55,099 bases of DNA. Source: Micrococcales bacterium (lineage in GTDB: Bacteria; Actinomycetota; Actinomycetes; Actinomycetales; WQXJ01). The translations under genes were made by a program, and so were the position numbers. Location: the NCBI GenBank assembly GCA_009784895.1, contig WQXJ01000009.1, positions 1 through 55,099 on the forward strand, read 5' to 3'. This document shows positions 1 through 55,099 of this stretch, piece after piece. Position 1 is the first letter of the stretch; every line of letters starts with the position of its first letter. The notes beneath the pieces were generated by a model. It saw only the letters and a program-made list of their open reading frames with translations, searched no databases and was not told where the DNA came from.

Positions 1-560
1 CCGCCATCGGGCCCATACTTCGCTCCCCGGTCAATGTAGACCTCTGAACAAGGCCCGGCCGGCCCGGCTTGTCCGGTTGACCAGTAGTTGTCCTTGATGC
101 CGCGCCGCTGAATCCGTTCCGGGGCCAGGCCGGCAATTTCGCGCCAAAGCCGGGCGGCTTCGTCGTCGTCCTGAAATACCGTCACCCAGATCTTGTCTGG
201 GTCGAAGCCCAAAAAGCCGTCGCTCTGGCTGCCTGTAACCAACTCCCAGGCGTACTCGATGGCGCCGGCTTTGAAGTAGTCGCCAAAAGAGAAGTTGCCG
301 TTCATCTGGAAGAAGGTGACGTGGCGGGTGGTTTTGCCAACCTCTTCAATATCCCCTGTGCGGACACACTTTTGCACCGAGGTGGCCCTGGGCCACGGCG
401 CTGGCACCTGGCCCAACATATACGGGATGAACGGCACCATGCCCGCCACGGTAAACAGCAGGGACTTGTCTTCGCTGATAAGTGAGGCGGAAGGTACTAG
501 GGCGTGGTCGTGGGCGGCAAAATAGTCCAAGAAGCGCGAACGGATCTGGCTGGTCTGCAC
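1..560 (-). CDS. alaS: Alanine--tRNA ligase, N-terminal part (runs off the window)
   Basis: Charges tRNA-Ala with alanine in the cytosol. Only the first ~186 residues are in the window; the 3' end lies beyond base 1. Seen: the class II catalytic core of AlaRS, with motif 1 around residues 79-100 ([18 protein letters not shown]) and the motif 2 region around 157-177 ([19 protein letters not shown]), both very close to the family. The start is GTG at 558-560, preceded by a strong CGGAGG at 567-572; that ribosome site lies within the end of the upstream small membrane-protein gene, so the two are probably translated from one mRNA with rpsD and DUF948. Identification is firm; nothing can be said about the editing and C-Ala domains. 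Confidence 0.95.
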
Positions 561-561
561 G

Positions 562-795
562 TTATTCCTCCGTTTGGCCGGTTAGCAGAGCGGCCCGCAG
601 CTCAGCCTCCCGCCGCTTGGCCGCCTGGCGAACTTCGCCAACCAAACCGGTGGCGGCTTGGGTCGCCTGGCCCAGGCTTTGGCCCAAACCCTCAGGGCTC
701 AGCGCCTGGGTGGCGCGGCGGACTTGACTGGCTATCAGCACAGCCAGACCGGCGCCAAGACCCAGACCTAGAGCAATCCAAAGGCCGCGGCGCAT
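562..795 (-). CDS. Small single-pass membrane protein (DUF6167-like)
   Basis: A 77-residue protein with one N-terminal membrane segment (about residues 4-24, Gly/Leu/Ala-rich) followed by a charged, Gln/Ala/Arg-rich helix. Its ATG follows directly on the TAA of the DUF948 gene (TAAATG), and its own stop lies 1 nt before the alaS start, so it sits inside a tight rpsD-DUF948-this-alaS operon. Size, topology and position between DUF948 and alaS match the family I know as DUF6167 in actinobacteria; the assignment is mainly by context. Molecular function unknown. Confidence 0.75.
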
Positions 796-1155
796 TTAGC
801 TGTCCTTCTTCCCGCGTTTGGTGAAAGTGGACCGGACCGCATAGGTGAAGGCGGCCAGGCGGATCAGCGGGCCACCAACCGTGGCGCTAAACAGCGCCAT
901 CATGGCCGAGACGTTTTGTGTGACTTCGGCTGTGGCTGTGGTGATGGTGTCGACCTTTTCGAGTTGTGAATTGGTCGCCTCAACTGTGGTGGCGGCTTCA
1001 TCCAAGATTGGCACAGTGTGTTCGGTTAGCTCTTTGACCGATTTGGTGGCCTGTTTGAAGACGCCCCCTAACCGCATTACTGGCACCGCCAGGAAGCCAA
1101 CTAGGGCCACAAAAGCAATCGCCGCGATCAAACCGGCCACGTCGCCAACGCTCAT
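796..1155 (-). CDS. DUF948 domain membrane protein
   Basis: A 119-residue protein with an N-terminal membrane segment (about residues 7-29) and a long heptad-like helix (about 33-95: VKELTEHTVPILDEAATTVEATNSQLEKVDTI is the recognisable stretch), then a short basic C-terminus. This is the pattern of DUF948 proteins, which in actinobacteria commonly lie between rpsD and alaS. An SD-like sequence (AGGAGG on the minus strand, near 1160) precedes the ATG. It starts 10 nt after rpsD and is followed without a gap by the next small membrane protein. A role at the membrane is inferred from topology only. Confidence 0.85.
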   Translation of the reverse strand: MSVGDVAGLIAAIAFVALVGFLAVPVMRLGGVFKQATKSVKELTEHTVPILDEAATTVEATNSQLEKVDTITTATAEVTQNVSAMMALFSATVGGPLIRLAAFTYAVRSTFTKRGKKDS

Positions 1156-1165
1156 TGCATCCTCC

Positions 1166-1792
1166 TTAGCGGGAGTAGTGCTCCACCACTAGTTGCACAT
1201 CGCAGGTGATTGGAACCTCAGCCCGCTTGGGCCGGCGCACCAGCTGGGTGCGTAAACGCTCAAGGTTGACCTCCAAGTATGGCGGCACCTCGGGAAGGAC
1301 ATCACGGTGGGCGCCAGCGGCGGCCACCATGAAAGGCGTCATCGTCTGCGACTTGGGTTTGATCATCAAGACCTGACCGGGCTTGACCCGAAGGGAGGGA
1401 CGGTCGACCAGCTTGCCGTCTACCAGCACGTGGCGGTGGGTGACAACCTGGCGGGCTTGGAAGATGGTACGGGCAAAACCGCTGCGCAGCACCAAGGAGT
1501 CCAGCCGCATTTCTAGCAGTTCGACCAGGGCTTCACCGGTCAGCCCTGACTCTCTTTTGGCGTCATTGAAGGCCCGTTGGATCTGCTTCTCGCGCAGACC
1601 ATATTGGGCCCGCAGGCGTTGCTTTTCCCGCAGCCGGACGGCGTAGTCAGACTCGGTCCGGCGCCGGCCGCGACCGTGTTCGCCTGGTGGGTAGGGGCGC
1701 TTTTCAAAATACTTGACCGCCTTGGGGGTCAAAGCCAGGCCCAAGGCCCTCGATTGGCGCACTTGGCGGCGGGCTTTGCGCACTGATGTCAT
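1166..1792 (-). CDS. rpsD: 30S ribosomal protein S4
   Basis: Primary 16S rRNA-binding protein that nucleates the 30S body. 208 residues, full length. The S4 N-terminal domain (about 3-95) includes YPPGEHGRGRRR, and the S4 RNA-binding domain (about 97-160) includes LEMRLDSLVLRSGFARTIFQARQVVTH and the GKLVDRPS turn. The four N-terminal zinc-binding cysteines of the C+ form are absent, so this is a zinc-independent (C-) S4. ATG at 1790-1792 with AGGAGA at about 1797-1802. It heads the operon toward alaS, and its leader carries several palindromes (listed separately), which may relate to the autoregulation known for S4 in other bacteria. Confidence 0.97.
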   Translation of the reverse strand: MTSVRKARRQVRQSRALGLALTPKAVKYFEKRPYPPGEHGRGRRRTESDYAVRLREKQRLRAQYGLREKQIQRAFNDAKRESGLTGEALVELLEMRLDSLVLRSGFARTIFQARQVVTHRHVLVDGKLVDRPSLRVKPGQVLMIKPKSQTMTPFMVAAAGAHRDVLPEVPPYLEVNLERLRTQLVRRPKRAEVPITCDVQLVVEHYSR

Positions 1793-1825
1793 CAGGTTCT
1801 CCTGTTCGTGTCTCTACGAAGAACA

Positions 1826-1906
1826 TGCGGATATCCGCAAGTTGGGCCAACACTGTTTGGCTAAGGCCCCAGGTGTGCCGTTTGGGCACAACCGGCGGAA
1901 ATACTA
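1826..1906 (-). promoter_or_regulatory. rpsD leader with three palindromes and a possible -10 box
   Basis: On the minus strand, a possible -10 box TAGTAT (1906-1901) would start an mRNA near 1894; no good -35 is visible. The resulting ~100-nt leader of rpsD holds TGTGCC..GGCACA (1874-1890, 5-nt loop), GTTGG/CCAAC (1841-1851) and the perfect 14-bp palindrome TGCGGATATCCGCA (1826-1839), before the SD. The palindromes are seen directly; a role in S4 autoregulation or as a DUF3499 terminator is inference. Confidence 0.4.
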
Positions 1907-1923
1907 CCAGGTGGCAGGCCAGG

Positions 1924-2298
1924 CTAATTCGTGGCTGGACCGGGCGGCATAGTCGGCACTGAGCGCAGGTGGCCATAGCGGGCGCCAAGGTTGGCGACCT
2001 GGGGCGAGGCTGACTGGTTGGCCACCAACCGGCCGCGTTCGCGAACTTGGCTGGCCAAAGCGTCGATTTGCTCTTGGCTGGGCGGAGCGGCCTGCCTATC
2101 TGGTGACAGCCTGATGACCTCCCAACCGCGGGGGGCTTTGAGCCGCTCGGCGTGTGCGGCGCAAAGGTCGTAGGCGAAAGGCTCGTCTTTGACGGCTAAA
2201 GGGCCAAGCACGGCTGTGGAATCTTGATAGACAAAGGTCAAAGTGGCCACCGGTTCGTTCTGGCACCTCAACCGCTCACATTTGCGCGCCCAATTCAC
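1924..2298 (-). CDS. DUF3499 family protein
   Basis: 124 residues. The N-terminal half holds C7, C12, C46 and H49 (CxxxxC ... CAAH), resembling a small zinc-binding fold, around the family signature VATLTFVYQDSTAVLGPLA and LCAAHAERLKAPRGWEV. This is DUF3499, typically found in actinobacteria beside a degenerate zincin, whiB and manA, as here. GTG start at 2296-2298: no SD, but TATCTT lies 6 nt upstream, so the transcript may be leaderless. Divergent from the zincin gene. Biochemical function unknown; the family assignment is confident. Confidence 0.85.
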   Translation of the reverse strand: MNWARKCERLRCQNEPVATLTFVYQDSTAVLGPLAVKDEPFAYDLCAAHAERLKAPRGWEVIRLSPDRQAAPPSQEQIDALASQVRERGRLVANQSASPQVANLGARYGHLRSVPTMPPGPATN

Positions 2299-2304
2299 CT
2301 GACC

Positions 2305-2310
2305 AAGATA
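2305..2310 (-). promoter_or_regulatory. Putative -10 box (TATCTT) for leaderless DUF3499 mRNA
   Basis: TATCTT on the minus strand, 6 nt upstream of the GTG start, fits the TAnnnT -10 spacing of leaderless genes. No clear -35 at 16-18 bp, and no Shine-Dalgarno sequence between box and start. Confidence 0.35.
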
Positions 2311-2425
2311 GCTGGCCTGGTCTGCATTCCCGCGCCAACACGCGGCGGTGGGGTGTTGGTCAATAATCGGCGCCGATGCCGGGACTCGCCCTGGAACCGA
2401 ACCGGCTATCGAGGCGCAATGCTCC

Positions 2426-2431
2426 TAGGCT
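2426..2431 (+). promoter_or_regulatory. Putative -10 box (TAGGCT) for leaderless zincin mRNA
   Basis: TAGGCT lies exactly 6 nt before the GTG at 2438. The same hexamer at the same distance occurs before manA and before the membrane protein at 11.5 kb. No SD is present. Inference: transcription starts at or next to the start codon. Confidence 0.4.
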
Positions 2432-2437
2432 GGCCTT

Positions 2438-2950
2438 GTGCCAACTGCCGAACCGATCGACCCAGCCGCTGGCCACGGCGAGGCGTCCTTGGGGCGGTCT
2501 TCCGCCTTGGGTGATGCTTCAGCCCCACCGCCCCTGCCTGTGCGTCGGGGCCGGCGGCGTGACCGCCGCGGTCGCGGCATCAGAGGACCGCTCCTGGCCC
2601 CGGCTCTGCCGGCCGCCAGGAGTCGAACTCAGATCTTTGACGACTACGTCAGGGCAGCGGTGGCTCGTCTGGCTCACCGCTGGGAAAGGCAGCTGCGGGC
2701 CATCGAAGTGGCGGTGGAAGAAGTGCCGGCCTCTGGCGGGGCGCCTTGGGAGACCGGCGTAGTTCTGGGGCGGGCCTTTCCAGCGGCCAATGCCATGCCG
2801 GCACGTATTGTGCTCTATCGCCGCCCAATTGAGGCCCGCGCCTCAAGTGGCGAAATGGGCGTCGCCGTTTTGGATGTGTTGGTCGAGGAACTGGCCCATT
2901 TACTGGGCCGCGACCCAAGCGAAATTGACCCTGGTTATCACCGCGACTAA
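2438..2950 (+). CDS. Metallopeptidase-family protein with degenerate zincin motif
   Basis: 170 residues. From about residue 36 it matches the actinobacterial 'metallopeptidase family' (zincin_1/DUF1025) next to whiB: RRDRRGRGIRGPL, FDDYVRAAVARLAHRWERQL, VAVEEVP, RIVLYRRPIEARA and a C-terminal LLGRDPSEIDPGY. The place of the catalytic HExxH reads EELAH, so the first metal-ligand His is missing; from what I know of this subfamily the actinobacterial members often lack it, so it is probably not a protease. The N-terminus is uncertain: the GTG at 2438 has a TAGGCT box 6 nt upstream and no SD, but conservation only begins later. Divergent from DUF3499 and convergent with DUF5719. Confidence 0.75.
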   Translation: MPTAEPIDPAAGHGEASLGRSSALGDASAPPPLPVRRGRRRDRRGRGIRGPLLAPALPAARSRTQIFDDYVRAAVARLAHRWERQLRAIEVAVEEVPASGGAPWETGVVLGRAFPAANAMPARIVLYRRPIEARASSGEMGVAVLDVLVEELAHLLGRDPSEIDPGYHRD

Positions 2951-3052
2951 TCCTGCCAAAGCTCAACCTCGCGAACCGAGCGGCTGCGCCAGGCCCGCCA
3001 ACGCTCTCTGAGGGGCGGGGCCAGGGTTGTTGCCAGGGATTGGCTCCGGGCA

Positions 3053-3090
3053 TTTTTCTTTGACAATGCGCCAGCATTGTCCCAAGAAAA
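3053..3090. terminator. Imperfect hairpin between convergent genes
   Basis: GACAATGC (3062-3069) pairs with GCATTGTC (3074-3081) around a GCCA loop. After a small internal bulge, TTTCTT (3055-3060) pairs with AAGAAA (3084-3089). It lies in the 225-bp gap between the convergent zincin and DUF5719 genes, where a bidirectional terminator is expected. There is no U-run directly after the stem on either strand, so intrinsic termination is only possible. The rest of the gap (2951-3175) shows nothing I recognise. Confidence 0.4.
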
Positions 3091-3175
3091 GGCGCGAGAC
3101 AACGAGCCTGGTCCCAACCCGACCTTTTTTGGCCAGAGCTCAACTTCGCGGCTGTTGGTGCTGATTGGAGGGCGG

Positions 3176-4672
3176 CTAGTGGGCCGGGTAAACGTCGATA
3201 TTGACGCCGGCCTCGCGGGTGCCGACCGGCACCAGGACAGTGATCAGTTCGCCGCCCGCGTCCGCCAGAGACATGACCATGGCAATGGCCACTTCGCCGG
3301 CGCCTTCGACGGTGTACTCAATCGCTTCGATCTCTTCTGCCGGTCCCAAGCTGGCCGGGTCGACCACCGCCATAGTGCCGGCTTCGAGCTCGATTGTCTT
3401 GGCCTGGCCGACAGGGCCATTGGCCCCGACAGCCTCGAGCTTGACCTTTGAGGCTTGTTCGGTGGCCACCGACACCCGGGCTTTGACTCCTGCCATCGGC
3501 ATAGTCAAATAACCATGGCTACCGCCGGCCTGGGCCGGTGACCAAGCGAACTCTCGAGGTTTGTCTGGCCCGGTGTGGCGCACGGCCAAAGCGCTGGCCA
3601 CGATTGGTTGGTCAGAAGTGATGGTGACGGCATAGACACCGGCCTCCAGGCCAGCCAGTGAAAGATCGGTTACAGTACCGGCCGCGATCCGGGCTTCGTC
3701 CAGGCCGGGTAGCGAGACCGGGCCTTTGGCTCCCCAGAGCACTACCGACACCACCGCCGCCGTTTTGTCCGGGTTCAGCACCCTGACTACGGCCGTGTCG
3801 GGATCGGTGTATTTCGACTCGCTGACGCTTACACCGGGCACCACCTGTTGTAGAGCTGGCGCGCTACCGGGCACCACCATGTCTACCCCGGCCGGCGTCA
3901 GGGCTTCAATCCGCGAGTGCTGCATCGACACCGCCAGCTCACCGCCGGTGGCGGTGACGCGGACGGCCAGGCGGGAGGCGTCTGGCACTATGCCTTCAAG
4001 CAGCACCGCCCGTTGTGACTGTGGCGGCACCACCAGGCCGGAGGTGCCAACGGCGTCGACTGGGCCGGCCCCGTCCCACAAGGCAATATCGGCCGCCACG
4101 GCGGTCAGACCCGGGTTGGTTAGTAGCAATCTGGTCGATGAACCGGTCTGGGTTGATCCGCCCACCAGGTAGACCTGAGCCTCGGGCAGGACACAACTCG
4201 AACCGGCCAGGGACCGCAGATCCTTGTCGTTGGCATGGATGACGACACCACCAGTGGCATAGGCCAACTCGTCTTCAGCCGAGCGGGCCGTGACCAGAAC
4301 CGGGTCGGCGCCGGCTGAGTTGCTCAACAGGCCCAGTGGGCCGGCGATACTGTCAGTCTTGGTGCCGTCTATCGTGGACAGCTCACCCCCGGCCGGCCCG
4401 GAAACCACGACTCGCAGCACCGAGGTCATTTCAGAAGGGTAGGGGTCAAAGCGAGGGTCATAGGAAACCTCATCAGCCCCCTCGCCTGGCACTTTCAGCT
4501 CCGATGGGCAAACAACCATGGCAGCGCCAGGTGGTACGGCCACTGTCGTGGGAACAGGCGCGGCGCTGTCTAGAGCTGGCGCTCGGCGCTGGCCAAAGAC
4601 CAACAGGCCAACGACTGAGGCCACCAACACCAGCGAGATCAGGGCCGCCAGCCCCACCCGTAGAGCTTTCAC
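3176..4672 (-). CDS. DUF5719 family secreted/membrane-anchored protein
   Basis: 498 residues: a short basic N-terminus, one membrane segment (about 6-27), then a long extracellular part of repeated beta-like stretches (for example LLLTNPGLTAVAADIALWDGAGPV, VVRVLNPDKTAAVVSVVLWG, AVTITSDQPIVASALAVR). This matches DUF5719 proteins that follow a large GT2 in actinobacterial whiB/manA neighbourhoods. Start: GTG at 4670-4672 overlaps the TGA of the upstream glycosyltransferase (GTGA) with AGGAGT at about 4676-4682. A longer in-frame start at 4762 is unlikely because it lies inside the upstream gene and has no such signal. Function unknown; coupling to the glycosyltransferase suggests an envelope role. 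Confidence 0.8.
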   Translation of the reverse strand: MKALRVGLAALISLVLVASVVGLLVFGQRRAPALDSAAPVPTTVAVPPGAAMVVCPSELKVPGEGADEVSYDPRFDPYPSEMTSVLRVVVSGPAGGELSTIDGTKTDSIAGPLGLLSNSAGADPVLVTARSAEDELAYATGGVVIHANDKDLRSLAGSSCVLPEAQVYLVGGSTQTGSSTRLLLTNPGLTAVAADIALWDGAGPVDAVGTSGLVVPPQSQRAVLLEGIVPDASRLAVRVTATGGELAVSMQHSRIEALTPAGVDMVVPGSAPALQQVVPGVSVSESKYTDPDTAVVRVLNPDKTAAVVSVVLWGAKGPVSLPGLDEARIAAGTVTDLSLAGLEAGVYAVTITSDQPIVASALAVRHTGPDKPREFAWSPAQAGGSHGYLTMPMAGVKARVSVATEQASKVKLEAVGANGPVGQAKTIELEAGTMAVVDPASLGPAEEIEAIEYTVEGAGEVAIAMVMSLADAGGELITVLVPVGTREAGVNIDVYPAH

Positions 4673-7600
4673 GGCGACTCCTGATCGTCTTGGGACTGCC
4701 GCCGTAGCGGCAACGCCAGAACCACGGCCAGCGCCAGTGCCAGGCCCTGGATCAGCCACCATGGCACTGCGCTTTGGTGCCAGACCTCGATTGAGCCACT
4801 GGCCCCAAGGGGCAATTCAAATGATTGCTGCCAAGCCTTGTCTTCGGCAGGCTGTAGAGCTTTGCCGTTTAGTGTGGCCCGCCAGCCGGCATCACGCCGC
4901 TCGGCCAAAACCAAGCGCAAATCGGCGCCGGTGCCGCCGCCTTTGGCCGCCGCCACCTGATCGGCTTGCAGCTCGGCTCTGAGGTGGTCACCGGGGCCGG
5001 TCGACAGCCCGACCGACTGATTGGGGCCGGCCACATGCAGTACCGCCACCTGATCGACACCGACTCCTTCTAACGGCAGGTTGCCTGGCGCCACCCGCCA
5101 CAGGACGACGCTTTCAGTTTCAGTGATGCGGGCCAGCCCTGGAGTCGAATCGACCGCCGCCAGTAGCGCTGGATCGGATTGGACCCGTTCGACCAAAACG
5201 AAGCCGATCCCTGACATCGCCAATTGACGAGCCGCCGCACCGGGGTTGCGTGCCACAATCGCGGCTACCAGCTGGTTCAGGCTTTCGGTGGCGGCGTCAT
5301 CTGGCCTGACAGTGCCCGGGATTGACTCCAGGCGGCGCCCGCCCAGCTGCCCCATGGGGGCGGCCATGTCGATACTGGCACCGCGCACCACCGACCAACT
5401 GAAACCCTGTTGGCTCAGGGCCAGAACTAGTGTGCGGGTGGCGTACTCACCCTCGGCTTCGCTGGCCGCAATAGCCGGCAAGGTGGCGTCGCGGCTGCGG
5501 TGAACCTCAAATGTGTCACCGCCAAACCAGGCCCAAACCACTACGGCCGAGCCGGCCAGTGGGCCCGCCAGCAGTGCGGCCAAGCCAACTGTGGCCAAGG
5601 CCCGGCGCAGGCGGTGGGATTTGGCCCCGGGTTCGCCAACCGCGCCGCTCAAAGCGGCCGCCGCCGCCATCAGCAGACCGAGCAAAACCAACGAGGCCGC
5701 GCCGCCACCCCAGGCCATGACAGTCTCTAAGCCCGTCACCGACACCGCCAACTGTTGGCCGGCCACTATCAAACCCAGACCAACTACCACCAGCAGCCAA
5801 CCGATTCGGCCCGCCCGCCCGGCGGCCCCGGGCCTAACCAGCCCGGCCAAGGCCGCCACCACCACCAGCCCAACCAGCCCCACCGCCAAAGTGGTGACTA
5901 GGCCGGATGGGACAAAGCCGGGCAGGGTTGGTTCGGTGATGTAACCCAGCGCTCTAAGGCCCAGATGGCTGGGCTGATACGACACAGCCGCACCTGGATC
6001 AGCCAGCAGGCCACGCCATTGGCCTGCGGTGATGGCCTCAAGCAGGAGTGGTCCAAACAGGGCCAGCGCCGGCACCGGCACAAAGACCATCCGCCAATGC
6101 CTACCCTTTGGTGCAAATATGGCTACTACCAGAGCTAAGACCGTGCCGGGCAGAAGCAGCATGGGCGTGCCGGCGGCCGCCACGGCAAAGGCCAGGCCCG
6201 CCCCGGCCGCAGCCGCCACTGAGCCTGAACCCCAGGCCAACTCAGCCCGCTGGCCCAAGGAGACCTGCCCAGGTAAAGCCGGGCTGGCGGCATCGGACTG
6301 CTCGTCAACCACCGGCGGGCGAACGTCTAGGCGGTTGGCGCCCACTGCCCGGGCCACGCCAAGGGCCACATAAGGTAGGGCCGCATGCGTCAGAACCGCG
6401 CCCAACCGGCCAGCCTCCAGGCCCTGCCACAGCGCCGGCGAGGCAAAGTAAAACAGCGTCACCATGGCCCTGACCCAGGTCGAACGGCTGACGGCGCCGG
6501 CCGCCAACCAGGCACCAAAGGCCGCCACTAACGGCGCCAGCAGGCAGAGCACTTTGATCATCGTGTTACCGTCGCCCAAAGGCAGGCGGAAAATGGCCAA
6601 GACTGCGCTCAAAGGGTCGCCCGGCCCGCCCTGACCCAATTCGAATTGAAGCCAACCGCCGCCGGCCATGGACCACAGCTGGCCCGATCCGATCAACTGG
6701 GGCCCGGCCGCGCCGCCAACCAGAGTGCCTGGGCCCAGCCAGTGACCCAAGCTAAGCGAAGTCACCAGAACCACTACTAGAGCTAAAGCCGCCCCCATGC
6801 GGCGACGTTGGCCGGCCAAATGGCGCAACTCAGCGGCCTCAATATCGGTTGGGGCCAGACGTTGGCGACGCAAATCGGCCTGACTGAGGCGGCGATCACG
6901 CCGCTGGCGGCGGGCCTCACCCGAACTGATTTGCAGGTCACGCAGGGCCTCGCGACCGACTTGGCGTTCACGGGCGGCCACCCGCCGGGCCCTGATGACA
7001 CGAGCCGGGCGGGCGAACACAGACGCCAGGGCCGTCAGTTCGTCTAGAGCCAGACCAAATTCCTTGGCGGCCAGGCGCCAAATCGAGCGCCCAAGGGCGG
7101 CCAGCAACCCCGCCAAGGCAATCACTGGCACCGCCCATAACGGCTGGTCGACCAGCTGGGTGTAGATCAGGGCGCGGCGCCGTCCACGGAAGGATCCACG
7201 CTGGTCCTTGACCGCGCTCGATTTGTCTCGCTCAGCCCAATAGGAAGCCTGTTCATGCAGCACTACGGCATTGGGAGCCACCACCACCCGTTTGCCGGCC
7301 AGGCGGGCCCGGCGGCACAGGTCAAGCCCGTCCCGAAACGGGCCCAGGGCGGGGTCGAAACCTGACAGGCGGACCCATTCCTCTAAGCGCATCAACATGC
7401 CGGCTGTGCCAACTCCGAGCACATCCTCGCGGCTGTCGTATTGACCTTGGTCAAGCTCCCCACTTTGACCTGCCGCCACCCGGCGGCCAAAAGGCGTGGT
7501 GGTTACCCCAACTTCAATCAAGCGGGTTGGGTCATCCGCCCTGACCTGCTTGGGACCGGCAATGGCCACTGAAGGCGCCCGCTCAAGAGCCCGGACCAGC

Positions 7601-7950
7601 TCTTGCAGGGCCTCCGGTTCGGGGTAGACATCGTCGTGCAGCAGCCAAACCAATCCGTCAGCCGGCCGGCCCTGCAAGCCGGCCGCTACGGCCTGGCCAA
7701 AAGTCCGGGCCTTGGAGGAATGCACCACCGTTAAGACCTTCGGTGGGATACCACAGCGCAGCGCCATTTCGCGTACCGCCGTGTCAGCTTGGGGGCCCGA
7801 ATCGACCAGCACTACAGCGTCTGGTCGTGCCACCTGTCCGGCCAAAGCCACCAGAACTCGCGGCAGGTATGGCGAACGCCCGCGCGTGACAATGACGGCG
7901 GTGATGTTTGGCCGAGCGCGTCTGGCCGCGCTGGCGGCAGGTGCTACCAC
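4669..7950 (-). CDS. Large membrane glycosyltransferase, GT2 domain plus polytopic C-terminal part
   Basis: 1093 residues. The N-terminal GT-A/GT2 domain (about 15-245) has ITAVIVTRGRSPYLPRVLVAL, the acidic site WLLHDDVYPEP and a late DGLDLCRRARLAG motif. Then come a hydrophobic pair (about 265-290), a very basic linker (about 300-385), a polytopic region (about 385-870), an exposed C-terminal domain (about 870-1065) and a last membrane helix. The architecture and the whiB/DUF5719 neighbours match the long GT2 found at this locus in many actinobacteria; it probably glycosylates a lipid carrier or envelope polymer, acceptor unknown. GTG start at 7948-7950, 4 nt after the whiB stop, with a weak AGGT upstream; it is translationally coupled to DUF5719 downstream. 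Confidence 0.8.
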   Translation of the reverse strand: MVAPAASAARRARPNITAVIVTRGRSPYLPRVLVALAGQVARPDAVVLVDSGPQADTAVREMALRCGIPPKVLTVVHSSKARTFGQAVAAGLQGRPADGLVWLLHDDVYPEPEALQELVRALERAPSVAIAGPKQVRADDPTRLIEVGVTTTPFGRRVAAGQSGELDQGQYDSREDVLGVGTAGMLMRLEEWVRLSGFDPALGPFRDGLDLCRRARLAGKRVVVAPNAVVLHEQASYWAERDKSSAVKDQRGSFRGRRRALIYTQLVDQPLWAVPVIALAGLLAALGRSIWRLAAKEFGLALDELTALASVFARPARVIRARRVAARERQVGREALRDLQISSGEARRQRRDRRLSQADLRRQRLAPTDIEAAELRHLAGQRRRMGAALALVVVLVTSLSLGHWLGPGTLVGGAAGPQLIGSGQLWSMAGGGWLQFELGQGGPGDPLSAVLAIFRLPLGDGNTMIKVLCLLAPLVAAFGAWLAAGAVSRSTWVRAMVTLFYFASPALWQGLEAGRLGAVLTHAALPYVALGVARAVGANRLDVRPPVVDEQSDAASPALPGQVSLGQRAELAWGSGSVAAAAGAGLAFAVAAAGTPMLLLPGTVLALVVAIFAPKGRHWRMVFVPVPALALFGPLLLEAITAGQWRGLLADPGAAVSYQPSHLGLRALGYITEPTLPGFVPSGLVTTLAVGLVGLVVVAALAGLVRPGAAGRAGRIGWLLVVVGLGLIVAGQQLAVSVTGLETVMAWGGGAASLVLLGLLMAAAAALSGAVGEPGAKSHRLRRALATVGLAALLAGPLAGSAVVVWAWFGGDTFEVHRSRDATLPAIAASEAEGEYATRTLVLALSQQGFSWSVVRGASIDMAAPMGQLGGRRLESIPGTVRPDDAATESLNQLVAAIVARNPGAAARQLAMSGIGFVLVERVQSDPALLAAVDSTPGLARITETESVVLWRVAPGNLPLEGVGVDQVAVLHVAGPNQSVGLSTGPGDHLRAELQADQVAAAKGGGTGADLRLVLAERRDAGWRATLNGKALQPAEDKAWQQSFELPLGASGSIEVWHQSAVPWWLIQGLALALAVVLALPLRRQSQDDQESP

Positions 7951-7954
7951 TTAC

Positions 7955-8275
7955 CTACGAGCGGCGCTGCTTCAGGCGGCGGCGCTCACGTTCGGAATAG
8001 CCGCCCCAAATGCCGAAACGCTCGTCGTTGGCCAAGGCATAGTCAAGGCATTCAACGGCCACGTCGCAGCCGGCGCAGACCTTTTTGGCCTCGCGCGTTG
8101 ACCCGCCCTTTTCAGGGAAAAAGGCCTCCGGATCGGTTTGCGCGCACAGGGCTCGTTGCTGCCATTCCAGCGGCCCTCCGTCACCCTCTTTCAGCAGCAC
8201 TAGCGGCATGGCCGCTCTTGGATCGATGACGCCTGACTCGAGTGTCAGACTTCCCTCACCTAGCACGTTCCACAC
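7955..8275 (-). CDS. whiB: WhiB-family Fe-S transcription regulator (WhiB/WhiB2 type)
   Basis: Four cysteines in the WhiB pattern (LCAQTD ... CAGCDVAVEC) that would hold a [4Fe-4S] cluster, the PEAFFPEKGGSTREAKKVC stretch, the FGIWGG turn, and a basic tail (RERRRLKQRR) for DNA/sigma contact. The FFPEKGGSTREAKKVC form and the manA/DUF3499 neighbourhood point to the WhiB (Streptomyces) / WhiB2 (Mycobacterium) group that controls septation. Start: GTG at 8273-8275 has AGGAGC at 8282-8287 (spacing about 6-7), giving 106 residues. ATG at 8299 lacks an SD, and ATG at 8209 (84 residues, near the usual length) has only a weak one. It is preceded by a good sigma-70-like promoter. Confidence 0.93.
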   Translation of the reverse strand: MWNVLGEGSLTLESGVIDPRAAMPLVLLKEGDGGPLEWQQRALCAQTDPEAFFPEKGGSTREAKKVCAGCDVAVECLDYALANDERFGIWGGYSERERRRLKQRRS

Positions 8276-8324
8276 GATATTGCTCCTAGCTCGACCCATC
8301 GATGCGGGGAATCACACCTATGAA

Positions 8325-8353
8325 ATTACACGCGTGTCATACCCCCCCGTCAA
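8325..8353 (-). promoter_or_regulatory. Sigma-70-type promoter of whiB
   Basis: On the minus strand TTGACG (8353-8348), a 17-bp spacer, and TGTAAT (8330-8325). The -35 overlaps the TGA stop codon of manA (8350-8352). A start near 8318 would give a ~43-nt leader to the GTG with its AGGAGC. This is one of the best -35/-10 pairs in the window. Confidence 0.65.
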
Positions 8354-9555
8354 GCCCGTGACGGAATCTGCTTAGGAAAACTGGGTGCGGCCATGACCAC
8401 ACGGCCCTTGCCGCGAAGCTCAATAGGACCGTCGCTAGCCAAGGCAAACAGCGATTGACCTCTAGAAACATGCATGGAACCGGATTTGGTGAAGGCTGTC
8501 ACGCGGCCAAAGAGGGTCAAAACAATCCGTGGTCCAATTAGGGGACATTGGTAGGTGCCATCCAGCCGGATATCCGCCAGGATGAAGCCTCCACCGGGCG
8601 GGTAGAGCATTCGGGCTGGCCCGTCGCGGCTGACTGATGGCCTACATAACCCGCGCCCGGTGATGTCTATAGTCTCGATCACCCCTGAAACATCAACTGG
8701 TTTCGAGGTTAATCCAGCCCTCAGGGTGTTGTCGGAGGTGGCCATTAGCTCAATCGCCAAGCCGCGCAAATAGGCGTGGAGGGTCCCAGGGGTGATGCAT
8801 AGCGCCTCGCCTGGGGCCAAGGAGACGTGGTTCATCAACAAAGCCGCCGCTACTCCCCGATTGCCACCAAATCGCTTGGCCAGTGAACCCACCAGCGCGT
8901 AGGCGCCCGGGTCAGTGGCGCCTTGGACCAAATGGTGGCGACAAACCTCGGCCAAGTTCTCAACCAACTCGGCTTTGGTTCCCGCGCCCTTTAGGGCGAC
9001 CGACAAGGCCGCTGCCAGTCCGGAGCGACCTGGCGCTTGAAGGGCTTTGGCCATGGCGCCCGCCAACGGTGAGGCCTCGGCCAACGGCGCCAGCACGGCC
9101 CGCGCCTGTTCCGGTGGCCGCAGCCCGCAAAGAGCCTCAAAGCTGGTCAGGGCGTAAACCATCTCCGGTTTGCCGTTGGGATCCCGGTAGGCCCGCTCAG
9201 GCGCATCCAGGGGCACGCCGGCGGCTTGCTCCCGGGCATAGCCGGCCCTGGCTTGTTCGGCCGTGGGATGGACTTGGAGCGAAAGCGGCTTGGCTACCCC
9301 TAGGACCTTGAGCAAATAGGGCAGCTCGGTTTGGTCGCTTTGCCCGATGGCGGAAACTGGGTCGCGCGCAATCATGTCGCTGAGAGAGACGCCTTGGTCG
9401 TCTTCACCTGCCGCCACCCTGGCCGGGGCCAGCTTATGAGCCCCCAACCAAACCTCGGCCAGCGGCGCGTCACCGGCCGGCAGCCCAAGCAAATCCGGGA
9501 TGGCCTTGACCGAGCCCCAGTCGTATCTCCTGACGGCGTGGTCTAGCCTCAACAC
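8350..9555 (-). CDS. manA: Mannose-6-phosphate isomerase, class I
   Basis: Interconverts fructose-6-P and mannose-6-P, the entry to GDP-mannose and polyprenol-P-mannose. 401 residues, full length. Seen: YDWGS near the N-terminus, PYLLKVLGVAKPLSLQVHP (zinc-binding Gln/His), NGKPEM (zinc Glu) followed by ALTSFEALCGLRP, and MNHVSLAPGEALCITPGTLHAYLRG late in the protein (zinc His and the cupin core). GTG start at 9553-9555 with TAGGCT 6 nt upstream and no SD, a leaderless arrangement. Divergent from the exporter permease; upstream of whiB as in other actinobacteria. Confidence 0.95.
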   Translation of the reverse strand: MLRLDHAVRRYDWGSVKAIPDLLGLPAGDAPLAEVWLGAHKLAPARVAAGEDDQGVSLSDMIARDPVSAIGQSDQTELPYLLKVLGVAKPLSLQVHPTAEQARAGYAREQAAGVPLDAPERAYRDPNGKPEMVYALTSFEALCGLRPPEQARAVLAPLAEASPLAGAMAKALQAPGRSGLAAALSVALKGAGTKAELVENLAEVCRHHLVQGATDPGAYALVGSLAKRFGGNRGVAAALLMNHVSLAPGEALCITPGTLHAYLRGLAIELMATSDNTLRAGLTSKPVDVSGVIETIDITGRGLCRPSVSRDGPARMLYPPGGGFILADIRLDGTYQCPLIGPRIVLTLFGRVTAFTKSGSMHVSRGQSLFALASDGPIELRGKGRVVMAAPSFPKQIPSRA

Positions 9556-9561
9556 ACCCCC

Positions 9562-9567
9562 AGCCTA
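9562..9567 (-). promoter_or_regulatory. Putative -10 box (TAGGCT) for leaderless manA mRNA
   Basis: TAGGCT on the minus strand, 6 nt before the manA GTG; same hexamer and spacing as at 2426 and 11471. No clear -35. Confidence 0.4.
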
Positions 9568-9654
9568 GTTGACCAGTTCAAGCCCCAGCTCAGCCTCCGC
9601 GCCAGGCCCGGTCACCACCTGGAAGGCGCCAAGGTGAAGCCGGCGGCTAGGCGC

Positions 9655-9660
9655 TATGCT
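9655..9660 (+). promoter_or_regulatory. Putative -10 box (TATGCT) before exporter permease 1
   Basis: TATGCT ends 7 nt before the ATG at 9668. No SD sequence lies in between. If used, it makes the ATG at 9656 (inside the box) impossible as a start and the mRNA leaderless from about 9668. Confidence 0.35.
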
Positions 9661-9667
9661 CACGGGG

Positions 9668-10561
9668 ATGGAACCGGTCCCTACTAGGCCCACGGCGCTG
9701 AGCCAAGCCGAGGCAAAAGCGCTGGCAGAGCGCTACAACCTGCGTAAGCTCGGCGCCCGCCCGGCCCTGGGAACCTACTTGCGTCAGCTCTGGCAGCGAC
9801 GTGATTTCACTTGGGCTCTGGCCACCTCTGATGCCGTTGGAAAAAACCAGGGCTCCTATTTGGGCCAGCTGTGGGGTGTGCTCAAACCGCTGCTACAAGT
9901 GGCCGTCTTTTATGTCGTATTCGGTGTTCTGATGCCCAAAGCCACCCGGACCGGCATCGAGGACTTCTTGTCCTACCTGGTGATTGGGACATTCCTATTC
10001 GAGTTCGTCGCCTCAGGGCTAAACAACGGCGGGCGGGCCATCGCCTCGAAGACCAAGCTGGTCAGGGCGCTGGAGTTCCCCCGGGCGGTTTTGCCCATCT
10101 CGGTCACTATCACCGAACTGATAATGATGTGGCCGGCCATGGCCATCATGGTGGTCATCGTGCTGATTCGTGGTGTCACGCCAAGCTGGAGCTGGTTCGC
10201 TTTGATTCCGGCCATCGCCCTGACCTACATTTTTGTCCAAGGCTGCGGTTTCTTCCTGGCCCGGGTGGTCAGCGCGACACCAGATCTGCGCAACCTGGTG
10301 CCGATTATCACCCAGTTGCTGCGCTTCGTTTCAGGGGTTTTCTTTTCGATCGAAGGCTTGGCCGCCTCCTTTGGCTTGTGGGGCCAGATCGCCATCCTGC
10401 AGCCGTTTGCGCTTTATCTACGACTGGCTCGCTCGGCCATGATGCCATCGGTCAGCGCCACAGCTGGCGAGTGGCTGCTTGGCCTGGCCTACGCCGTGGT
10501 CGCCCTGGTTGGCGGTTTCATCTACTTCTGGTTGGCGGAGGCGCGTTATGGCCGAGACTGA
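9668..10561 (+). CDS. ABC-2 type polysaccharide exporter permease (exporter 1)
   Basis: About 297 residues. A cytosolic N-terminus with LAERYNLRKLGARP and YLRQLWQRRDFTWALATSDAVGKNQGSYLGQLWGVLKPLLQ, the conserved pre-TM segment of the Wzm/TagG permease family, then six membrane segments (first at about 90-110). Next to its own ATPase it forms an exporter that moves lipid-linked polysaccharide or teichoic-acid-like polymer to the outer face of the membrane. ATG at 9668 chosen because a TATGCT box sits 7 nt upstream; ATG at 9656 is the alternative. The ATPase gene begins inside its last codons. Confidence 0.85.
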   Translation: MEPVPTRPTALSQAEAKALAERYNLRKLGARPALGTYLRQLWQRRDFTWALATSDAVGKNQGSYLGQLWGVLKPLLQVAVFYVVFGVLMPKATRTGIEDFLSYLVIGTFLFEFVASGLNNGGRAIASKTKLVRALEFPRAVLPISVTITELIMMWPAMAIMVVIVLIRGVTPSWSWFALIPAIALTYIFVQGCGFFLARVVSATPDLRNLVPIITQLLRFVSGVFFSIEGLAASFGLWGQIAILQPFALYLRLARSAMMPSVSATAGEWLLGLAYAVVALVGGFIYFWLAEARYGRD

Positions 10562-11399
10562 CCAGGTTAACTTCTCCGAAGACGACGCCGCCTTCGCCGG
10601 GGTATCAAGATCCCAGCCAAAGGATCTGGGCCAACCGACCATGGTGGTGGATCACGTCTGCGTGTCATATCGGGTTTTTGGTGGCAAACGTCTAGGCGCC
10701 TCGACCGGCTACAAACCGTCGATCTACCGCCGCCTATTCGACCGGGCATCGCGAGCCGTGGGCACGGTCAACCAGATCGAAGCCGTGCGCGGGGTCTCCT
10801 TTGTCGCCCGCCAAGGCGAATCGATTGGCATTGTTGGACGCAACGGCGCCGGCAAGTCAACGCTGCTGCGGGCCATGGCCGGCCTAATGCCGTATTCCGA
10901 TGGCGCGGTCTATGCCAACGGCCAATGTGCCTTACTCGGTGTCAACGCCGCTTTGCTGACCGCCCTGACCGGGGAGCGCAATATCATGCTTGGCGGCCTG
11001 GCCCTTGGCCTAAGCCGAGCCCAGGTCAAAGCCAGGATGGATGCCATAGTCGAGTTTGCCGGCATCGGCGAATTCGTTGGCCTGCCCATGAACGCCTACT
11101 CTTCGGGCATGGCCGCCCGGCTGCGCTTCGCCATCTCTACGGCCAAAGTGCCAGATATCTTGATGATCGACGAAGCCCTGTCAACAGGCGACGCCGCCTT
11201 TCAACGGCGATCACGCGACAAAATCCTTGAAGTCAAGGACCAGGCCGGAACGGTCTTTTTGGTGTCGCATTCGGCCAAGGCCGTCACCTCGATGTGCGAG
11301 CGGGCGTTGTGGCTGGACAAAGGCGAACTGGTGATGGACGGACCGGCTGAAGCGGTGGTCGAGGCCTACAGCGAAGGCCAGCTGCCTCCCCCGGCCTGA
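10548..11399 (+). CDS. ABC exporter ATPase (exporter 1, Wzt/TagH-like)
   Basis: 283 residues. Walker A GRNGAGKST (about 97-105), signature YSSGM (184-188), Walker B ILMIDE (204-209), H-loop LVSHS. The order and the RENIMLGGLALGLS-like linker identify the polysaccharide/polyol phosphate exporter subfamily. It ends soon after the H-loop, so the C-terminal carbohydrate-binding domain of some Wzt proteins is missing, as in TagH-like short forms. ATG at 10548 overlaps the end of the permease gene and has GGAGG 6 nt upstream; a start at 10479 would extend deep into the permease frame and is rejected. Forms exporter 1 with the permease. Confidence 0.92.
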   Translation: MAETDQVNFSEDDAAFAGVSRSQPKDLGQPTMVVDHVCVSYRVFGGKRLGASTGYKPSIYRRLFDRASRAVGTVNQIEAVRGVSFVARQGESIGIVGRNGAGKSTLLRAMAGLMPYSDGAVYANGQCALLGVNAALLTALTGERNIMLGGLALGLSRAQVKARMDAIVEFAGIGEFVGLPMNAYSSGMAARLRFAISTAKVPDILMIDEALSTGDAAFQRRSRDKILEVKDQAGTVFLVSHSAKAVTSMCERALWLDKGELVMDGPAEAVVEAYSEGQLPPPA

Positions 11400-11470
11400 G
11401 CAGCCAAGCGGCCCCTGCTCAGTTCAACTCGACCGCCATACCCCAGGGGAACGGGCAGGTCCAACCGCTG

Positions 11471-11476
11471 TAGGCT
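11471..11476 (+). promoter_or_regulatory. Putative -10 box (TAGGCT) before the GT-C-like gene
   Basis: TAGGCT lies 6 nt before TTG (11483) and 9 nt before ATG (11486) of the membrane protein. Third exact copy of this hexamer at this distance in the window. No SD. Confidence 0.35.
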
Positions 11477-11485
11477 TGGCCCTTG

Positions 11486-13081
11486 ATGCCAATAGCTGCT
11501 AAGCCAGAAGACCGGGTCGACCTGTGGTTTCGTCTGGGCCGGTGGGGGCACGATCTTGTTGTCGCCAGCTCCATCGCCGCCGCTCTTCTGATTCTGGCGG
11601 CTGTGGTCCGCACACTTACTCCTGGCACCTGGAGCAACAAGCGGTTTGGCTACCCCGGAAGTCTGTGGCCGAGCCTGGTTTTGGCCATTGCTCTGTTGGC
11701 CGGAGTGGTCTTTGGCCTACGATGGCTGGCTCGCCGCGAACTGGCACCACGGACATGGTTGCTGGGTGGTGCCATAGGGCTGGCGGCGTTTGGCTCCAAA
11801 CTGGCCCCGGCGCTTGTAATCAAATCGGTGCCGATAAGCGACTTCCTGGTCCAACTGGACGCTGCCAAGGGCATAGCAGCCGGTGACTGGTCCTTTAACG
11901 GCCTTGAGTACTTCCAAGTCTGGGGCTACCAAACCGGATTCAGCCTCTATCAGGCCGTGGTGCTGAAGGCCACCGGGCCCTCCCTGACCGGTCTGCTGGT
12001 GATGGGGGCGGTGTTCATGGCTGCCACCAATGTCTTGGTCTTTGTTCTGGCATTTCGGTTGACATCAAACCGATGGGTGGCGCTGGCGGCCGCCGTGGCC
12101 TACCTGTTCTATCCCGGGCCGTACACCTTGGCCTCGGTCTTAACCGGCCAGCACCTGAGCACCTGCCTGGTCTATTTCGGCTTGTACCTGGCGATTAAGG
12201 CGCTGCAAGATGCCACCGGCTGGTTCCGCCTTTGGTGGGCGGCCGCGGCCGGTCTAGCCCTGGCGCTAGGCGACATGATCCGGCCAATCTCGGTTGTGGC
12301 GGTGGTAGCTGTAGTCGTCACCTTTGCCGGAGCCTGGTTGGTCCACCGCCTGGGCTGGCGCGCAGCCATCGCCATTAGCGTGACCCTGCTGGCCGCATAC
12401 CTCGGCACTCTTCGCGGCGCCGATTTCGTCGCCCGGCAAAGTGGCCTCATACCTACTGGTCTGGGCAATAATTTTCCCGAATGGAAGCTGCTCAATGGCC
12501 TTGACCGCGAGGCCGGCGGCCAGTCATCACGAATGGTGTTCGATGCCTTTCGCATTGGCGAGTGGAGCTATCTGGTGGACCATGACGCGGCCAGGTCCAT
12601 GATTAGGCAAGAACTTCACGACATCCGCCACAACCTACCGAGCTTTGTAAATCGAAAGACAACCGCTTTGTGGGCCCAACAGGAGAAGATGATATTTGCC
12701 TTCAAGCCGTACCTCGAAGCCGGCCCACCCTACTCCCTCAAGTGGCAGGAACGGCTCGATCGAATTGCGCTAGTTGAGCGAGGTCACTTCATAGTTGTGA
12801 TCACCCTGGCAGGGGCCGCCGGGATTGTCACCTGGCGCAAACGACCAGTCGATTCCCCGCAGCTGCTAGTGACGGCCTTCGTCAGCTGCTTCTTCCTGGC
12901 CCATTTGCTGGTCGAAGTCCAGGCCCGCTATCGCTACGAGGCCATGCCAGCGATCTTCGCCCTGGCCTCCGTTTCCGTACTGTGGTTGACCAGCGCCCGG
13001 CCATCCGGGCCGTTTCGCCGGCGGGCCGGACCGGGGCAAGCTGAGACAGCCCAGGCAAGGCACGCCCGAAGGCAACAATAA
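11486..13081 (+). CDS. Polytopic membrane protein, GT-C glycosyltransferase-like
   Basis: About 531 residues with some ten or more membrane segments. The first large loop carries VPISDFLVQLDAAKGIAAGDW, an acidic residue in the position typical of GT-C (PMT/ArnT-type, lipid-phosphosugar-dependent) enzymes, followed by YPGP in a later loop (LFYPGPYTLASVLTGQH). A soluble stretch (about 320-420) and a basic C-terminus follow. Likely adds a sugar from a polyprenyl-phosphate donor on the outer face; donor and acceptor unknown. ATG at 11486 or TTG at 11483, with a TAGGCT box upstream. It follows exporter 1 by 87 bp and is convergent with a GT2/GtrA pair. Confidence 0.6.
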   Translation: MPIAAKPEDRVDLWFRLGRWGHDLVVASSIAAALLILAAVVRTLTPGTWSNKRFGYPGSLWPSLVLAIALLAGVVFGLRWLARRELAPRTWLLGGAIGLAAFGSKLAPALVIKSVPISDFLVQLDAAKGIAAGDWSFNGLEYFQVWGYQTGFSLYQAVVLKATGPSLTGLLVMGAVFMAATNVLVFVLAFRLTSNRWVALAAAVAYLFYPGPYTLASVLTGQHLSTCLVYFGLYLAIKALQDATGWFRLWWAAAAGLALALGDMIRPISVVAVVAVVVTFAGAWLVHRLGWRAAIAISVTLLAAYLGTLRGADFVARQSGLIPTGLGNNFPEWKLLNGLDREAGGQSSRMVFDAFRIGEWSYLVDHDAARSMIRQELHDIRHNLPSFVNRKTTALWAQQEKMIFAFKPYLEAGPPYSLKWQERLDRIALVERGHFIVVITLAGAAGIVTWRKRPVDSPQLLVTAFVSCFFLAHLLVEVQARYRYEAMPAIFALASVSVLWLTSARPSGPFRRRAGPGQAETAQARHARRQQ

Positions 13082-13101
13082 GGGCAGCCATCAAATCCTG
13101 A

Positions 13102-13812
13102 CTAAAGCCGACGCAGCCGCCAGAAGTCGCCAATCGCCTTCACGCCAATTCGCCAGATTCTGGCCAGGTTGATCGAGTTGACACCGCCTTGACGTGGCTT
13201 GAAGGTGATTGGTCGGTAAATCACTCGACGGCCCAATTGGGCTAGGCGAACCGACAGGAGCACGTTAGCCAAGTTGTAGTCCGCAGGGATTTGGGCCACG
13301 GCCTGACTTAGCCCGGCCTGGCCCACCAGCCTGAAGGGGCAATTCGGATCCGGGATACGCTGTCGAAAAACGACGGCGACAGCCATCTGAAGCACTTTCG
13401 TGACCAAAACCCGAGACATTCCGTCCTGTCGGCCCCGCCTTAGCCCAATGATGGCGTCATACTGATGCCGGTGCCGCCAAAACGGCCAAAACTCCTCCGG
13501 TTCAGTCTGACGGTCCGAATCGGTTTGAAAAACGTAGTCAGCTCCGTGATCAAGCGCCCAGTGGTAGCCATAAAGCAAGGTTGCGCCGTGCCCAGAGTTT
13601 GGTTTGGTCACGGCTACCAGTTGCTCGTAGCTGCCAGATTCGACAGCCCTGGTCAGCAGCTCGTAGGTATTGTCCAGCGAACCGTCGTCGACCACCAACA
13701 GCCTTGAGGCCGAACCAACCTGGCTGACCACCTGGTGCCACTCGGCGATCAGCTCGGTGACGTTGTCGGCCTCGTTGTAGGCAGGAATGACGATGATAAG
13801 ACGATCAGGCAT
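13102..13812 (-). CDS. GT2 family glycosyltransferase (polyprenyl-phosphate sugar synthase-like)
   Basis: 236 residues. A GT-A fold read from IIVIPAYNEADNVTELI, LLVVDDGSLDNTYELL and the metal site FQTDSDRQTEPEE (DSD), then NCPFRLV. No membrane segments beyond short hydrophobic patches. It overlaps the upstream GtrA gene by 8 nt. The GT2-GtrA pairing is the common arrangement in which the GT2 makes a polyprenyl-P-sugar and GtrA flips it; the specific sugar cannot be read. A second GT2/GtrA pair lies at 34.5-35.8 kb. Confidence 0.82.
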   Translation of the reverse strand: MPDRLIIVIPAYNEADNVTELIAEWHQVVSQVGSASRLLVVDDGSLDNTYELLTRAVESGSYEQLVAVTKPNSGHGATLLYGYHWALDHGADYVFQTDSDRQTEPEEFWPFWRHRHQYDAIIGLRRGRQDGMSRVLVTKVLQMAVAVVFRQRIPDPNCPFRLVGQAGLSQAVAQIPADYNLANVLLSVRLAQLGRRVIYRPITFKPRQGGVNSINLARIWRIGVKAIGDFWRLRRL

Positions 13813-14245
13813 TGTTATGTTCCCTCGTTGTTCTGAAGGTGATCGCCTTGTTCAAGGCGAATTGGGTCAAACCCACAAACACAATCGAACCGGCTTTGGA
13901 GGCAGTCTCGTTTAGTCCAAGCACGGAGACGGTTAAGGTCAGGATCCCACTCGACATGGCCAGGCCGGTCCAACCGACCAGCAAGAATGACAGCGCCCGC
14001 CGGCCCAGGCGATCAGTTCGCCGGAAGTTGAGGTAGGCGTTGCAGGCGAAAGATGCCGCCATCCCGAGGTGAACGCTAAGGGTGTTGGCCACCAGCAACG
14101 CCATTCCCCAGTGCCTGAATTGGACGAATAAAACCAAGTCCAGGCCCGCGGCGAACACGCCGATAACCCCATAAACAGCGGCCTGGCGAAGCAGGTGCCA
14201 TGTCAGGACCGACCTAGCCTTCCGCCACAGGCCGCCAGGGTGCAT
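13805..14245 (-). CDS. GtrA-family membrane protein (lipid-linked sugar flippase)
   Basis: 146 residues with four membrane segments: about 20-40 (QAAVYGVIGVFAAGLDLVLF), 47-67, 83-103 and 112-132, with the FACNAYLNFRRT signature between the second and third. GtrA proteins are thought to flip polyprenyl-phosphate sugars. The ATG at 14243-14245 has GAGGGG and AGGAG just upstream; the more distal in-frame start at 14284 lacks an SD. First gene after a good promoter (14311-14339), followed by the overlapping GT2. Confidence 0.85.
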   Translation of the reverse strand: MHPGGLWRKARSVLTWHLLRQAAVYGVIGVFAAGLDLVLFVQFRHWGMALLVANTLSVHLGMAASFACNAYLNFRRTDRLGRRALSFLLVGWTGLAMSSGILTLTVSVLGLNETASKAGSIVFVGLTQFALNKAITFRTTREHNNA

Positions 14246-14597
14246 CAGTCCCCTCACTCCTGTCTGTCCGGGCCAAGCCAACACGGCTCAATGTAGTCCT
14301 GGACGAGGGCATTATGTTCGAATCTGTGCGACATGTCGAGCTAGGACGTCCAGGCGGGTTGGCGATCCGGCGGGCAAAATCGAGACAGCCGAAACGGCCG
14401 ACCAGCGCCCACTCGCCTGACAACCGCTGCTGGCCTGGCTCAAGGCAAGTGGGCAGTCACTTTGGCCAACGGCGCCGCGACAGGACTCATCAGCACCGTG
14501 ATAGCCTGCCAACTCTAAGGACAAGAAGGTGTTGCGCTCCTGATCGAAAGACCTCGCTGCTCTTGGCAGCATCTGACGGAGATAGGTGGGCCGGGCA
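14246..14597. other. Divergent 352-bp intergenic region between gtrA and glf
   Basis: No gene is supported here; the open frames through it are reading shadows with no homology I recognise. It holds the minus-strand promoter at 14311-14339. Toward glf I see no convincing -35/-10 pair and only a weak purine-rich region (GGAGATAGG at about 14577-14587) before the start. Confidence 0.6.
14311..14339 (-). promoter_or_regulatory. Sigma-70-type promoter of the gtrA-GT2 pair
   Basis: On the minus strand TCGACA (14339-14334), a 17-bp spacer and CATAAT (14316-14311), each one base from consensus. A start near 14304 leaves a leader of about 59 nt to the SD and ATG of gtrA. Confidence 0.6.
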
Positions 14598-15785
14598 ATG
14601 ACTGATCTGCTGGTGGTCGGGGCCGGCCCGTTTGGCTTGACCGTGGCCCGCCAATTGGCCGAGGCCGGGCGCCGCGTCGCCCTGATTGACAAACGCAACC
14701 ACATTGGTGGTAACTGCCATTCCGCTGTTGACGACCAGACCGGGATTGAGGTCCACCCTTTCGGAGCTCATATTTTCCACACTTCTAACCAAAGGGTCTG
14801 GGACTACATCCGCCGCTTCACCTCGTTCACTAGCTATCAGCACCGGGTTTGGATCACTCACAACGCCCAGGTCTATCCCATGCCAATCAACCTGGCCACC
14901 ATCAACCAGTTCTACTCCGCGGCCTACTCCCCCGCCCAGGCCCGGGCCCTGATTCAAGACCAAGTTGCCCAGGCCACCACCGCCAAGTCGCCCACCGGGG
15001 CCGGCCAAGCAGCCCAGGGCGGGCTCGACGCCAAAGGCAGGGCCATGCTTGGCCCCGATCTCTACCAGGCTTTCATCAGGGGTTACACCGCAAAACAATG
15101 GGACACCGATCCGGCCCTACTCCCCGCCGCCACGATCAGTCGCCTGCCGGTGCGCTACAACTATGATTCGCGCTACTTTTCAGATCCCCATCAGGGCATG
15201 CCCACCAACGGCTACTACCGACTGTGGCAGCGCCTAGCCGACCACCACGGCATCGACGTACACCTGGAGACCGACTTTTTCGACCCTTCCAGTCGGTGGT
15301 TCCAGGACGCCACGGTTGGTCAGCTGCCCATTGTCTACACCGGCCCGGTTGACCGATTTTTCAGCTATGGCGACGGGGTGCTGGGCTGGCGCACCATTGA
15401 CCTGGCTTGGGACCATCCGGTTGGCGGGGACTATCAGGGTTGCGCCGTGATGAACTTTGCCGACTTAGACGTGCCCCACACCAGGATCATCGAGTTTCGC
15501 CATTTCCATCCCGAACGGGACTACCCCGGTGGTCAGACCGTCATTGCCACTGAGTCCTCTCGCCTGGCCGGACCCAACGATGAACCCTATTACCCAATCG
15601 GTTCCCCAGCCGATTCCGACTGCCTGGCTCAGTACCGCCGCCGGGCTGAGGCGCTGAGCCAAGTTCACTTTGGCGGCCGGCTGGGACGCTACCAATACCT
15701 CGACATGGACACGACCATTGCCGCCGCCCTGGGGCTAGCTGACCAACTAGCTGCGGCCGGCAATGGCCGGGGCAACACTGCCTAG
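14598..15785 (+). CDS. glf: UDP-galactopyranose mutase
   Basis: Converts UDP-galactopyranose to UDP-galactofuranose with reduced FAD, for galactofuranose-containing glycans. 395 residues. FAD-binding LLVVGAGPFGLTVARQLAEAG at the N-terminus, then RNHIGGNCHS, VHPFGAHIFHT, YPMPINLATINQF, a central YTAKQWDTDP with active-site-type residues, RYNYDSRYFSDPHQGMPTNGY and GPVDRFFSYGDGVLGWR, all diagnostic of Glf. ATG at 14598 matches the usual start; an upstream GTG (14586) is possible. A Gly/Ala-rich insertion (about 133-143) distinguishes it from shorter homologues. The mannosyl synthase gene follows after 11 nt. Confidence 0.96.
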   Translation: MTDLLVVGAGPFGLTVARQLAEAGRRVALIDKRNHIGGNCHSAVDDQTGIEVHPFGAHIFHTSNQRVWDYIRRFTSFTSYQHRVWITHNAQVYPMPINLATINQFYSAAYSPAQARALIQDQVAQATTAKSPTGAGQAAQGGLDAKGRAMLGPDLYQAFIRGYTAKQWDTDPALLPAATISRLPVRYNYDSRYFSDPHQGMPTNGYYRLWQRLADHHGIDVHLETDFFDPSSRWFQDATVGQLPIVYTGPVDRFFSYGDGVLGWRTIDLAWDHPVGGDYQGCAVMNFADLDVPHTRIIEFRHFHPERDYPGGQTVIATESSRLAGPNDEPYYPIGSPADSDCLAQYRRRAEALSQVHFGGRLGRYQYLDMDTTIAAALGLADQLAAAGNGRGNTA

Positions 15786-15796
15786 ACGGCAGCTCC

Positions 15797-16555
15797 ATGA
15801 ACGCCAGCTGGCCAAGCATCCTGGTCATCATCCCGACCTACAACGAGGTCGAATCGCTACCCGGGGTGGTGGCACGGTTGCGCCGGGTCGTGCCGGCAGC
15901 CCACATCCTGGTGGCCGACGACGCCTCGCCAGACGGTACCGGCGCTTGGGCCAGCCAGGCCGCCGCCAACGACAACCACATCAATCTGCTCCTCCGCCCG
16001 GGCAAACTTGGTCTGGGGGCGGCCTATTTGGCTGGCTTCGATTGGGGTTTGGCCCGCGGCTTCGACATCCTGGTCGAAATGGATGCCGACGCCTCGCATC
16101 GCCCCGAACAGCTGCCTGCTCTGCTCCAGGCCGTCGCCGCCGGGGCCGACCTGGCCATTGGCTCGCGTTGGGTCAAAGGCGGTCAGGTGGTCAACTGGCC
16201 GCTGCGCCGCCAACTACTATCGCGCGGCGCCAACCTCTACACCGGGCTGTGGCTGGGCCTTGGCATCAAGGACGCCACTGCTGGCTTTCGGGCTTATCGG
16301 CGCGAATTACTCGAAAGCCTCGACCTGGCCGGGGTGCAGGCCAAGGGTTACGCCTTCCAAGTTGACATGACAATGCGGGCGGCCGATGCCGGCGCACAAG
16401 TGGTCGAGGTGCCGATCAGTTTTGTCGAGCGGCGCGACGGCGATTCCAAGATGAGCCGAGCGATTGTGGCCGAGGCCATGCACCTAGTGACCAAATGGGG
16501 TTGGCAGCGCCGCCGGGCTCGTCTAAGCCGGCCCGGACGCCGCCGCCAGGCCTAA
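15797..16555 (+). CDS. ppm1: Polyprenol monophosphomannose synthase
   Basis: Transfers mannose from GDP-Man to polyprenyl phosphate, giving the donor for outer-face mannosyltransferases. 252 residues, GT2 fold: ILVIIPTYNEVESLPGVV, ILVADDASPDGTGAWA, the LVEMDADASHRPEQLP metal site, IGSRWVKGGQVVNWP, ATAGFRAYRRELL, and VPISFVERRDGDSKMS, all typical of the DPM1/Ppm1 group. There is no Lnt-like acyltransferase domain as in the fused mycobacterial enzyme, and no C-terminal membrane domain; the end is strongly basic. Operon with glf. Its stop codon overlaps that of the convergent oxidoreductase gene. Confidence 0.9.
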   Translation: MNASWPSILVIIPTYNEVESLPGVVARLRRVVPAAHILVADDASPDGTGAWASQAAANDNHINLLLRPGKLGLGAAYLAGFDWGLARGFDILVEMDADASHRPEQLPALLQAVAAGADLAIGSRWVKGGQVVNWPLRRQLLSRGANLYTGLWLGLGIKDATAGFRAYRRELLESLDLAGVQAKGYAFQVDMTMRAADAGAQVVEVPISFVERRDGDSKMSRAIVAEAMHLVTKWGWQRRRARLSRPGRRRQA

Positions 16556-17541
16556 AGTAAGGCCGTTTGACCCGACTCGGCACTGGTTAGGGCGGCCTCG
16601 GCCACCTCCAAGGTCTTCAGGCCTTCGGCCAGGGTGATGATAGGCGCATCGGCATTGCCCAAAACCGCATCGCGGAAGGCCTCACCTTCGCTGCGCAGTG
16701 GTTCGCGCGTAGCCAAGGCGAAGCGAGTCATATCACCTTCGGTGACGCCACGGAATTGGCGCAACTGCTCCCATTCGGTTGGCACCGAACCGTTGGCCCA
16801 AAACTCCAAGGTGACGTGGCCTGTGTCGGCCACAAAGGCACCCCGTTCGCCGGTCACAATGGTGGCCCGCTCTTTGATCGGGCTGAGCCAGTTGACAATA
16901 TGGTTGACCAGCACACCGTTGGCCAACAGGCCGGTGATGGCAACCATGTCTTCGTGTTCGCGGCCGGCCCGGTGGGTGGTCTCAGCCGCGACCCTGATGT
17001 AGTCAGAATCCGCCAGCCACTGGGTCGAGTTGATGTCGTGGGTGGCCAAATCTTTGATGACGCCAACATCGCTGATTCGAGCCGGGAACGGCCCTTGGCG
17101 GCGGGTGGCCACCTGGCAGACGTCACCGAGCTCGCCGGCGCCAATGCGCTGACGTAGCTCGGCAATGGCCGGGTTGAAGCGTTCGACGTGGCCAACACAG
17201 CCCAGCACTCCAGCCTCACCAAAGGCTTGGGTCACCCGCCGGGCCGCCGCGGCTGTAGCCGCCACCGGCTTTTCGACCATTGTGGCCACACCGGCCTGGG
17301 CCAGGGCAATGGCAACCTCCTCATGCAGCACTGTCGGTACAGCCACCACAGCCATATCCAGTTTCGCTGCAATCAGGTCTTCGACACTCTTGCCCAAGGC
17401 CAAGTCCTGGGCCACACCAAAACGGTCCTCACCGGCATCGGCCACCGCCACCAGGTCAACACCGTCGATCTGTCGCATGATCCGGGCGTGATGCCGCCCC
17501 ATTGAACCAATGCCAATGACTCCGGCTCGCAAATTGGCCAT
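16552..17541 (-). CDS. wbpB: Gfo/Idh/MocA oxidoreductase, probable UDP-GlcNAcA 3-dehydrogenase (WbpB-like)
   Basis: 329 residues. Rossmann GIGSMGRHHARIM at the N-terminus, the family's EKPVA lysine motif (about 91-95), GHVERFNPAI, and ATHDINSTQWL with the expected catalytic Asp/His. In the Wbp pathway WbpB oxidises C3 of UDP-GlcNAc uronate to allow amination by WbpE. The assignment rests on the immediate neighbours: its ATG overlaps the stop of the WbpE-like aminotransferase (TAATG), itself next to a WbpD-like N-acetyltransferase. Sequence alone would only support 'Gfo/Idh/MocA family'. Confidence 0.75.
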   Translation of the reverse strand: MANLRAGVIGIGSMGRHHARIMRQIDGVDLVAVADAGEDRFGVAQDLALGKSVEDLIAAKLDMAVVAVPTVLHEEVAIALAQAGVATMVEKPVAATAAAARRVTQAFGEAGVLGCVGHVERFNPAIAELRQRIGAGELGDVCQVATRRQGPFPARISDVGVIKDLATHDINSTQWLADSDYIRVAAETTHRAGREHEDMVAITGLLANGVLVNHIVNWLSPIKERATIVTGERGAFVADTGHVTLEFWANGSVPTEWEQLRQFRGVTEGDMTRFALATREPLRSEGEAFRDAVLGNADAPIITLAEGLKTLEVAEAALTSAESGQTALL

Positions 17542-18644
17542 TACGCACCCGCTTTCATTACGGCGGCCACCGCCGCCACGATCCGGTCCAAGTCGCTTTG
17601 GTCTAAGGCCGGGTGGACCGGCAGGGATAGGACCTCGGCCGCGGCCCGGTCGGTTTGCGGCAGGTTGAGTCCTGGGGCAAATCGCTCCAGTGAGGCCAGT
17701 TTGTGATTGGGCGTTGGGTAAAACGCCCCGGAACCGACTTTGTGTTCTTCCCTCAGCGCCTGGACAATCCGGTCGCGCTCCCCCGCGTCGACTCGAATGG
17801 TGTACTGGTGGTAGACGTGGGTAGCGCCTGGCCTTATGGCCGGGGTTGTAACGCCAGGCAGGTTGGCGCTGAGGAAGGCGGCGTTGGCTTGGCGGGCCGC
17901 CGTCCAGGCCGGTAGCTTGCCCAACTGGACCCGGCCCAGGGCAGCTTGAATATCGGTCATCCGCTCGTTGAAGCCAATCAATTCGTTGGCGTACTGCCGC
18001 TCCATGCCCTGGTTGCGCAGCAGCTTGACCGTATGGGCGACCTCGTCATTGGCGCAGGCCACGATGCCGCCCTCGCCGGTTGTCATGTTCTTGGTGGCGT
18101 AAAGCGAGAACATGGCGAAGGTGCCAAAAGCCCCGCAAGGCACCCCGTTCAGGGTCGAACCGTGGGCTTGGGCGGCGTCTTCGTAGATCTCCAGTCCGGC
18201 CTCGTCCGCCAGAGCCATCAGCGCGTCCATATCGGCCGGCTGGCCGTAGAGGTGAACCGGCATGATGCCACGCGTACGTGGTGTGATGGCGGCTTTGACG
18301 GCCGCCGGATCGAGGCAGAAGTAGTCCGGTTCAATGTCAGCGAAAACCGGTGTGGCGCCGGCCAGTACCACCGAGTTGGCGGTCGCGGCGAAAGTGAAGG
18401 ACGGCACAATCACCTCATCGCCCAGTCCTACGCCGGCAGCCACCAGGCCAAGATGCAACCCGGCCGTGCCTGATCCGACAGCCACGCATTGGCGACCGCC
18501 CACCAGCTCTTGGCCAAATTCAGTTTCGAAGGCCGCTACCTCGGGCCCTTGGGCAATCATGCCACTTCGTAGCACGCGGTCTACCGCGGCCCGCTCCTCG
18601 TCGCCGACGATTGGTTTGGCCGGTGGGATGAAGTCAAAGCTCAT
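17541..18644 (-). CDS. wbpE: DegT/DnrJ/EryC1 aminotransferase, probable WbpE-type
   Basis: 367 residues. PLP-dependent sugar aminotransferase: IPPAKPIVGDEERAAV at the N-terminus, SGTAGLHLGL phosphate site, DEVIVPSFTFAATAN, YEDAAQAHGS, the PLP lysine in SLYATKNMTTGEGG, and RNQGMERQY. In the Wbp pathway this enzyme aminates the 3-keto sugar made by WbpB. ATG at 18642-18644 with AAGGAGG about 9 nt upstream; the in-frame extension to 18719 lies in the upstream gene and is rejected. It starts 4 nt after the acetyltransferase gene and overlaps the dehydrogenase gene by one base. Confidence 0.85.
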   Translation of the reverse strand: MSFDFIPPAKPIVGDEERAAVDRVLRSGMIAQGPEVAAFETEFGQELVGGRQCVAVGSGTAGLHLGLVAAGVGLGDEVIVPSFTFAATANSVVLAGATPVFADIEPDYFCLDPAAVKAAITPRTRGIMPVHLYGQPADMDALMALADEAGLEIYEDAAQAHGSTLNGVPCGAFGTFAMFSLYATKNMTTGEGGIVACANDEVAHTVKLLRNQGMERQYANELIGFNERMTDIQAALGRVQLGKLPAWTAARQANAAFLSANLPGVTTPAIRPGATHVYHQYTIRVDAGERDRIVQALREEHKVGSGAFYPTPNHKLASLERFAPGLNLPQTDRAAAEVLSLPVHPALDQSDLDRIVAAVAAVMKAGA

Positions 18645-18648
18645 GGCT

Positions 18649-19236
18649 TCAGGCCTCCTTGATAGTGTCTTGCGTTTCGATATAGCGCCGGCCGGTGGCC
18701 GGGCATAGCCAATAATCACCTTGTTGGGTCAGCGGCTGGCCGGCCTGGCCAACCCAACCGACCCGCCTGGCCGGCACACCCACAACTAGGGCGTGAGGCG
18801 GCACGTCTTTGATCACAACCGCACCGGCCGCCACCATTGACCAGGCGCCAATTCGGACCGGCGCCACGCAGATGGCCCTGGCCCCAATGGCGGCGCCAGT
18901 TTCGATGGTCACCCCGACCAAATCCCAGTCATCGCCGGATTTGAGTGAACCGTCGGGGTTAATTGAACGCGGGTAAGTGTCGTTGGTTAGCACAGCCGCC
19001 GGACCGATGAAGACGCCATTGGCTAACTCGGCTGGTTCGTAAACCAAGGCGTAGTTCTGGACCTTGCAGTTATCGCCTAAGCGCACACCGGTGCCAATGT
19101 AGGCGCCACGGCCAATGACGCAATTTTGGCCCAGTTCCGCTGCCTCGCGGATCTGAGCCAAATGCCAAACTTTCGTCCCGGCCCCAATCGAGGCCCTGGG
19201 GTCGACGTCCGCCGAGGCAGCTACTGAGTAATCCAC
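18649..19236 (-). CDS. wbpD: Hexapeptide-repeat N-acetyltransferase (WbpD-like)
   Basis: 195 residues. Left-handed beta-helix repeats through most of the chain (ASIGAGTKVWHLAQI, NCVIGRGAYIGTGVRLGDNCKVQNYALVYE, VFIGPAAVLTNDTYPR, GAAIGARAICVAPVRIGAWSMVAAGAVVIKDVP, VVGVPARRVGWVGQ). The NDTYPR and VQNYALVYE features are those of WbpD/WlbB enzymes that acetylate the 3-amino group of UDP-GlcNAc3NA. A C-terminal tail with YWLCPATGRRY is present. GTG start with AGGAG just upstream (close spacing). First gene of the D-E-B trio in the minus-strand operon. Confidence 0.85.
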   Translation of the reverse strand: MDYSVAASADVDPRASIGAGTKVWHLAQIREAAELGQNCVIGRGAYIGTGVRLGDNCKVQNYALVYEPAELANGVFIGPAAVLTNDTYPRSINPDGSLKSGDDWDLVGVTIETGAAIGARAICVAPVRIGAWSMVAAGAVVIKDVPPHALVVGVPARRVGWVGQAGQPLTQQGDYWLCPATGRRYIETQDTIKEA

Positions 19237-19351
19237 ACCGCTCCTATCTGTGCCAGGTGCGCCGCCGGCAGGCGGACCGCCCTACACGTTACCTCAGCGA
19301 CTGAGCCCACCGCAGGGACGTGGCGGCGGCGCGGCGGTCTTCACAAATCTC

Positions 19352-20608
19352 TCACGCGCCATCCGCCACCGCGTCACTGTCGCCTCCCAAACCTAAGGTC
19401 CGGGCCATCACCGCGGCCGAGCGCCGACCGTCGTGGATGGCCTGAACAAAAGCCCGCCCTTGGGTTGCCAGGCGCCTGGCTTGGTCGCGCTGGGCCAGGA
19501 TTTGGCCGATGCCGCTGGCCAGGTTGGCCGCTTCGACTTGCCATATCGGTAGGTCAAGGCCGGTTTCTGCCTTGACGCGTTGTCTGACTTGATCATCGAC
19601 ATCGGATATGACCAAGCCACCGCGGGCCATAACCTCGCAGGCGGCCACACCGTAGATGCCCAGGCGGAACTGGTCGGCCACAATATCGGCCCTGCCGTAC
19701 AGCTCCAACACCTCGGCCGCGGGCAGGCCCGCAGCCTGGATGTACTCAATTTGACCGGCGGCAGCCAGTTGGCGAAAGACCGGTTCTACCAGGTCGGTGC
19801 CCTTGACCACGGGATTGGATGGGATGTGAACCACTTTGGGCACGTCCCTGACTAGAGGTTCGGTGTTCGAGGCTTCAGGTAGATCGACTACTACCGGGCA
19901 CCAGCTGGCTCCGGGCACCGAGTCGAGCAGATCCGGGGTTGAGACCAGCTGGGGCCAGCGGCTGGTCAGCAGGTTGCGGCGATTGCGGCGGGCGGTCGAT
20001 TCCAATTCGGCCGCCCGGCGCTTGAACGAGGGCAAACCGTATGGGCTGAGTCGGTGGCTGGCAGCGTGGGCTAGGGGCAAGCGAACATCTGAGCCATGCC
20101 ACATCACGGCCACGGCCAGGCCGGCCGTGGCCAGGGCGGTCGCTTCGCCGGCCGGGTCGTAGCCGAATAGCCGGCCAAATAGCGGTAGACCAGATTCCAG
20201 CAGCACTGCCTGATACGAGCGGCGGACCTGGTCGAATTGGTGGCGTTGGAAGGCGATCGATGCCGCATTGATGGCAAACGGAGCCCGGTAGGTGGCCTCA
20301 AAGTCGAAGACCTTGGTCACCTCGAAAGCCCAATTGTCACCGCTGGCCAGGCCGTGGCGGCTGAGGGCACCGGCCCAGGCTGTGCCTTGGCCAGCGGCAT
20401 TGGCCGGTGCGATCAAAACCCGCGGTGGTTGGCCCTGGGGTTTTGGCGCCGGCTTCAACCCGGCCGGCCGGCCCACCGCCAGCCACTTGGCCCGTTCCAA
20501 TAGGCGATCAGCCTTGCCTGGCAGGTGATGCCGAGCGGATAGCACCTGCGACCAGGCTGCCCGCGCGGCCCCGGTCATCGGTCCTAGACGGCCAGGCTCT
20601 CGCCCCAT
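19352..20608 (-). CDS. Glycosyltransferase-like protein, module A first gene
   Basis: About 418 residues, GT-B-like. Motifs: VLIAPANAAGQGTAWA (about 63-80), VAVMWHGSDVRLPLAHA (about 185-202), VVHIPSNPVVKGTDLVEPVF and a late acidic site ADIVADQFRLGIYG. The same motifs in the same order occur in the protein at 31.5-33.1 kb, so the two are paralogues. No close named family recognised; GT4-like by its second half. ATG at 20606-20608 with AAGGA about 9 nt upstream; GTG at 20614 is the alternative. Divergent from its probable partner GT4 (20679). Confidence 0.65.
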   Translation of the reverse strand: MGREPGRLGPMTGAARAAWSQVLSARHHLPGKADRLLERAKWLAVGRPAGLKPAPKPQGQPPRVLIAPANAAGQGTAWAGALSRHGLASGDNWAFEVTKVFDFEATYRAPFAINAASIAFQRHQFDQVRRSYQAVLLESGLPLFGRLFGYDPAGEATALATAGLAVAVMWHGSDVRLPLAHAASHRLSPYGLPSFKRRAAELESTARRNRRNLLTSRWPQLVSTPDLLDSVPGASWCPVVVDLPEASNTEPLVRDVPKVVHIPSNPVVKGTDLVEPVFRQLAAAGQIEYIQAAGLPAAEVLELYGRADIVADQFRLGIYGVAACEVMARGGLVISDVDDQVRQRVKAETGLDLPIWQVEAANLASGIGQILAQRDQARRLATQGRAFVQAIHDGRRSAAVMARTLGLGGDSDAVADGA

Positions 20609-20678
20609 CACCACCGGTCCTTACTTCTATCGATAAGATTCGCCAGGAACAATACCGAAAAGACGAAAGGGGCAGGGC

Positions 20679-22001
20679 ATGACGCAGCCGCATCTGGCTT
20701 TCATCGCCTGGGGTTTCCCGCCATCGCGCTCCGGCGGCGCCTATCGCCTCTTGGCCACTGCCAACGCCTTCGCCCAGGCCGGCTGGCAGGTCACGGTCAT
20801 AACCGTTGACCGCAAGGTCTTCACCGACATCACCATGCCTGATCTGTCACTCGAGGAAAGGATCGACCCGGCCATAGAGGTGGTCCGCACGCCCTTCCCC
20901 TGGCCGCTGCGCAACCCGGACCGGTCAAGCTGGTCGCTGATGCACAAACTGGCTCCCAGATTGTGGCGCAAATGGCGGGTGGTTTACGAGTCACGCATTT
21001 TCCCCGAGGTTGGCTATTCCGACTGGCTACCAACTTTGAGGCGGGCGCTGCGGCAGGTCAATAAGGCCCGTCCAGTCGATCTGGTGCTGGCCTCAGGCAA
21101 CCCTTGGGTTGGGTTCGAAGCTGCGGCAGAGTTTGGCCAGGCCAATTTGGTGCCCTACGTTATGGACTACCGCGACGCCTGGACCTTGGATCAGTTTTCC
21201 GGCGCCGAACGTTTCCCCCCGACCTCACGTCAAGGTCAAATCGAACAAGACCTGATCGCCGGCGCCGCCCAAATCTGGTTTGTCAATTCCGCCACACTCG
21301 AGTGGCATGCCCAGCGCTATCCGGCGGCGGCCGGCACCATGCGTGTCGTCGCTAACGGCTGGGATCCGGAGTTCATGCCCAAACCGGCCCCACCTGAGCC
21401 ACCAACCCAATCAAAGCCCATGACCTTTGGCTACCTCGGCACCATCTCGATAATGGTGCCGGTCACCTGCATGGTTGAAGCCTGGCGACAGGCCAAGGCT
21501 GAAGGACTGCTGCCTAGTAACGCCCGTCTCGAAGTTGGCGGTTACCTCGGCTATTTCGGTGCTGCCCGCACCCGGGTTGAGCATGGCATCGCCGCAGCCA
21601 TCAAATCCGGCCAAGACGTTGGCGTCGAGTTCATCGGTCCCGTACCCAAAGGCGATGTCGCCGCCTTCTACAGCCGCCTCGATGGACTTGTCCTGGCCAT
21701 AGACGCCGGCCGCTACGTCACCACCGGCAAGGTCTTTGAGTACATTGCCACAGCCAAGCCGATTGTCTCGGTCCACCCACCTGAGGCAGCCGCCTCTGAT
21801 GTGCTTGAAGGCTACCCGCTGTGGGCCAAGGCGGCCGAGCTGTCAGTGCCGGCCGTGGCCCAGGCCTTCGGCCAGGCCGCCCAAATGGCCGGTCAACTCA
21901 CGTCCCAGCAAACCGATGCAGCCAGGGACTTCGCCTGGCAGCTCCGCCGCGCCAAGCAGTTGGCACAACCAATCGAAGAGCTGACCGCCCTGGTCTCCTG
22001 A
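20679..22001 (+). CDS. GT4-like glycosyltransferase, module A second gene
   Basis: 440 residues, GT-B fold. N-terminal HLAFIAWGFPPSRSGGAYRLLATANAFAQAGWQVTVIT, a middle YVMDYRDAWTLDQFSG with FVNSATLEWHAQRYP, then the C-terminal nucleotide-binding half (TFGYLGTISIMVPV, VEFIGPVPKGDVAAFYSRLD, TTGKVFEYIATAKPIVSV). It is a clear paralogue of the gene at 33.1-34.5 kb (same WGFPP, NGWD.EF and S/TGK..EYIAT blocks). The start has a purine-rich AAAGGGGCAGGG just upstream. Sugar specificity cannot be read. Confidence 0.8.
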   Translation: MTQPHLAFIAWGFPPSRSGGAYRLLATANAFAQAGWQVTVITVDRKVFTDITMPDLSLEERIDPAIEVVRTPFPWPLRNPDRSSWSLMHKLAPRLWRKWRVVYESRIFPEVGYSDWLPTLRRALRQVNKARPVDLVLASGNPWVGFEAAAEFGQANLVPYVMDYRDAWTLDQFSGAERFPPTSRQGQIEQDLIAGAAQIWFVNSATLEWHAQRYPAAAGTMRVVANGWDPEFMPKPAPPEPPTQSKPMTFGYLGTISIMVPVTCMVEAWRQAKAEGLLPSNARLEVGGYLGYFGAARTRVEHGIAAAIKSGQDVGVEFIGPVPKGDVAAFYSRLDGLVLAIDAGRYVTTGKVFEYIATAKPIVSVHPPEAAASDVLEGYPLWAKAAELSVPAVAQAFGQAAQMAGQLTSQQTDAARDFAWQLRRAKQLAQPIEELTALVS

Positions 22002-22064
22002 CCAGCCCAATCACCGCCAGGTTGAGCTTGGGCATAAGGGCCGCACCTGGCCTAACTGCCTCGC

Positions 22065-23168
22065 CTAGCGCCGGAAGCGAGCGGCCATCAGCTTTAGGAG
22101 CCCGGCTAGTTGATCCATTTGACCTGAGGCTTCAATAACCTCTTGACCTTGGGCTGCGGCGGCCGCCAAAACCCGGCCAAAGGCGGCGGCGTCACTGGAC
22201 CAACCTTCAAGCACCCTGGCCGCCTCAGCGGCCTCGCCCACAACAGCTCCGGCCCCACTGCGCTCAACCAGTTCGGCTGGACGCTCCAGCGGCGAAGTCA
22301 ACACCGGCAACCCGCAGGCCAAATACTCGTAGATCTTCGACGGCATAGTCGGGGCAAAGGCTTTGGTGTTCTCTAGTAGCGACAAACCGACCCAGGCTCC
22401 TCGCGCCAGGGCCCAGGCTTGGCGCGGCGGCATCCGGCCGTGGAAGCGAAGCCGCGAGGCTAGCGCCAGATGGCTAGCCATGAAGCTGTCAAGGGCCGCC
22501 TGGTCGGCCGGGTTGACGGGTCCGATTAGGTCGAAACGCCAAGTCGGCGCGGCCAAGGCCAGCTCAAGCATGGTCATCAAACCGCGCGAGAGACCAATAT
22601 CTCCGACATAGATAGCCCGCGGTGTGGCCTCAGGTGGTCCGGGCGGTGGCAGCATGGTCAGATCCGGCAGGTTGGGGCTGACCAACCGCCGGTGGGCCCT
22701 TGGCATCAGGTGGTCATCGACCACCACGGTTAGATCGGCTCGCCTCGCCGCCCGGGCACCGGCCCGGGCCACGGCTAGGCCCAGGTGCCGGGCCAAACCT
22801 TGGGCCCACGATCTGTCTTCGAGCAGAGCGACGTAGTCCTCATGCGATTCGGCCACCCAGGCCAGGCGTCTAGGGCCCAGCACCAGCCGCCTTAGCCCGC
22901 AACCCAAAGCTGAATCAGGATCGAGCGAGACTAAAACCCGGCCGCGAGCTCGCCATGGCCACCTCAGCGCTTGGACCAGGCGGCCCAACTGCCCGGCCCG
23001 GGGCCAGGTTCGGCACTCCGCTTCTGGCGGGCCGGCATCGGGCAGGCCCAAACCCAGCACTTCGACCCGCTGCCCGGCCCGGTCCAAGGCGGCCACCAGG
23101 CGATGCAAGCGGGCGTCGGCCACGTCGTGGCCCGAGGTGACAATCGAAATGTCAGGCCGCGCCGCCAT
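22065..23168 (-). CDS. GT4-like glycosyltransferase
   Basis: 367 residues. N-terminal half: DISIVTSGHDVADARLHRLVAALDRAGQRVEVLGLG; C-terminal half: AIYVGDIGLSRGLMTMLEL, RLRFHGRMPPRQAWALARGAWVGLSLLE and the phosphate-binding SKIYEYLACGLPVLTS. Typical GT-B (GT4) layout and length. It begins 6 nt after exporter ATPase 2 and is the last gene of the long minus-strand run. Acceptor and donor unknown. Convergent with the module A GT4 across 63 bp, where I see only weak inverted repeats. Confidence 0.82.
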   Translation of the reverse strand: MAARPDISIVTSGHDVADARLHRLVAALDRAGQRVEVLGLGLPDAGPPEAECRTWPRAGQLGRLVQALRWPWRARGRVLVSLDPDSALGCGLRRLVLGPRRLAWVAESHEDYVALLEDRSWAQGLARHLGLAVARAGARAARRADLTVVVDDHLMPRAHRRLVSPNLPDLTMLPPPGPPEATPRAIYVGDIGLSRGLMTMLELALAAPTWRFDLIGPVNPADQAALDSFMASHLALASRLRFHGRMPPRQAWALARGAWVGLSLLENTKAFAPTMPSKIYEYLACGLPVLTSPLERPAELVERSGAGAVVGEAAEAARVLEGWSSDAAAFGRVLAAAAAQGQEVIEASGQMDQLAGLLKLMAARFRR

Positions 23169-23174
23169 ATCGCC

Positions 23175-23990
23175 TCATAGGTCTTCCAAGGTGAAGGCGT
23201 CTTCCCCCACCTTGAGGAATTTGGTGTAAGCCTTGACGCAGGTCTCTGGGTCAGCGTGCAGCATCAGCTTGCCTTTGTGCATCCAGATGCAGTCATCGCA
23301 CATTTGTTTAACCGAGGCCAAGGCATGGGAGACCAAGAACATCGCCCTGGCTGATTCCATCAGCTCGGTCATCTTCTGGGCCGCCTTGGCCTTGAAGGCC
23401 GCATCGCCGGCCGATAGGGCCTCATCGATCATTAAGATATCCGGCTCCATATGAACCCCCACTGAAAACGCCAGCCGGGCGTGCATGCCGCTGGAGTAGG
23501 TGATCAGGGGCATATCCATGAACTCACCAATATCAGCAAACTCGGCGATGGCCTCGGCCCGCTCGGCGATTTGGGTGCGGCTTAGCCCCTGGGCCAGACC
23601 ACCCAGAATGACGTTTTCGCGGCCGGTTAGCTTGGAATTGAAACCCACGCCCAAGGCCAATAGCGAGGAGATACGCCCGCGCACCTCGATCCGGCCTGAG
23701 GAGGGTGCCAGAATTCCGGCCACAGCCCTGACCAGGGTTGATTTGCCGGCCCCATTGGCGCCAATAATGCCCAGAGAGGTCCCCACTGGCACTTCCAGAG
23801 ATAGGTTTTGGATGGCTTTGACCTCGCGTACTGCTCGTTCGCCCCGGCCCAGGCGCATAACCGCCACTTTGAAGGTTGGGACCTTTTCGAAAGTGGTGCG
23901 GTAGGTGATCGACAGGTCTTGGATCGAGACCGCCGGTGGTTCGCCTGGCACCGGGACGCGGCGCGGCTTAGATTCGGACAGCGAAATCAC
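23175..23990 (-). CDS. ABC exporter ATPase (exporter 2, Wzt/TagH-like)
   Basis: 271 residues. Walker A GANGAGKST (about 77-85), GRENVILGGLAQGLS linker, signature YSSGM (165-169), Walker B ILMIDE (185-190) and LVSHALA. No carbohydrate-binding C-terminal domain. It overlaps the permease gene by 23 nt. The start is uncertain: the GTG at 23990 has AAGGAG almost touching it, so a start a few codons downstream is possible. Paralogue of the ATPase at 10.5 kb, but its partner permease and neighbours differ, so the two exporters probably handle different polymers. Confidence 0.9.
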   Translation of the reverse strand: MISLSESKPRRVPVPGEPPAVSIQDLSITYRTTFEKVPTFKVAVMRLGRGERAVREVKAIQNLSLEVPVGTSLGIIGANGAGKSTLVRAVAGILAPSSGRIEVRGRISSLLALGVGFNSKLTGRENVILGGLAQGLSRTQIAERAEAIAEFADIGEFMDMPLITYSSGMHARLAFSVGVHMEPDILMIDEALSAGDAAFKAKAAQKMTELMESARAMFLVSHALASVKQMCDDCIWMHKGKLMLHADPETCVKAYTKFLKVGEDAFTLEDL

Positions 23991-24834
23991 GCTCCTTCGC
24001 CATAAAGAACAGCGACCCGGACAAGAATGCGAGAGTCGCCCAGGCCAACCCCATCAACCAAAACTTGGCCTCCGGGATGGTGGCGTTCTGCAGCAGTTGG
24101 TTCCACCCACCCAGCATTGAGAACAGCGGGTTGCCGATTATTTCGATTTTGCCGTAGACCGAATCGGCCACCCGGTCGACCCCCCAGAGCACCGGGCTTA
24201 GGTAGAGCCAGATACGCAGCACATAGGGCAGAAAACTGGCCGTGTCACGGAAGTAGACCTGCAAAGCCGAAACCCAGGCCGCTAGCCCGGCGGCGAACAC
24301 GACCATGAGGAAAAGAAAAACGACGCACAGCAGCATTTCGAAGCCCCAGGGCTGTCCGGTGAAGAGTCGCAGCAGCAGGTAAACCGGCACAGTTGGGAAG
24401 AACCGGTACAGACTGGTCCGCACCGCCGCCAGCGGCATCAACAACCTGGGAAAAGCCATGCGGCTGATCAAAGCGCCACCACCGGTGACCGCACCGGCGC
24501 CGGAACCAACTGAACCGGAGACAAAGGAGTAAGCGAACAGTCCGCAGCAAATGTTGCCCAACCGTTGCATCGGATTGGCCCCGCCCCCGGCCAGGACGTT
24601 CACCAACAAAAAGTAGACGCAGGCCAGCAGCAGCGGGTTCAAGATCAGCCAGAGCCGGCCCAAGACCGTGTCGGTGCTGGCCGCCCGGATTGACGAACGG
24701 GAAAACTCCGCGGCGAAGGGCCAGCGCTGCAGCAGGTCCCTGGCGTATTTCCGGATTGGTGGTAGGCCCGTGCCGTGGGCCTCGTAAACATGCAGTTCGC
24801 CGCGCGGATCGGCGTTCTGCCCCGGTTCAGACAA
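23968..24834 (-). CDS. ABC-2 type polysaccharide exporter permease (exporter 2)
   Basis: 288 residues. A cytosolic N-terminus with an amphipathic segment (IRKYARDLLQRWPFAAEFSRSSIRAASTDTVLGRLWLILNPLL) characteristic of Wzm/TagG-type permeases, then six membrane helices and a short tail. Start TTG at 24832-24834 with AAGGGA about 7 nt upstream; no nearby ATG/GTG fits better. It lies 60 bp after the GT2 gene and directly before its ATPase. Compared with permease 1, its sequence is quite divergent outside the pre-TM segment. Confidence 0.85.
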   Translation of the reverse strand: MSEPGQNADPRGELHVYEAHGTGLPPIRKYARDLLQRWPFAAEFSRSSIRAASTDTVLGRLWLILNPLLLACVYFLLVNVLAGGGANPMQRLGNICCGLFAYSFVSGSVGSGAGAVTGGGALISRMAFPRLLMPLAAVRTSLYRFFPTVPVYLLLRLFTGQPWGFEMLLCVVFLFLMVVFAAGLAAWVSALQVYFRDTASFLPYVLRIWLYLSPVLWGVDRVADSVYGKIEIIGNPLFSMLGGWNQLLQNATIPEAKFWLMGLAWATLAFLSGSLFFMAKERDFAVRI

Positions 24835-24894
24835 CTGAATTTCCCTTCAATCGGCTTGGTACCGCCCGGAAAGGGCCGGAAATAGGATAGCTGG

Positions 24895-25890
24895 TCAACT
24901 GTCCCGGCCGGGTGAACGCACCAGGCCCTCGATAAAGCTGGCCCCCCAGGCCAGGTGCATAGTCGCCATCACCACCGGCAGCCAGGCTTTGGCTTTGGCC
25001 TCCAGCCCCCGCCCAGCCAACAGGGCGGCGATTGTCTCGCCCAGGATGAAGTTGCCGGGCAGCGACATGGCTTGGGCGCAGGGCTTGCGCCTAGCCAATC
25101 CCAGTAGTCCGATGCCGAGTCCCCCGGCCACTAGGGCGGTGACCAACGGGGGCGCCAAGTACCTAGCCGAGATTGTTTCTGGATGGCGGCGCATGATTTC
25201 AGCCCGCCAGCGGCCGGTCGAGTGATACTGACGCACCAGGGCCAGCCAATTCGACCTTGGCCGGTAAGTCACCTTCAGGCTGGGGTCGAACCAGACCAGG
25301 CCGCCGGCTTGGATCAGACGGTGGCAGAGTTCCCAGTCTTCGCCCCGTTTGACCGCCTCGTCGTAGCCGCCTACCGCCGCCAGAGGCTGACGCAGGTAGG
25401 CGCCGAGGTAAGCCGATTTGGCCGGCCCAGCTTGGCCGCCAGTGTGATAGCTAGCCGCGCCAATACCAACACGAGACGACATGGCCCGGGCGACCGCCTG
25501 CTCGAAGGCTGTTGTCCCTTCCGGCACCATCAAACCTCCCACCACCACAGCCCCGGTTGCCTCTAGAGCGGCCACACATCTGGTGACATAGTCCGGCTCG
25601 AAGACCGTGTGGCCATCCGCCCTGACCAAGATCCCACCAGTGCCGGCCTGCCAGGCAGTGTTCAACCCCTCTGGGATCGAACCCGATGGGTTGACCTCCA
25701 GTTTTATCCGCTCATCGGCGGCGGCAAAGCGCCGGGCGATGGCATCGGTCTGGTCACTCGACGGGCCCAAAGCGATGACCACCTCAAGGTGACCGCTGTA
25801 GTCCTGGCCCAAAACCGACTCGATGGCCGCGGCCAGATGAGCCTGCTCGTTTAGCACCGTCAGGAAAACCGAGACGGCCGGAGCCTTCAT
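24895..25890 (-). CDS. GT2 family glycosyltransferase with C-terminal membrane segments
   Basis: 331 residues. GT-A domain: VSVFLTVLNEQAHLAAAIESVLGQDYSG, VVIALGPSSDQTDAIA, the metal site LVRADGHTVFEPDYV, and VKRGEDWELCHRLIQAG (ED..W motif). Two or three hydrophobic segments near the C-terminus (about 245-320). This resembles succinoglycan-type ExoA glycosyltransferases. ATG at 25888-25890 is the first start that fits the domain; the frame is open farther upstream only because it crosses the half repeat element at 25937-26000, and the SD before the ATG is poor, so the start is not certain. Confidence 0.8.
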   Translation of the reverse strand: MKAPAVSVFLTVLNEQAHLAAAIESVLGQDYSGHLEVVIALGPSSDQTDAIARRFAAADERIKLEVNPSGSIPEGLNTAWQAGTGGILVRADGHTVFEPDYVTRCVAALEATGAVVVGGLMVPEGTTAFEQAVARAMSSRVGIGAASYHTGGQAGPAKSAYLGAYLRQPLAAVGGYDEAVKRGEDWELCHRLIQAGGLVWFDPSLKVTYRPRSNWLALVRQYHSTGRWRAEIMRRHPETISARYLAPPLVTALVAGGLGIGLLGLARRKPCAQAMSLPGNFILGETIAALLAGRGLEAKAKAWLPVVMATMHLAWGASFIEGLVRSPGRDS

Positions 25891-25936
25891 GGCTGCGGCG
25901 CCGCCGCTTGAGCCCGACCGAACCGCTGGGTTAGTG

Positions 25937-26000
25937 GCCTGGTGATGCACCGCCTGGCGACGATCCTCGTTTTGGCGCGCATTGTTCACCAACCCCCTAG
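25937..26000 (-). repeat. Half copy of the 169-bp inverted-end element
   Basis: Read on the minus strand from 26000 down to 25937 this 64-bp stretch matches 53368-53431 with six differences, all transitions. It has the left end (CTAGGGGGTTGGTGAA) but not the middle or the right end. It lies between two glycosyltransferase genes; the upstream gene ends inside it. Confidence 0.85.
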
Positions 26001-27473
26001 GCCGTTATAAACCGAAGCCAGTTTTGTTTCCTGAGCCTCCCAGGAATACTCTTGGCGCAGCTGCGGATTGTTGGCGGAGCGGGCCAAGGCTTCGTAGTCA
26101 TCAAGCACCCGTCGAACTGCCGCGGCGATAGACTCCGGCTCCAATGGATCGAAAACGTGTCCAATCCCATACTGGCTGACAAATCGACTCATCTCCGGCA
26201 GATCGCTGACGGCCACTGGCAACCCGGCAAAAACGTAGTCAAACAACTTGTTAGGCAGCGCCACCTCATGGTTGACCACGCCACTAATGATGGGATGAAG
26301 CCCCACTGTCGCGCTGGAGATAAACGGGATCACCTCTTCAGGCGCGACTGGAGACACCATGTGTAGACGGTCTGAGATTTCCAATTCCGCAGCGGTATCT
26401 ACTAGCAGTTCCGCATATCCCCCGGTCACATCAGGCACGCCAACCACGGCAAAATGTACCTCCGGCAAGAACGGCAGGGCTTCAACTGCCCGTTTCAAGT
26501 TGCGTTTGGACCTGAGTGTGCCGGTGTAAACCAGAAGGGGCGTGTCGCCGCTCAGACCCAGTTCCTGGCGTAGTGACCGTTTCGACCCCCCGTCAACCGA
26601 ACTGAGCCGCGGGGTATTCAAAACCACGGTTGGACGGGCCGGTAGGGGCAGTCTGTCAATCATCAGGTCAGCAATTGGTTCGCAAACTGTAATGGCGGCG
26701 TCGACGTGGGGCGCCGCCTCAAGTTCCATGGCCGAGTAAGCGTTTTGAACATGGATTTTGTAATGCGTCCCGGCGACATATTCGTGCGAGTCGTAGATCA
26801 AGGCAACGTGCTTGCCGCGGTCTTTCCAGAACTGCTTCGCGTTCACACCGCCCCAAAGCATTTCAACATCGTGGATGTGGAGGATGTCCGGAGCCAGGCG
26901 TTCTAGCCACGGCGTCAAGGTGGCCTCGTAGTCACCTACCATTGGCAGCTCGCGCCGCCAATCCCATTTCTGGCGTTTCCGGTTGAGGTGGGCTTCTTGT
27001 CGACGTCTGGTTTTCCGGCGTGTGTACAACAGTCCTGACCGGAATGTGTGCCATGTTTTCAGCCAGCGGAAAAGCAGCCTATTGGGCCGGTCCGTCGGTC
27101 TGCGCGCGGCCATTACGGCCAGTCTCCGCTCGGCCTCCCGCCGATCTCCCGATTCGCGGTACCCCAAATAGAACGGCCGCCACAGTTCTTTGTAGAACAC
27201 CTCTAGTTCTTCGGGACGTTTTAGGGCCAGCAAAAAGTGCATTGGCACGCCGATGGTCTTCACGCCATCAATGTCGCCATATTCAATGTCGGGAACCTCG
27301 CGGGCTCCATAAACCAAAGTCACCTTGTACCCGAGCTGTTTGACTGAAGTGGCGGTCTTGCGCACTCTGGCATCACGGGCAATAGGCGCGTGGGATACCA
27401 TCACGACGTGCTTTGGTTTGGCGCCTGGCTGAGGCCCAGGCCTGGCGCCATTCCCGGCCAGATCGCCGCTCAA
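25986..27473 (-). CDS. GT4-like glycosyltransferase
   Basis: 495 residues. HVVMVSHAPIARDARVRKTATSVKQLGYKVTLVYG at the N-terminus, a long basic middle (about 110-175), ILHIHDVEMLWGG, LIYDSHEYVAG, then the donor-binding half with LLVYTGTLRSKRNLKRAVEALPFLPEVHFAVVG, and LPNKLFDYVFAGLPVAVSDLPEM. Start TTG at 27471-27473, overlapping the TGA of the dehydrogenase (TTGA) with GGAG 7 nt upstream; the 45-nt longer in-frame start is rejected. The last five residues (GLGGW) and the TGA stop are read from the left end of a repeat element, so the original C-terminus was probably replaced. Confidence 0.82.
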   Translation of the reverse strand: MSGDLAGNGARPGPQPGAKPKHVVMVSHAPIARDARVRKTATSVKQLGYKVTLVYGAREVPDIEYGDIDGVKTIGVPMHFLLALKRPEELEVFYKELWRPFYLGYRESGDRREAERRLAVMAARRPTDRPNRLLFRWLKTWHTFRSGLLYTRRKTRRRQEAHLNRKRQKWDWRRELPMVGDYEATLTPWLERLAPDILHIHDVEMLWGGVNAKQFWKDRGKHVALIYDSHEYVAGTHYKIHVQNAYSAMELEAAPHVDAAITVCEPIADLMIDRLPLPARPTVVLNTPRLSSVDGGSKRSLRQELGLSGDTPLLVYTGTLRSKRNLKRAVEALPFLPEVHFAVVGVPDVTGGYAELLVDTAAELEISDRLHMVSPVAPEEVIPFISSATVGLHPIISGVVNHEVALPNKLFDYVFAGLPVAVSDLPEMSRFVSQYGIGHVFDPLEPESIAAAVRRVLDDYEALARSANNPQLRQEYSWEAQETKLASVYNGLGGW

Positions 27474-28777
27474 GAGACAACTCCTTGGCCAATGACCAGA
27501 CGGGTAACGCCAGGCCAATTGGCCTGGCTGGTAACTGCTCTGCCATCGAGCAAGGCCTTGATACCCGGCAGATCGGCCGGACCTAAGGCCTTGTATTCCG
27601 GATGGTCGGCTTGGATGACCGCTGCGTCAACCGGCTCACCGAGGTGGTAGGCGGTAAAGCCGTATCCGGCCAGTTCCTCATCGGAAAACATTGGGTCGTG
27701 CACCAGGGCCGTGGCGCCGGCCTTTTCGAGCAGCTCAACCAGCGAAAACACCCCGCTAAAGGCTGTTTCTTTGACAAGGCCACGGTAGGAGGCGCCCAGC
27801 ACCACCACCCGCTGGCACTGCAGCGTACCAAGGGCGGCGGCTAGCCGATCCAGTTGTTGGCCGGGCACAGCCATATTGGCCCGCCGGGAGATGTCAACCA
27901 CAGTGGCGTCAGGATCACAGGCCAGATAAAGCCGCGGGTAGACCGGGATGCAGTGGCCGCCCACCGCAATGCCCGGGCGGTGAATGTGGCTAAAGGGCTG
28001 GGAGTTGCAGGCTTCGATGACCTGGTGGATGTCGATGCCGGTGCTCTCGGCGAAGTGGGCGTATTGGTTGGCCAGGGCAATGTTGACGTCCCTGAAAGTG
28101 GTCTCCGCCAGCTTGGCCATCTCGGCTGCCTCGGCCGTGCCCAAATCCCAGACGCCGTTGGCCCGGTCCAAATCATCTCTGGGAACAAAGTCCAGCACTG
28201 CCCGGTAGAAGGCCACTGCCCGCTCTGCCCCGCGCGGGCTCAAGGCGCCAACTAATTTGGGGTATTGAGCCAGATCCGCAAAGACCCGGCCGGTTAGGAC
28301 TCGCTCTGGGCTGAAGACCAGGTCAAAGTCAACCCCTTCGCTGAGCCCGGATAGTTCTTCTAGCAGTGGCTTCCAGCGGTTGCGCGTGGTGCCAACTGGC
28401 AGCGTGGTTTCGTAGCTGACCAAAGTGCCTTTGGTCAAATGCCGGCCAATGTCGCAGGTGGCGGACTGCATCCAGCCAAAATCCGGTTCCCAGGTGTCGT
28501 CGTCAACGAATAGAGGGACTACCACCACCACGGCCTCGGCCTGGGGAATAGCCGCCGCGTAGTCGGTAGTGGCCCTCAAGCGTCCGGCCGGCACCAGCTC
28601 AGATAGCCTCTCCTGCAGCTGGGCTTCGCCAGGGAAAGGCTCAAGGCCTCGGTTGACCAGCTCGACCACCTTGGGATTTGCATCGACGCCAATTACTTCG
28701 TGGCCTTTGTGGGCGAATTGCACCGCCAAAGGCAGACCGATTTTGCCTAAGGCGACAACAGAAATCCTCAACTTCAC
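27470..28777 (-). CDS. wbpA: Nucleotide-sugar 6-dehydrogenase, probable UDP-GlcNAc dehydrogenase (WbpA-like)
   Basis: 435 residues, UDP-Glc/GDP-Man dehydrogenase family. N-terminal NAD domain VVALGKIGLPLAVQFAHKG (the usual first Gly of the loop is Ala), FVDDDTWEPDF, SYETTLPVGTTR, SPERVLTGRVFADL, LAETTFRDVNIALANQYA, the catalytic Cys in GGHCIPVYPRLYL and a C-terminal UDP-binding domain (VVVLGASYRGLVKETAFSG). The GGHCIPVxP form is shared by WbpA and WecC rather than UDP-glucose enzymes, so the substrate is probably UDP-GlcNAc (or UDP-ManNAc). GTG at 28777 or TTG at 28771, with GGGAG between them. It would be the first step for the WbpB/E/D trio. Confidence 0.85.
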   Translation of the reverse strand: MKLRISVVALGKIGLPLAVQFAHKGHEVIGVDANPKVVELVNRGLEPFPGEAQLQERLSELVPAGRLRATTDYAAAIPQAEAVVVVVPLFVDDDTWEPDFGWMQSATCDIGRHLTKGTLVSYETTLPVGTTRNRWKPLLEELSGLSEGVDFDLVFSPERVLTGRVFADLAQYPKLVGALSPRGAERAVAFYRAVLDFVPRDDLDRANGVWDLGTAEAAEMAKLAETTFRDVNIALANQYAHFAESTGIDIHQVIEACNSQPFSHIHRPGIAVGGHCIPVYPRLYLACDPDATVVDISRRANMAVPGQQLDRLAAALGTLQCQRVVVLGASYRGLVKETAFSGVFSLVELLEKAGATALVHDPMFSDEELAGYGFTAYHLGEPVDAAVIQADHPEYKALGPADLPGIKALLDGRAVTSQANWPGVTRLVIGQGVVS

Positions 28778-28970
28778 TCCCTATTTCCAGCAGTTGCTTG
28801 AAGGCTTTAGCCGCGCCAAAGCCGCCACAAGACTACCCGTCTGGGCACGAGGTTCCCCGCAGGCACTACCCATATGGGGCCGGTTAGCGACAGGCTCCAA
28901 CGGCGTTGGCGGGGCCTGCGCCAAGACCTGACTCGGTAACTTCGTCCTACCGGCCATGTATTGACGGGCA

Positions 28971-30746
28971 TCACGCCGCTGGGCCCGCCTGAGGACCCAA
29001 GGCGGTCGCGATGGCGGCTGAGACCCGTGCCGGGTCCTGACCAAATGTCAAGATCTGGTCGGCTGCCAGGGCCGGAGGACCGGCCAAACCAGACACGCCG
29101 CCAACAGCCGCCTCAACTAGTCGCTCACGCCGGCGCCCCCGCCAGGACCAGCCCTGTGTCAGCGGTTCGGCCCGGTCATTGAACCGAGCCGTCACACCGC
29201 GCGACCCCCGCGCCATCAGCCTCGACATTCCAGCCGCCTTAGGCAGGTGCAGCTTTTCCAGTGGCAGGCAAACCCAGCCCACCAGCGCCATCGGCAAGCG
29301 CAAGCCAAAGGCGACAACCCGCCGCGCAAAGTCGAGCCCGGCCAAGGCCCGCCCTTGGCGCGACAGGTCGAGGCACTGAACCCTAGGGTCCTGCTCAATC
29401 AGGTCCTGGCTACTGGCGGTGGCCAGCACAACCCGTCGCCCCTGCCAAAGCGCCTGGCGAATAGGCTCTTGGGCAACCTTGGCCGCTTGTTTGGTTAGGG
29501 CAATGACAACCAAGTTGTCCCCGCGGCAGGCCGGATAGGGTGTTTGGCCGCCTAGCGCCCGCCGCACCAAGGCGCCAAAACCTGAGGCACCATAGCGCTC
29601 CAAGACAGTTTGGCGCACCGCCTGAGCCCGGGCAGCGGAGTTGGCCAAACCAGCGGCCAAAGATTCGACCGCCGCCACCACTAACTTGGCGCCCCCGGCC
29701 CCACCTCGAACCGGCACCAACGCCGCCCGGCCCGCCCTAACGGCCGGACCCATGGTCTGCTTGGCCCCTTCGGTTTGGGTTGTTACAACCGGCAGTCCAC
29801 TGAGCAGACCTTCTAGAGGGGCCAAACCGAAGGTCTCACCCATCGACAGGTGCACCAACAAGTCGGCCTCAGCCATGGCCGCCCCAACGCCCCGCCGGTC
29901 CTTGCCTTGGGCGAAGTGGACCCGATGCAACAGGCCGCGCCGGCGCAGCATTGATTTGAGCGCGGCCATTTCGGCACCTTCGCCAACCAGAGTCAGCTCG
30001 GCGTTGGGATGAGTCTTGGCGTATCGGGAAAACGCTTCACCCAAGTGCAGCACGCCCTTGGAAGCCAACAGATTGCCGACATACAACCAGCGATCCAACC
30101 TGGCCGATTCGTGGGCGACATAACCAAAGTCTTGGCTGCTAAGCGGATTGCCTACCGCCCAGATCCGATCCGACGGGCGACCGATGGCCTGGCGCAAGGT
30201 GGCAGCAGTGGACTCCCCTGCCGTCAATACGACTGAAGCCCGCTCCAATACCTGGTTTAGCATCTGGCTAGCCTCGGGGTGGTCGACCAGCTGAGGCACG
30301 TAGGAAGCGTGTTCAACCAGTACCAGTCGCTGGCTGGAGTCCAGCACCTGGCAAACGGCCCAGCCGGTCGGCATGGCCACGTGGCACATCACAACGCCAG
30401 CCTGCCGAATGACCGCGAGCAGTTCGGGGCTCAACGCATCAAGTTGTGCCCGAGCCACCTCCGCTCTTGGGCGTTGAACGTCAACCGGAACGCGAAGGCG
30501 CCACAGTTCGCCTTCGGCCGTGTCGCAACGGGTGATTGACGCGTCATCGTTGGTCGGGGTGTTTTCGAGGTGAATTATTGTGACCTGGCCGGGGTCTAGC
30601 TCGGCCGCCTTGATCCACTCGCGGACAAACGAACCGGCATAGGGTTGCTCGGCGGATGGATACCACGGCGTGGCCACCACCATTCCGCCGGTCAGTACAA
30701 AAGACCCGCCATCTTGTTCAAACTCGTCTGCCAGACCAAACTCCAA
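28971..30746 (-). CDS. GT4-like glycosyltransferase with an extra C-terminal domain
   Basis: 591 residues. GT-B part: VATPWYPSAEQPYAGSFVREWIKA (about 20-44), VEHASYVPQLVDHP, LTAGESTAATLRQ, WLYVGNLLASKGVLHLGEAF, LTLVGEGAEM and SMGETFGLAPLEGLLSGLPVVTT. After residue ~410 follows a ~180-residue region (VVIALTKQAAKVAQEPIRQALWQGRRVV onward) that I do not recognise; it looks like a separate alpha/beta domain ending in Ala-rich helices. Start TTG at 30744-30746 with CTAGGAGA 7-8 nt upstream, where the upstream gene's TAG forms part of the SD. The 193 bp after the gene hold no clear signal. Confidence 0.78.
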   Translation of the reverse strand: MEFGLADEFEQDGGSFVLTGGMVVATPWYPSAEQPYAGSFVREWIKAAELDPGQVTIIHLENTPTNDDASITRCDTAEGELWRLRVPVDVQRPRAEVARAQLDALSPELLAVIRQAGVVMCHVAMPTGWAVCQVLDSSQRLVLVEHASYVPQLVDHPEASQMLNQVLERASVVLTAGESTAATLRQAIGRPSDRIWAVGNPLSSQDFGYVAHESARLDRWLYVGNLLASKGVLHLGEAFSRYAKTHPNAELTLVGEGAEMAALKSMLRRRGLLHRVHFAQGKDRRGVGAAMAEADLLVHLSMGETFGLAPLEGLLSGLPVVTTQTEGAKQTMGPAVRAGRAALVPVRGGAGGAKLVVAAVESLAAGLANSAARAQAVRQTVLERYGASGFGALVRRALGGQTPYPACRGDNLVVIALTKQAAKVAQEPIRQALWQGRRVVLATASSQDLIEQDPRVQCLDLSRQGRALAGLDFARRVVAFGLRLPMALVGWVCLPLEKLHLPKAAGMSRLMARGSRGVTARFNDRAEPLTQGWSWRGRRRERLVEAAVGGVSGLAGPPALAADQILTFGQDPARVSAAIATALGPQAGPAA

Positions 30747-30756
30747 AGCCGGTCTC

Positions 30757-31521
30757 CTAGCTGGCGTTCGCCAAGCGTCCCAAAAGCCGTTTCGCCACCG
30801 CCACCGCTTTGTTTCCGCCTGGCAGTCGTTCCACCAAGGCCTTGCCGCGGGCCAGCAGTACCCACCAAGTAGGCCTTTGGCCACCTGAGCTAGCTCTCCC
30901 GCCAAATAGGCTCTGGCCGGCCGCCTTTTGCCCGCGCGGTGAGGCGGCCTGGCCTTCAGCGCGGCTGAGGGCTTGGCCCAGCCGCTCCACCTCGGACTGT
31001 AAGCGATCTCTTTCGATCGCCGCCCTTCGCATCTGGAATTGCTGCGCATTCGATGACAGGACCAGTGTGTTCCACAGGTCGAGTTCGTCGCGATTGGTCA
31101 AACGGCCCAGGTCCCCGCTGCCGAGGCGATAGGCATCGATCTGGCGCGGCCGGTCCACCACTAATCCCAGGGCCAACAGGCTTTTCGGTTCGAAGCCGCC
31201 GTTATTTGACTCCAGCGGCCCGATGGCCAGTAATTCGGCCACTTGCACAGACCGGTTGGCCAGTTGGCCGGCAATCATGCCCGGGGCTAATTCGGCCTTT
31301 GTCACCTCCAGCGCAATAATGCACCATGATCCCGGTGTCATATCTGCCACCGTTAGATCCGCCAGGTCAACTAGCCAGAGGCTTGCAGCTTGGTCGCCGT
31401 GGGCGCTGGGACCATCAACGGCGCCTGCCACCGTGGCCAGCCATGGTGGGCAATTCGGCCCAATTGCGATGGTAGCGCCGCTGGCCACAAGGCCTGAAAC
31501 CGTTTCCTTCAAGAGCCTCAT
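30757..31521 (-). CDS. Hypothetical protein with a coiled-coil segment
   Basis: 254 residues, not recognised. The first ~150 residues look like a compact alpha/beta domain (VASGATIAIGPNCPPWLATVAG, WCIIALEVTKAELAPGMIAGQL, ELLAIGPLES). Then a basic/acidic heptad region (about 155-190, MRRAAIERDRLQSEVERLGQALSRAEGQ) likely forms a coiled coil, followed by a basic C-terminus (RGKALVERLPGGNKAVAVAKRLLGRL). ATG at 31519-31521 overlaps the TGA of the upstream gene (ATGA) with GGAGG 7 nt upstream. Placed between two glycosyltransferases in a coupled operon, so a role in complex assembly or sugar modification is possible but unproven. Confidence 0.7.
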   Translation of the reverse strand: MRLLKETVSGLVASGATIAIGPNCPPWLATVAGAVDGPSAHGDQAASLWLVDLADLTVADMTPGSWCIIALEVTKAELAPGMIAGQLANRSVQVAELLAIGPLESNNGGFEPKSLLALGLVVDRPRQIDAYRLGSGDLGRLTNRDELDLWNTLVLSSNAQQFQMRRAAIERDRLQSEVERLGQALSRAEGQAASPRGQKAAGQSLFGGRASSGGQRPTWWVLLARGKALVERLPGGNKAVAVAKRLLGRLANAS

Positions 31522-33107
31522 GCAGATTCCTCCGCGTCTTGGCCGGCCAGCCAATCCTGCAAGACTTTGGCCGAGTACCTACCATCGTGGAATCGCCGAG
31601 CAAAACCTGGTCCGGCCTTGGCCGTAGCCTCGAAACGCTGCGGGTCCTTGGCTACCTGCCAAATGATGTCACCCAGATTGGTTGGGTCGGCACTCAACAC
31701 CGGCGGATCTTGAGGGTAGCGTCGCCGGACGTGGCCTGGGAGCAACCCGACACTCAACCTGCCCGCGGCCATCGTCTGGTTGGCCAGCGTGGCAACGTTG
31801 CCCAATGACACCTGATCCACCACCACATCTATCTCTCGCAACAAGGCGGGCACCAAAGTGTGGTGGATTCCGGCCAGCCGTCGGTATTCGATCACGCCTT
31901 CTTGATCGAGGCGCCCAAGGATCTGGTCAACCCAGGTCGTGCCTTTTTTGAAGTCGTCCGAAGGCATATGCAGGACTTTTAGCCGGCCTTCCGGTTCCCA
32001 GGCCTGGGCCGGCGCGAAATTGGCTGGATCAATGATGATTGGCAGCCAGGTGGCATCTTCAACAAAGTCGAGCATGTCCAGGGTGGCGACGAACCTCGGA
32101 ACCCCAAGTTCTCCAGACGCCTCCAGCACGCGAGCGGTCAGTGTCTCATAGACGTTCGTGTCATCTCGGTCCCTATCGGCAAAAGGCGAGAGCGGATACA
32201 GCGCAGCGTGTCTGGCCGGCGCTCTGCCAGACGAGCCGTGAATCACCACTGCCACATCTCGCCCAGATGCCAACAGCATCTCCGCTTCCTTACCAGACTG
32301 CTGTGGCAAAGTGCTCCAGTCACTGCGGCGGTCCAGGCCCAAGAACGGAATCATGTCCTCAATCAGGACGTGGGTTGCCGGCAGCACCAGGTCCAAGGCT
32401 AGGTCGATACGGCCCAGCGGCGTCTCAAAGGCGGCGGCGTCAACAAACACATCGGTAGTGAAACCAGGGTCCGGACGTCTGTCGGCGCGTACTGAGACGT
32501 TGCGACCGCTAAATCCAGCGACGTGGTCTTCCACGGCTTTGGCCCAGGCCGCGGCCTGCCCAGCCCAGTTGGCCGGCGCGATCAGCAGTTGTCGATGACC
32601 ACCGCGAGGCAACCCGACTCGCCCCTGGGCGGCCTCAAGTTCTAGTGGCGACAGCACTTGCTGAGCGGCAACTACACGGTTCTCTTTGACCTCAAGCCAC
32701 GGCCCGTCCGGTTCAACTTCACGTTGGTCAAGCTCAAGTTGCCAGGCCTGAGCCCGGTCAGCCGGTTGGTCTGCCAACAATCGGTCTGGCGTGTACAGCA
32801 GAGGGTAGGCCACCTCGTGGGCGGCCATCCCGTCCCGCAAAAGGCTGACCACGCTGGCGGCACCTCTAACGGAGTCGACGGCCAGCAGCCTGGGGACAGT
32901 CATCGAGGCTTGGAGTAGGCGAGCCTGGGCGCCTGGACCAAAAGCCACGGCCACCAGCGCCACCTGCCCGTCGGCAAGGCTGGCCAGATCGGCATTGCTG
33001 GCTTGGTCGACTCCGAGCGAGATGCACTCGATGCCATCGATTTCGCCTGGAATTGGGCCACTGGCAGTGCCATCTGCCACAGCACAGATCACAACTGCTA
33101 GCGCCAT
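31518..33107 (-). CDS. Glycosyltransferase-like protein, module B first gene
   Basis: 529 residues. From about residue 170 it repeats the motif order of the protein at 19.35-20.6 kb: LLIAPANWAGQAAAWA, VAVVIHGSSGRAPARHAALYPLSPF, FVATLDMLDFVEDATWLPIIID, VLHMPSDDFKKGTTWVDQIL, DVVVDQVSLGNVATL and ARRFHDGRYSAKV. It has an additional N-terminal domain of ~165 residues (VVICAVADGTASGPIPGEIDGIECIS, LLAVDSVRGAASVVSLL). ATG at 33105-33107 with AGAGGAA about 7 nt upstream, overlapping the end of the module B GT4 by 10 nt. Paralogy is clear by eye; enzymatic role is inferred. Confidence 0.65.
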   Translation of the reverse strand: MALAVVICAVADGTASGPIPGEIDGIECISLGVDQASNADLASLADGQVALVAVAFGPGAQARLLQASMTVPRLLAVDSVRGAASVVSLLRDGMAAHEVAYPLLYTPDRLLADQPADRAQAWQLELDQREVEPDGPWLEVKENRVVAAQQVLSPLELEAAQGRVGLPRGGHRQLLIAPANWAGQAAAWAKAVEDHVAGFSGRNVSVRADRRPDPGFTTDVFVDAAAFETPLGRIDLALDLVLPATHVLIEDMIPFLGLDRRSDWSTLPQQSGKEAEMLLASGRDVAVVIHGSSGRAPARHAALYPLSPFADRDRDDTNVYETLTARVLEASGELGVPRFVATLDMLDFVEDATWLPIIIDPANFAPAQAWEPEGRLKVLHMPSDDFKKGTTWVDQILGRLDQEGVIEYRRLAGIHHTLVPALLREIDVVVDQVSLGNVATLANQTMAAGRLSVGLLPGHVRRRYPQDPPVLSADPTNLGDIIWQVAKDPQRFEATAKAGPGFARRFHDGRYSAKVLQDWLAGQDAEESA

Positions 33108-34471
33108 GGCACTTCCTCTTCAAGTTGTTCAATCGCTGTCGCCAGCACTCTGTCACGCCTGAAAGCCTCGGCGTGTTCATGGGCTTGGGCTGTCTCTTGC
33201 GGTCTGGGCGCCCTTTCGGCCGCCTGGACAAATGCCCTGGCGATGGCGTCGGGCTGAACGGCACCAGCTTCAAACACCAGGTCCCGCCCTGCCATCACTT
33301 GGCGGGCAGAATGGTCCCGGACTGTGGCCGAGACGATTGGCAATCCGGTGGCGATGTACTCATAGATCTTGCTTGAGGTCACCAGGGGCCCACCTTGGAC
33401 CATGAAGACCAGGGCGTCAGTTTGTCGGTACAGATCCGGCATGGCTGTTCTGCTTATCCGGTCACGATGGTCGATCCCGAATTCCCCCAGTTTTGGGTCA
33501 AAGGCCGGGCCGTGTTTGGCTCCAACGAACTCAAGCCGGGATAGGGCCACAACCTCACTGGTTTGCCTGGCCTGTTTCCACCCTTCGGTCAACGCTTCTA
33601 CCGGGAACCCAGAGGTAATAGTGCCGATGTAACGGAAGGTCAGGCCTTTTCCAGGTTGCCTGACCGGCGGGGTGAGACCGGCCGGCAAGAATTCTCCATC
33701 CCAGCCGTTGGGCACCGCCTTAATCTTCTTGGCCTGGTCAGGAAACCGCTTCCGATGTAGGTCCGCCAGCGGCTCATTGACGTACCAGGCCTGGGTGACT
33801 TGGCCAAGTATCTGGGCCAATAGCGGCTCGATCTCGGCCGCGTTTGGGTACTCCTCGCCAGTAAAGGTTCTGAACAGCCAGGCGTCACGGTCGTAGAAGA
33901 AAGTCGGTAGCCCAAACTCAGCGCCCAGGTGCAGGACCACCGAAAGATCGACCCAGGGGCCGGCGGTGGCTCCAACCAGGTCAAAGCCCTTGGCCCGGTG
34001 TAAGTGGCGAGCCGCCGAAGTCAGCACGGAGTAACAGCGGGCGTAATTGGCCACGCCAAACGGTTCAGGGAAGACCTTCGACCATCTTTGTTGACTTGTG
34101 GCCAGCCATTTTTTGTGGCGGGCAGCCCAGGTTTCGTGACGCGGCTTTGGGCCAAAGGCGGCCTCCGCCCGAGTCGCCTCCCACCGGGCGATCAGTGGGT
34201 CGCTTGGCCCAAGCGGCATTGGCCACCGGTAGACGTTGACCGCCGGGTCAACCATCTTGGTCGATTGCGGGTCGAATTGGCCCGCCAAACCAAGAGTCCA
34301 CCGGTCGGCTGCCAAAACCGTGACATCGTGGCCCCGCCTGGCGAAGGCGTTGACAGTACCCAATGGCGCCCATGCCCCCGAGCCAGAGAAAGGCGGAAAC
34401 CCCCAGGCGACAAACAGAATCTTGCGTCTTGGCACAGCGGAAGCTGGTTGCACGCCATGATGATAGCCCAT
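33098..34471 (-). CDS. GT4-like glycosyltransferase, module B second gene
   Basis: About 457 residues. ILFVAWGFPPFSGSGAWAPLGTVNAFARRGHDVTVLAADRW, DLVGATAGPWVDLSVVLHL, FFYDRDAWLFRTFTGE, WYVNEPLADLHRKRFP, VPNGWDGEFLP, TFRYIGTITSGFPVEALTEGWKQA and TSSKIYEYIATGLPIVSAT: the same blocks as the GT4 at 20.7 kb. Start: ATG at 34469-34471 with AGGGTGA upstream; a GTG at 34481-34483 would overlap the GtrA stop (GTGA) and is nearly as good. It precedes its module partner with a 10-nt overlap. Confidence 0.8.
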   Translation of the reverse strand: MGYHHGVQPASAVPRRKILFVAWGFPPFSGSGAWAPLGTVNAFARRGHDVTVLAADRWTLGLAGQFDPQSTKMVDPAVNVYRWPMPLGPSDPLIARWEATRAEAAFGPKPRHETWAARHKKWLATSQQRWSKVFPEPFGVANYARCYSVLTSAARHLHRAKGFDLVGATAGPWVDLSVVLHLGAEFGLPTFFYDRDAWLFRTFTGEEYPNAAEIEPLLAQILGQVTQAWYVNEPLADLHRKRFPDQAKKIKAVPNGWDGEFLPAGLTPPVRQPGKGLTFRYIGTITSGFPVEALTEGWKQARQTSEVVALSRLEFVGAKHGPAFDPKLGEFGIDHRDRISRTAMPDLYRQTDALVFMVQGGPLVTSSKIYEYIATGLPIVSATVRDHSARQVMAGRDLVFEAGAVQPDAIARAFVQAAERAPRPQETAQAHEHAEAFRRDRVLATAIEQLEEEVPWR

Positions 34472-34479
34472 TGCCGCAG

Positions 34480-34878
34480 TCACCCTGACGGCTGCCTGCG
34501 GCGGAAGACCCACCAGCGCAGGGCGGCAAAGTTGGCGGCTGCCACCACCGCCATCGAAGCGATTTTGGCCAGGTAATCCGGCCAGCCAAGCGCCAGGCCC
34601 AGGCGCACCAGCGAAGTCGAGATAACCAAGTTGACCGCCACCAGCAGGCAGTAGCGCAGTAACGCACCGGGCACTTTACCGGCGCGGAAGACCATCGACC
34701 GGTTGCCGCGGTAGTTGACCACAAAAGCGCAGGCATAGGCAATGACGTTGGCTGCCACGTCGAACAGCCCCAGGCGGTGCAGGGCAAAGAAGACACCGAA
34801 ATCGACCAGCGCCGATGCCGCGCCCACCGCCAGATAGGCCAGCACCTGGCGGGCATTGGCCCAGCTAGCGGCCTTCAC
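34480..34878 (-). CDS. GtrA-family membrane protein (second copy)
   Basis: 132 residues with four membrane segments (about 10-30, 38-58, 75-95, 103-122) and the FVVNYRGNRSMVFR signature, the GtrA flippase pattern. GTG at 34876-34878 overlaps the TGA of the GT2 gene (GTGA), giving the normal family length; the long upstream extension (to 35139) is out of the family and lies within the GT2 gene. Pairs with the GT2 that precedes it. Confidence 0.85.
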   Translation of the reverse strand: MKAASWANARQVLAYLAVGAASALVDFGVFFALHRLGLFDVAANVIAYACAFVVNYRGNRSMVFRAGKVPGALLRYCLLVAVNLVISTSLVRLGLALGWPDYLAKIASMAVVAAANFAALRWWVFRRRQPSG

Positions 34879-35792
34879 GACGGCGTGGCTTGGATGTCCA
34901 GGACCAGTCCTTGGACTAAGAAGTTGATGCCGACAATGGCGCTGCCCACCCCTAACAGCCAGGTGCCGGTGGAGGCCGAGATCCCAGTGGTCAGCGAGTG
35001 GATCGTGGTCCAAAGTCCAAAACCCAAACCGAAGACGAAGAAGAACAAACCGGCCAGTAGCAGCAGAGCGATGGGAGAAAAAGACCAAAGAATGTACTTG
35101 CGCCAGATCCGGCGCCAGCCACCGGTCAGCAAAGTCCACATGATCCTCGGAGCCACCCTGGTCAAAGACATAGTCGAAGTCTCGTTACCGTAGCGGGCCG
35201 GAATATCGACGTCCCTCGCCTTGACATTGGCAGTGTTGAGCCAGATCAGCAGGTCGTTTTCAAAGTCATAGCGTTTGTGGACACGATCCATTGGGATCTT
35301 GGACAAGGCTTCGGTGGTGACCGCGGTGTAGCCGTTTTGCGGGTCGACCAGGTTCCAATAGCCGGAGGATGCCTTAGAAAAGAAGGTCAAGACGATGTTG
35401 CCAAAGACGCGGTGTTTTGGCATGCCTTCGAAACTGGTCGAGGAGAAAAACCGGTTGGCCTTAGTAAAGCCGTAGCCGTCCTGGGCAATGGGGTCAAGCA
35501 GGCTGGGCAAGTGGGCTGGATCCATTTGGCCGTCACCGGCCATTACCACCGAGACATCGGCCGCCAATTCGATAGCCCGGCGGTGGCCGGTCAAAATTGC
35601 GCCGCCAACGCCCTGGTTGACCTCGTGATGGATGACCTCGGTGCGGTGGTCGGCGGCGGCCCGGGCCACCTCGTAAGTGTTGTCCGGACTGTGGTCTTCG
35701 ACCACTAGGACGTGGTCGACCAGATCCGGCATGGTCTCAATCACGCTGGCAATATGGGCCTCTTCACGGTACGCCGGCACCACCGCCGCCAC
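34875..35792 (-). CDS. GT2 glycosyltransferase (polyprenyl-phosphate sugar synthase-like) with two membrane segments
   Basis: About 305 residues. VAAVVPAYREEAHIASVIETMP, VLVVEDHSPDNTYEVA, the metal site VVMAGDGQMDPAHLP, YDFENDLLIWLN and VDIPARYGNETSTMSL. Then two membrane helices (about 225-255 and 268-295), the layout of GtrB-like and DPM-type enzymes with a C-terminal anchor. Start GTG at 35790-35792 with GGGGA about 7 nt upstream, inside the end of the previous gene; TTG at 35810 is a weaker alternative. Works with the following GtrA. Confidence 0.8.
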   Translation of the reverse strand: MAAVVPAYREEAHIASVIETMPDLVDHVLVVEDHSPDNTYEVARAAADHRTEVIHHEVNQGVGGAILTGHRRAIELAADVSVVMAGDGQMDPAHLPSLLDPIAQDGYGFTKANRFFSSTSFEGMPKHRVFGNIVLTFFSKASSGYWNLVDPQNGYTAVTTEALSKIPMDRVHKRYDFENDLLIWLNTANVKARDVDIPARYGNETSTMSLTRVAPRIMWTLLTGGWRRIWRKYILWSFSPIALLLLAGLFFFVFGLGFGLWTTIHSLTTGISASTGTWLLGVGSAIVGINFLVQGLVLDIQATPS

Positions 35793-35794
35793 CT

Positions 35795-38071
35795 TCAGTC
35801 CCCTGTACAAAGGTCCAGATTCCCTTTCCTCGCCGCCGCTGCCTGGCTAACACCAGGCAGGCGGCGTTCACCAGCCAAGACGTGGTCAACTTGCGCTGCC
35901 TTCGCCCCAGGGAGCGCCTCACCCGGCCCGCTCCTGGGCCAGGCTATCGCACAACTCCTGCGGCCGGCGAAGTACGCTCCAACCGTCGTCAGCATGAAAA
36001 TGAAGGCCGGCTGAAAGTAACGGGCATCGGTCACCAAAGTGCCATTGACCACGGTGTAGACCAGGCCACCAAACAGCCCGCCCAAGGCCACTTGGGCTTC
36101 AATGGCCCGCCAGTGCCGCAGCAGGGCCATTAAGCAGACCAGCACCACGACAAGCAGCGGCAGGTGATACCTCAAAGACCGAGCCGGCTCGGTCATGACC
36201 ACGACCCAGGTCATCTTGGCCACCGATTTGACCAGCGCGCCAATCCCATTGCCAGACTCGGCCAGCGCTCCGGTCTGGCTGACATTGGGCCAAATCACCA
36301 GTTGAGCAGCTTGAACTAGCAGACCAAAACCGCCCACCACCAGTCCTGGCCCGGTGAAGCGGTTGCGCCACGTGCCCCTGGCCAGCCGCTGGCCAAACAG
36401 GGCCAGGCCAAAACCGGCCGCCGGTACCAAGATGGCCTGGCGGGTAAAGGCGGAAATCAGCACCAGTCCGGCCAGGCAGGCCAACCAGCCGATAGCCGGA
36501 TCCTTCATGTAACGCCAGGTCACCACCACCATCAGGGCCGCCCAGAGGCAGGTCAGCGATTCGGTGATAGCCGCCATGGAGAAGTACAACCACAGGCAGC
36601 AGCCCAAGGCCAAGATCATCACCGGCAGGGCCAAAGGTCGGCCAAATCGCCGGGCCAGCCACCAGGCCGCGACGGAATAGAAGGCAACTGAGGCCACCAC
36701 TGCGGTAGCGATCAGACCGGCAGTGCCCCAAAGCTTCACAGCCGGCGTGGCTATCAAGGGGTAGACCACCCGTGGGCGGACCAAATCCCAATCAATCAGG
36801 TATTCGGCCGAAAACCAGTGCCCTGAGGCGGCCGCCACCGCATCCGTTAGGTCCGCTCGAGACATGCCACCAAAACGCAGGGCTTGGGCATAGTAGTGCT
36901 TCGAGTCCGGCACAAAGAGGGGATAGGTTCTGGCCACGGTCAGGGCCAGCAGCCCGTAGGCGCCGGCCAAAGTCAGCCAATACCAGGTCGAGGCATGCCG
37001 AAGGGTCCTCAAAGCCTCCGCCAGGCGCCCACTTGACATCAGCCAAAGTCCCAGCGCCGGCAAAGTCCAGTTCCCAGGGCTAACCGGCGCTTGGCCAGCC
37101 CACAGCACCACACCGGCCAGGCCGCCCAGTGTCAAGGCTGACTGGGGCGATGTGATGCAGGCCACCAGGCTGACAACCACCACCACAGCCAGCGCCAGAA
37201 CGGCCCAATCAGCCTCCACGGCCGCCAAATAGCTCTCCTGGAAGGTTTCGAAGGCGGCCGAGGGCAAGGCGGCCAGGTGCCCAAACCAGAAATCGCAGTT
37301 GCCGCTTGCCACCTGCCACAGGTGGACTAGCCCGGCTGACGCCCAGGCCACCATCAGTGGCCATCGCCAGCCGTTTGACCAAGATCTTTGGCTGGCCGCC
37401 GCCCACAAGTAGACCCCGGTCAAGGCGCCCAAGCCAATCAGCACGCTCGGCGCCGTCAAGGTGGCCAGGGCTGCGGCCAAACCAACCGCGCCCAACCAGT
37501 GTCGCTGGTGGTGGTGCAGCTCCTGATACCGCCAGGCCGCCACCAGCATCAAAGCCGTCAGAGCCGCCGCCAGAGAGCCCGGTCCCAGCCTCACCGAACA
37601 CAACAGTGGCCCGGCACAGGCCAGTGACAAGACCATCAGGCCCAGGGCCAGCGGCCGGTCGAAACACCTCAGCAGAACCCAAGCGATAAGCCAATAGACC
37701 ACCAAAGCAGCCAGTAAGGACACCAACAACAACCCCCGGGTGCCAAATAGGCGCACCGGCACGGCACCAAGCAGCGGGTAGAGCGGGTGGGCAGTGACCT
37801 CGGGCCTATCTAACAAGGTCTGTGGGTCGGCTGGCCAAAACCCAGCGGCAGAACTGGCCTGCGCCCGGTCCAAGGCTGCCTCGGCGTTGAGGCCACCGAC
37901 CCGCAGGCTCTGGACCAGCCAGGCGGCTGATTCAGCCGACCTTGTGCCCCGGGCCGCCATCAGCCCCAGCGACGTCACGGTAAACAGGACCCCAAAGGTG
38001 CCCCAATACAGCCAGGCGAAAGGCTTCAGGACAAGCCCGGATAGCGTTTTCGAAGCTCTGCCCGCTGCCAC
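35795..38071 (-). CDS. Large polytopic membrane protein, internally duplicated GT-C-like
   Basis: 758 residues with about 16-20 membrane segments. The two halves repeat each other: ESAAWLVQSLRVGGLNAEAAL ... HPLYPLLGAVPVRLFG ... RPLALGLMVLSLA (about 45-160) is matched by DSKHYYAQALRFGGMSRADLT ... VYPLIATPAVKLWG ... RPLALPVMILALG (about 390-500). The acidic residue of the first loop (Glu in copy 1, Asp in copy 2) is in the GT-C catalytic position. Probable lipid-linked sugar transferase; activity of each half unknown. GTG start at 38069-38071 with only a weak AGAG upstream. First gene of the long minus-strand run; divergent from the CDP-ribitol gene. Confidence 0.65.
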   Translation of the reverse strand: MAAGRASKTLSGLVLKPFAWLYWGTFGVLFTVTSLGLMAARGTRSAESAAWLVQSLRVGGLNAEAALDRAQASSAAGFWPADPQTLLDRPEVTAHPLYPLLGAVPVRLFGTRGLLLVSLLAALVVYWLIAWVLLRCFDRPLALGLMVLSLACAGPLLCSVRLGPGSLAAALTALMLVAAWRYQELHHHQRHWLGAVGLAAALATLTAPSVLIGLGALTGVYLWAAASQRSWSNGWRWPLMVAWASAGLVHLWQVASGNCDFWFGHLAALPSAAFETFQESYLAAVEADWAVLALAVVVVVSLVACITSPQSALTLGGLAGVVLWAGQAPVSPGNWTLPALGLWLMSSGRLAEALRTLRHASTWYWLTLAGAYGLLALTVARTYPLFVPDSKHYYAQALRFGGMSRADLTDAVAAASGHWFSAEYLIDWDLVRPRVVYPLIATPAVKLWGTAGLIATAVVASVAFYSVAAWWLARRFGRPLALPVMILALGCCLWLYFSMAAITESLTCLWAALMVVVTWRYMKDPAIGWLACLAGLVLISAFTRQAILVPAAGFGLALFGQRLARGTWRNRFTGPGLVVGGFGLLVQAAQLVIWPNVSQTGALAESGNGIGALVKSVAKMTWVVVMTEPARSLRYHLPLLVVVLVCLMALLRHWRAIEAQVALGGLFGGLVYTVVNGTLVTDARYFQPAFIFMLTTVGAYFAGRRSCAIAWPRSGPGEALPGAKAAQVDHVLAGERRLPGVSQAAAARKGNLDLCTGD

Positions 38072-38147
38072 CGGACAAACTCTAGTGCAGCCGGTCTTAG
38101 GCGGTTAGGAACTGGCCGAGGGACGCGCGGTGCCACAATAGTTGGTC

Positions 38148-39524
38148 ATGAAGACCTATGGCGTGGTCCTGGCCGGGGGCGTGGGCGCCCGGCTGGGCCT
38201 AGCGGTACCCAAACAGATGGTCAAAGTGGCAGGCAAAACCATTTTGGAGCACACGGTGGCCACTTTCGCCGCCTCCCCCTTAATCGATGAGGTCATTGTT
38301 CTGGTGACGCCGGGCTGGACCGAACAGGTGGCGACCATGCTGGCCGAGCGCTACGCCAAACTTGGCCCAATCCTTGAAGGCGGGGCCACTCGCAATGAGA
38401 CCACCCGACGGGTGCTCGAAGCCATCGAAGCCGATGAGGCCAAGCTTCTGCTACATGACGCTGTTAGGCCCCTGGTGAATGAGCGCATTATCAAAGCTTG
38501 TGTCGAAGAGTTGGACCGCCATGAGGCCGTCGATGTGGTCATTCCGTCTTCTGACACCGTCGTGGTAGTAGACGAGGACGAGATCATCACCCGGATTCCG
38601 GATCGCTCCCGGCTGCGCCGCGGCCAAACCCCCCAGGCCTTCAAGCTCTCAACTCTGCGCCAGGCCTACGCCAAGGCGATTGAGGACCCATATTTCCACG
38701 CCACCGACGATTGCGGTGTGGTGGTGCGCTACCTGCCAGATGTGCCGGTCAAATGCGTTCTCGGTTCAGAAAACAACATCAAGGTGACCCATCCGGTTGA
38801 CCTGTTTATTGCCGACAAACTGTTCCAGCTGGCGACCTCGGCCGCGCCGGCCATGTCGCTGGATCAGCTTTCGGAGGCCCTGGCCGGCCAGGTGATTGTG
38901 GTACTGGGTGGTTCTTATGGCATTGGCGCGGAAGTCGCCCGGATCGCCAAAGCCGCCGGCGCCAGGGTGGTGGCCCATGGCCGGTCCACCACCGGATTGC
39001 ACGTTCAAGACATCGAAGCGATCGAGCGCGCGCTGGACCAGGTGGCCCAAGAATACGGCCAGATCGACGCGGTGGTCCTAACCGCCGGCGTACTCAAAAC
39101 CGGCCCGCTGGCCTTGGTTGATCCAGCTGAGATCACCGAGATGATTGGCGTCAACTATCTGGCCGCCGTCAACGTGGCCCGGGCGGCCTATCGCCACCTG
39201 GTCCAGACCAAAGGCCATCTGCTGATGTTCACCTCGTCCTCATACACCAGAGGCCGGGAGAACTACGCCCTGTATTCCTCCTCAAAGGCGGCCGTGGTCA
39301 ATTTGGTTCAAGCCTTATCAGAGGAATGGTCCGGCCAGAACATCAAGGTCAACGTGGTCAATCCTGAACGAACCGATACGCCCATGCGCCAGCAGGCCTT
39401 TGGCCAAGAACCGGCCGGTTCGCTGCTCTCAGCCGAACAGGTCGCCCTGGCCTCACTGTCCACCTTGGCCAGTGAGCTGACCGGCATGGTGGTCGATGTG
39501 CGGCGGTCATCCGAACCCGAATAG
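38148..39524 (+). CDS. Bifunctional ribitol-5-P cytidylyltransferase / ribulose-5-P reductase-like (Bcs1/Acs1 type)
   Basis: 458 residues. N-terminal IspD-like half (1-232): VVLAGGVGARLGLAVPKQMVKVAGKTILEHTV, EGGATRNETTRRVLE, LLLHDAVRPLV, LRRGQTPQAFKL, DDCGVVV. C-terminal short-chain dehydrogenase (about 246-458): VVLGGSYGIGAEVARIA nucleotide loop, LTAGVL, catalytic Y376 and K380 (YALYSSSK), NPERTDTPMR. In Haemophilus Bcs1/Acs1 the same fusion makes CDP-ribitol from ribulose-5-P, so a ribitol-phosphate polymer is inferred. ATG at 38148, no SD; a CACAAT box 8 nt upstream may give a leaderless mRNA. Confidence 0.8.
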   Translation: MKTYGVVLAGGVGARLGLAVPKQMVKVAGKTILEHTVATFAASPLIDEVIVLVTPGWTEQVATMLAERYAKLGPILEGGATRNETTRRVLEAIEADEAKLLLHDAVRPLVNERIIKACVEELDRHEAVDVVIPSSDTVVVVDEDEIITRIPDRSRLRRGQTPQAFKLSTLRQAYAKAIEDPYFHATDDCGVVVRYLPDVPVKCVLGSENNIKVTHPVDLFIADKLFQLATSAAPAMSLDQLSEALAGQVIVVLGGSYGIGAEVARIAKAAGARVVAHGRSTTGLHVQDIEAIERALDQVAQEYGQIDAVVLTAGVLKTGPLALVDPAEITEMIGVNYLAAVNVARAAYRHLVQTKGHLLMFTSSSYTRGRENYALYSSSKAAVVNLVQALSEEWSGQNIKVNVVNPERTDTPMRQQAFGQEPAGSLLSAEQVALASLSTLASELTGMVVDVRRSSEPE

Positions 39525-39641
39525 CCCCGCAGCTATACAACCCGCTGGCCTTTGGCCTCAGGTGGGCCAGCGCTCACCGGCGACCCACCGAGGGCGCTCA
39601 ATTACACGGTGGCGCGACTGGCCGCTGCCACAATGGAGCCG

Positions 39642-40865
39642 ATGAGTCGACCTCCTGCCACCCCGCAGAACGGCCCGCCTGTCAGGCGTTCGATCAAAGG
39701 CGCCGGGCCGGCCGCGCCCTCAGCCGTGCCCGATGCCGGCCCTCCCCCTTCCTTTGCCCCGCGCCAGTCGGTGCCTGGGCGGCCCGAGCCGGCCCAGGCA
39801 CCGCCACGTACGGCCGGGCCAGGCCGCCCGTTGGATGCCTCTCCCGCCCGGGCCCAAATACCGGCTCAAGCGCCGGCACTGGCCCAGCAAGTTTCCAGCC
39901 CAGCTCAGGCTCCGCCCAGAGCAAAAACCCGCTCAAAAAAACGCCGCCACCCGGTTCTGCGCACTTTGGCCATTTTGCTGGTTTTAGCCCTGGCCTGGCC
40001 GGTTGGATTGGGCCTGTGGGCCAATTCGCGGCTGAAGCACGTCGACGCTCTAAGTTCGGGGCAGTCCACTTCCGGGCGTACCTACTTGGTGGCCGGCTCG
40101 GACGCGCGCGGCTCCGGTGGCGTCAATGACACCACGGAGGGGGCCAGGGCCGATACCATCATGGTGCTGCATGTCGCCCCTAATGGCCAAGCCTCGCTGG
40201 TTTCGATCCCACGAGATACCTACGTTAACATCGCCGGTTATGGTGGCAACAAAATCAACGCTGCCTACGCCCTGGGCGGGCCCAAGCTGCTGGTCCAGAG
40301 CGTTGAGCAGCTGACCGGCTTCCACGTTGACCACTATGTCGAAGTTGGTTTTGGTTCGGTCACGGAGTTGGTCGAGGCGGTCGGTGGGGTGGAACTGTGT
40401 CTGGATCAGGACGTTTCCGACGCCAACTCCAAGTTGGAATGGCAGGCCGGCTGCCACCAGGCCGATGGACCGACCGCACTGGCTTTTTCGCGGATGCGTT
40501 ACGCCGACCCGTTGGGTGATATTGGCCGGGTCGAGCGTCAGCGACAGGTTGTTAGCCAGGTGATGAAGCGGGCCCTTTCTGCCTCAACCGTGTTGTGGCC
40601 GCCTAAGCAAGTTGGCTTCGTTAGAGCCGGCACTGACGCCTTAACGGTCGATGAGTCGATGAACATCGTCTCCATGGGGCGCCTGGCCCTGGACTTCCGT
40701 AAGGCGACTGGTCCTGATGGGGCCATGGGCACACCGACAATTGCTTCGACCAATTTCACCCCGGGCGGTATTGGCTCAGCCGTATTACTTGACGAGGCCG
40801 GCGCGGCCGAGGACTTCCGCCAAATCGCTGAAGGCACCTGGAAAGGCAATAAACCCAATGCCTGA
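39642..40865 (+). CDS. LytR-CpsA-Psr (LCP) family protein 1
   Basis: 407 residues. A Pro/Ala-rich cytosolic N-terminus (1-95), a basic RSKKRR patch, one membrane helix (about 106-127), then the extracellular LCP domain: LVAGSDARG, RADTIMVLHV, SIPRDTYVNI, KINAAYALGG, FSRMRYADPLGDIGRVERQRQV. The conserved Arg/Asp residues that bind the polyprenyl pyrophosphate are present. LCP proteins attach teichoic acids or other glycopolymers to peptidoglycan. ATG at 39642 or 39633; CACAAT lies just upstream. Follows the CDP-ribitol gene, consistent with wall linkage of a ribitol polymer. A GC-rich inverted repeat (39543-39572) lies in the gap before it. Confidence 0.92.
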   Translation: MSRPPATPQNGPPVRRSIKGAGPAAPSAVPDAGPPPSFAPRQSVPGRPEPAQAPPRTAGPGRPLDASPARAQIPAQAPALAQQVSSPAQAPPRAKTRSKKRRHPVLRTLAILLVLALAWPVGLGLWANSRLKHVDALSSGQSTSGRTYLVAGSDARGSGGVNDTTEGARADTIMVLHVAPNGQASLVSIPRDTYVNIAGYGGNKINAAYALGGPKLLVQSVEQLTGFHVDHYVEVGFGSVTELVEAVGGVELCLDQDVSDANSKLEWQAGCHQADGPTALAFSRMRYADPLGDIGRVERQRQVVSQVMKRALSASTVLWPPKQVGFVRAGTDALTVDESMNIVSMGRLALDFRKATGPDGAMGTPTIASTNFTPGGIGSAVLLDEAGAAEDFRQIAEGTWKGNKPNA

Positions 40866-41037
40866 CCTGGGCCAACTGCCGCAGAACTGGCCGCGCCCAA
40901 GTAGTATTTTCATTACACTGGCGGCACAGTTCTCTACCAAACCTCTACTTGGCCCGCCGGGCCTGGTCGCATACCGGCCAGCCAAACAGCCTATGCTGGT
41001 CGGCGTCTAGACAATCGTGGGAAAGGGCATGCAACCT

Positions 41038-42354
41038 ATGGCTGGACCGCGCCACGCGCGTCCGGTGCCCAATATCGCCTCTCGGCACCGCTTGAAGCTG
41101 CGCCGTCACCGCGCGCTCAAGATCACCGTCATGTCCTTGGTGTCTATCCTTCTATTTGGCGGCACGGCCGTCGCCACCCGCCTGTACGACTTGCAGTCGA
41201 ATATCCGCACCGTTGACATTTCCCACTTGCTGGTCGAATCGGCCAGACCTAGCCACCGGGCCACGACCAAAGGAGACAAATCCCCGGGCGATCCTTTCGC
41301 TGGCCAAGCCGTCAATATTTTGCTCTTTGGCGTTGATGACCGCAGCGGCGACAACGCCCGCATCGTCAAGGATGAACAAGACGGGGCGGTCCTGAACGAC
41401 GTCAACATGATTGTCCACATTTCGGCCGACCGCCAACGCATTGACACAGTTGCATTGCCGCGTGATCTGCTGGTTGACCTACCCGGTTGCATCCAAGTCT
41501 CGGGTGATGAGGGTCATCCGATTGGTTATCACGGACAGATTAATGCCGCTTGGGCCCAAGGCACCGGCGGCGGCGAGGGCAACCACGCCCAAGGCATCGC
41601 CTGCGTCGTCAAAACCGTCGAAGAGGTAACCGGGGTTCGCCTGGATGGTTGGGTCATGGTCGACTTCTTTGGTTTTGTTTCTATGGTCGATGCCCTGGGC
41701 GGGGTGGAAATGTGCATCGAAGAAGACTTCAAAGGCCAGGGTCTGAACGTCGAAATCACCGCCGGTATGCAGACCTTAGACGGACGTACCGCCCTGAGAT
41801 ATGCCCGCACGCGCAAAGGCTGGTCCGGCGAAAAGAGACTTGACGGCTCAGACTTGGAGCGAATTGGCCGTCAACAGCAAATGATCAGCGCCGTCATCCA
41901 CAAGGTCCTGGCCGAGCGATCGCTTGGGTCTATCCCCAAGGTCAACAATTTCGCCACGGCCTTGACCAAATCGCTGACCGTCTCCGATGATCTGAACTCA
42001 ATCCGCGAGTTGATTGGCCTGGCCTATTCGCTGCGCAACATCGAAATGGCCAACGTCTCGCTGCTGCAAATGCCAACTGTGCCGGCCTGGTCTGATTCCA
42101 ACCGGGTCGAACCTGATGACTACGGCTCGTCCAATCCCATGGGTATGACGGCCCAAGAGGTCTTCGAATACCTCGCTACCGACCAGCCCATTCCCGGCAC
42201 GGTGCCATATAAGCTGATCAACCCCGACCCGCCGGCCGAGGACCAGGAAGGCGACCCGGCCTCGCCGGCGCCGCACGGAACCGCGCCTAAGCCCACACCA
42301 GAACAGGGCATTGTCACCGCCTTCGACGCCCCGGTCACCTGCAAGACCGGCTGA
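41038..42354 (+). CDS. LytR-CpsA-Psr (LCP) family protein 2
   Basis: About 438 residues. Basic N-terminus, one membrane helix (about 30-50), LCP domain: NILLFGVDDRSG, LNDVNMIVHIS, VALPRDLLVDLPG, GQINAAWAQGTGGG, ALRYARTRKGWSG and DLERIGRQQQMI, with the conserved Arg/Asp set. An acidic/Pro-rich C-terminal tail follows. ATG at 41038 (AAAGGG about 10 nt upstream) is preferred over 41029, which lies almost on the SD. It forms an operon with the epimerase (18-nt gap). A second wall-polymer ligase beside LCP1, possibly for a different glycan or a redundant one. Confidence 0.9.
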   Translation: MAGPRHARPVPNIASRHRLKLRRHRALKITVMSLVSILLFGGTAVATRLYDLQSNIRTVDISHLLVESARPSHRATTKGDKSPGDPFAGQAVNILLFGVDDRSGDNARIVKDEQDGAVLNDVNMIVHISADRQRIDTVALPRDLLVDLPGCIQVSGDEGHPIGYHGQINAAWAQGTGGGEGNHAQGIACVVKTVEEVTGVRLDGWVMVDFFGFVSMVDALGGVEMCIEEDFKGQGLNVEITAGMQTLDGRTALRYARTRKGWSGEKRLDGSDLERIGRQQQMISAVIHKVLAERSLGSIPKVNNFATALTKSLTVSDDLNSIRELIGLAYSLRNIEMANVSLLQMPTVPAWSDSNRVEPDDYGSSNPMGMTAQEVFEYLATDQPIPGTVPYKLINPDPPAEDQEGDPASPAPHGTAPKPTPEQGIVTAFDAPVTCKTG

Positions 42355-42372
42355 GATGCAGGAAGGACTCCC

Positions 42373-43434
42373 ATGCGAGTAGCCAGTGTGGTCGGGGCAC
42401 GCCCACAGTTCATCAAACTGGCACCGGTGGCCAGGGCGATGGCCGCGGCCGGAATAGACCATGTCATCATTCACACCGGGCAGCATTATGACGAGGCCAT
42501 GTCCAAAGTCTTTTTCGCCGATCTGGCCATCCCAGCGCCTGACGTCGATTTGGCGGTCGGTTCAGGTTCGCACGGTCAGCAAACTGGCGCCATGCTGGCC
42601 GGACTCGAGCAGCAGTTCGACCACCTAAAGCCCAATTGGGTGCTGGTCTACGGCGACACCAATTCGACCCTGGCCGGCGCCTTGGCGGCCGCAAAGTCAC
42701 ACTGGCCGGTGGCGCACCTCGAAGCCGGCCTGCGGTCGTTTAACCGGCTGATGCCGGAAGAACACAACCGGGTGCTAACCGACCATGCCGCTGACCTGCT
42801 TCTGGCCCCGACCCAAGTGGCCATGGACCATTTGGCCAATGAAGGGCTGTTGGGCAAGGCGCGTCTGGTCGGTGACGTTATGACCGACGTCTGTTTTGCC
42901 GTCCGCGACGCCCTAATCGATCAGGGTCTACCGCAAGGCGGCGACTACCTGGTCTGCACCGTCCACCGGGCTGAGAACACAGATGACCCAGAACGTCTTG
43001 ACCAGATCGTCTCCCAGCTGGCCGCACTGCCTTTGGAAGTCCGCCTGCTGGTTCACCCCCGCCTACGCGACCGGGCCAAGAGCTATGGCCTTGACCTGGC
43101 GACCGGCTCGCTTAGGCCCTCCGGTCCCCTGCCCTACCCCGAAATGGTCAGGGCTGTCTTGGGCAGCTGCGGCGTGGTGACGGACTCAGGCGGGCTGCAA
43201 AAGGAGGCCTACCTGCTGGGCCGCGTTTGCACCACGCTTCGCACCGAAACCGAATGGCCTGAGACGCTGCTTGACGGTTGGAATCTGCTGGCTCCTGATC
43301 TGGCCAACTTGGCGGACCTGGCCACCAGGCCGCTGCCAAGCGCCGAACGGAGGCAACCCTACGGCGACGGCCAAGCCGCCCAGGCCGTGGTGGCGGAGCT
43401 TCAGTCAGCCAGGCCACACCTTGACCAAGCCTGA
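42373..43434 (+). CDS. UDP-N-acetylglucosamine 2-epimerase family (WbpI/WecB-like)
   Basis: 353 residues, non-hydrolysing epimerase fold: VVGARPQFIKLAPVARAM, HTGQHYDEAMSKVFFADL, VYGDTNSTLAGALAAAK, HLEAGLRSFNRLMPEEHNRVLTDH, VCTVHRAENTDDPERL and DSGGLQKEAYLLGRVCTTLRTETEWPETL. The RSFNRxMPEExNRxxTDH form is the one I associate with WbpI-type (UDP-GlcNAc3NAcA 2-epimerase) members rather than E. coli WecB, which with WbpA/B/D/E would complete the route to UDP-ManNAc3NAcA. UDP-GlcNAc as substrate cannot be excluded. GGAAGGA precedes the ATG. The acyltransferase remnant follows in the same frame. Confidence 0.85.
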   Translation: MRVASVVGARPQFIKLAPVARAMAAAGIDHVIIHTGQHYDEAMSKVFFADLAIPAPDVDLAVGSGSHGQQTGAMLAGLEQQFDHLKPNWVLVYGDTNSTLAGALAAAKSHWPVAHLEAGLRSFNRLMPEEHNRVLTDHAADLLLAPTQVAMDHLANEGLLGKARLVGDVMTDVCFAVRDALIDQGLPQGGDYLVCTVHRAENTDDPERLDQIVSQLAALPLEVRLLVHPRLRDRAKSYGLDLATGSLRPSGPLPYPEMVRAVLGSCGVVTDSGGLQKEAYLLGRVCTTLRTETEWPETLLDGWNLLAPDLANLADLATRPLPSAERRQPYGDGQAAQAVVAELQSARPHLDQA

Positions 43435-43445
43435 AGGGATCACCA

Positions 43446-44964
43446 GTGGCAGCGGGTGCAAGCGGGCATAGCGCCCCACCGCCTTTGGCCAAGGCTCGTC
43501 ACTCCGACCCGTCTTTGGGAGCTCGGTCTTGGCGCGCTCGGGGCCTTGGCGTTGCCGCTGGTGGCGAACTGGTCCTGGAACGTCAGGCTCTGGGCCGGCA
43601 CGGCGGGGTCGGTTTTGATTGTCTACGCCATGATCAGTGCCAGGGAGAACGTCGCTTGGCCAGGATACGCGGCGCTGCTGCCTTGCCTTGGCACCCTGGC
43701 GTTGGTGATGGCCGGCTCCTACGGGCCCGGCCCCTTGGCCCAGATGCATCCGATCGGCCGCCTGCTTTCGGCCCGGCCAATGGTTTGGTTGGGCGGGATG
43801 TCCTATTCCTGGTATTTGTGGCATTGGCCGTTCATAGTCTTCGCCCGCGCCGCCCTGCCCGGCCTGAGCGGCCCGGTTTGCCTGGCCTTCGGCATCGGCT
43901 CGCTGTTGCCGGCCTACGTCACTCACAAGCTGGTAGAAAACCCAATTCGCTTTAGGCCCGTCTTTTCCCGCCGGCCGATGGCGGCCCTGGCCGTGGGCGC
44001 ACTTTGCACCGCAGTAGGGCTTTCGGCTGGGGTGGTGACCAGCCGAGCTAGCCGGCCGGTCCAACACCACCTGGCCGCAACCACATCGCCGGCCGAGGTC
44101 TCCACTAGCACCCCCCAACGCGATTGGGACGCCATTTTGGCCACGACCAGCTACCCGACCATTACACCGGACCCCCTGGCAGCCGGGGCCGACCTACCGG
44201 CCGCTTACGCCACCGATTGCCGCCAACGCAAGGAAGATGTTGAGCCAAGACCGTGTTTGGCCGGCGACCTGACCTCCTCCAGGACGATTGCCATGGCCGG
44301 CGACAGCTACATCGAACAATGGGAGCCGGCCGTTGACCGGGCGGCCAAGGAACTAGGCATCAAAGTAGTGGGCTACTACAAGGCGGCTTGTCCTTTGACC
44401 GTGGCTGCCATTGACATCTCGCAGGCCCAGGCCGAGGTCTACCACAACTGCCCCACCTGGTCGCGGGCAGTGGTTGATGAACTAATCGAGCTCCAACCCG
44501 ACTTGGTCTTGACCTCTCAGTTCAGCTCCCAGGCCCTGAGCGATCCTAACGATCCGGCCTCTGAAGGCAGCCAAGCTGCGATGGAGGCCGGCGTAATGGA
44601 ACTGTGGCAGCAGCTAAAACGAGCCGGCGTGCCAATCCTGGTACTGGGCCGCAACCCCGCCGGCTTCATTCCTGGTGAGAGCTATCCCACCATTTTCGAA
44701 TGCGTCGCCCAGAACGCAGAAGACCTGACGAAATGCCAATTCGCGCCCGACACGACCACGGCCGAATGGCAGCAAGCGATGGTCCGGGCCCTTGATGGCG
44801 GGGCCACGTATTTCGATTTGAATGACATGATTTGCTCACCGCAGGCTTGCCCCGCGGTAATCGAAGGGGTCTTGGTCTATCGCGGTGGAACCCATATTAA
44901 CGCCACCTTCGCCGAAACCCTCACCCCACTGATCAAGGCCGAACTGGTCAGACACCTGCGCTGA
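43446..44964 (+). pseudogene. Truncated acyltransferase-3 / SGNH protein (OafA-like remnant)
   Basis: The readable frame (43456-44964) starts in the middle of an OafA/YrhL-type acyltransferase at TRLWELGLGALGALALPL. The first ~220 residues with the catalytic His and the GFVGVDVFFVISGF-type region are absent. Later parts are intact: MSYSWYLWHWPF, the membrane segments, and an SGNH domain with AMAGDSYIEQW and VYRGGTHINATF. In the last motif the usual Asp (DxxH) is Gly. A good SD (AAGGGA) and GTG at 43446 are out of frame with the rest, as if an internal deletion joined an original start to the middle of the gene. It shares frame with the epimerase gene, two stops apart at most. Probably inactive; a partial SGNH product cannot be excluded. 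Confidence 0.7.
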
Positions 44965-45084
44965 CCGGCCGTGACCTTGCACCAAAACAGGCTGACCGGG
45001 CGTGACCTTGCACCAAAACAGGCTGACCGGGCGTGACCTTGCACCAAAACAGGCTGACCGGCCGTGACCTTGCACCAAAACAGG
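44961..45084. repeat. Four tandem 31-bp repeats
   Basis: Units at 44961-44991, 44992-45022, 45023-45053 and 45054-45084. Each begins CTGACCGG, then G/C-CGTGACC, then TTGCACCAAAACAGG. Units 1 and 4 have GGCC, units 2 and 3 GGGC, otherwise identical. The first overlaps the stop of the acyltransferase remnant. There are no spacers, so this is not a CRISPR array. Confidence 0.95.
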
Positions 45085-45241
45085 CCGGAGCTTTTGTGAC
45101 GTTAGGATGACCAGGCCAAACGTATCGCATCAAGGATTCGCACCTGTTTTCATGCGCGGTCGTGGCGGCTTGACCTGCGATAGTACTAGGTCACGGCAGC
45201 TGGACCTGCGTTGATGCACGGCCTTGACAGCTCGATCTGCT
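45085..45241. repeat. Degenerate continuation of the 31-bp periodicity
   Basis: After the perfect array, GTGACGTTAG..CCAGG (45085-45115) still resembles a unit. Units ending in GACCTGCG/GATCTGC recur with 31-bp spacing (45149-45179, 45180-45210, 45211-45241), agreeing in about 21-22 of 31 positions pairwise. With the perfect array this fills the whole gap between the acyltransferase remnant and ligA (stop at 45257). Confidence 0.6.
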
Positions 45242-45256
45242 TCCCCACTGCGTCAG

Positions 45257-47653
<2,397 letters not shown>

Positions 47654-47711
47654 CTAGCCCGGCCCGATTCGCGCCTGGCGAACACAATCAAACTCCTCCC
47701 TCTCCCTCTAG

Positions 47712-47780
47712 GTATTACTGCTAATGTGACCTAGTCACTGACAGGTGCCCGTGTTGGGCTGGTCAGACATGTCCTAATAC
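47712..47780. promoter_or_regulatory. Divergent promoter region between ligA and the receptor operon
   Basis: Two TAATAC boxes face outward: minus strand at 47717-47712 (toward ligA) and plus strand at 47775-47780 (toward the gene at 47828, leader about 41 nt). Between them lies the 13-bp palindrome GTGACctaGTCAC (47726-47738), a possible operator. -35 elements are weak (TTGGGC at 47754-47759, spacing 15). Confidence 0.4.
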
Positions 47781-47827
47781 AGCCCCTCAGGGCGCGGCGC
47801 GCTCTGGCCAGTCGAGAACGGTACGAA

Positions 47828-49495
47828 ATGAACCTAACAAGCGGCACTGCGGCTCCGCCGGCCCTCCCATCTGCACCTAGCGGCGGTTTCCTTCGCCAAC
47901 TGATCAAGCTGATCGCCATCGTTCTGACGTTCTGTCTGGTGGCCTTTGGCGTGGTTTGGTTCTTGACGTCCGGTGGCATCACCAGAACCGCTTCCGACAC
48001 CAAGCTAGTTGAGCTTCTGGTCAAAGCCGATTTCGCCGACCGTGCCTTCTTCACTGAGCAGGAGTTGATTCGCACCAACCACACTGAGCTGGAAGAGGAA
48101 CAGCTGGATCCTGGCAATCAGGCGGTCAAAGAACTGGCGGCCGCTGCCAACAGCTTTGGCATTGCCAACCTGAAGCTGACCGATTCGGCGGCGGATAAGC
48201 AGATCATGGCCCTGCTGACCGATCCGGCCAAGCGTTTGGCCGAATCTCGCGAGGAGATCTGGCGCGGCCACCCGGCTGGCGATGAGTCGGTAGCTACCTA
48301 CACCAATATGCAGATGGCGATCAGGGATTTGACTGCCAAAGCTCCCGATCTAATCCAAACCGCGGTGCTGGTGCCTAGCGCCAAGCAGTACGCCACGGCA
48401 GTGGCCACCGGTGGCAATCCCTGGCCACTGACGGTTCAAACACCCGACAACGACTTTCGCCAAGGAGCCCTAGACACCCTGGTTGAGACGACCCAGAATT
48501 CGGCTGACAAAGCCCACACCGCCCCAACTATCTTCATGTGGGTCACAATTGGCCTGGCCGTGCTGGCCGCAGCCGCCTGGGCCTTGCTGCTAATGGGCCG
48601 CAAAACCTGGGCCAAGCCAGTGCCCAAGGCGCCCAAGGCCGCTAGAGAACCCAAGGCGCCCAAGGCCGCTAGACAACCCAAAGCGCCCAAGGTCCCAGGT
48701 CTGGCCAAGACCGCCAAACAACCACTCGAAGCCGAGGCCGCGGCCCCCAAGGCCCCAATCTTCGCCAAAAAGACCATGGAACCGACTAAGGCCGAGGCCG
48801 CACCTGGACCCAAGGTAGATCAGACCCAGGCAGCGCCGGGGCCCATGGTTGAACAGGCCAAGGCGCCCAAGTCTTCGATCTTTGCCAAGAAAACCAAGGA
48901 GCCAACCGAGCCCAAGGCTGCACCTGAACCCAAGGTTGAACAGGCCAAGGCGCCCAAGGCTTCGATCTTTGCCAAGAAAACCAAGGAGCCAACCGAGCCC
49001 AAGGCCGCGCCTGGACCCAAGGTTGAACAGGCCAAGGCGCCCGAACCCAAACCGGCTGCAGCCACCCAGACCAGGCCTCCAGCCCCAGCCCTTGGCGCCA
49101 AGGCAGCTCAAGCCAAGGCCGAGCCCAAAGCGGCGGTCAAGCCGCCCCTGGCCAGCTCTGCGCCCAAGCCACCGGCGCCGGCATCGGCCGGAGACACCAC
49201 CAAACCTGCGGCTAAGGGCCCCAGCTTTGGTCATAGCCCGGCCACCCGGCCGGCCCCGCGCTTCGGCCAGACCAGCGCCACAGCCGGCCCGGCCGCGCCC
49301 AAGGCTGGTGCGACTGCCGCCAAACCGGCCGGTGCCACCCCGCCGCCGGCTCGGCCGCCCTTAGGCGCGCCCAAGCCTGGCAAGACGCCGCCTGAAGGCG
49401 ACCAAACCCCCAAAAAGGATCCGTCCACTGACACCAAGGCCAAACCCGAAGCTGGCCGCCGCATTCCGTGGCGCACCACCGGGGGCGGGAGCTAA
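47828..49495 (+). CDS. Two-TM membrane protein with Lys/Pro/Ala-rich repeat tail (unknown)
   Basis: 555 residues, not recognised. Short N-terminus, membrane helix 1 (about 23-47), an extracellular domain of ~185 residues predicted mostly helical (TASDTKLVELLVKADF, LEEEQLDPGNQAVKELAAAANSF, AADKQIMALLTDPAKRLAESREEIW), membrane helix 2 (about 233-256), then a ~300-residue cytosolic tail of KAPKAAREPKAPKAARQPKAP type, including two 29-residue repeats (342-370, 371-399). The topology is that of a membrane receptor without any enzymatic cytosolic domain. No clear SD (GAGAACGG about 10 nt before ATG). First gene of an operon with the 57-residue frame, the HATPase-like protein and the PAS protein. 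Confidence 0.75.
   Translation: MNLTSGTAAPPALPSAPSGGFLRQLIKLIAIVLTFCLVAFGVVWFLTSGGITRTASDTKLVELLVKADFADRAFFTEQELIRTNHTELEEEQLDPGNQAVKELAAAANSFGIANLKLTDSAADKQIMALLTDPAKRLAESREEIWRGHPAGDESVATYTNMQMAIRDLTAKAPDLIQTAVLVPSAKQYATAVATGGNPWPLTVQTPDNDFRQGALDTLVETTQNSADKAHTAPTIFMWVTIGLAVLAAAAWALLLMGRKTWAKPVPKAPKAAREPKAPKAARQPKAPKVPGLAKTAKQPLEAEAAAPKAPIFAKKTMEPTKAEAAPGPKVDQTQAAPGPMVEQAKAPKSSIFAKKTKEPTEPKAAPEPKVEQAKAPKASIFAKKTKEPTEPKAAPGPKVEQAKAPEPKPAAATQTRPPAPALGAKAAQAKAEPKAAVKPPLASSAPKPPAPASAGDTTKPAAKGPSFGHSPATRPAPRFGQTSATAGPAAPKAGATAAKPAGATPPPARPPLGAPKPGKTPPEGDQTPKKDPSTDTKAKPEAGRRIPWRTTGGGS
48851..49024 (+). repeat. Two in-frame 87-bp tandem repeats in the receptor tail
   Basis: 48851-48937 and 48938-49024 are nearly identical copies (29 codons each, QAKAPKxSIFAKKTKEPTEP then KAAPxPKVE). 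A partial third begins at 49025 and a degenerate one precedes at about 48750-48850. The repeat count may vary between strains. Confidence 0.9.
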
Positions 49496-49497
49496 CC

Positions 49498-49671
49498 ATG
49501 CCGCGACCTGGAGGCGTGTCGCCTGGGAGAGTGCTGGAAAGCACCCTCCGCCTCCACTTTCCCCCCGGTAGCCATCAGGCGGCTTTAGGCCTGGGCCTGG
49601 CCGCCAGGCGCTCGGCTAGACCTCAGTGCGAAGCGGCCAAACAGGCTCTGGGCAAGGAGCAGTTCGAGTGA
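49498..49671 (+). CDS. Possible 57-residue small protein
   Basis: ATG at 49498 is preceded by GGGAG at a 6-nt spacing and lies 2 nt after the stop of the receptor gene. Its TGA (49669-49671) overlaps the GTG of the next gene (GTGA), the usual mark of translational coupling. The product starts MPRPGGVSPGRVLESTLRLHF, is basic (many Arg) and has no membrane segment or recognised homology. It could instead be a leader region that only couples translation. Base use resembles the neighbours. Confidence 0.5.
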   Translation: MPRPGGVSPGRVLESTLRLHFPPGSHQAALGLGLAARRSARPQCEAAKQALGKEQFE

Positions 49672-51977
49672 CACCGGCCACCCCCAGACGGGGACTGCTA
49701 ATCGCCACGGTGGCTGTCTTGGCGGTCGGTCTGGCCACGGCAGTAGTCGGGCTGATTGGTGCCTTTGGGGCGCTTGGTTCGGCCAAACTCGACCAGTCAA
49801 TAGTGGGCGTTTTCCAGCGGGTCGAAGCCGCCAGCGCGTCACTGGCAAACGAGCGTCAACTGACTGACGAACCTGATGCCATTGACGCCACAGACCGTGC
49901 CTTTGCCGCACTGGCCAGCCAACTGGCTTCTATCAGCATCACGGACTGGACCTGCGATGCTCAAGAAGGCCAGGTCAACACGGCAGAGGTCCGTCAGTAC
50001 CCTGAAGACGCCCTGACCGCCGCCCGGGCTAGTGGGCCGGCTGAAGTTGATCAGCTAATTGGTCAGCTTGATGCCATCCCCCAGCTCTGCGTCGGCTCAA
50101 TCAATGACACTGGGCTTCGCACCACTATCGACTCCTACGCCGCAGCAGTGGCGTCGACTCCGGCAATCGGGGCTCAGGACCTCAGCCAGCGAGACGCAAC
50201 TTTGACGACGGCCTCGAAAGCAGCCGACTCGCTGGTCAGCACGGCTGACGGCCGGGTCGTGGCGACCGCCATCGCGGTTGGCCTGTTGGCCCTTGGCCTG
50301 GCCTTTGGGCTGTGGCGCCTGATCCGTGGCGGCAAGGCTCCGGCCGAGAGCCAGCTGCGCCGGCGCCTAGCCGATGGTTGGCATCGCTTCACCGGGTCAA
50401 AAGATGATTACGATCAGATTCCCGAGGTCGAGATCATCGGTCCGCCGGGCCGCGGCGCCGCCAGCTTGCCGGCTATGGCCGCCCCTCGGCCCGCAGATGA
50501 CCCCGACCAGACCGAGGTAGCTGAACCCGAATTCGAACCGGTGGCTCTCGACGAGCCGGAGGGCCTGCCGGCCTCACCAGTGGCCGGTGTCGAAATGGCT
50601 GAGTCCTTCGCCGACCCGGCAACTGCGGCCGAACTCACCCCCAACCCAGCGCCGCCGGCGCCGACGGTTGCGCCACCGCCCCGACCAGTGCCGCCATTGG
50701 CGCCCAGGCCCACACCCAGACCACGACTCAAGCCTTTGTACCTTGACCCAATGCCGATGAGCCCTTCGGCCATCAGCGACACAATGCTCGAGCCGGTCGC
50801 CGGACTCGATTCGCCAGCCAGCCGGGAGGTTGAGGCGCCTGTCAGAGGTGCCGTCCTGGCCAAATTCGCACCCCGGGTCTCACCGACTCCGGCCCAAGGT
50901 CCGGCCCAGCGCACCCTCAAACCCTCCCGGGCGCGCATCGTTGAACCTGGTGGCGCGGCCACCCATCCGGCCACGGCCGGTCTGCGGCCAGACCAGATCA
51001 GCCAGCTATTGGCGGCCGAGCAGCCAATCGCCTTGACACAGGCCATGACCGAAGCCCTAGCTCAGGTCAGCCGGCCACACCAGGTTCGCTGGTCACTGCG
51101 AACCGAATCCGAGCTGCCAGCCGCTCTGGCGCCACGCCTAGCCCACGTCGTGGCCGAGCTGATCGACGCGGCCACGGCCAAGAACCCAGCCCTGGTGGTG
51201 CTTGTCACCGCCAACCAGGCGGGCCCAAATCTCTACGTCACCGTCTCTGACCGCGCCGCAGGCGGCAGCAATGGCCGCTTTGGCCTGGGATCACGTTCAA
51301 GAGCCATTCAAGCAGTGGCCGACCGTATGGGCGCTTCGCTGACCTCACGCGCCGGGCCGGGCGGGCGTGGTAGCGACGTCACCGTCTCGTTGCCGCTTCA
51401 ACCGGAGGCCGAATCTGCGGCGGTGGCATCCCCGGCACCCGCCGCGCCAAGGCAGCCCAGCCCGGCCATCGCGGCGGCACCTCCGCCGGTCGAAGAGACC
51501 ACTGCGGCCGCACCGACCAGGTCCTGGATTTCGACCAGCCCAACCTACGAACCCGCCCGGCAACGACTGACCCGTCAGGCCCCCTATGAGCCAGCCGCCT
51601 CAGTCTCCAGCGCCAAAGCAGCCCGGGTTACGACCACCGATGCCGGATCATCGATCTGGGACGATTCCGCCCACCAGCGGCGGGTCGCCCCACCCCAGTG
51701 GGGTCAACCGCAAAGCCCGCTGACCGACCCAACTGCCTACGGTCAAGCCGCACCGGCACCGAAGTCACCTGAGGCCTCACCTTGGGACAGTCACGGCGAG
51801 ACCGACAGTCATCATCAGACCCCTGCCACCAGCCCAGCCCTAACCAATTGGCCGCCAGTGCGAGCTGTTGAGGTTCCGGCATCGGCCCCTCAAGCTGCCC
51901 CACCCGCCCCGGTGGCACCACCAGACGACCCATGGGACCGCCTGGCTCCACCCGGCCGGCGCAACGGCGCGGCCTAA
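49668..51977 (+). CDS. Two-TM protein with degenerate HATPase-like domain (unknown, CvnA-like layout)
   Basis: 769 residues. Membrane helix 1 (about 9-33), an extracellular domain of ~160 residues with two Cys (WTCDAQ, QLCVGS), membrane helix 2 (about 195-219), an acidic then Pro-rich cytosolic linker (about 245-440), and a domain at about 470-580 that follows the GHKL ATPase order: LAHVVAELIDAATAKNP (N-box position, Asn replaced by Ala), VTVSDRAAGG (for DxGxG), GRFGLGSRSRAIQAVADRMG and GSDVTVSLPL. A disordered Pro/Ala tail follows. No phospho-acceptor His domain. The layout recalls conservon sensor CvnA, but no CvnB/C/D genes are near. GTG at 49668 with AAGGAG 8 nt upstream. Confidence 0.75.
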   Translation: MTPATPRRGLLIATVAVLAVGLATAVVGLIGAFGALGSAKLDQSIVGVFQRVEAASASLANERQLTDEPDAIDATDRAFAALASQLASISITDWTCDAQEGQVNTAEVRQYPEDALTAARASGPAEVDQLIGQLDAIPQLCVGSINDTGLRTTIDSYAAAVASTPAIGAQDLSQRDATLTTASKAADSLVSTADGRVVATAIAVGLLALGLAFGLWRLIRGGKAPAESQLRRRLADGWHRFTGSKDDYDQIPEVEIIGPPGRGAASLPAMAAPRPADDPDQTEVAEPEFEPVALDEPEGLPASPVAGVEMAESFADPATAAELTPNPAPPAPTVAPPPRPVPPLAPRPTPRPRLKPLYLDPMPMSPSAISDTMLEPVAGLDSPASREVEAPVRGAVLAKFAPRVSPTPAQGPAQRTLKPSRARIVEPGGAATHPATAGLRPDQISQLLAAEQPIALTQAMTEALAQVSRPHQVRWSLRTESELPAALAPRLAHVVAELIDAATAKNPALVVLVTANQAGPNLYVTVSDRAAGGSNGRFGLGSRSRAIQAVADRMGASLTSRAGPGGRGSDVTVSLPLQPEAESAAVASPAPAAPRQPSPAIAAAPPPVEETTAAAPTRSWISTSPTYEPARQRLTRQAPYEPAASVSSAKAARVTTTDAGSSIWDDSAHQRRVAPPQWGQPQSPLTDPTAYGQAAPAPKSPEASPWDSHGETDSHHQTPATSPALTNWPPVRAVEVPASAPQAAPPAPVAPPDDPWDRLAPPGRRNGAA

Positions 51978-51988
51978 GGGGTTGACGA

Positions 51989-53371
51989 ATGACGCGACCC
52001 GAGCCGAGCCGTCACCCGAGCGCCATCGCCATGGTCCTAACCGGCGCTGATGGCATTATCTCGGCTGTCAGCCCGAGCCTTGAGGCTATGACCGGTCGCA
52101 GCCGGACCGAGGCGATTGGCTCACCCTTGGCCCTGTTGCTGCATTCGGGGCAACCAAGCGGTCTAAACACAAATCTGATGCCAGCCCTACAAGCCGGCGA
52201 AATGACGGTGGCTTATCAGCATTTGGCGGATAACTTGGGTGGTTCGGTTTGGCTGCTGACGGTGAGTGTCGGCATTTCTGAAGGCACTTTGCTGGTCGGT
52301 TTCCCACCCAGCCACGAAAAGGCCCAACGCACGGCTGAACGGCTCTACCGCCTGACCACCGACGTTGAGCGCTCGGCCTTAGAGGCAGGTCAGTCGCGCG
52401 AGGCCGCCACCGCGCTGGGCGCGGAGAAACTCGACGCCCAACTGGCCGATATGGGCAATGGCAGCTACGCCGAATGGATCCAAAGTGTCCTGCAGGCCGA
52501 GGTCGATGACCGTCCAACCCTGGCAGGCTCGCCCCAGGGAGGGCCAATGGACTACGTCTGGGACCGGGCCTTGGATTTGCACACCATCGTGGCCAAACAA
52601 CAGGCCGGCCAGACCAAGCTGTTTGAGGCCTCGCAGGTTATGGCCTCGGCCGCCCAGAGTGCTGAAAACCAGGCCGAGCCGATGGACCAGACTGGCGCCC
52701 AGGTGGTGGCAGCCGCCTCGCAACACCAAGGCGGTAGCGCCACCTTGCTAACAGCCGGCCACCGGGTTAGTGCTGGCGCCCAGGATTCGGCCCTGCGTGT
52801 GCGCGCCCTGCAGCAGGTGGTCGAGCGCACCCAGACCCTAATGGCGGCCCAGCGCTTCATGTTGGCCGGCACGTTGGTCCTGACGGAGGCTGTTTTCGCT
52901 GCGCTGCGGCCAGCTTGTCTGGCCAGTGGGGCTTCGGGGCGGGTTTTGCCCGATGCCGCCTACCCACCTGCCGTCAAAACTCGCCCGGGTGACAGGGAGC
53001 TTGAGTTTGTGGCGCCGCTGGTGGCGGCACTGCGTGAACTGGCACCGCGGTTATCAATGGGCACGGCCCGGATCCAAGCCGGGTTGAACCGGATCACCAA
53101 AGAAGCGATCGAGGCCGCCGGGCAACTGCGGACCTTTGACTCCTCACTGGCCTCATGGCGACTGCTGTCCCAGCGTTTTGGTCTACCGACTTGGCTAGTG
53201 CCCGACGACCTCGACCCGCAGGGCGCGGCTGCCCGGCTCGACGGCCTGGTTGACCTAGCCCGCGCCGCCTTGGGTCGCGGCGGCTTCACCGACCCAACGC
53301 CCATTTCTGAAGCCGCCGCCCAAGTCAGCCGGGCCCTGCGCCAAGTTGCTGGCCCTTTCCGCCGCGGCTAG
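51989..53371 (+). CDS. PAS-domain protein with long helical part (Aer/MCP-like, unknown)
   Basis: 460 residues, no membrane segment. N-terminal PAS domain (about 12-110): MVLTGADGIISAVSPSLEAMTGRSRTEAIGSPLALLLHSGQPSG, ALQAGEMTVAYQHLADNLGGSVWLLTVSV, the pattern of Aer-type PAS domains of chemoreceptors. Then a long, mostly helical region (about 112-450) rich in Ala/Gln/Glu with heptad-like stretches, but without the conserved MCP signalling tip. ATG at 51989 with AAGGGG 7 nt upstream, 11 nt after the previous stop. Its TAG stop lies in the left end of the 169-bp element. Probably the cytosolic partner of the two membrane proteins; no CheA/CheW gene is in the window. Confidence 0.75.
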   Translation: MTRPEPSRHPSAIAMVLTGADGIISAVSPSLEAMTGRSRTEAIGSPLALLLHSGQPSGLNTNLMPALQAGEMTVAYQHLADNLGGSVWLLTVSVGISEGTLLVGFPPSHEKAQRTAERLYRLTTDVERSALEAGQSREAATALGAEKLDAQLADMGNGSYAEWIQSVLQAEVDDRPTLAGSPQGGPMDYVWDRALDLHTIVAKQQAGQTKLFEASQVMASAAQSAENQAEPMDQTGAQVVAAASQHQGGSATLLTAGHRVSAGAQDSALRVRALQQVVERTQTLMAAQRFMLAGTLVLTEAVFAALRPACLASGASGRVLPDAAYPPAVKTRPGDRELEFVAPLVAALRELAPRLSMGTARIQAGLNRITKEAIEAAGQLRTFDSSLASWRLLSQRFGLPTWLVPDDLDPQGAAARLDGLVDLARAALGRGGFTDPTPISEAAAQVSRALRQVAGPFRRG

Positions 53372-53536
53372 GGGGTTGGTGAATAATGCGCGCCGAAACG
53401 AGGATCGTCACCAGGTGATGCATCGCCAGGCGGAGGTCTGCCCCGCTAGCAGAGCTAACGGGGTACGGCCGACAACGAAGCGAGGCGCCGCCTGGGGGCG
53501 ACCGCAGCCGGCGGGAATTGTTCACCAGCCCCCTAA
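53368..53536. repeat. 169-bp element with inverted ends between convergent genes
   Basis: Left end TAGGGGGTTGGTGAATAAT (53369-53387); the right end read on the minus strand is TAGGGGGCTGGTGAACAAT (53535-53517), two transitions apart, which still pair as G-U on the plus-strand RNA. The middle holds further small inverted repeats (TCACC/GGTGA at about 53408-53418). No transposase frame. The first 64 bp recur at 25937-26000. Ends give the TAG stops of both flanking genes. MITE- or REP-like, or a bidirectional terminator; undecided. Confidence 0.8.
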
Positions 53537-54606
53537 TCACGTTCGACTAGACCGTGGGCGATGACCAGGTCGCCGCGGTAGAAGACGGCCGATTGCCCGG
53601 CCGCCAGGGCGCCGATGGGCTGGTCCAGCGCAACGTTTCCACGGTCTTGTTCCTGCCAGGTCAGGTGACAGGGATAGACCCGGCCATGGGCTCTAACCTG
53701 GACTTCGGTTTCGAAGACCGGCCCTGGCTGGGGCACCAGCCAGCTCAACTGAGACAAGCCAAATGACTCCACTGCTAGGTCCTCGGCCAAGCCAACCCGG
53801 ACCAGGCCACCAGGCACGTCGACCGCGGTGACGTAGCGCGGCCGGCCTGTCGGGTCCGGATCGCCCAGCGCCAAGCCTCGGCGCTGTCCCACTGTGAAAC
53901 CGTAGGCACCATCGTGATGGCCTACCACTGTGCCAGTTTGGTCTAGAACAACCCCCGCCTGCGCGCCAAGGCGCTGGCGCAAGAAACCTTGGACATCGCC
54001 ATCGGCAATGAAGCAGATGTCGACTGAATCGGGTTTGGCCGCCGCCGGCAGGCCAAGGCTCCGGGCCTGGGCCCTAACCTCAGCCTTTGAGGTCATGTCG
54101 CCTAAGGGAAAGAGGCAACGGCTTAACACCTTGGCTTCCACCGCCGCCAGCACATAGGACTGATCCTTGGCCCGGTCTTTGGACCGGCGCAGCTGGACTT
54201 GATCATCCTTTAGGCAAAGCCGGGCATAGTGGCCAGTACAAATGGCATCAAACCCGAGGGCCGTAGCTTTGGTTTGCAGCAACCTGAGCTTAATCAGCCG
54301 GTTGCAGCGGACACACGGATTTGGAGTCCGCCCGGCAGCGTATTCGGCCACGAAGCCCTCGACCACTTGCTCTTCAAATTGCTTTGAGGCGTCCCAAACC
54401 TGAAAGTCGATACCAAGTATGTCCGCCACGGCCCGAGCCTCGTTGGCCTCATCCACCTGGCCACTGTTTTCGCCGTTGGCCCGGCTTTTGGACGCAGTCC
54501 GGTTCAGGGCCAAGTAGGCTCCGGTCACCTGGTGGCCAGCATGAACCATAGCGGCGGCCGCCACCGCCGAATCGACGCCGCCCGAAAGGGCGGCCAGCAC
54601 CCTCAT
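53533..54606 (-). CDS. mnmA: tRNA-specific 2-thiouridylase
   Basis: Thiolates U34 of tRNA-Lys, -Glu and -Gln. 357 residues. PP-loop ALSGGVDSAVAAA at the N-terminus, TPNPCVRCNRLIKL with the catalytic Cys, ICTGHYAR, KDQSYVLAAV, KPDSVDICFI with the second catalytic Cys, and GAYGFTVGQRRGL in the C-terminal part. ATG at 54604-54606 with GGAAGTGA upstream. Usually in the ligA neighbourhood of actinobacteria; here the receptor operon and the inverted-end element separate them. Its stop codon is supplied by the element. Confidence 0.96.
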   Translation of the reverse strand: MRVLAALSGGVDSAVAAAAMVHAGHQVTGAYLALNRTASKSRANGENSGQVDEANEARAVADILGIDFQVWDASKQFEEQVVEGFVAEYAAGRTPNPCVRCNRLIKLRLLQTKATALGFDAICTGHYARLCLKDDQVQLRRSKDRAKDQSYVLAAVEAKVLSRCLFPLGDMTSKAEVRAQARSLGLPAAAKPDSVDICFIADGDVQGFLRQRLGAQAGVVLDQTGTVVGHHDGAYGFTVGQRRGLALGDPDPTGRPRYVTAVDVPGGLVRVGLAEDLAVESFGLSQLSWLVPQPGPVFETEVQVRAHGRVYPCHLTWQEQDRGNVALDQPIGALAAGQSAVFYRGDLVIAHGLVERD

Positions 54607-54675
54607 CGGTTCACTTCCACGAAGATGTTTGCAACTGACTGGCCAGCCGCCGCCTGGCGACCTGGCCTGGTCGGT

Positions 54676-55099
54676 TTACCAGCCGGTTCCTATTTGGGCG
54701 GTTGGCTGCCATTTGCCGCCACCCTTGGCCTGGTAGTACATCAACTTGCCGTCATTAGTCCGGCCAATCAGGTCAGCCATGCCATCGCCGTTCAAATCAG
54801 CGGCTGAAATAGTGGTGAAAACACCCCAACCATGACCCACTTGGACAGGCGACAGCCACTTGCCGTCGCCCCTACCACCGTACAAATACAAGTTGCCGTC
54901 TTTACGCAAACCGTAGATACCGTTCTTACCAGTCTTATTGGCATCCCCGGCTCCAAACACTTCCCAACTGGTCCAACTAGTCCCAACCTGCGGGTAAGGC
55001 GACATGAACCCGCCCTTACCGTTACCGCGGTACATGATCAACTCACCGGTAGGCCTGATGGCCAGCAAATCAGCTTTCTTATCCCCAGACACGTCACCA
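54676..55099 (-). CDS. FG-GAP/VCBS repeat protein, C-terminal end (partial)
   Basis: The 5' end lies beyond the window. About 141 residues are seen, ending GTGW and TAA. They consist of repeats of ~45-50 residues with the pattern DLLAIRPTGELIMYRGNGKGGF ... QVGTSW, then GIYGLRKDGNLYLYGGRGDGKW, then DLNGDGMADLIGRTNDGKLMYYQAKGGGKW, i.e. the Ca-binding-type DxNGDGxxD and W-rich blades of FG-GAP/VCBS beta-propellers. Such C-terminal propellers are common on secreted actinobacterial enzymes (lysozymes, peptidases); the catalytic part, if any, is outside. 69 bp separate it from mnmA. Confidence 0.85.
   Translation of the reverse strand, partial: GDVSGDKKADLLAIRPTGELIMYRGNGKGGFMSPYPQVGTSWTSWEVFGAGDANKTGKNGIYGLRKDGNLYLYGGRGDGKWLSPVQVGHGWGVFTTISAADLNGDGMADLIGRTNDGKLMYYQAKGGGKWQPTAQIGTGW

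Follow-up and report, generated by a model that had tools for sequence, protein, structure and literature searches.

A putative receptor module related to the input end of conservons is encoded between ligA and mnmA in a Micrococcales bacterium

Three genes of a Micrococcales bacterium, here called A, B and C, are located on one strand between ligA and mnmA, which both lie on the opposite strand. Which kind of system do these genes encode, and from which known system, if any, do they derive? The window, i.e. the whole stretch of 55,099 nucleotides that was analysed, corresponds to contig 9 of a draft genome of 2.36 Mb (G000) with an estimated completeness of 96%. A preliminary description had proposed an undescribed signalling system, in which a pair of membrane receptors signals to a soluble PAS protein. 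The analyses presented here rather suggest, with a probability of about 0.5, that the trio is a receptor module confined to one family and derived from the input side of a conservon, with the GTPase switch being absent: a phosphorylation-free A/B pair and a PAS adaptor, C, that would dock on B.

The three large, closely spaced genes that had been reported are all present (Table 1), with gaps of 172 nt between A and B and of 11 nt between B and C. The GTG codon at 49668 is probably the start of B, rather than position 49626. A possible small fourth gene did not stand up: the ORF at 49498-49671 has no homologue in the loci of the relatives (best tblastn E-value 0.15) and the gap between A and B comprises just 3-115 nt in these bacteria, and the ORF is therefore probably spurious. 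A promoter scan gave matches near the shuffled expectation, and PADLOC gave no defence match.

Table 1 Features of the A-B-C locus (window coordinates)
Feature	Coordinates	Strand	Remarks
ligA	45257..47623	-	Flank upstream of A, divergent from A
Gene A	47828..49495	+	555 aa; putative receptor paralogue without enzyme domain
Ectodomain of A, residues 47-238	47966..48541	+	Homologous to ectodomain of B (hhalign)
29-residue (87 bp) tandem repeat in the tail of A	48842..49042	+	TRF
RIPWR, C-terminal motif of A	49460..49474	+	Conserved end motif
Gene B	49668..51977	+	769 aa from GTG; putative membrane receptor with degenerate HATPase
Ectodomain of B, residues 31-196	49758..50255	+	hhalign to ectodomain of A
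Degenerate CvnA-type HATPase of B, residues 489-578	51132..51401	+	N-box Asn->Ala, first G1 Gly->Ala, ATP lid absent
Gene C	51989..53371	+	460 aa; soluble Aer-type PAS and helical-bundle protein
PAS domain of C, residues 14-105	52028..52303	+	Structural and profile match to E. coli Aer
Helical-bundle region of C, residues 187-458	52547..53362	+	AF2, pLDDT mostly >88
mnmA	53533..54606	-	Flank downstream of C, convergent with C

The topology that had been described as common to A and B, i.e. a transmembrane (TM) segment, an outer domain, a second TM segment and a long tail, was recovered for both proteins. The TM segments are predicted at residues 28-46 and 239-257 of A and at residues 12-30 and 197-215 of B, and they enclose ectodomains of 192 and 166 residues, respectively. 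Both N-termini are positively charged. Because the 40 residues past the second TM segment of A are also strongly positive (13 K/R, 1 D/E), the predicted orientation with the N-terminus and the tail inside is well supported for this protein. The corresponding stretch of B is not strongly positive (8 K/R, 7 D/E), and the same orientation would rest on the order of its TM segments. Moreover, the two ectodomains are homologous: hhalign aligned them with a probability of 98% (E-value 2.5e-13), reversed and shuffled controls remained below 1%, and the profile of A alone picked up B in the window genome (E-value 1.3e-9). These comparisons show that A and B, as putative membrane receptors, are paralogues that share one homologous helical ectodomain, a relationship that goes beyond mere topology. 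The AF2 model of residues 1-262 of A is a helical bundle (pLDDT 85.5). For the ectodomain of A, Foldseek found no PDB match with an E-value <0.001, a PDB profile search gave chance matches only, and the best VIA match (Z 9.6) covers just 57 residues, which is uninformative for a helical bundle. A structural match to NasR (Z 9.0) is likewise weak and common for helical bundles, and in a search for NIT kinship, the ectodomains of A and B gave hhalign probabilities of <1% with the sensor regions of two Streptomyces CvnA proteins.

As had been noticed, A lacks an enzyme domain; Pfam gave no domain match at all. Its cytosolic tail of 298 residues is of low complexity and of the Lys/Ala/Pro type, and the Lys-rich repeat is not evident in the aligned relatives. 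The most conserved part of the tail is its very end: R[VI]PWR forms the C-terminus of nine of the ten full-length A proteins, which come from four genera, and did not occur in any of 20,000 shuffled tails. An LPxR motif has been reported in the tails of CvnA receptors (PMC4316618), which the end of A resembles, albeit as a short motif and thus by resemblance only. B has no LPxR-like end.

The long tail of B is Pro-rich and contains the degenerate ATPase-like domain that had been recognised previously, beyond which an extra C-terminal tail extends. The HATPase_c match scores 14.7 bits and stays below the Pfam cut-off of 26.4 bits, and hhalign aligned the degenerate B with CvnA, the kinase-like receptor of conservons (probability 97%, E-value 8.7e-12). 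Informative in this respect are relatives that carry A and B and lack C. In these genera, B passes the HATPase_c cut-off (44.1 and 40.2 bits), and the B protein of one of them, G002, aligned with the CvnA of a Streptomyces conservon with an E-value of 2.3e-15, over a region that takes in the N box, the G1 box and the second DHp helix; the matched Streptomyces gene is followed by the roadblock, DUF742 and GTPase genes of a complete conservon. The two full-length B proteins from C-less genomes on which this comparison rests (G002, G004) retain the N-box Asn as well as both glycines of the G1 box. By contrast, each of the nine B proteins that come from C-carrying genomes has Ala in place of the N-box Asn and of the first G1 Gly, and lacks the lid. 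Since the C-less genera possess a B with the ATP-binding residues kept, B can be recognised as a degenerate CvnA, and the alignments show that its predicted cytosolic core descends from this receptor. No acceptor His aligns in any B protein examined, and the DHp helix that carries it is absent from the C-carrying ones. The B protein of the window, having lost the ATP-binding residues and the acceptor helix, is thus a putative pseudo-ATPase from which kinase activity is not expected. It should be kept in mind that the loss of the ATP-binding residues and the presence of C represent one evolutionary event, i.e. a correlation with n = 1, because C was gained (or lost) a single time.

C had been described as a soluble PAS protein with long helices, which agrees with its score of 24.8 bits in the Pfam PAS search (cut-off 22.6 bits) and with its AF2 model (pLDDT 85), which includes a helical bundle with a disordered loop near residues 317-331. 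Its single marginal hydrophobic segment lies inside the PAS domain and does not qualify as a membrane anchor. The PAS of E. coli Aer was the best match in Foldseek, VIA-align and profile searches (profile E-value 3.9e-4), and the structure 8dik superimposed with a Z-score of 15.0 and 1.8 Å over 118 residues. In contrast to Aer, C has no membrane anchor, the flavin-site motif PHNxxRHPDMP is lost in the C orthologues, and no MCP signalling domain was found as Pfam gave no match outside the PAS domain. A structural search with the helical part returned designed four-helix bundles in the top rows and no informative family. Stand-alone proteins with an Aer-type PAS and a helical part also occur in other families of the order (L045 9858-11228, L046 9250-10617), and these keep or nearly keep the flavin-site motif. 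With B being a degenerate CvnA and the PAS of C being of the Aer type, the system can no longer be called wholly undescribed in kind.

The co-occurrence of A, B and C is not due to chance, because the three genes are conserved with identities of about 24-38% at the same locus in other genera; they are syntenic in these relatives rather than scattered as unlinked genes. Five genera carry A-B, four of them with the pair placed between ligA and mnmA, and C occurs in three genera (g1, g4, g6), in which the order is ligA-A-B-C-mnmA where the contigs allow this to be seen. C directly follows B wherever both are resolved. In the C-less G002 (g3) and G004 (g5), A-B lies between ligA and mnmA, and in the C-less G005, A and the start of B adjoin ligA on one contig. 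At the position of C, G002 encodes a 177-aa EutT/Cob_adeno_trans-like protein that covers only part of the EutT model (L116 1952-2485), and a fragment of a similar protein is found beside mnmA of G005 on another contig (L119 6169-6534). In a LigA tree, the C-carrying genera form one group (93/98) and the C-less genera another (100/99). Within the family, the profile of A matched 14 of 18 genomes; among 378 genomes from other families of the order, it matched none. Moreover, mnmA and ligA are often neighbours in other families without A-B-C: mnmA lies ahead of ligA within the stretch compared in 6 of 13 other-family genomes, and A, B and C occur there in none of them. As these genomes represent six families, the comparison supports the earlier suggestion of an insertion, which would have occurred on the opposite strand between mnmA and ligA near the base of the family. 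The core of B has a single weak match elsewhere, in L145, within this set of 13 genomes. The relatives that possess these genes are MAGs filed as 'Bifidobacteriaceae bacterium'. A contig search with C alone yielded nothing, as did a plasmid search with C; with an alignment as the query, ten MAG loci were found. The family probably originates from termite guts, since the isolate code of one relative has the prefix Gsp477 of a MAG series from Glyptotermes termites (PMC11707648).

How might such a module work? A and B may form a mixed dimer or cluster via their ectodomains and TM helices, and a ligand outside the membrane would change the state of this assembly. The pseudo-ATPase of B, no longer phosphorylating, would serve as a docking platform for the PAS domain of C, similar to the GAF accessory CvnF8, which has been modelled on the HATPase/DHp part of CvnA8 (PMC13343842). 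The RIPWR end of A could recruit a further partner, and signalling would proceed through conformational change and binding instead of phosphotransfer or GTP exchange. A and B can work without C, because B has no C partner in the genera with A-B only. A more specific version, which we put forward tentatively, is that of a split CvnA: both proteins would have kept the ectodomain, A in combination with the end motif and B with the pseudo-ATPase, and together they would constitute an obligate heteromeric receptor that loads and releases the adaptor C by conformation alone, without phosphotransfer or a GTPase.

The direction of the signal between the receptors and C deserves attention. The closest case that has been characterised is that of CvnF8, a soluble accessory that acts on its receptor: in vitro, it binds CvnA8 and stimulates the ATPase activity and autophosphorylation of the latter (PMC13343842). 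Accordingly, of the earlier proposal, the receptor pair and the PAS protein stand, but the signal may run from the receptors to the PAS protein or the other way. It is thus conceivable, yet in our view rather unlikely, that C is an input, which would respond to a cue in the cytosol and thereby control the state of A/B as CvnF8 does for CvnA8, while A/B act on an unlinked partner via the RIPWR tail of A. The occurrence of related PAS genes beside CvnA-like genes in pilus clusters (see below) and the strong conservation of the end motif are in line with this possibility. However, B would have no kinase activity left to be modulated, and a redox cofactor on C is doubtful because the flavin motif of Aer is lost. 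Both systems combine a CvnA-type receptor with a co-encoded soluble protein of a sensor fold, for which docking to the HATPase has been proposed. They differ in that CvnF is a GAF protein whereas C consists of an Aer-type PAS and a helical bundle, and in that CvnA8 is catalytic, which is not expected for B. Moreover, the soluble accessories of characterised conservons go with receptors that have no ectodomain (PMC13343842), whereas B has one.

The trio resembles the Streptomyces conservons (CvnA-D) in that the core of B aligns with CvnA and in that a membrane receptor is followed by a tightly spaced soluble partner. In contrast to conservons, the trio contains a second receptor, A, and a B without the acceptor His and the ATP-binding residues. 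Moreover, searches of the window genome revealed no match to the roadblock protein CvnB (PF03259) or to the DUF742 protein CvnC (PF05331), and no match to the family's own CvnD GTPase was found in G000 or in the genera g2-g5; for G000, these absences refer to a draft estimated to be 96% complete. Because these three components and the pilus ATPase PilB were not detected in the window genome, the trio, judged by its gene content, is not a conservon but a derivative of the conservon receptor only, and the comparison with complete two-component and conservon systems returned no complete one. The missing components and the degenerate HATPase of B would also fit a decaying, functionless remnant of a lost conservon. 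This is improbable: the frames are open, the spacing is tight and the order is conserved across genera at identities of 24-38%, and long-standing selection is indicated by the conserved end of A and by numerous invariant columns among the C orthologues.

Relatives of B and C are also found in type IV pilus clusters of the family. In genus g6, a complete conservon (CvnA, roadblock, DUF742, GTPase) and an Aer-type PAS gene lie inside such a cluster, with the order PilD, PilM, then PilB, PilT and PilC (L042 3-15230; also L094-L100). In genus g3, a degenerate CvnA-like gene and a PAS gene are located directly before PilB (L048 926-4863; L101 2621-7658). The pairing of a PAS gene with a degenerate CvnA therefore recurs, since the related PAS gene directly follows the CvnA-like gene in these g3 clusters, and the respective genomes gave no CvnD match. 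The PAS proteins of the pilus and conservon clusters (L042, L101) share the two-part architecture of C and a position directly after a CvnA-like gene or CvnD; they differ from C in their location, in having only about 25% identity to it and in forming a separate group in a PAS tree, which contains one row with a probable wrong frame and a long branch and does not give the source lineage of C. A literature search found no paper on a conservon with a PAS protein or on a conservon in an actinobacterial pilus cluster. The CvnA proteins of the pilus-linked conservons (L042 5238-7997 and four more) have an intact ATP site and Asn at the DHp His site (LDN vs LDH), at which two of three reference CvnA proteins have His and the third one Gln. 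Based on these paralogues within PilM-PilB-PilC clusters, the trio could be taken for a regulator of type IV pili, as the pilus-linked genes presumably are. We regard this as very improbable, because C is kept apart from the pilus PAS proteins in the tree, PilB, PilM and PilC are absent beside the trio, whose neighbours are ligA and mnmA, and the window genome and G003, though both carry A-B-C, have no strong PilB match; like G004 and G006, they gave just weaker matches to the T2SSE family.

Finally, that B is a still functional, atypical histidine kinase whose target is an unlinked response regulator is very unlikely, for although its HATPase core is recognisable and the C-less orthologues retain the ATP residues, B differs from two-component kinases in lacking both the acceptor His and an intact ATP site, the losses are common to all C-carrying B proteins, and neither the trio nor its flanks encode a response regulator.

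The preferred reading of A-B-C as a receptor module without a GTPase switch touches on a general question. The transfer of signals from conservon receptors to their GTPases is poorly understood, and in the present case, a receptor half seems to have been retained in genomes in which no GTPase half was detected. Genera with kept and lost ATP-binding residues exist side by side in one family and provide a natural experiment, which bears on the roles of CvnA-type receptors apart from phosphorylation and on soluble PAS/GAF accessories as inputs vs outputs.

Two kinds of repeats were observed around the locus. A dispersed repeat of about 164 bp with imperfect inverted ends lies between C and mnmA (window 53372-53541) and also at 25937-25996; two more near-full copies, one split copy and several fragments are present in the genome. 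Downstream of ligA, a 31-bp tandem repeat occurs in 4.1 copies with 97% identity (window 44960-45085).

Follow-up and report, generated by a model that had tools for sequence, protein, structure and literature searches.

Two convergent genes in a Micrococcales draft genome are separated by exactly one short sequence with inverted ends and no transposase gene, which raises the question of what this sequence is and how it can abut both genes. It lies in contig C9 of the host assembly (2.36 Mb, 111 contigs), and the window is this whole contig of 55,099 bp. An earlier note, made from the letters alone, described a 169-bp element and offered a MITE, a REP-like unit or a structured terminator. We consider it highly probable that the sequence is mobile in a MITE-like, non-autonomous way, as a hairpin of 163 bp that codes for nothing and inserts at C-TA-R. 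It is a new MITE-like family that is known in kind (ERIC/RUP/Correia type); unusually, it is its ends that turn over from genus to genus, and not its interior.

The element and its neighbours

Features of the window:
51989..53371, + strand: PAS-domain protein gene, 460 aa; its TAG stop (53369-53371) sits in the element end
53369..53370, strand not applicable: left TA, presumed TA target duplication
53369..53387, + strand: left terminal inverted repeat, L-type, TAGGGGGTTGGTGAATAAT
53371..53533, + strand: element body, 163 bp, folding as a single long, imperfect hairpin; homologous on this strand to the sense strand in relatives
53417..53438, + strand: conserved core, 5' side, GATGCATCGCCAGGCGGAGGTC (alignments A3/A4)
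53440..53463, + strand: apical stem-loop of the hairpin
53472..53489, + strand: conserved core, 3' side, ACAACGAAGCGAGGCGCC
53517..53535, - strand: right terminal inverted repeat, R-type, TAGGGGGCTGGTGAACAAT read on the - strand
53534..53535, strand not applicable: right TA, presumed target duplication
53533..54606, - strand: mnmA (tRNA 2-thiouridylase family), 357 aa; its TAG stop (53533-53535) sits in the element end
25937..26000, - strand: second copy, truncated to the left arm only, 91% identical, TA flank retained

The 19-nt ends had been described as two transitions apart, and direct comparison of positions 53369-53387 with the reverse complement of 53517-53535 bears this out (17/19 identical, both mismatches C/T). 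A repeat search with a 9-base exact seed reported no inverted ends. The element itself is real, but its extent is better drawn as TA + 163 bp + TA (53369-53535) than as 169 bp, the outer C and A being flank or target bases. Element ends in the host genome read TA + GGGGGYTGGTGAAYAAT. With 163 bp, no transposase gene and this 17/19 terminal match, the element falls within the usual dimensions of MITEs (less than about 500 bp, terminal inverted repeats of about 4-30 bp). The ORFs of 71-72 aa that span it are mechanical and extend into the flanks, leaving it no coding capacity.

The + strand RNA folds into a single long hairpin at -104.9 kcal/mol (z -8.8), a level reached by none of 200 shuffles, in line with the whole-element hairpin suggested earlier. 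The - strand RNA folds more weakly (-84.4 kcal/mol, z -4.3), because the two end mismatches become G-U pairs on the + strand and A-C on the - strand.

The placement exactly between two convergent genes also holds, down to the last codon: the stops of the PAS-domain gene and mnmA both overlap the element ends, and each TAG consists of the flanking TA plus the first G of the element. Further right, a repeat-domain gene (54676-55098) looks nearly identical by eye to the end of contig C49 of the same genome (L066), and the contig may therefore break off here at a duplicated gene.

Copies in the host genome and the insertion target

The host genome (G000) carries two more full copies at 99% and 96% identity (BLASTN), and a fourth (L004) has 86 extra bases. 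The BLASTN search returned 45 matches at E up to 10, among which most of the weak ones are chance and many are partial copies. Near-identical copies are dispersed in the flanks of different genes. The end pattern, allowing up to three mismatches, occurs at 30 places in the genome, against none for a reversed control. Copies that retain both ends fall into size classes of 249, 163, 87, 80 and 64-65 bp, and the 87-, 80- and 64-65-bp classes are internally deleted. Single-end fragments are also present, four of them about 27 bp long. These four units (L012, L029, L065 and L066) read (CTA)GGGGGCTGGTGAACAATTCCCTAG, in which an R-type end is closed off by the CCCTAG palindrome that it contains itself, and are possibly a minimal derivative of the element. 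The 86-bp insert of L004 (1607-1692) is bounded by ACAACGA repeats and has no second copy among the loci examined. A weak model match at L083 (G000:C24:33349) is a tandem repeat of a GAGACCGAGGTT...GGGTTGAGCTGCCCTT unit.

TA adjoins the element in 28 ends from G000, G004, G003 and G006, a count that excludes ends without a TA flank (24/37 in G000, 4/6 in G004 and 18/31 in G003/G006), many of which are degenerate or chance matches. The base outside the TA is C in 23 of the 28, compared with 745 of 1927 background TAs in the host-genome loci (P 3e-6), and this preference gives the target as C-TA-R. All four full copies in the host genome have TA on both sides, which could also belong to the palindromic end, and the pair is not always intact (TG and TT at L031). 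Judged from these flanks, TA is probably duplicated at insertion.

In all end types seen, the element begins, just inside the TA, with a purine: G in the host genome, A or G in relatives. At 7 of 28 ends, the TAR stop of the element is exactly where an ORF of at least 130 codons finishes, compared with 2/28 and 0/28 in the shifted frames; at a threshold of 100 codons the counts are 8, 3 and 1, and at 80 codons 11, 4 and 4. Clear cases of genes that stop exactly at the element are the PAS-domain gene here and three genes of normal type: mnmA, a flavodoxin gene (L002) and, in G005, one for a 112-aa P-II protein (L089). We infer from this that insertion takes place in the TA of stop codons and that the purine at the element's first position restores the stop.

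In the mechanism that we propose, the 163-bp hairpin would insert at C-TA-R, mostly CTAG, after which TA would stand on both sides. Its movement in trans would presumably depend on a DDE transposase reading the terminal repeats, an enzyme that the genomes examined lack, have lost or do not show in their assemblies. Where the TA belongs to a TAG or TAA codon, insertion would rebuild the stop on either side, and the element could thus abut gene ends without changing the protein, as with the two convergent genes here.

Relatives, shared core and conserved pairing

BLASTN found matches in 5 of 39 genomes, including the host, and in none of 21 outside the family. The exact end pattern recovers four stretches from a genome-contig collection: three from the Micrococcales MAG WQYN01, which, to judge from its sample naming, may come from a termite gut, and one from JAPONU01 that holds a single element end only. 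Further reach comes from a covariance model (R1) based on five full copies, which matches 8 of 18 family genomes in 5 of 6 genera. G003, G004, G005, G006 and G012 contain homologues of full size (166-169 bp). A second model (R2, from alignment A4) scores the window copy at 161 bits, a test that is not fully independent in that A4 includes a partial copy from the host genome. The phage collection gave no element matches, and the plasmid collection one marginal match of 49 bases inside a gene. An 11,364-base IMG/VR contig, listed as viral (L148/L071), holds one full copy; its size and match position equal those of a G004 contig.

The earlier note would have counted its reading as refuted by a lack of other copies in the genome and of conserved ends in relatives. 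The check did not refute it: copies exist, and the window element's ends are kept in one other genus, that of G004, though in no further one. The terminal repeats of G003, G005, G006 and G012 are quite different. The ends in G003 and G006 are AGAGGTGATTCACATCTC (11 and 21 sites, control 0) and those in G005 are GTGTCCC.... G012 has AGGGGCCG... and AGAGCCTGTT..., and in it the same core is found with at least two end types. Common to the homologues are the length of about 165 bp, the pairing and the core (5' GATG..CGCAAGGCGGAGG, 3' ACAACGCAGCGAGGCGCC, with variation). Between genera, the interior is better conserved than the ends, a point against the MITE-like reading.

Three paired loci inspected among those examined by tblastn carry their copies at different sites. 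The exception is found beside dnaA, where the spacer holds a right-end fragment in G000 (L012, G000:C16:35717) as well as in G004 (L038). The neighbours of L012 were confirmed as dnaA and dnaN, and the homologous protein is 63% identical between the two genomes. The right end contains TTGTTCACC, which we take to resemble a DnaA box. Chance, or an old fragment common to the two genomes, could account for this.

The pairing is conserved along with the core. Alignment A4 comprises 11 copies fitted by the model to the structure; its sources were selected to keep antisense rows out, which left only partial copies to represent G004 and G000. Within it, both partners have changed in 52 of 63 pairs (mean after shuffling 30.8, none of 500 reaching it), and 89% of cells pair, falling to 35-45% when partners are slid by 1-3 columns. 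In a MAFFT alignment of 18 copies that was not fitted to structure, 33 of 41 predicted pairs show double changes. Selection clearly keeps the palindrome, be it as DNA ends or as RNA.

These double changes are also what would be expected if the sequence were a structured RNA that spread, such as a 3' UTR stabiliser, a processing site or a bidirectional terminator, with selection on the fold and mobility secondary or past. We regard this as somewhat unlikely. The sense strand folds more stably than the antisense strand in 21 of 24 copies, all six two-ended host-genome copies of at least 80 bp lie between convergent genes, and, of 13 hand-picked one-sided copies in relatives, 10 have the sense orientation towards the facing gene (P 0.09). 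A palindrome maintained as DNA would covary too, however, and A4 was fitted to structure. The preference for convergent genes was not found in relatives, where all gene arrangements occur. In host and relatives alike, these arrangements were called by a home-made codon-usage scorer rather than a standard gene finder, with some doubtful short flanking genes. Rfam 15 has no family above gathering score in the window, with two sub-threshold rows at chance level, and no T-tailed intrinsic terminator was found at 53200-53700, which speaks against an intrinsic form of the structured terminator first suggested.

The G-U pairs, which had been noted at both end mismatches, do occur in the window copy but are not general. 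A neutral arm-to-arm alignment of the sense strands counts 135 G-U against 104 A-C in the 24 copies, which were picked by model R1 or the end pattern and whose orientation is hence not fully model-independent. The excess is present in G000, G004 and G012 and absent in G003 and most G006 copies. As the basis of a strand-specific RNA reading it is weak and was set aside. An RNA role is possible, as is a 3'-end role given the place between convergent genes, and any host effect would most likely be that of a folded 3' end or an mRNA-stability element.

A further account, which we hold quite tentatively and think unlikely, takes the folded core as the conserved unit. The element would be a mobile hairpin of fixed length whose ends are replaced or drift yet stay complementary. 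Recognition of its fold and core, in single-stranded DNA or in RNA, would lie with an unspecified host or element enzyme, and the purine-first TA ends would settle harmlessly on stop codons.

Mobilisers, known elements and meaning

The MITE-like reading that we prefer draws on the copies, terminal repeats, TA flanks, lack of coding capacity and relatives; what it lacks is a transposase with the same ends. IS630-type DDE_3 (PF13358) is found in none of six genomes, PF01609 in two (G005 and G012) and PF13359 in one (G005), the latter two likewise with no match in the host genome. None of ten DDE loci inspected has the element ends, and two of them (L139 and L140) have clear inverted ends that differ. 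At L140 (G005:C92), a PF01609 transposase is bounded by CTAGTACTACAGCCTG inverted repeats with CTAG at the ends, and these repeats are unlike those of the element. Mobilisers of the IS630, IS4/IS5 (PF01609, PF13359) and Y1 types were considered and none could be matched to the element ends; the inspection covered the ten DDE loci. The searches were made on draft assemblies, in which absence is weak evidence. Multicopy insertion sequences often break assemblies, and a lost or unassembled transposase is therefore our preferred account. We infer that a transposase moves the element.

Movement of the hairpin by a Y1 (RAYT) transposase that reads single-stranded hairpins, as for REP/REPIN elements, would fit the two inverted ends, the hairpin and the short single-end fragments, which do look REP-like. 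The Y1 domain (PF01797), however, occurs in one of six genomes, G012 (locus L147), and not in G000, G003, G004, G005 or G006. The full element is far longer than a REP, and TA-flanked ends around a conserved 163-bp interior are not the REP pattern, which makes this origin, and the REP-like unit of the earlier note, very improbable. A chance inverted repeat or a simple terminator between convergent genes has two points in its favour: a terminator would suit the position, and the 17/19 end match is, taken alone, only moderately unusual, a match of 17 also turning up in 1 of 60 dinucleotide shuffles of the 301-bp region. The recurrence of the element refutes this account and leaves it virtually no probability: other full-length copies in the genome are 96-99% identical, the end pattern has 30 matches and its control 0, and homologues occur across the family.

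As a non-autonomous mobile hairpin, the element can be set beside several described families. ERIC, the enterobacterial 127-bp MITE, is likewise a short, non-coding, multi-copy, intergenic palindrome with TA ends and no known transposase. It belongs to another lineage and differs in length, its consensus is presumably dissimilar in sequence, and in the present element it is the ends rather than the interior that turn over. For ERIC, IRU and RU-1 of enterobacteria, TA ends and a TA duplication are reported in the accessible passages of PMC2759123, and an effect of the folded ERIC RNA on mRNA stability in those of PMC2229807.

RUP of Streptococcus pneumoniae (107 bp) is, like the present element, non-coding, bounded by terminal inverted repeats and targeted to TA (PMC2229807, in excerpt). 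It has a candidate mobiliser with matching ends, IS630-Spn1, whereas no IS630-type DDE_3 was found in the six genomes here. The Correia/NEMIS elements of Neisseria, with a longer and a shorter class of 155 and 107 bp in the same excerpt (PMC2229807), resemble the element as short multi-copy sequences in long and short classes; unrelated host and length set them apart, by description rather than alignment. YPAL/RU-2 of Yersinia (about 168 bp) is nearly equal in length and is also a long, intergenic hairpin that is not A+T-rich, but the excerpted account describes it as without terminal TA and with target duplications of 3-26 bp (PMC2229807), whereas the present element is TA-flanked.

QMITE2 of Coxiella is a palindromic, multi-copy element with truncated classes (PMC5896051), part of whose stem occurs in other genera (PMC10969869), both as given in the portions available. 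It shares the palindrome, the presence in many copies and the truncated classes with our element. Host group and sequence differ, and the stem of QMITE2 is shared with alphaproteobacteria while its tip diverges; in our family it is the core that is shared, with the ends replaced. For prokaryotic MITEs in general, a review sets out, in its accessible part, the defining features and preferred 3' or intergenic sites (PMC10969869). The usual MITE pattern, ends better conserved than the interior, is reversed in the present family. A limited literature search found no actinobacterial MITE with a CTAG target and no stop-codon regeneration by MITEs.

The usual definition of a bacterial MITE starts from its ends, the part that a transposase has to recognise. 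When length, fold and core persist over five genera while the ends are replaced, as in this family, the part that is recognised is separated from the part that is paired, and the end variants are natural compensatory mutants for testing recognition. If the folded-core account were true, the element would be recognised by its fold and core. The stop codons also suggest a simple way in which G+C-rich genomes could tolerate elements that target TA: this dinucleotide is scarce, at 1.9% of all dinucleotides in the host-genome loci, stop codons are one kind of site where it occurs, and an element that begins with a purine may rebuild the stop.
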